From positions 1,552,501 through 1,616,500 of the forward strand of contig CM053331.1 of assembly GCA_028583605.1 (NCBI GenBank): a stretch of DNA of 64,000 nt. Reading direction: 5' to 3'. This document shows positions 1 to 64,000 of this stretch, piece after piece (position 1 is the first letter of the stretch; each line of letters begins with the position of its first letter). The notes under the pieces were generated by a model that was not told the origin of the DNA, made no database searches, and worked only from the letters and a program-made list of their open reading frames with translations. This DNA is from Dastarcus helophoroides. Lineage: Eukaryota > Arthropoda > Insecta > Coleoptera > Bothrideridae. Made by a program: the position numbers and the translations under genes.

Positions 1-915
1 TGTTATAATATCGATATTGTAAGGGGGAGCTACTAGACCCGTGAATAATACTTGAGATTTTTATCAAGATTTATTAACTGGAACACACACGTCTTATAAC
101 AACCACTCGCATAGACTTGTCTGACTACTCTGTGTAAAAACGCGGGAGCTGCTAGTGACAGTCGGGGCTGCCATCTGTTATCGAGATTGTCCGCCAAATT
201 CAAATTTGAATTCTATCGTCCTACAATATATTTGCTTCGATAATATCGGTCAACCGATATATCGTTGCATCCCTAATCCGTCGCATGCCCCTTTCGTTAC
301 ATTCTCTTCTAACAAAAAATCACGCCACACTTCATAACCGTTCCATTCGAATACTCGACGATATAATGAGCATATACGAACCACGCGGTTCATTTCTCTC
401 CTAAAGTCTAATCTCAGGATCTCGTAAATGACAACGCAGAGTATCTAATAGCAAGACCTAGGTTAATACTCTTTTTTTATGGTTGTGGTTCTTTTAGTAG
501 CCCGTGTACGTTCATGTTATCCCCTTGAAATTAATAGAGGTTGGAAGCAATTTTCTTTTACTCGTAATAGTCGGCTCGTGAACAAAACGAGGTCAGGCGG
601 AAGGAAATAACGCAATTTGCATCCGACGGCGTCGTCTTATCGTGCATGGAAAGGCCTCCGGCGTAATGAATTAGTTAACAAAGAATTCTTACATTAGAGG
701 GCACCTTTCAGACCCCTTTGACTTCCGTAAAGGAAGGGTTGCGGGAAAACGGATGCTTTTGTCGACTCTCTTTGACTGGTTTATGCAGCGCGAATAAAGC
801 TGAAAGTGGCGCAGTTCTCTACTTTTCTTATCTCACAAATTTCGCAAACGGTTGAAAAATATAATCATATTCCAAAAAATAATACAAATGAATCAATATA
901 AGATAACTGTTCCAG
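1..915. other. non-coding sequence, probably ferlin intron
   Basis: I see no exon here. Open frames are short and show no recognisable protein. The stretch lies upstream of the first recognised ferlin exon, whose reading frame must continue leftwards, so it is most likely intron. A small inverted repeat, ATATCGG and CCGATAT four bases apart, lies near 245-262. Confidence 0.5.
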
Positions 916-42964
<42,049 letters not shown>

Positions 42965-43307
42965 TATTTTGTCTTTACATACGCACTTCTATAATCATAT
43001 AAGTACAAATTTAAAGACGTTTAATATGATCTGAATTTGAAAAAAATTGTATCATAGATTGCAAATACAATCTTATATTCATTATAGTTGTTTTTGTTCC
43101 CTTTTGCGGCCAGCTATTCTTCTCTGTTACACATTTTGTTGCTTTTGTTCCAATTATGTTCAAACTCGAGAAACTAGATACAGATTGCAGCTTGAGAAAC
43201 GAGAAACAGATTCCAGCTTGAGAAACAAGAAACAGATTCCAGCTTGAAAAACAGAAGCAAATTCAAGCTTGAGAAAGTGAAAGCAGTTGCTTACTTAGAT
43301 GTTGCAA

Positions 43308-43322
43308 AATAAACTAATAAAT
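43308..43322 (+). terminator. candidate ferlin poly(A) signals
   Basis: Two AATAAA hexamers (43308-43313 and about 43317-43322) lie about 350 nt after the stop, following the 26-bp UTR repeat. They are the first such hexamers downstream of the stop on this strand that I noticed. Confidence 0.5.
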
Positions 43323-43660
43323 ATTGTAAATAGCTTTCCCCAAGGCGATTTGAATTGATCGTCTGCAGTGGTCGTTTTCAGGATGAATATCTAGCTGAAT
43401 TTCCTACGTTTCCTGTTCATTTAAAAATGTACGGAATGTTCGATTTTCTAGCAATAAGAGTCTAAAATGAGGAATTAAGTGTGGGTAATTTGAAAACGAT
43501 TTCGATTTTTCCTTGAAGTGACTGTGTGGAGTGATCCTATCTCAATTAATTGTCTTTTCTGTCAATTTAGATAGATTTTGGTGATGTGGCTGTGAGTAAT
43601 TTTAAAAATTATTGAAACTAGCTTTCTTTTTTTCTTTTTGGTGGAACGAACTGGTTCTTG

Positions 43661-43828
43661 TTTTTTTCAAATTATTTAACATTTCTTCGGCCCAGTTTTC
43701 AAAAACTGTTTAGATAATTGTCAACAAACCATAAAAATTTAAATATTTCCAAACTGGGCCGAAGAAATGTTAAATTATTTGAAAAAAAACATAATATTTC
43801 CGATCAATAAGGATCTACCATGAAGAAT
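43661..43828 (-). mobile_element. hairpin retroposon D, copy 1, with 13-bp target duplication
   Basis: It is flanked by GAACTGGTTCTTG at 43648-43660 and 43829-43841. On the minus strand it starts ATTCTTCATGGTAGA and ends in a run of A. Internal inverted arms carry AACATTTCTTCGGCCCAGTT and its inverse. It sits inside a family A element whose uninterrupted sequence is known from other copies, so the empty site is readable. Confidence 0.88.
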
Positions 43829-44010
43829 GAACTGGTTCTTGGTTATCTTCAAAACAATTTTTGAAGAGTTGTATTTCAATAAATACAAATCTTGTCCCCT
43901 GAAACCAAGAAAGATTGAAAAACACAACAAAAGTTGCTCTAAGGCTTTTTCTAATCGATCTTGGTTTCAGGGGACAGGATTTGTATTTTAATTTTTACTA
44001 GGTTTCTTTT
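43829..44010. mobile_element. foldback element, family A, interrupted copy
   Basis: It continues from 43641-43660 after the inserted retroposon D: TTCTTGGTTATCTTC, AATACAAATCTTGTCCCC, then the returning arm TTTCAGGGGACAGG. Confidence 0.75.
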
Positions 44011-44229
44011 GTTCAAATCATTTTTCTATACACCTTCACTGAAAGTGTTGAAGATGTCAAAAGTTCTTATATTAAATTAGGCTTCTTACGCACAAAATAG
44101 TATGAAAGTAAGTAATTACATAAAATTTAATATTTTATTAATAACAATAAACAAAAATAATTTTATATTACATTCAACAAGACAATAGTTCCAGTAACAT
44201 AATTCAATAAATATTCTTTGTACCTTCAT

Positions 44230-44460
44230 TGCGAAGTAGTGTTATTTCATGTTTTATTGGCTTTTTGTTCACCGGTTACCCTTCCATAATTCTAGATTTT
44301 CAGCAACCTTCTGTTAAGAATTGGGAATGTCTTATGATTGCCCCAAGCAGCGATTGCGTTTGATCTTTGTTTGTCAATCGCTGTTTGTGACTCAACACTG
44401 AAAAACACTTAAATTGTAGAAGGAGTAACTGATGAAGAAAAACCAATAAATGAAAATAAT
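44230..44460. mobile_element. foldback element, family B, copy near the PRIM2 3' end
   Basis: The left arm TTTTATTGGCTTTTTGTTC and the right part AAGAAAAACCAATAAATG are inverted. The interior shares AATCGCTGTTTGTGACTC and AACACTGAAAAACACTTAA with 33239-33651, in reverse orientation. Confidence 0.7.
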
Positions 44461-44628
44461 TCAATATAATCGAATCGATTATTGTTGAAAGAGACTAAAC
44501 ATTTTCATTCAAAACTGTAATTATATCGCACTCTAACGTTATAAAGGTAGACCAATAATTTGGTACTAATTGGGGGCTCTATTACTCTACCCTAAATAAT
44601 TGCTGAAATTTAGTGCGATTGAAAGGTG

Positions 44629-44769
44629 ATAACGAAGGCTTCCATGACCAGAATCAGTACAGGATATACTTCTTCCAAGATTGGAAGCCCCCTACGATGG
44701 TGGGCGAAACGTCGAACACTTTTAGTAGTTCTTTGACACGGTCCAATCCCGGAAGAAGTATATCCTGTA
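44629..44769. mobile_element. foldback element, family C, with 14-bp target duplication
   Basis: GCGATTGAAAGGTG flanks it at 44615-44628 and 44770-44783. The arms TACAGGATATACTTCTTCC and GGAAGAAGTATATCCTGTA are perfect inverses. The centre contains GATGGTGGGCGAAACGTCG. Confidence 0.88.
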
Positions 44770-44848
44770 GCGATTGAAAGGTGCCAAGTAGTTGGCTCCT
44801 TTAAACGTTAAACTATAAAATTCTTAGCGCTTTTTAACAATTATAATT

Positions 44849-45124
44849 TCATAGATACTGCTTCATCAACAAATAATATTGCAAAGGATTAGTAAAATTC
44901 GTGCCACTGGGCTGACTAAAATCATATTTGGTGCCCTTGATTTGGGCCAGAAACGCGTCAAAGTAAATCTGACAGGCGATCGAGGGGGCATCCTTCCTTT
45001 CATAAATAATGACTTCAACGGCGTCCTTATCAAACAAATTTCTTGCTAGCGACTTCCTCAGGAATACGTCGTCGTAATGGACGAAAGGGCAGCCACCTTC
45101 ACTACCAAAACCAACATATTTTTC
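44849..45124 (-). CDS. PRIM2: PRIM2 last exon, distal copy
   Basis: 92 codons with TGA stop, acceptor AATTTCAG. It starts EKYVGFGSEGGCPFVH, has SIACQIYFDAFL, and ends QYYLLMKQYL. Both Fe-S cysteines are kept. Use of this copy would require skipping 45386-45655. Confidence 0.85.
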   Translation of the reverse strand, partial: EKYVGFGSEGGCPFVHYDDVFLRKSLARNLFDKDAVEVIIYERKDAPSIACQIYFDAFLAQIKGTKYDFSQPSGTNFTNPLQYYLLMKQYL

Positions 45125-48100
45125 CTGAAATTACCAAGTAATCATTAGACTTATTAATTAGCGTGCGTGTGTCAAAGTTATGTAATACGGAAAGATTACG
45201 CGGTAACAAGTTGGAAATGTTCGCAATAGAAGATAACACAACAATTAATGGACACCAAAATTTGATCTCAAACGCCTAATTCAGTTACCCCTCGATCGAG
45301 ACGCAGAGATTTTTCTGATCGAGAAGCAGGGATCTTCCTTTAAACGTTAAACTATAGAATTCACACAACAATTATAATTTCACAGTTACTGCTTCATCAA
45401 ATAATAATATTGCAAAGGATTAGTAAAATTCGTGCCACTGGGCTGACTAAAATCATATTTGGTGCCCTTGATTTGGGCCAGAAACGCATCAAAGTAAATC
45501 TGACAGGCGGTCGAGGGGGCCTCCTTCCTTTCATAAATAATGACTTCAACGGCGTCCTTATCAAACAAATTTCTTTCTAGCGACTTCCTCAGGAACACGT
45601 CGTCGTAATGGACGAAAGGGCAGCCACCTTCACTACCAAAACCAACAGATTTTTCCTGAAATTACCAAGTAAACATTAGACTTATTAATTAGCGTGCATA
45701 TGGCAAAGTTATGTAATACGGAAAGATTACACGGTAACAAGTTGGAAATGTTCGAAATAGAAGATAACACAACAATTAATCGACACCAAACTTTGATCTC
45801 AAACACCCAATTCAGTTACCCCTCGATCGAGATGCAGAGATTTTTCTGATTGAGAAGCAGAGATCTTTCTGATCGAGAAGCAGAGATCTTTTCGATCGAG
45901 AAGCAGGTGGAATGGACTAGTCCTTTGAAATACAAAGTTTGTTCCCTAAAACCAAGAAAGATTTAAAAACACAACAAAGGTTGCTCTAAAGCATTCGCGT
46001 GCTGATGCTCTAAGAAAACCACTAGTTATTCATAACTAATAAACTCTATTAACGATAAACACAAGAGATTGAAATACAAATATTGTCCCCTGAAACCAAG
46101 AAATATTAAAAAACACAACAAAGGTTGCTCTAACGCGTTTCGATAACCAAGCTGTCATCTTCAGAGAGATACTGAAACACGTTTGTTGTGTTTTCCAATC
46201 TTTCTTGGTTTCAGGGGACAAGATTGGTATTTCAACTAAACTTTAAGTGATTTCAATCACCAAGGTTTGTGTATCAATTTTTGAAGATAATCAAGAACCA
46301 ATTCCCTTCCTCCAAGATGGTAACTCTGTGCTTACCTGGAAATGTTTGCATGGCCGCACGCCGTAGTTTTTCCTGCCTCCTTCCAGACCGTACAAATGCC
46401 GTATGCTGTAGATATACCTCCGTTCGTTCTTTTGCCACGAGTGCCCACAATTTGAACTTGACGAGTCTTTGGAATACTCATTTTGCCAAAATTTAATTGA
46501 ATCTGACATAGGCAGCCCAATACCCTTCAGATATAAGCCGAAATCGAACCTAGAAAACACAAAATTGATCAATGAGTATAAAGAGTACCACATCCTAATC
46601 AAGTATATGAGGGTGCCCTCCATAGTCATATTCTATTTGCAGGATAATAACTCACCTATCATTATGGGGCAATCTGTGGCACCGTTTCAACGAATAAAAC
46701 AAATTCTTCATACAAAGCGGAAAGTATTTGACCTCGTTATCAATATCGCCAAGACGTACTTTCACTTTGGAAATCGGATCTGCCTCAAAATAATGCCCAG
46801 TGATTTTAATGAGAAGCTCTTTTATACGTCCATCTCCCAAAGCGTTCGCAACAGTTTTACTGTATTTCATTTCCTTGAGGGTCAACTTCAAATACGTTAA
46901 ATACAGCGTTTCGACGAGAAGCTTCCAAGATTTGCAGTCGACCTCAACGTAACCATTATGAAGGGGGCAGAGGCGGTCCCTCAGTAGTGGTAGACAAAAT
47001 TTGAACGGAACTGGAACGTTCAAATACAAATAGAATGAAGAGTGTGCTGATGCTCCAAGAAAACCACTAGTTATTCATAACTAATAAACTCTATTAACGA
47101 TAAACATAAGACGATTGTTCCCTGAAACCAAGAAAGATTAAAAAACACAACAGAGGTTGCTCTAACGCGTTTCGATAGAAAGGCTATCATCTTCAGAGAA
47201 ACGCGTTAGAGCAACCTTTGTTGTGTTTTTCAATCTTTCTTGGTTTCAGGGGACAAGATTGGTATTTCAACTAAACTTTAAGTGATTTCAATCACCAAGG
47301 TTTGTGTATCAATTTTTGAAGAGAGATAGACATTCAGTATCGCTCTGAAGATGATAGCTTGGCTGTCGAAACGCATGTTGTGGCTATCATCTTCTGAGAG
47401 ATACAGAGAGATTTTGTATCTCTCTGAAGATGATAGTTGGCTGTCGAAACGCGTTAGAGCAACCTCTGTTGTGTTTTTTAATCTATCTTGATTTCAGGAT
47501 GCAAGATTTGTATTTCAATTTTTAAAGATAACCAATGACCAGTCCGTTCCACCAACAAGAAGAGATATAAAAATGTAACAATGTTTATATCTCTTCTTGT
47601 TTTTATCACTCATAGACTTTATTAGTAATAAATATTGAGAAATTCCACACAGTAAGGGTTAAAAATATCAAACGCTAGTCCCCCAACAAACAAATTAAAA
47701 ATCTTGTTCAAGTAAACAAATGCCCATTAACTCCTTCTCAAGTGTCTCAATAAAAAACCTTCTCAGAAACACAACCTTTTTGAAATCTTTTAAAATAAAC
47801 TACTCTTTCAGTAACTGAAATACACATCTTGTCCTCTGAAACCATGAAAGATTAAAAAACACAACAAAGATTTTGGCAGTCAAGCTATCATCTTCAGAAA
47901 GATACTCTTTCAGTTACTTAAATCTCAGGATTAAACGAGTGAAGGTTAAATCAACAGTGGACCAAGACAACTCATCTATAAAATTATAAAATGAAGGAAT
48001 TCCCGGTTTGCCCGATGCTAAATGCTAAAAAAAATTGCTAATTTCGTCTGAACAATTCAACGAACTTCTGTGTTCAATTATTAAAAAAATTCATGTTTTT

Positions 48101-51100
48101 TTATTTCAAAATTAAGAGCAACTGCTGTTGTGTTTTTTAATCTTTTTTGGTTTCAGGAGATAAGTATATCAATTTTTAATTTTGAAAATAACCAAGGACC
48201 AATCCTTCCATCAAAATGAAATGCAAAAAAATTAATCACTTGTTTCATGTAACGCGAAATTTCAATATTTTTCAAGTTTTTTAAGTTTTACGGTCAATAT
48301 TTCAATTTTTCTAAAATATTTCACTTTAACTCACAAAATTTTATTTTTCTCTCCAATTTTTAGGTTAGGTTAGATTAGGTTAGGTTGAAATTTCGCCTCT
48401 TTTCTAAAATTGTTCCACTAAAACCTGATTTTTCTTATTCTTCATTGATTTTTCTTATAAAGATCAAGTAAAAAAAGACATGAATTTGACAATAAATTTA
48501 ATTATAAATTTAAAAATTCTAATATCCTACTTTGAAAACGAACTATTTCTTATATAAAATGAAAATTTGTTGAAATTATGACCCGCATGATACATTTTAA
48601 TGTTTTTTTCAATTTATTTAACATTTCTTCGGCCCAGTTTGGAAATATTTAAATTTTTACGGTTTGTTGACAATTTTCTAAACAATTTTTGAAATGCAAA
48701 CCATAAAAATTTAAATATTTCCAAACTGGGCCGAAGAAATGTTAAATAAATTGAAAAAAACATAATATTTCCGGTCAATAAGGGTCTACCATGAAGAATA
48801 TACATTTAAATGTAATTGGGATGATTAAACGGGTTAAAATTTATAAAATAACGCAGAGAAATAAAGCATAATTTTAAATAATACAACGACTCGAGTCATA
48901 TTAAATTAATGTGCTACTTGCAAAACATCATTAAATAATTTTAGCAACAAAGCTGGCCATCAGAAATTTAACTAAGCCCAACGGGGTCAATAACCTTTTT
49001 GACATTTCAAAAATTCAACACCTACTCTACAGTAGATATATCTATGGGTAGTTCACACTACGTGTCATTTTTAAAATGTCAAAAATCGTTGACGTTTACA
49101 AAGAGATTAAACCATAGAATACCTTCATAGTAGGTTAGTTAGGTTAGGTTAGGTTAGGTTAGGTTAGGTTAGGTTAGGTTAGGTTAGGTTAGGTTAGGTT
49201 AGGTTAGGTTAGGTTAGGTTAGGTTAGGTTAGGTTAGCTTAGGTTAGCTTAGGTTAGGTTAGGTTAGGTTAGACGCTAAATTTTTGGCCCCGATTTAAAA
49301 CGATGGGACCCCATCATCACTAAAATTAACAAAATGGGGTCCCGCAAAAAATCTAATCGGGCGCCGCACTTATTGGATCGAGACCTGTTAAAATTAATTA
49401 AAAGTCGACCACTTGATAACATTCAAAGATAAAAAGAGTACTAACCTCGTATTATAAAATCACCGCACTCGCACTCACTGTGGCACTCGCCAAATATATG
49501 CTCGGTGTACCTTCTATGCACTAACCTATCGAAAATCGTCCAAATACATCCCAAGAATTCCCGCAGTTCGCTCCCCAGTGGTTCCCTCAAGCAATCCTCA
49601 ATTTGTCTCCGAATCAACTTAAAGAAATTTCTGACGTCTTCCCCCTCGTAAAAACTTAATCTTTCCCTCAGTAAATTTATTTCGGACGTCAGGAATACGC
49701 TCGCGAACGATCGATCGGTAAAAGCGGCCAAACGGCAGAGAAAGTGACCGGTTCGGTCTAAAACACTGTCTTCCATAAGACATTCGAAATAGTTGTCATC
49801 TATGTGGCGCTCTTCCCGATTTTCGTAGTATTTCAAGCGCTGGACGATGCATTCTTCCATCAAGTGGAAATGGACACGACCCTTGGGAGGTTTTAGATAA
49901 AATGACATAGTACGAAGCACCAACGGACATTTCTAGTGTCAAGGATACACAAAATACATCATAAAGATACACTCAACATAATAAAATATCTGTATTTGTT
50001 TTGTTTATTATTACAGCTTAGATTTTATTATTATTTACTTGGATAAATAGTCAAAGATTATTTACGAAACATAACCTCCAAAATTCGATCAAAACATAAC
50101 CTTACTTTGGTAATCTTCTTCTTCTCTTGTAAGATATGCCAGTAGTTCAGTTGTATTGATTTGGCCTCTGCGGATATGGATAACCAGATTATCTCTGCGT
50201 TTGCTAAGGGTAGCCACACATGAACGCATTTCAATCGATGGCCCATATACTTTTTCAATTATTCATATGCGGGCTCGCGTGTCGTAGCAATGAGCAACAG
50301 ATTAAACATTTTTAACTCTTACTATGTGGAATTCTTCACTACTCAAAACTTATAAACTGCTTTAAGAATAATTACAAGATATATTAAAAATTCTTTAATA
50401 AACCACTGGTGTAACCGCCGACAATGCTAAAAAAAAAGGAAATTTAAATATACTTTTAAAAAATTTGAGCCTCGAAATGACTTTTTTTTGTAGAGATTTT
50501 CATTTAATGGACATTTTGAGCGTAATTCTTATTTTTAGTCAAAAATTAATTTTCTACAAAAACCTCAATTTTTGCTTAAAATATCAGCTCCAATTTTAAA
50601 ACTTGGATTTTTTTTAATTTGGGAATTCCAAATTAAAACTAGAAATTTTTAGTTCCTTTGAGTTTTTTCGAGTTTGTCTTAAAATATCGACTTTTTTAGA
50701 AACTTTTTGGCTAAAACTAGAAACTGTTGACTTTTTTTCTAAGATTTTGACTTAAAAAAGATATCTCGTTCGAATTTATTCTAAACATTTTGGTTTTACA
50801 ACCGAAATTTCAATTTCAGCCCTGAAATTTTGTCTTCGATCCTGAAATTTCAAGATTAAAGTCGAAATTTGACTGCCTTTCCTAAGCTTTCACCTTTTTT
50901 TAATGTCGATTTTAAAACACAATTTTGTGTAAAATGTCGATTTTATTTTTTGAAATTTCGACTTTAAACCGGAAGTTTTGACGTCAATCTTGAAATTTAT
51001 AGGTTTAAGTCGAAATTCGAGTTTTTTTCTCAAAAATTACCCCTTATTTCGAAAAATATTGACTTTAAAACGAAATTTTGTCCGAAATGTCGACTTTAAT

Positions 51101-52938
51101 CTCGAAATTTTGAGTTTACACACGAAATTTCGTGTTCAATCCCAAAATTTCGACTTTAGTCCCGAAATTTCGACTTTAAAACGAAATTTTGTCCGAAATG
51201 TCGAATTTATTCTCATAATTTTGACTTTAAACCCGAAATTTCGACTCCAACCCCGAAATTTCGACTTCAATTCCGAAATTTTGACTTCAGTCACGAAATT
51301 TCAACTTCACTTCCCAAATTTCGACTTCAATCATGAAATTTCGACTTCAATCACGAAATTTCAAATTCATTTCCAAAATTTCGAGAATAAAGTCGAAATT
51401 CGAGTTTCTTCTCGAAATTTGTCATTATTTTATCTAATATTTCGACTTTAAAACGAAATTTAGTTGTTAATCCTGACCATATTCGGGAATGCTTCAACTT
51501 TAAACCCAAAATTTTGACTTTAAACCCAAAATCTAGACTTTCAATTCAAAATTTCGACTTTCAATCCGAAATTTCGCTTTTAATCCAAAATTTCGATTTT
51601 CAATCCAAAATTTCGACTTTAAACCCGCAATTTTGACTTCTATCCTGAAAATTTGGGTTTAAAATTGAAATTGGAAATTCTTATCGGAATTTTCACACTT
51701 TTTTTCTTAAAATTTCAAATTCAATCTCTTAGCCTTTTCGAGAACTTTTGATTTTTTTCTCAAAATTTCGATAGTGACGGAATTTAGGTAAAAGTTTGTC
51801 CGAAGTCGAAATTTCGATTTTAATCAACTTCAAACCCGAAATTTCGATTTTTAGCATCAAAAATCTAAATTTTGATTCAAAATTTTGACTATTTCTTATA
51901 TAAAATGAAAATTTGTTGAAATTATGAGCCGCATGATACATTTTAATGTAATTGGGGTGATTAAACGGGTTAAAAATTATAAAATATCGCAGAGAAATGT
52001 TAATGGGGCATAATTTTAAATAATACAACGACTCAAGTCATATTAAATTAATGTGTTACTTGCAAAACATCATTAAATAATTTTAGCAGCAAAGCTGGCC
52101 ATAAGCGTTTTAACTAAGCCCAACGGGGTCAATAACCTATTTGACATTTCAAAAATTCAACACCTACTCTACAGTAGATATATCTATGGGTAGTTCACAC
52201 TGACGTGTCATTTTTAAAATGTCAAAAATCGTTGACGTTTCCAAAGAGATTAAACCACAGAATATCTTCATAGTTAGTTAGGTTAGGTTAGACGCTAAAA
52301 TTTTGGCCCAGATTTAAAACGATTGGATCCAATCTGGCCCCCATCATCACTAAAATTAACAAAATGGGGTCCCGCAAAAAATCTAATCGGGCGCCGCACT
52401 TATTGGATCGAGACCTGTTAAAATTAATTAAAATTCGACCACTTGATAACATTCAAAGATAAAAAGAGTACTAACCTCGTATTATAAAATCACCGCACTC
52501 GCACTCACTGTGGCACTCGCCAAATATATGCTCGGTGTACCTTCTATGCACTAACCTATCGAAAATCGTCCAAATACATCCCAAGAATTCCCGCAGTTCG
52601 CGCCCCAGTGGTTCCCTCAAGCAATCCTCAATTTGTCTCCGAATCAACTTAAAGAAATTTCTGACGTCTTCCCCCTCGTAAAAACTTAATCTTTCCCTCA
52701 ATAAATTTATTTCGGACGTCAGGAAAACGTTCGCGAACGATCGATCGGTAAAAGCGGCCAAACGGCAGAGAAAGTGACCGGTTCGGTCCAAAACACTGTC
52801 TTCCATAAGACATTCGAAATAGTTGTCATCTATGTGGCGCTCTTCCCGATTTTCGTAGTATTTCAAGCGCTGGACGATGCATTCTTCCATTAAGTGGAAA
52901 TGGACGCGACCCTTTGGAGGTTTTAGATAAAATGACAT
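44849..52938 (-). CDS. PRIM2: DNA primase large subunit with duplicated first and last exons
   Basis: PRIM2 is the regulatory subunit of the polymerase alpha-primase complex; its C-terminal domain holds a 4Fe-4S cluster needed for primer initiation. Using the proximal first exon and the distal last exon, four exons with GT-AG borders join in frame to about 435 residues (the human protein is 509, with a longer N-terminus and tail). N-terminal block: MSFYLKPPKG, then FLCRLAAFTD and INLLRERLSF. Cluster cysteines: FPLCM, VRPCKHF, GGCPFVH and ACQIYFD, all four present. FGLYLKGIGL and YIYSIRHLYG are family hallmarks. The first coding exon exists at 49446-49908 and 52476-52938, the last exon at 44849-45124 and 45386-45655, so four exon combinations are formally possible. 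A further upstream exon may be missing, since the N-terminus is short. Confidence 0.93.
45386..45655 (-). CDS. PRIM2: PRIM2 last exon, proximal copy
   Basis: 90 codons with TAA stop, acceptor AATTTCAG. It starts EKSVGFGSEGGCPFVH (third cysteine), has STACQIYFDAFL (fourth cysteine), and ends QYYYLMKQ. It differs from the distal copy at five residues and is two residues shorter. As the first acceptor met after exon 3 it may be the default last exon. Confidence 0.87.
   Translation of the reverse strand, partial: EKSVGFGSEGGCPFVHYDDVFLRKSLERNLFDKDAVEVIIYERKEAPSTACQIYFDAFLAQIKGTKYDFSQPSGTNFTNPLQYYYLMKQ
45656..46335 (-). other. PRIM2 intron 3
   Basis: It holds the end of the last-exon duplication, family A foldback arms (about 45905-46000 and 46065-46290) and a single arm TTATTCATAACTAATAAAC at 46027. 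No other gene. Confidence 0.75.
46336..46549 (-). CDS. PRIM2: PRIM2 exon 3: Fe-S domain middle
   Basis: 214 bp, phase 2 in and phase 0 out. FDFGLYLKGIGL and KFWQNEY are followed by YIYSIRHLYGLEGGRKNY and VRPCKHFQ with the second cluster cysteine. The acceptor is TTTTCTAG and the donor GTAAGC. Confidence 0.95.
46656..47010 (-). CDS. PRIM2: PRIM2 exon 2: N-terminal domain end and first cluster cysteine
   Basis: 355 bp, phase 1 in and phase 2 out. VPFKFCLPLLRDRLCPLHNG and YVEVDCKSW match the IPF...YV block. The FPLCMKNLF segment holds the first Fe-S cysteine, and HNDR ends on a split Arg codon completed by the next exon. The acceptor is GTTCCAG and the donor GTGAGT. Confidence 0.93.
47110..47560. 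mobile_element. foldback element, family A, compound copy
   Basis: It carries successive arms TCCCTGAAACCAAG / TTTCAGGGGACAAG and three repeats of the central part TCTGAAGATGATAG...CTGTCGAAACGC (about 47190, 47350 and 47425), suggesting nested or tandem copies. It ends AACCAATGACCAGTCCGTTC. Confidence 0.75.
48603..48799 (-). mobile_element. hairpin retroposon D, copy 2
   Basis: The flanks ATACATTTTAATG (48590-48602) and ATACATTTAAATG (48800-48812) are a 13-bp duplication with one change. The other 3-kb duplicate has a single ATACATTTTAATG at 51937-51949, the empty site. Inverted arms of about 55 bp share AACATTTCTTCGGCCCAGTT with copy 1, and the T-run at the left is a poly(A) end on the minus strand. 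Confidence 0.9.
49131..49272. repeat. interstitial (TTAGG)n telomere-type block
   Basis: About 28 units of TTAGG (written AGGTT on this strand), with two AGCTT variants near the end. The paralogous position in the other duplicate (52271-52290) has about three units. Confidence 0.93.
49446..49908 (-). CDS. PRIM2: PRIM2 first coding exon, proximal copy
   Basis: The start is taken at the first in-frame ATG (MSFYLKPPKG). The frame extends upstream to a TAG at 49933-49935, and the AG of that TAG could serve as an acceptor adding KCPLVLRT, which would match the position of the human YPHCLQFYLQPP block. The exon ends ...GDFIIR plus one base at donor GTTAGT and joins to VPFKFC of the next exon. The Ser and Arg differences from the distal copy are listed there. 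Confidence 0.88.
49909..52475. other. region between the two PRIM2 first-exon copies
   Basis: It contains the upstream region of the proximal exon, a TTTCGA-type satellite (50800-51880) and the 5' part of the second duplicate. A GTAAGG donor motif on the minus strand near 50100 could mark an untranslated or N-terminal exon. Open frames there are not conserved between the two duplicates, so I do not call one. Confidence 0.6.
50800..51880. repeat. TTTCGA-type satellite variant, array 3a
   Basis: Units are GAAATTTCGACTTTAA or GAAATTTCGACTTCAATC with CCC/TCC spacers. They are looser than arrays 1-2 but keep the GAAATTTCGA palindrome. It is duplicated at 53830-54920. Confidence 0.85.
52476..52938 (-). 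CDS. PRIM2: PRIM2 first coding exon, distal copy
   Basis: It has the same 154 codons plus one base as the proximal copy, with the same donor (ACGAG|GTTAGT) and the same ATG. The protein differs at two positions (FANVFL for FASVFL, LGRELR for LGSELR), while six codon changes are silent. It lies within the distal copy of the 3-kb tandem duplication. Confidence 0.85.
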
Positions 52939-52953
52939 AGTACGAAGCACCAA

Positions 52954-55396
52954 CGGACATTTCTAGTGTCAAGGATACACAAAATACATCATAAAGATAC
53001 ACTCGACATATTAAAATATCTGTATTTGTTTTGTTTATTATTACAGCGTAGATTTTATTATTATTTGCTTAGATAAATAGTCAAAGATTATTTACGAAAC
53101 ATAACCTCCAAAATTCGATCAAAACATAACCTTACTTTGGTAATCTTCTTCTTCTCTTGTAAGATATATCAGTAGTTCAGTTGTGTTAATTTGGCCTCTG
53201 CCGACATAGATAACCAGATTATCTCTGCGTGTGCTAAGGGTAGCCACACATGAACGCTTTTCAATCGATGGCTCATATACTTTTTCAATTATTCATATGC
53301 GGGCTCGCGTGTCGTAGCAATGAGCAACAGATTAAACATTTTTAACTCTTACTATGTGGAATTCTTCACTACTCAAAACTTATAAACTGCTTTAAGAATG
53401 ATTACAACAAAATATATTAAAAATTCTTTAATAAACCACTGGTATAAGCGCCGACAATGCTAAAAAAAGGAAATTTAAATATACTTTTAAAAAATTTGAG
53501 CCTCAAAATGACTTTTTTTTGCAGAAATTTTCATTTAATGGACATTTTGAGCGTAATTCTTATTTTTAGTCAAAAATTAATTTTCTACAGAAACCTCAAT
53601 TTTTGCTTAAAATATCAGCTCCAATTTTAAAATTTAGATTTTTTTAATTTGGGAATTCCAAATTAAAACTAGAAATTTTTAGTTCCTTTGAGTTTTTTCG
53701 AGTTTGTCTTAAAATGTCGACTTTTTTCAGAAACTTTTTGGCTAAAACTAGAAACTCTTGACTTTTTTTCTAAAATTTTGACTTAAAAACGAAATTTCGT
53801 TCGAATTTATTCTAAACATTTTGGTTTTACAACCGAAATTTCAATTTCAGCCCTGAAATTTTGTCTTCGATCCCGAAATTTCAAGATTAAAGTCGAAATT
53901 TGACTGCCTTTCCTAAGCTTTCACCTTTTTTTAATGTCGATTTTAAAACACAATTTTGTGTAAAATGTCGATTTTATTTTTTGAAATTTCGACTTTAAAC
54001 CGGAAGTTTTGACGTCAATCTTGAAATTTATAGGTTTAAGTCGAAATTCGAAATTTTTCTCAAAAATTACCCCTTATTTCGAAAAATATTGACTTTAAAA
54101 CGAAATTTTGTCCGAAATGTCGACTTTAATCTCGAAATTTTGAGTTTACACACGAAATTTCGTGTTCAATCCCAAAATTTCGACTTTAGTCCCGAAATTT
54201 CGACTTTAAAACGAAATTTTGTCCGAAATGTCGAATTTATTCTCGAAATTTTGACTTTAAACCCGAAATTTCGACTCCAACCCCGAAATTTCGACTTCAA
54301 TTCCGAAATTTTGACTTCAGTCACAAAATTTCAACTTCACTCCCCAAATTTCGACCTTAATCATGAAATTTCGACTTCAATCACGAAATTTTAAATTCAA
54401 TTCCAAAATTTCGAGAATAAAGTTGAAATTCGATTTTCTTCTCGAAATTTGTCACTATTTTATCTAATATTTCGACTTTAAAACGAAATTTAGTTGTTAA
54501 TCCTGACCATATTCGGGAATGCTTCAACTTTAAACCCAAAATTTTGACTTTAAACCCAAAATCTCGACTTTCAATTTAAAATTTCGACTTTCAATCCGAA
54601 ATTTCGACTTTTAATCCAAAATTTCGATTTTCAATCCAAAATTTCGACTTTAAACCCGCAATTTTGACTTCTATCCTAAAAATTTGAGATTAAAATTGAA
54701 ATTGGAAATTCTTATCGAAATTTTCACCCTTTTTTTCTTAAAATTTCGAGTTCAATCTCTTAACCTTTTCGAGAACTTTTGATTTTTTTCTCGAAATTTC
54801 AATAGTGACGGAGTTTAGGTAAAAGTTTGTCCGAAGTCGAAATTTCGATTTTAATCGAATTCAAGCCCGAAATTTCGATTTTTAAGATCAAAAATCTAGA
54901 TTTTGATTCAAAAATTTTGACATTCTTGAAATTTCGAATCCTAATTTGGAGATTAAAGTCGAAATGTTTGGAATAAAACAATAATTGTGGATTTAATCTC
55001 GAAATTTATGTTTCTTTTAAATTTTATTATTATACAACGGTCTAATTGACTAAAAAAATGCGAAGAATAATTATGGATTTTTTTAATTACATAAATATGA
55101 CGGTGGACTTCTTAGTCCACTTGGAATTTTTAATTTTTTTTAGTTTCGTAATCGTAATGATTGTCCTCAGTGGCGAAGTTACATAAGTTTAACCGTATTC
55201 AGTTTTTTGCCGATAAATAGAAATATAATGTAAAAATCAAACAAATTACTTCAGCAAACTATAGTTTGCGAGACGACCTTCCTACAAATAATCAAATAAA
55301 GCTGGTATATTTACAAAAGGTATTTCGATCGGTGACTCAAGATAATTTAGAAGCGTTTTCTAGTTTTTGACACTTGAACTTGCATCCACAAATCAG
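52954..55396. other. intergenic region between PRIM2 and the peptide-precursor gene
   Basis: The genes diverge here. The left part is the upstream end of the 3-kb duplicate and array 3b. From 54926 there are about 470 bp of single-copy AT-rich DNA, with a 7-bp hairpin GTGGACT/AGTCCAC (about 55094-55111), a 16-bp palindrome GCAAACTATAGTTTGC (about 55256-55271) and GATA-type words. No kappa-B-like site is obvious. Confidence 0.65.
53830..54920. repeat. TTTCGA-type satellite variant, array 3b
   Basis: Partner of 50800-51880 in the second 3-kb duplicate, with small differences only. Confidence 0.85.
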
Positions 55397-55431
55397 TATA
55401 AAAAGCGAATATTGAGCATCTCGTATTCAGT
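55397..55431 (+). promoter_or_regulatory. TATA box and TCAGT initiator of the peptide-precursor gene
   Basis: TATAAAAAG begins at 55397 and the arthropod initiator TCAGT lies at 55427-55431, about 30 bp downstream. That leaves a short 5' UTR of about 20 nt before the ATG at 55451. Confidence 0.82.
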
Positions 55432-55450
55432 AAACGCTTAGATTTCAACC

Positions 55451-55459
55451 ATGGGATTG
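55451..55459 (+). CDS. peptide precursor exon 1 (Met-Gly-Leu)
   Basis: Three codons from the first ATG after the initiator, then donor GTAAGT. Phase 0. A very short first coding exon joined to the signal peptide exon 51 bp later. Confidence 0.85.
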
Positions 55460-58400
55460 GTAAGTAGAAGTGACCACCAGTGATGTGTTCTTATTTGAAA
55501 ATCTCTTTAGATAACTCACGCGTTCTTGTTGATGGTGTTAGTGAGCGTTCTTCACGCAGCTGAAGAACCTTCAACGACCCCCCACGTGGGACATTCCCAC
55601 CCTGGCCATCTACTGGGATCCTCGGAAGAAAAGGTATGAAAATTTCGTTTTAAAATCGACATTTAAAATAAAAAGTGAAAGCTTAGGAAAAAAAGTCAAA
55701 TCGACTTTCATCTCGAAATTTCGGGATCGAAGTCAACATTTCGGGACTGAAATCGAAATTTCGGGTTTAAAACTAAAATGTTTATCGGATCGAATTTCGT
55801 TTTTTTGAATTTTAGAAAAAAAAGTGACAAATTTCAAGAAGAAACTCGAATTTCCACTATAATTTCGAAATTTTGGAATTGAACTCTAAATTCCGGGGTT
55901 GAAGTCGAATTCCGGGATTGAAGTCGAATTCCGGGGTTGAAGTCGAAATTTGTGGTCGAAATTTCGAGCAAAAAATTGATATTTCGGACAAGATTTCGTT
56001 TTAAAATCGCAATTTTTTGAAAAAAGGGAAATTTTTTAGAAAAACTCGAATTTCGACTTAAACCTTTAAATTTCGAGATTGAAGTCAAAACTTCGGGTTT
56101 AGAGTCGAAATTTTAAAAAATAAAGTCGACATTTTGGACAAAATTTCGTTTTAAAATCGACATTTAAAAAAAAAGAGTAAACTTGGGGAAAAAATTCAAT
56201 TCGGGATCGAGGTCAATATTTCGTGACTGAAATCGAAATTTCGGGTTTAAAACCAAAATTTTTAGACAAAATTCGAACAAAATTTCGTTTTAAGTCGAGA
56301 TTTTAGAAAAAAAGTGGAAAGTTTCGTTTTAAAATCGACATTTCAAAAAAAAATGAAAACTCAGGAAAAAGATTCAAATCGACTTTAATCTCGAAATTTC
56401 GGGATCGAAGTCAATATTTCGTGACTAAAATCGAAATTTTTGGGTTAAAAGCCAAATTTTTAGACTAAATTCAGACAAAATTTCGTTTTAAAGTAGACGT
56501 TTTAGAAAAAAGTGAAAGGTTTCGAGAAGAAAGTTAAATTTCAACTTTAGTTTTAAAATTTTTGAATCGAAGTTAAAATTACAGAATTCAAATCGTAATC
56601 TTGGGTTTAATGTCGAAATTTGAAGAATAAAACCAACATTTCAGATGAAATTTGGTTTTAAGGCTGACAGTTTAGAAAAATATGTGAAAAGTTTCAAGAA
56701 GAATTCGAACTTGTTAATTTTATTTGTCGCGATTATCAACTTGACGTTTTCCCATTTTTTGTTGTAAGATTTATTTTCGAAAATAATATTAATAAATCGC
56801 AATTAATGTTGACGATTTAAAGCTCGCTTTTTAATTTATTATTATTATTCTTTAATTATTATTTTAATTTATTTTTATTTTTTATTGCCCAATTACATCA
56901 TCTGACATTTTATCAATTTTGTTTTAAAATTTATTTAAAAAAGTATTTTTTTTAAACACTTTTTGTGGGATTAACACTTTAAAAGTTGATTTATCAACTT
57001 GTTAAGTCGTGTTACTTTTTCAATGATTAATCGGATTAGGAAAATTCAATTCTTTGAGGTAATGTTACATTCTTTTTATTATTTTTCATTCTTAAACTTT
57101 AACATTGTAAAACTAAGGAAATAAAACATAAATCTTTAGTAAAACATAAGGCCAGCCCCCCGCTGTTTTATAATAAATAATATAAGTTGCTTTATAATTA
57201 GTTTAAACTTAAATTGCATCTTTTTTTTTGAAATTCATGCTTTAAACCAGAGATTTTAAATTTTCACTAAAAATGTTTACATTTTTTTTTTTTCGAAAGT
57301 TTAACTTCAACCTCAAGTTATCTGCTTTTCTCTCGACAATGCGGGTTTGTGGTCACAATAATTTTAAATTTAATTTCGTTGTTTCTTCGAATATGGACCC
57401 TAATTTCGAAATTTTTTACCAAAATTTTCAAATTTCGCTTTCAGACGCAAGATATTTGAAGTAGGTTAAAAACTTCGAAAATGTTGAGTTTTTTGGACCG
57501 GTTTCGGTTTAGGGTGATGTAATTTGTAAATACTGTTGATTATTTTATTAATTTGTTTACCAATGAAGCCTCTGAACTCTAAATTTTCTTTAGGATTCCG
57601 CCGAGTCCAAAGAATCGTCAAGAAAAACCAGAGAGGCACAACGGCCGCGAGGTCCCCTAATCGGGGGCAAATCCGTCACAAGCCCCTACCCTTACCAAGG
57701 GCCGACCCAACAGAGAAGATCCCGAGAAGCCCAACAACCCACAGGCAGCCACGGCCCCCTAATCGGAGGTAAATCCGTCACGAGCCCTTACCCATACCAA
57801 GGACCTACTCAACACAGATCAGCTAGGGAAGTCACGCAAAGCCACGGCCCCCTAATCGGCGGAAAATCCGTCACGAGCCCCTACCCTTATCAACCACCAA
57901 CCCAACATAGACAATCCAGAGAAGCCCAAAGTTCCAAAGGCCCTTTAATCGGCGGTAAATCCGTCACGAGTCCTTACCCTTTAAAACCCCAAGGTCAGCA
58001 ACGGAGAGCGAGAGAAGCCGAGCAATCTAGTGCGAGTCACGGGCCTTGGGTCGGTGGAAAATCCGTCACGAGCCCATATCCTTACAAAGCCCCAACGCAG
58101 CAGAGACCAGTTAGAGAGGCGCAAAGTTCCAGGGGGCCTTTAATCGGCGGCAAATCAGTCACTAGCCCTTACCCTTACAACCCCCCCAATCAGCAACGAA
58201 GAGCTAGAGAAGCTGATGTGTCCACGGAGACCCAGCCTCATCTTTTAGGGGGGAAATCCGTGATCAGTCCTTATCCTCTAACTCAGGAGAGACACGTAAG
58301 GGAAGCCGAAGCGGAAGCGCAGCGCAGCAGGGGGCCCTTAATCGGCGGGAAATCCGTTACGAGCCCCTACCCTTACAACCCCCCCAATCAGCAACGAAGA

Positions 58401-60271
58401 GCTAGAGAAGCTGATGTGTCCACGGAGACCCAGCCTCATCTTTTAGGGGGGAAATCCGTGACCAGTCCCTATCCTCTAACTCAAGAGAGACACGTAAGGG
58501 AAGCCGAAGCGGAAGCGCAGCGCAGCAGGGGGCCCTTAATCGGCGGGAAATCCGTTACGAGCCCCTACCCTTACAACCCCCCCAATCAGCAACGGAGAGC
58601 TAGAGAAGCTGAAGCTTCAACGGAGACCCAGAGTCACCTTTTAGGGGGGACTAGTCCTTACGAAGGGTCAACTCAGGGGAGATACGTAAGGGAAGCGGAG
58701 GCGGAAGCGCAGCGTAGCAGGGGGCCGTTAATCGGCGGGAAATCCGTCACTAGCCCGTACCCGTATCAAGGACCTACGCAACAGAGGAGATCTCGAGAGG
58801 CAACCACCACCGAACAAAGCGGTATGCGTCTCTTTAGACATAGAATTGAAAAGTAAAAAATTTAAAAGAAAAATTAATGTGCCAATGTGATGGTGAGGAT
58901 TAGGGGATAGTTAACGCCATCATTCTTCCTTGAATCTCTTCTTAATTTGCGCCAGAATTAATTAATTAATTAAAGTAAGCAATGACGCCAGATGCAACTC
59001 AAGAATCCTTATCTTCTCTCTCTATTGTTGGTCGAAATTTCGACTTCAGTCTCAAAATTTCGTTGATTTTGACTTTAGTCTTGAAGTTTCGTCATTTTGA
59101 CTTCAATCTCGAAATCTCGTCATGTCGACTTCAGTCTCGAAATTTTCACTTCAGCTTCAGACTCGAAGTTTCTTTTTTTCGACTTCAATCTCGAAATTTA
59201 GTCATTTCGACTTCAGTCTCAAAATTTCGTTCATTTCGACTTCAGTCTTGAAGTTTCGTCATTTTTGACCTCAATCTCGAAATTTCGTCTTGTCGACTTC
59301 AGTCTTCAAATTTTCACTTTAGCTTCACTCTCGAAATTAAGTCATTTCGACTTCAGTCTCAAAATTTCGTTCATTTCGACTTCAGTCTTGAAGTTTCGTC
59401 ATTTTTGACCTCAATCTCGAAATTTCGTCTTGTCGACTTCAGTCTTCAAATTTTCACTTTAGCTTCACTCTCGAAATTAGGTCATTTCGACTTCACTCTC
59501 GAAATTTCGTCATTTCGACTTCAGTCTCGAGATTTCGTCATTTCGACTTTGGTTTTGAAGTTTCGTCATTTTGACTGCAATCTCGAAATTTCGTCATATC
59601 GACTTCAGTCTCGAAATTTTCACTTTAGCTTCAGTCTTGAAATTTCGTCATTTTGACTTCAAGTCTCGAAATCTCGTCATTTCGACTTCGGTCTCGAAAT
59701 TTCGTCATTTCAGATTCGAAATTTCTTCGTTGCAACATTCTTTTGCATAATGAACCGTTGGCACCAAATACGCTTAGTACTTTCTTATTTTAATAACCAA
59801 AATATTTGAGGAACTCTGACTTAATGCGTTTGAGAAAGAAGCATCCTTGGATGCGCTTCTTGGACGTCCCTTGGACATTCCTTGGACGTCCTTCAGTTGC
59901 TCAACAAGGTTGAATGGTTGACCAAAGTCGCCTCAATGACGGGCAGCACAATGTTCCCAAAGAAGGTGGCCCAAGTGGTGGCCTAAGATCTTTTAGACAA
60001 CCCACCTCAAATCCAGAACCAAAACCTTTGGACCTTTTTTTTCTCAAAATTTCCCCCATCACATTTCGTGCTGTAACTTCAGTTAGCTTTCCTCGTATGG
60101 AGAATGTACCTTCTTCAAAAATTAAAACTTCTAGTTTCAGGCCATCCGTCAGTGTTAGGACTTGGTGAGTATCAACGGCCAGCCAGAGAATCTCAAACTG
60201 ATTCAACACCTCAGACGTCCACAACAGAACAAGTCCGTAGTCATCCGGCTACTTTGATTGGAAAAGCTTAG
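55451..60271 (+). CDS. secreted multi-copy peptide precursor (R-x-x-R/EA bounded repeats), unrecognised family
   Basis: Four exons join in frame (9, 123, 1,228 and 131 bp) to about 496 residues. Residues 1-17 are a signal peptide (hydrophobic FLLMVLVSVL, likely cut near HAA|EEP). After an acidic spacer come units of about 27-34 residues centred on GPLIGGKSVTSPYPY. Between units the motif is R-x-x-R followed by EA (RRSR, RSAR, RQSR, RRAR, RPVR, RHVR, RYVR, RPAR and the first, RKTR): 14 of 14 fit a furin-type site. EAEA runs after some sites resemble the dipeptide trimming tracts of apidaecin precursors. No cysteines are present in the repeats. It could be an antimicrobial, regulatory or structural secreted peptide precursor; sequence alone does not decide. 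No named family is recognised. Confidence 0.9.
55511..55633 (+). CDS. peptide precursor exon 2: signal peptide and acidic spacer
   Basis: 41 codons, phase 0, acceptor TCTTTAG, donor GTATGA. Signal core ITHAFLLMVLVSVLHAA, then EEPSTTPHVGHSHPGHLLG and SSEEK. Confidence 0.9.
55634..57593 (+). other. intron 2 of the peptide-precursor gene
   Basis: About 1 kb of TTTCGA-type satellite in purine-forward orientation (55650-56650) is followed by AT-rich sequence. No exon is seen. Short frames at 57273-57464 and 57536-57772 are not coding; the latter is a shadow of exon 3. Confidence 0.8.
55650..56650 (-). repeat. TTTCGA-type satellite, array 4 (purine-forward)
   Basis: Units such as GGGATTGAAGTCGAA and TTTCGTTTTAAAATCGACAT recur. 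They resemble arrays 3a/3b but in the opposite orientation. Confidence 0.82.
57594..58821 (+). CDS. peptide precursor exon 3: repeat units
   Basis: 1,228 bp, phase 0 in and phase 1 out, acceptor TTCTTTAG. It encodes twelve units, eleven with GGKSV(T/I)SPYP and one degenerate (HLLGGTSPYEG). The donor AGCG|GTATGC splits a Gly codon completed by the last exon. If not spliced, the frame reads 11 more residues and stops at 58856. Confidence 0.92.
58131..58718 (+). repeat. 198-bp (66-residue) higher-order repeat inside the precursor exon
   Basis: Composite units start at 58131, 58329 and 58527, exactly 198 bp apart; the third is 192 bp because of a deletion in its second half. Each pairs a GPLIGGKSV unit with an HLLGGKSV unit and ends in EAEAEAQRSR. 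The nucleotide copies are almost identical, unlike the older units at 57660-58130. Confidence 0.93.
58822..60140 (+). other. intron 3 of the peptide-precursor gene
   Basis: It contains satellite array 5 (59025-59730) and about 400 bp of other sequence, with TTGGACGTCC / TTGGACATTCC repeats near 59850-59890. Opposite-strand frames here are not recognisable. Confidence 0.75.
59025..59730 (+). repeat. TTTCGA-type satellite, array 5
   Basis: Units alternate GACTTCAGTCTCGAAATTTC and GTCATTTC. A duplicated block of about 126 bp is visible (AGTCTCAAAATTTCGTTC at about 59214 and 59356). Confidence 0.88.
60141..60271 (+). CDS. peptide precursor exon 4: last unit and stop
   Basis: Acceptor TAGTTTCAG; two bases complete Gly, then HPSVLGLGEYQRPARES with another R-x-x-R site, a Thr/Gln-rich spacer, and HPATLIGKA before TAG. 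The reading frame, the RPARES site and the LIG ending tie it to the same gene. Confidence 0.85.
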
Positions 60272-60321
60272 AATGTGATTGAAATTGTACTTATATTAAT
60301 GTTATAATAGAAATAATACGC

Positions 60322-60327
60322 AATAAA
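60322..60327 (+). terminator. poly(A) signal of the peptide-precursor gene
   Basis: AATAAA lies 51 nt after the TAG, followed by a T-rich stretch. Confidence 0.8.
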
Positions 60328-60659
60328 TTGTTTTCATATTTTAATTTACGTTTTTCTTTGGGAATTTCGACGAACTGCAAGCTGAACACAAAGAATGGGA
60401 ATTTCATAAAGTAAGTAATATTATTGTGAACAGCAGTGTTTCTCCAGTTGTTTCCTTTTGTTTGCCTTCTGTTAATCGACTTAGAACTTAATTACTCCTT
60501 GGTTTAGTTACTTTTGCTATCCTTTAATCCCTTCTTTCGTTTAACTGCGCCATCTAACGCGACAAAGCGCAACTTTGCTACCTAATATTAAACAACTAAA
60601 TGTGCACATGATCGTATCAACGAATTTGAACAAGTATCACTCTGAAATCTCCACCAACG
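60328..60659. other. non-coding sequence after the peptide-precursor gene
   Basis: 330 bp without recognisable features, between the poly(A) signal and the 328-bp satellite. Confidence 0.6.
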
Positions 60660-63600
60660 AACTTTTTTAAATTTGTCGAGTTTTTTTTCTCAAAATTTCG
60701 TTTTCACTCCACATTTTTTTTTGAAAATTTCGATTGTTGTAAAGTTTCGATCTTTTCAAAATTTTCGACGAAGCTTTTAAAAATACAAGATATTTCGGCA
60801 GTCTTTCGAAATTTTAAGTTTTTCAATTTCTGACTAAAAATCCGACTTTTTTAGGTTTCGACTTTTTTTCTCAAATACGATTTTTTTCAAAATTTTGAAC
60901 TTTTTATTTAAAATTTGGACTTTTTTTGAATACCGTAACAATTTTTTCAACATTTCAGTTGTTTTAATTAGGATGACTTTGAAATATTTCGACCATTTTT
61001 TGAGGTTTTCGATTTTTGAAGATTTCGAATTTTTGAAAGTCTACATTTTTTTGAAAATTTCGCTTAATTTAAAGTTTCGTTCTTTTCAAAATTTTCAACG
61101 AAGCTTTTAAAAATACAAGGCATTTCGACATTCTTTGAAAATTTCAATTTTTTCAATTTCTGGCTAAAAATCCGACTTTTTTAAGTTTCGACTTTTTTTC
61201 ACAAATTCGCCTTTTTTTGAAATTTCGTACTTTTTATTTAAAATTTGGACTTTTTTTGAATATCGTAACAATTTTTTCAAAATTTCGTTTGTTTTAATTA
61301 GGATGACTTTCAAAAATTTCGACTATTTTTTGAAATTTTCGATTTTTGAAGATTTCGAATTTTTGAAGGCCACATTTTTTTGAAAATTTCGATTATTTTA
61401 AACTTTTGATATTTTTAAAATTTTCGACAAAGCTTTTAAAAATACAAGACATTTCGGCATCGTTTCAAAATTTCAATTTTTTCAATTTCTGGCTAAAATT
61501 CCAACTATTTTAAGTTTCGACTTTTTTTCATAAATTCGAATTTTTTGCAATTTCGAACTTTTTATTCAAAATTTGAATCTTTATTGAATATCATAACAAT
61601 GTTTTCAAAGTTTCGTTTGTTTTAATGAGGATGACTCAAAAATTACGACCGTTTTTTGAAATTTTCAATTTTTGAAAATTTCGAATTTTTGAAGGCTACA
61701 TTTTTTTCAAAATTTCGCTTATTTTAAAGTTTCGATCTTTTCAAAATTTTCGACGAAGCTTTTAAAAATACAAGATATTATGGTGTTCTTTCAAAATTTC
61801 AATTTTTTCAATTTCTGGCTAAAAATTCGACTTTTTTAAGTTTCGACTTTTTTTCATAAATTCGAATTTTTTTCAATTTCGAACTTTTTATTCCAAATTT
61901 GGACTTTTTTTGAATATCGTAACAATTTTTTCAAAATTTCGTTTGTTTTAATTAGGATGACTTTCAAAAATGTGGACTATTTTTTGAAATTTTCGATTTT
62001 GGAATATTTCGAATTTTTGAAAGTCTACATTTTTTTGTAAATTTCGATTATTTTAAAGTTTCGATCTTTTCAAAATGTTCGACGAAGCTTCTAAAAATAC
62101 AAGATATTTCGGTGTTCTTTCAAAATTTCAATTTTTTTTAATTTCTGGCTAAAAATCCGACTCTTTAAGTTTCGACTTTTTTTCATAAACTCGAATTTTT
62201 TTGAAATATCGAGCTTTTTATTCGAAATTTGGACTGTTTTTGAATGTCGTAACAATTTTTTTTTAAATTCAGTCGTTTTAATTAAGATGACTTTCAGAAA
62301 TTTCGCCCATTTTTGAAATCTTCGGTTTTTGAAAATTTCGAATTTTTGAAAGTACATTTTCTTGAAAATTTCGATTATTTTAGAGTTTTAATCTTTTCCA
62401 AATTTTCAACGAAGCTTTTAAAAATACAAGATATTTCGACATTCTTTCAAAATTTCAATGTTTTCAATTTCTGGCTAAAAATCTGACTTTTTTAAGTTTC
62501 GACTTTTTTTTATAAATTCGCCTTTTTTTTGAAATTTCGTACTTTTTATTCAAAATTTGGACTTTTTTTGAATATCGTAACATTTTTTTCAAAATTTCGT
62601 TTGTTTTAATTAGGATGAGTTTCAAAAATGTGGACTATTTTTTGAAATTTTCGATTTCTGAAAATTTCAAATTTTTGAAAGTTACATTTTTTTGAAAGTT
62701 TCGCTTATTTTAAAGTTTCGATCGTTTTAAAATTTTCGACGAAGCTTCTAAAAATACAAGATATTTAGGTGTTCTTTCAAAATTTCAATATTTCTGGCTA
62801 AAAATCCGACTTTTTTTAGTTTCGACTTTTTTTCATAAATTCGAATTTTCTGCAATTTCGAACTTTTTATTCAAAATTTGGACTTTTTTTTGAATATCGT
62901 AACAATTTTTTCAAAATTTCGTTTGTTTTAATTAGGATGACTTTCAAAAATTTCGACCATTTTTTGAAATTTTCGATTTCTGAGAATTTCAAATTTTTGA
63001 AAGTCTATATTTTTTTGAAAATTTCCCTTATTTTAAAGTTTCGATCTTTTCAAAATTTTCGACGTAGCTTTTAAAAATACAAGATATTTCGACATTCTTT
63101 CAAAATTTCAATTTTTTCAATTTCTGGCTAAGAATCTGACCTTTTCAAGTTTCGACTTTTTTTCATAAATTCGCCTTTTTTTGAAATTTCGTATTTTTTA
63201 TTCAAAATTTGGACTTTTTTTGAATATTGTAACAATTTTTTTTTGTTTTAATTAGAATGACTTTCATAAATTTCGACTATTTTTTGAAATTTTCGATTTC
63301 TGAAAATTTAGAATTTTTGAAAGTACATTTTTTTTTTAAATTTCGCTTATTTTAAAGTTTCGATCTTTTCAAAATTTTTGACGAAGCTTTTAAAAATACA
63401 AGACATTTCGGCATCGTTTCAAAATTTCAATTTTTTCAATTTCTGGCTAAAAATCCGACTTTTTTAAGTTTCGACTTTTTTTCATAAATTATTTGAATTT
63501 TTTGCAATTTCGAACTTTTTATTCAAAATTTGAATCTTTATTGAATATCATAACAATTTTTTCAAAGTTTCGTCTGTTTTAATTAGGATGACTTTCAAAA

Positions 63601-64000
63601 ATTACGACCGTTTCTTGAAATTTTCAATTTTTGGAAATTTCGAATTTTTGAAAGTACATTTTTTTGAAAATTTCGATTATTTTAAAGTTTGGATCTTTTC
63701 AAAATTTTCAAAGAAGCTTTTAAAAATACAAACTATTTTGGTGTTCTTTCAAAATTTCAATTTTTTCAATTTCTGGCTAAAAATCCGATTTTTTTAAGTT
63801 TCGACTTTTTTTCACAAATTCGCCTTTTTTTGAAATTTTGAACTTTTTATTCCAAGTTTGGACTTTTTTTGAATTTCGTAACAATTTTTTCAAAATTTTG
63901 TTTGTTTTAATTAGGATAACTTTCAAAAATGTGGACTATTTTTTGAAATTTTCAATTTTGGAAAATTTCGAATTTTTGAAAGTCTACATTTTTTTTGTAA
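60660..64000 (+). repeat. ~328-bp satellite, continuing past the right edge
   Basis: AAGCTTTTAAAAATACAAG-type marks recur at about 60771, 61101, 61430, 61756, 62085, 62412, 62742, 63064, 63384 and 63714, i.e. every 320-330 bp. Each unit also has TTTCTGGCTAAAAATCCGAC, TTTTTGAATATCGTAAC and TTTTAATTAGGATGACTTTC. It keeps TTTCGA words, so it may be a derived form of the other satellite. Confidence 0.94.

Follow-up and report, generated by a model that had tools for sequence, protein, structure and literature searches.

The window, the 64,000-nucleotide stretch of Dastarcus helophoroides DNA analysed here, contains a predicted four-exon gene on its forward strand (55451-60271; Table 1). If expressed and spliced as modelled, the gene would encode a secreted multi-peptide precursor of 496 residues. 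The model takes the best-looking splice sites among many in-frame splice combinations, and all of its introns are GT-AG. A putative signal peptide extends to about residue 19-20, the N-terminus being hydrophobic as judged by eye. Upstream, a TATA box and an initiator-like element each occur at chance frequency when taken alone, and only their spacing and place are suggestive. The initial annotation had described, at the coordinates that this model fits, a precursor that has a signal peptide followed by about a dozen copies of a peptide expected to be cysteine-free; 12 units bearing a common core are counted, and cysteine is absent from the whole 496-residue protein.

Table 1. Features of the predicted precursor gene (positions in the window)
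Feature	Position	Strand	Remarks
TATA box TATAAAA	55397..55403	+	motif scan
Initiator-like element TCAGT	55427-55431	+	30 bases after TATAAAA; motif scan
Coding exon 1 (MGL)	55451..55459	+	predicted; start context ACCATGG
Coding exon 2 (ITHAFLL...GSSEEK)	55511..55633	+	putative signal peptide and pro-region
Coding exon 3	57594..58821	+	holds the 12 core-bearing units and, before them, the first RxxR site
First processing site RKTR	57621..57632	+	residues 54-57
Peptide array, u1-u12	57633..58796	+	residues 58-445; every unit ends RxxR, then Glu
B-type unit u7 (EADVSTETQPHLLGGKSVISPYPLTQERHVR)	58209..58301	+	net acidic side chains once trimmed (predicted)
B-type unit u9	58407..58499	+	
Reduced B-type unit u11 (EAEASTETQSHLLGGTSPYEGSTQGRYVR)	58605..58691	+	
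Coding exon 4	60141..60271	+	remainder of u13 (HPSVLGLGEYQRPAR) and C-terminal u14 (...SHPATLIGKA); stop TAG
Polyadenylation signal AATAAA	60322..60327	+	motif scan

The repeat array and its surroundings

Fourteen stretches of 24-35 residues each follow the first processing site. A conserved core of 15 residues, GPLIGGKSVTSPYPY, is present in 12 of them, with GGKSV in 11 and a reduced form in u11. These units fall into an A type (n=9: u1-u6, u8, u10 and u12), which carries GPLIGG or, once, GPWVGG, and a B type (n=3: u7, u9 and u11), which carries PHLLGG twice and SHLLGG once; the two types alternate from u6 onward. A degenerate HP..L(I/L)G motif can be made out by eye in the N-terminal segment and in two C-terminal segments. 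The first six units are old, with pS between them of 0.47 to 0.90, while u7 and u9 (pS 0.09) and u8 and u10 (pS 0.04) are recent pairs accompanied by a 198-base repeat that is 92% identical. The repeats are low-complexity Pro/Ser/Gly/Gln/Tyr sequence, and structure prediction gave no fold for the product of exon 3 (pLDDT 40.8), which is weak evidence because a single sequence was folded.

The DNA around the gene is itself rich in repeats. Just before the gene lies a 2.65-kb tandem duplication (49253-51889 and 52273-54921, 96.3% identical), each copy of which holds a 163-aa ORF; a primase-like identity for the ORF of the second copy (52471-52962) is not claimed, and Pfam gave no family for it. 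About 28 copies of TAGGT stand at 49131-49272, on a chromosome-size contig and 1.6 Mb from its start. TTAGG, of which TAGGT is another register, is the telomere repeat of many arthropods. Introns 2 and 3 of the gene are filled with diverged repeats of about 20 bases (28-base in intron 3) of the type AAATTTCGACTTT; such repeats also occupy introns and intergenic DNA at 16.1-23.4 kb, 36.9-40.0 kb, 51-52 kb and 54.1-54.7 kb. Directly after the gene, a tandem array with a unit of about 325 bases (60663-64000; copies 86-90% identical) apparently runs past the window end into L010, by the look of the ORFs. Additionally, a possible signal-peptide exon (LLWRISLAAFLVCACLAASHEKRGKRQDEPDIYFG) with no Pfam match is found about 1.9 kb after the window on the forward strand (L010 1869-2165).

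Further from the gene, exons at 23.7-34 kb belong to a candidate ferlin, named by eye, and 125-base satellite arrays (25911-28689 and 31232-33185) lie near exons that look C2-domain-like, again by eye. Long pyrimidine-rich (TTC/CTTT) tracts at 1351-6496 and 8918-13313 are open in several frames, and no Rfam family or tRNA was found in the window. Another ORF, on the minus strand some 9 kb ahead of the window (L009 2953-3426), begins like a signal peptide and repeats CANVFDDSCSNGGVPGSGSD(E/Q)DW... three times, each time after KR; two copies end in NNPGKR and the last in SPGRR, a possible amidated Pro. This ORF matches no Pfam family over the cut-off, and we take it to resemble beetle calcitonin B precursors. 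Such precursors are described for beetles in passages of the neuropeptide literature (PMC6585902).

Predicted processing sites and codon-level constraint

All 14 sites read RxxR followed by Glu, as EA in 12 and as EV and ES in one each. In 20,000 shuffles of the precursor after residue 20, RxxR occurred 3.98 times on average (maximum 13) and RxxRE 0.31 times (maximum 4), against 14 observed for each. The site is kept even where the core has decayed, as RPAR/E in u13 and as RKTR/E in the pro-region before u1. In addition, there are four stretches of (EA)2 or longer, and the length variation between units lies partly in this (EA)n beside the cut site.

Codon comparison among the nine A units separates the site from its surroundings. 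Both arginines of the site and the Glu after them show synonymous codon changes only (pN 0; single-position pS values are crude, some exceeding 1), whereas the two residues between the arginines have a pN/pS of 0.92. This contrast in constraint is the pattern expected of a processing site. The core is also strongly constrained, with pS 0.55, pN 0.028 and a ratio of 0.05 (0.056 once one of a near-identical A pair is dropped), while the six-residue tail and the four residues preceding the core give 0.34 and 0.56; for all of these values, unit pairs are non-independent and counts are uncorrected for multiple hits. Two positions of the core tell little, since Lys is encoded by AAA in all 11 units and the Ser after it by TCC in 10 of the 11.

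The residue before the last Arg (P2) is Ala in six sites, Val in four, Ser in three and Thr in one; it is never basic, and R-x-[KR]-R is found at none of the 14 sites. Given the known preferences of furin-type, Kex2 and prohormone convertases, this sequence pattern favours a minimal site of the furin type (RxxR) over one for Kex2 or a prohormone convertase at the final two positions. RR forms the first two residues (P4-P3) in six of the 14 sites, so another convertase could cut there. The initial annotation had listed the same 14 sites with the same following residues and the same residues between the arginines, and had argued for processing from the conservation of the site-defining arginines; its list is reproduced and its argument gains support from the codon comparison. 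Its description of the inter-arginine residues as variable agrees with the ratio of 0.92 but is too broad for the second of them, which is restricted to the four residues given above.

Searches for relatives

No relative of the precursor was retrieved. A protein-database search with the whole 496-aa precursor gave nothing at E <= 0.001 (the 7,997 candidates sharing most words being scored), and a search with its first 184 residues gave nothing at E <= 10 (1,553 candidates scored). These searches rely on shared 5-residue words and similar length, so relatives that have short arrays or are diverged can be missed. However, a coleoptericin ORF used as a control query retrieved six proteins, three of them named (from Tribolium madens, T. 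castaneum and Holotrichia oblita); since the control finds beetle coleoptericins and the database holds beetle proteins, the absence of a relative has some weight.

In Pfam every match fell below the cut-off, the best E being 0.24 with the whole protein as query and 0.061 with exon 3. In the PDB, the precursor had a single match (E 0.75) and a single peptide had none, and the strings GGKSVTSPYP and KSVTSPYP, as well as GPLIGG taken with peptide and insect, led to no paper in one open-licence library. An Attacin_C profile found no match, its control genomes being silent as well. Within the genome itself (539 Mb, 50 contigs), a search in which seven candidates were scored found the gene itself (exons 2-4) but no second copy, and tblastn against 22 10-kb stretches around the window reached a best E of 0.32. 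A degenerate GP[LF]IGG pattern matched eight times in the gene and 12 times elsewhere; a reversed control pattern matched 11 times, so the matches outside the gene are at chance level. The view taken from the letters alone, that the family is not a recognised one, thus held in the protein, Pfam, PDB and open-licence literature searches, and by these searches the precursor appears to represent a new peptide sequence family with a known architecture.

Predicted peptides and their possible function

In the proposed pathway, a furin-type convertase in the secretory pathway would cut after each of the 14 RxxR sites, and the exposed (Glu-Ala)n would then be stripped by a dipeptidyl peptidase. A carboxypeptidase would next remove the last Arg only, stopping there because the preceding residue is never basic, which would leave R-x-x on the peptide. 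The products would be linear peptides, mostly of about 28 residues, comprising A types and a minority of B types; one predicted A-type peptide is QRSRGPLIGGKSVTSPYPYNPPNQQRRA. When EA was trimmed in silico, eight of the 12 units came to 28 residues (six A units of 31 or 35 and two B units of 31), u2, u3 and u5 to 30-31 and u11 to 24; u3, which begins with EV, was left untrimmed, and EQ stayed on u5. Removal of EA by twos leaves seven of the nine A units starting with Gln, which could become pyroglutamate. Leaving His out, the side chains of the trimmed peptides sum to a charge of +1 to +5 in A types and of -1 in B types, and the conserved core would be the target-binding part. A further proposal, which we regard as doubtful, is that one precursor yields two complementary linear peptides with a common core, nine cationic A and three acidic B, which keep their R-x-x tails and act jointly on one target.

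The design of the precursor matches that of the apidaecin, ant hymenoptaecin and Baramicin polyproteins, and a role in host defence is favoured first. By this analogy the precursor would be a furin-type polyprotein used like those of apidaecin and Baramicin, though unrelated to them in sequence, a reading to which we give an even chance. Several observations stand against it besides the promoter: the B types are not cationic, R-x-[KR]-R is found at none of the sites, the RR pairs leave room for another convertase, and constraint on the core is expected in a structural protein too. Promoter evidence for an immune role is mixed. Strict kB sites (GGGRAYYYYY) number zero in the 1,500 bp upstream of the gene and zero in its introns, of which there are three. 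A single strict site stands further out, at 52592 (2.9 kb upstream; 0.29 expected within 3 kb); like the looser matches that introns 2 and 3 contain, it does not exceed chance level. A strict site lies within 600 bp of all four coleoptericin ORFs examined, which were drawn from five of the eight strongest among 11 coleoptericin matches and are tandem relatives, perhaps two independent cases. In the four defensin genes of the same genome, a scan of 1,450 bases upstream of the mature domain showed no strict site and, in one gene, a looser match; the scanned stretch takes in the signal-peptide starts, which are 239, 273, 826 and 279 bases away from that domain. Since defensin genes lack the strict site too, its absence was downgraded as an argument against immunity.

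The lack of a strict site in the 1,500 bp upstream would also suit a secreted polyprotein of a gland or of the reproductive system (seminal fluid, defensive gland, saliva or gut), processed by a furin-type convertase or by tryptic enzymes outside the cell. EA/RxxR processing is not confined to immune peptides, and the gene has neither a relative found nor a second genome copy; the core, however, is strongly constrained rather than diversifying, and this origin, although the foremost of the alternatives, is rated as unlikely. The same promoter observation fits a regulatory (neuro- or endocrine) precursor, whose core would be a receptor ligand released repeatedly from one chain, an arrangement known from multi-copy neuropeptide precursors of insects. 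The multi-copy arrangement, the near-invariant core, the RR pair in six of the 14 sites and the KR-bounded, three-copy precursor-like ORF about 9 kb before the window are consistent with such a role, yet an amidation Gly stands before a dibasic pair in no case and before RxxR at one of 14 sites (not all neuropeptides being amidated), and the P2-P1 pair is nowhere dibasic. Most beetle neuropeptides are common to several species, which counts against a regulatory role, as does the lack of a relative in a database holding Tribolium proteins. Furthermore, SPYP and GGKS do not appear in the body text of two publications on beetle neuropeptides (PMC6585902; PMC9552230). A regulatory function is rated as rather improbable.

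Least probable of all, and quite improbable, is an unprocessed structural repeat protein (cuticle, silk or adhesive) in which RxxR-E is merely part of the repeat. Low-complexity repeats without a predicted fold would be natural in such a protein, and purifying selection is expected there too. It fits poorly, however, with arginines and Glu that are fixed around residues that vary (0.92, the second only A, V, S or T), with sites that persist where the repeat has decayed, with (EA)n length variation that adjoins the cut site, and with the lack of a Pfam family over the cut-off or of any PDB match beyond the one noted above.

If the peptides are released, they would form a family for which a database with beetle proteins yielded no relative, and each transcript would supply a dozen copies. 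That the core is nearly invariant suggests a specific partner, and directly testable synthetic peptides follow from the precursor sequence. More generally, multi-peptide precursor genes of insects can escape homology-based catalogues.

The known systems compared include the coleoptericins, which are beetle peptides, and acaloleptin, which has a multi-copy design. A coleoptericin cluster on C1 of the same genome gives 11 PF06286 matches, eight over the cut-off (best E 2.6e-22); with its named relatives, the coleoptericins of Tribolium and Holotrichia, it marks the genome as a beetle's. Its ORFs at 29.58-29.60 Mb (L068, L069 and L071) contain two coleoptericin-like domains with a basic site between them, and kB-type sites lie about 175-235 bases upstream of their Met. 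Basic sites stand before and between the domains of the coleoptericin ORFs, a layout similar to that of the precursor; unlike coleoptericin and acaloleptin, it does not have PF06286 among its Pfam matches.

Apidaecin-type pre-pro-polyproteins of Hymenoptera are alike in having many near-identical Pro-containing peptides and Arg-based sites followed by Glu-Ala spacers, as passages of one account describe (PMC11549390). The honey bee apidaecin spacer is reported there as RREAEPEAEP, but RREAEP and EAEP both occur zero times in the precursor, and R-EA at 12 of 14 sites is a similarity of design only. The C-terminal PRPPHPRL given there as an apidaecin feature (PMC11549390) also occurs zero times, as does PRP. 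In addition, the precursor belongs to a beetle, its sites are RxxR and not RR alone, and it conserves a core in the N-terminal two thirds of the unit rather than the C-terminus. Ant hymenoptaecin precursors likewise have repeats flanked by EAEP or E-A spacers with RR or RxxR sites, and a dipeptidyl aminopeptidase has been proposed to act on E/D-A/P in the maturation of hymenoptaecin from Camponotus (PMC3415428). The domains there are 97 residues long (PMC3415428), in contrast to the 24-35-residue stretches of the precursor.

Baramicin A of Drosophila provides a further comparison. Its precursor is immune-induced and cut at RXRR, and its tandem IM10-like peptides have 23 residues and a net charge of -0.9 to +1.1, as stated in sections of the Baramicin report (PMC8423362). 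The features VxRPxRTV and RxRR, as given in those sections (PMC8423362), occur zero times in the precursor, and no homologue was found. The layout is nevertheless alike: in both, a single precursor has furin-type sites and tandem, low-charge linear peptides of about 23-28 residues (PMC8423362).
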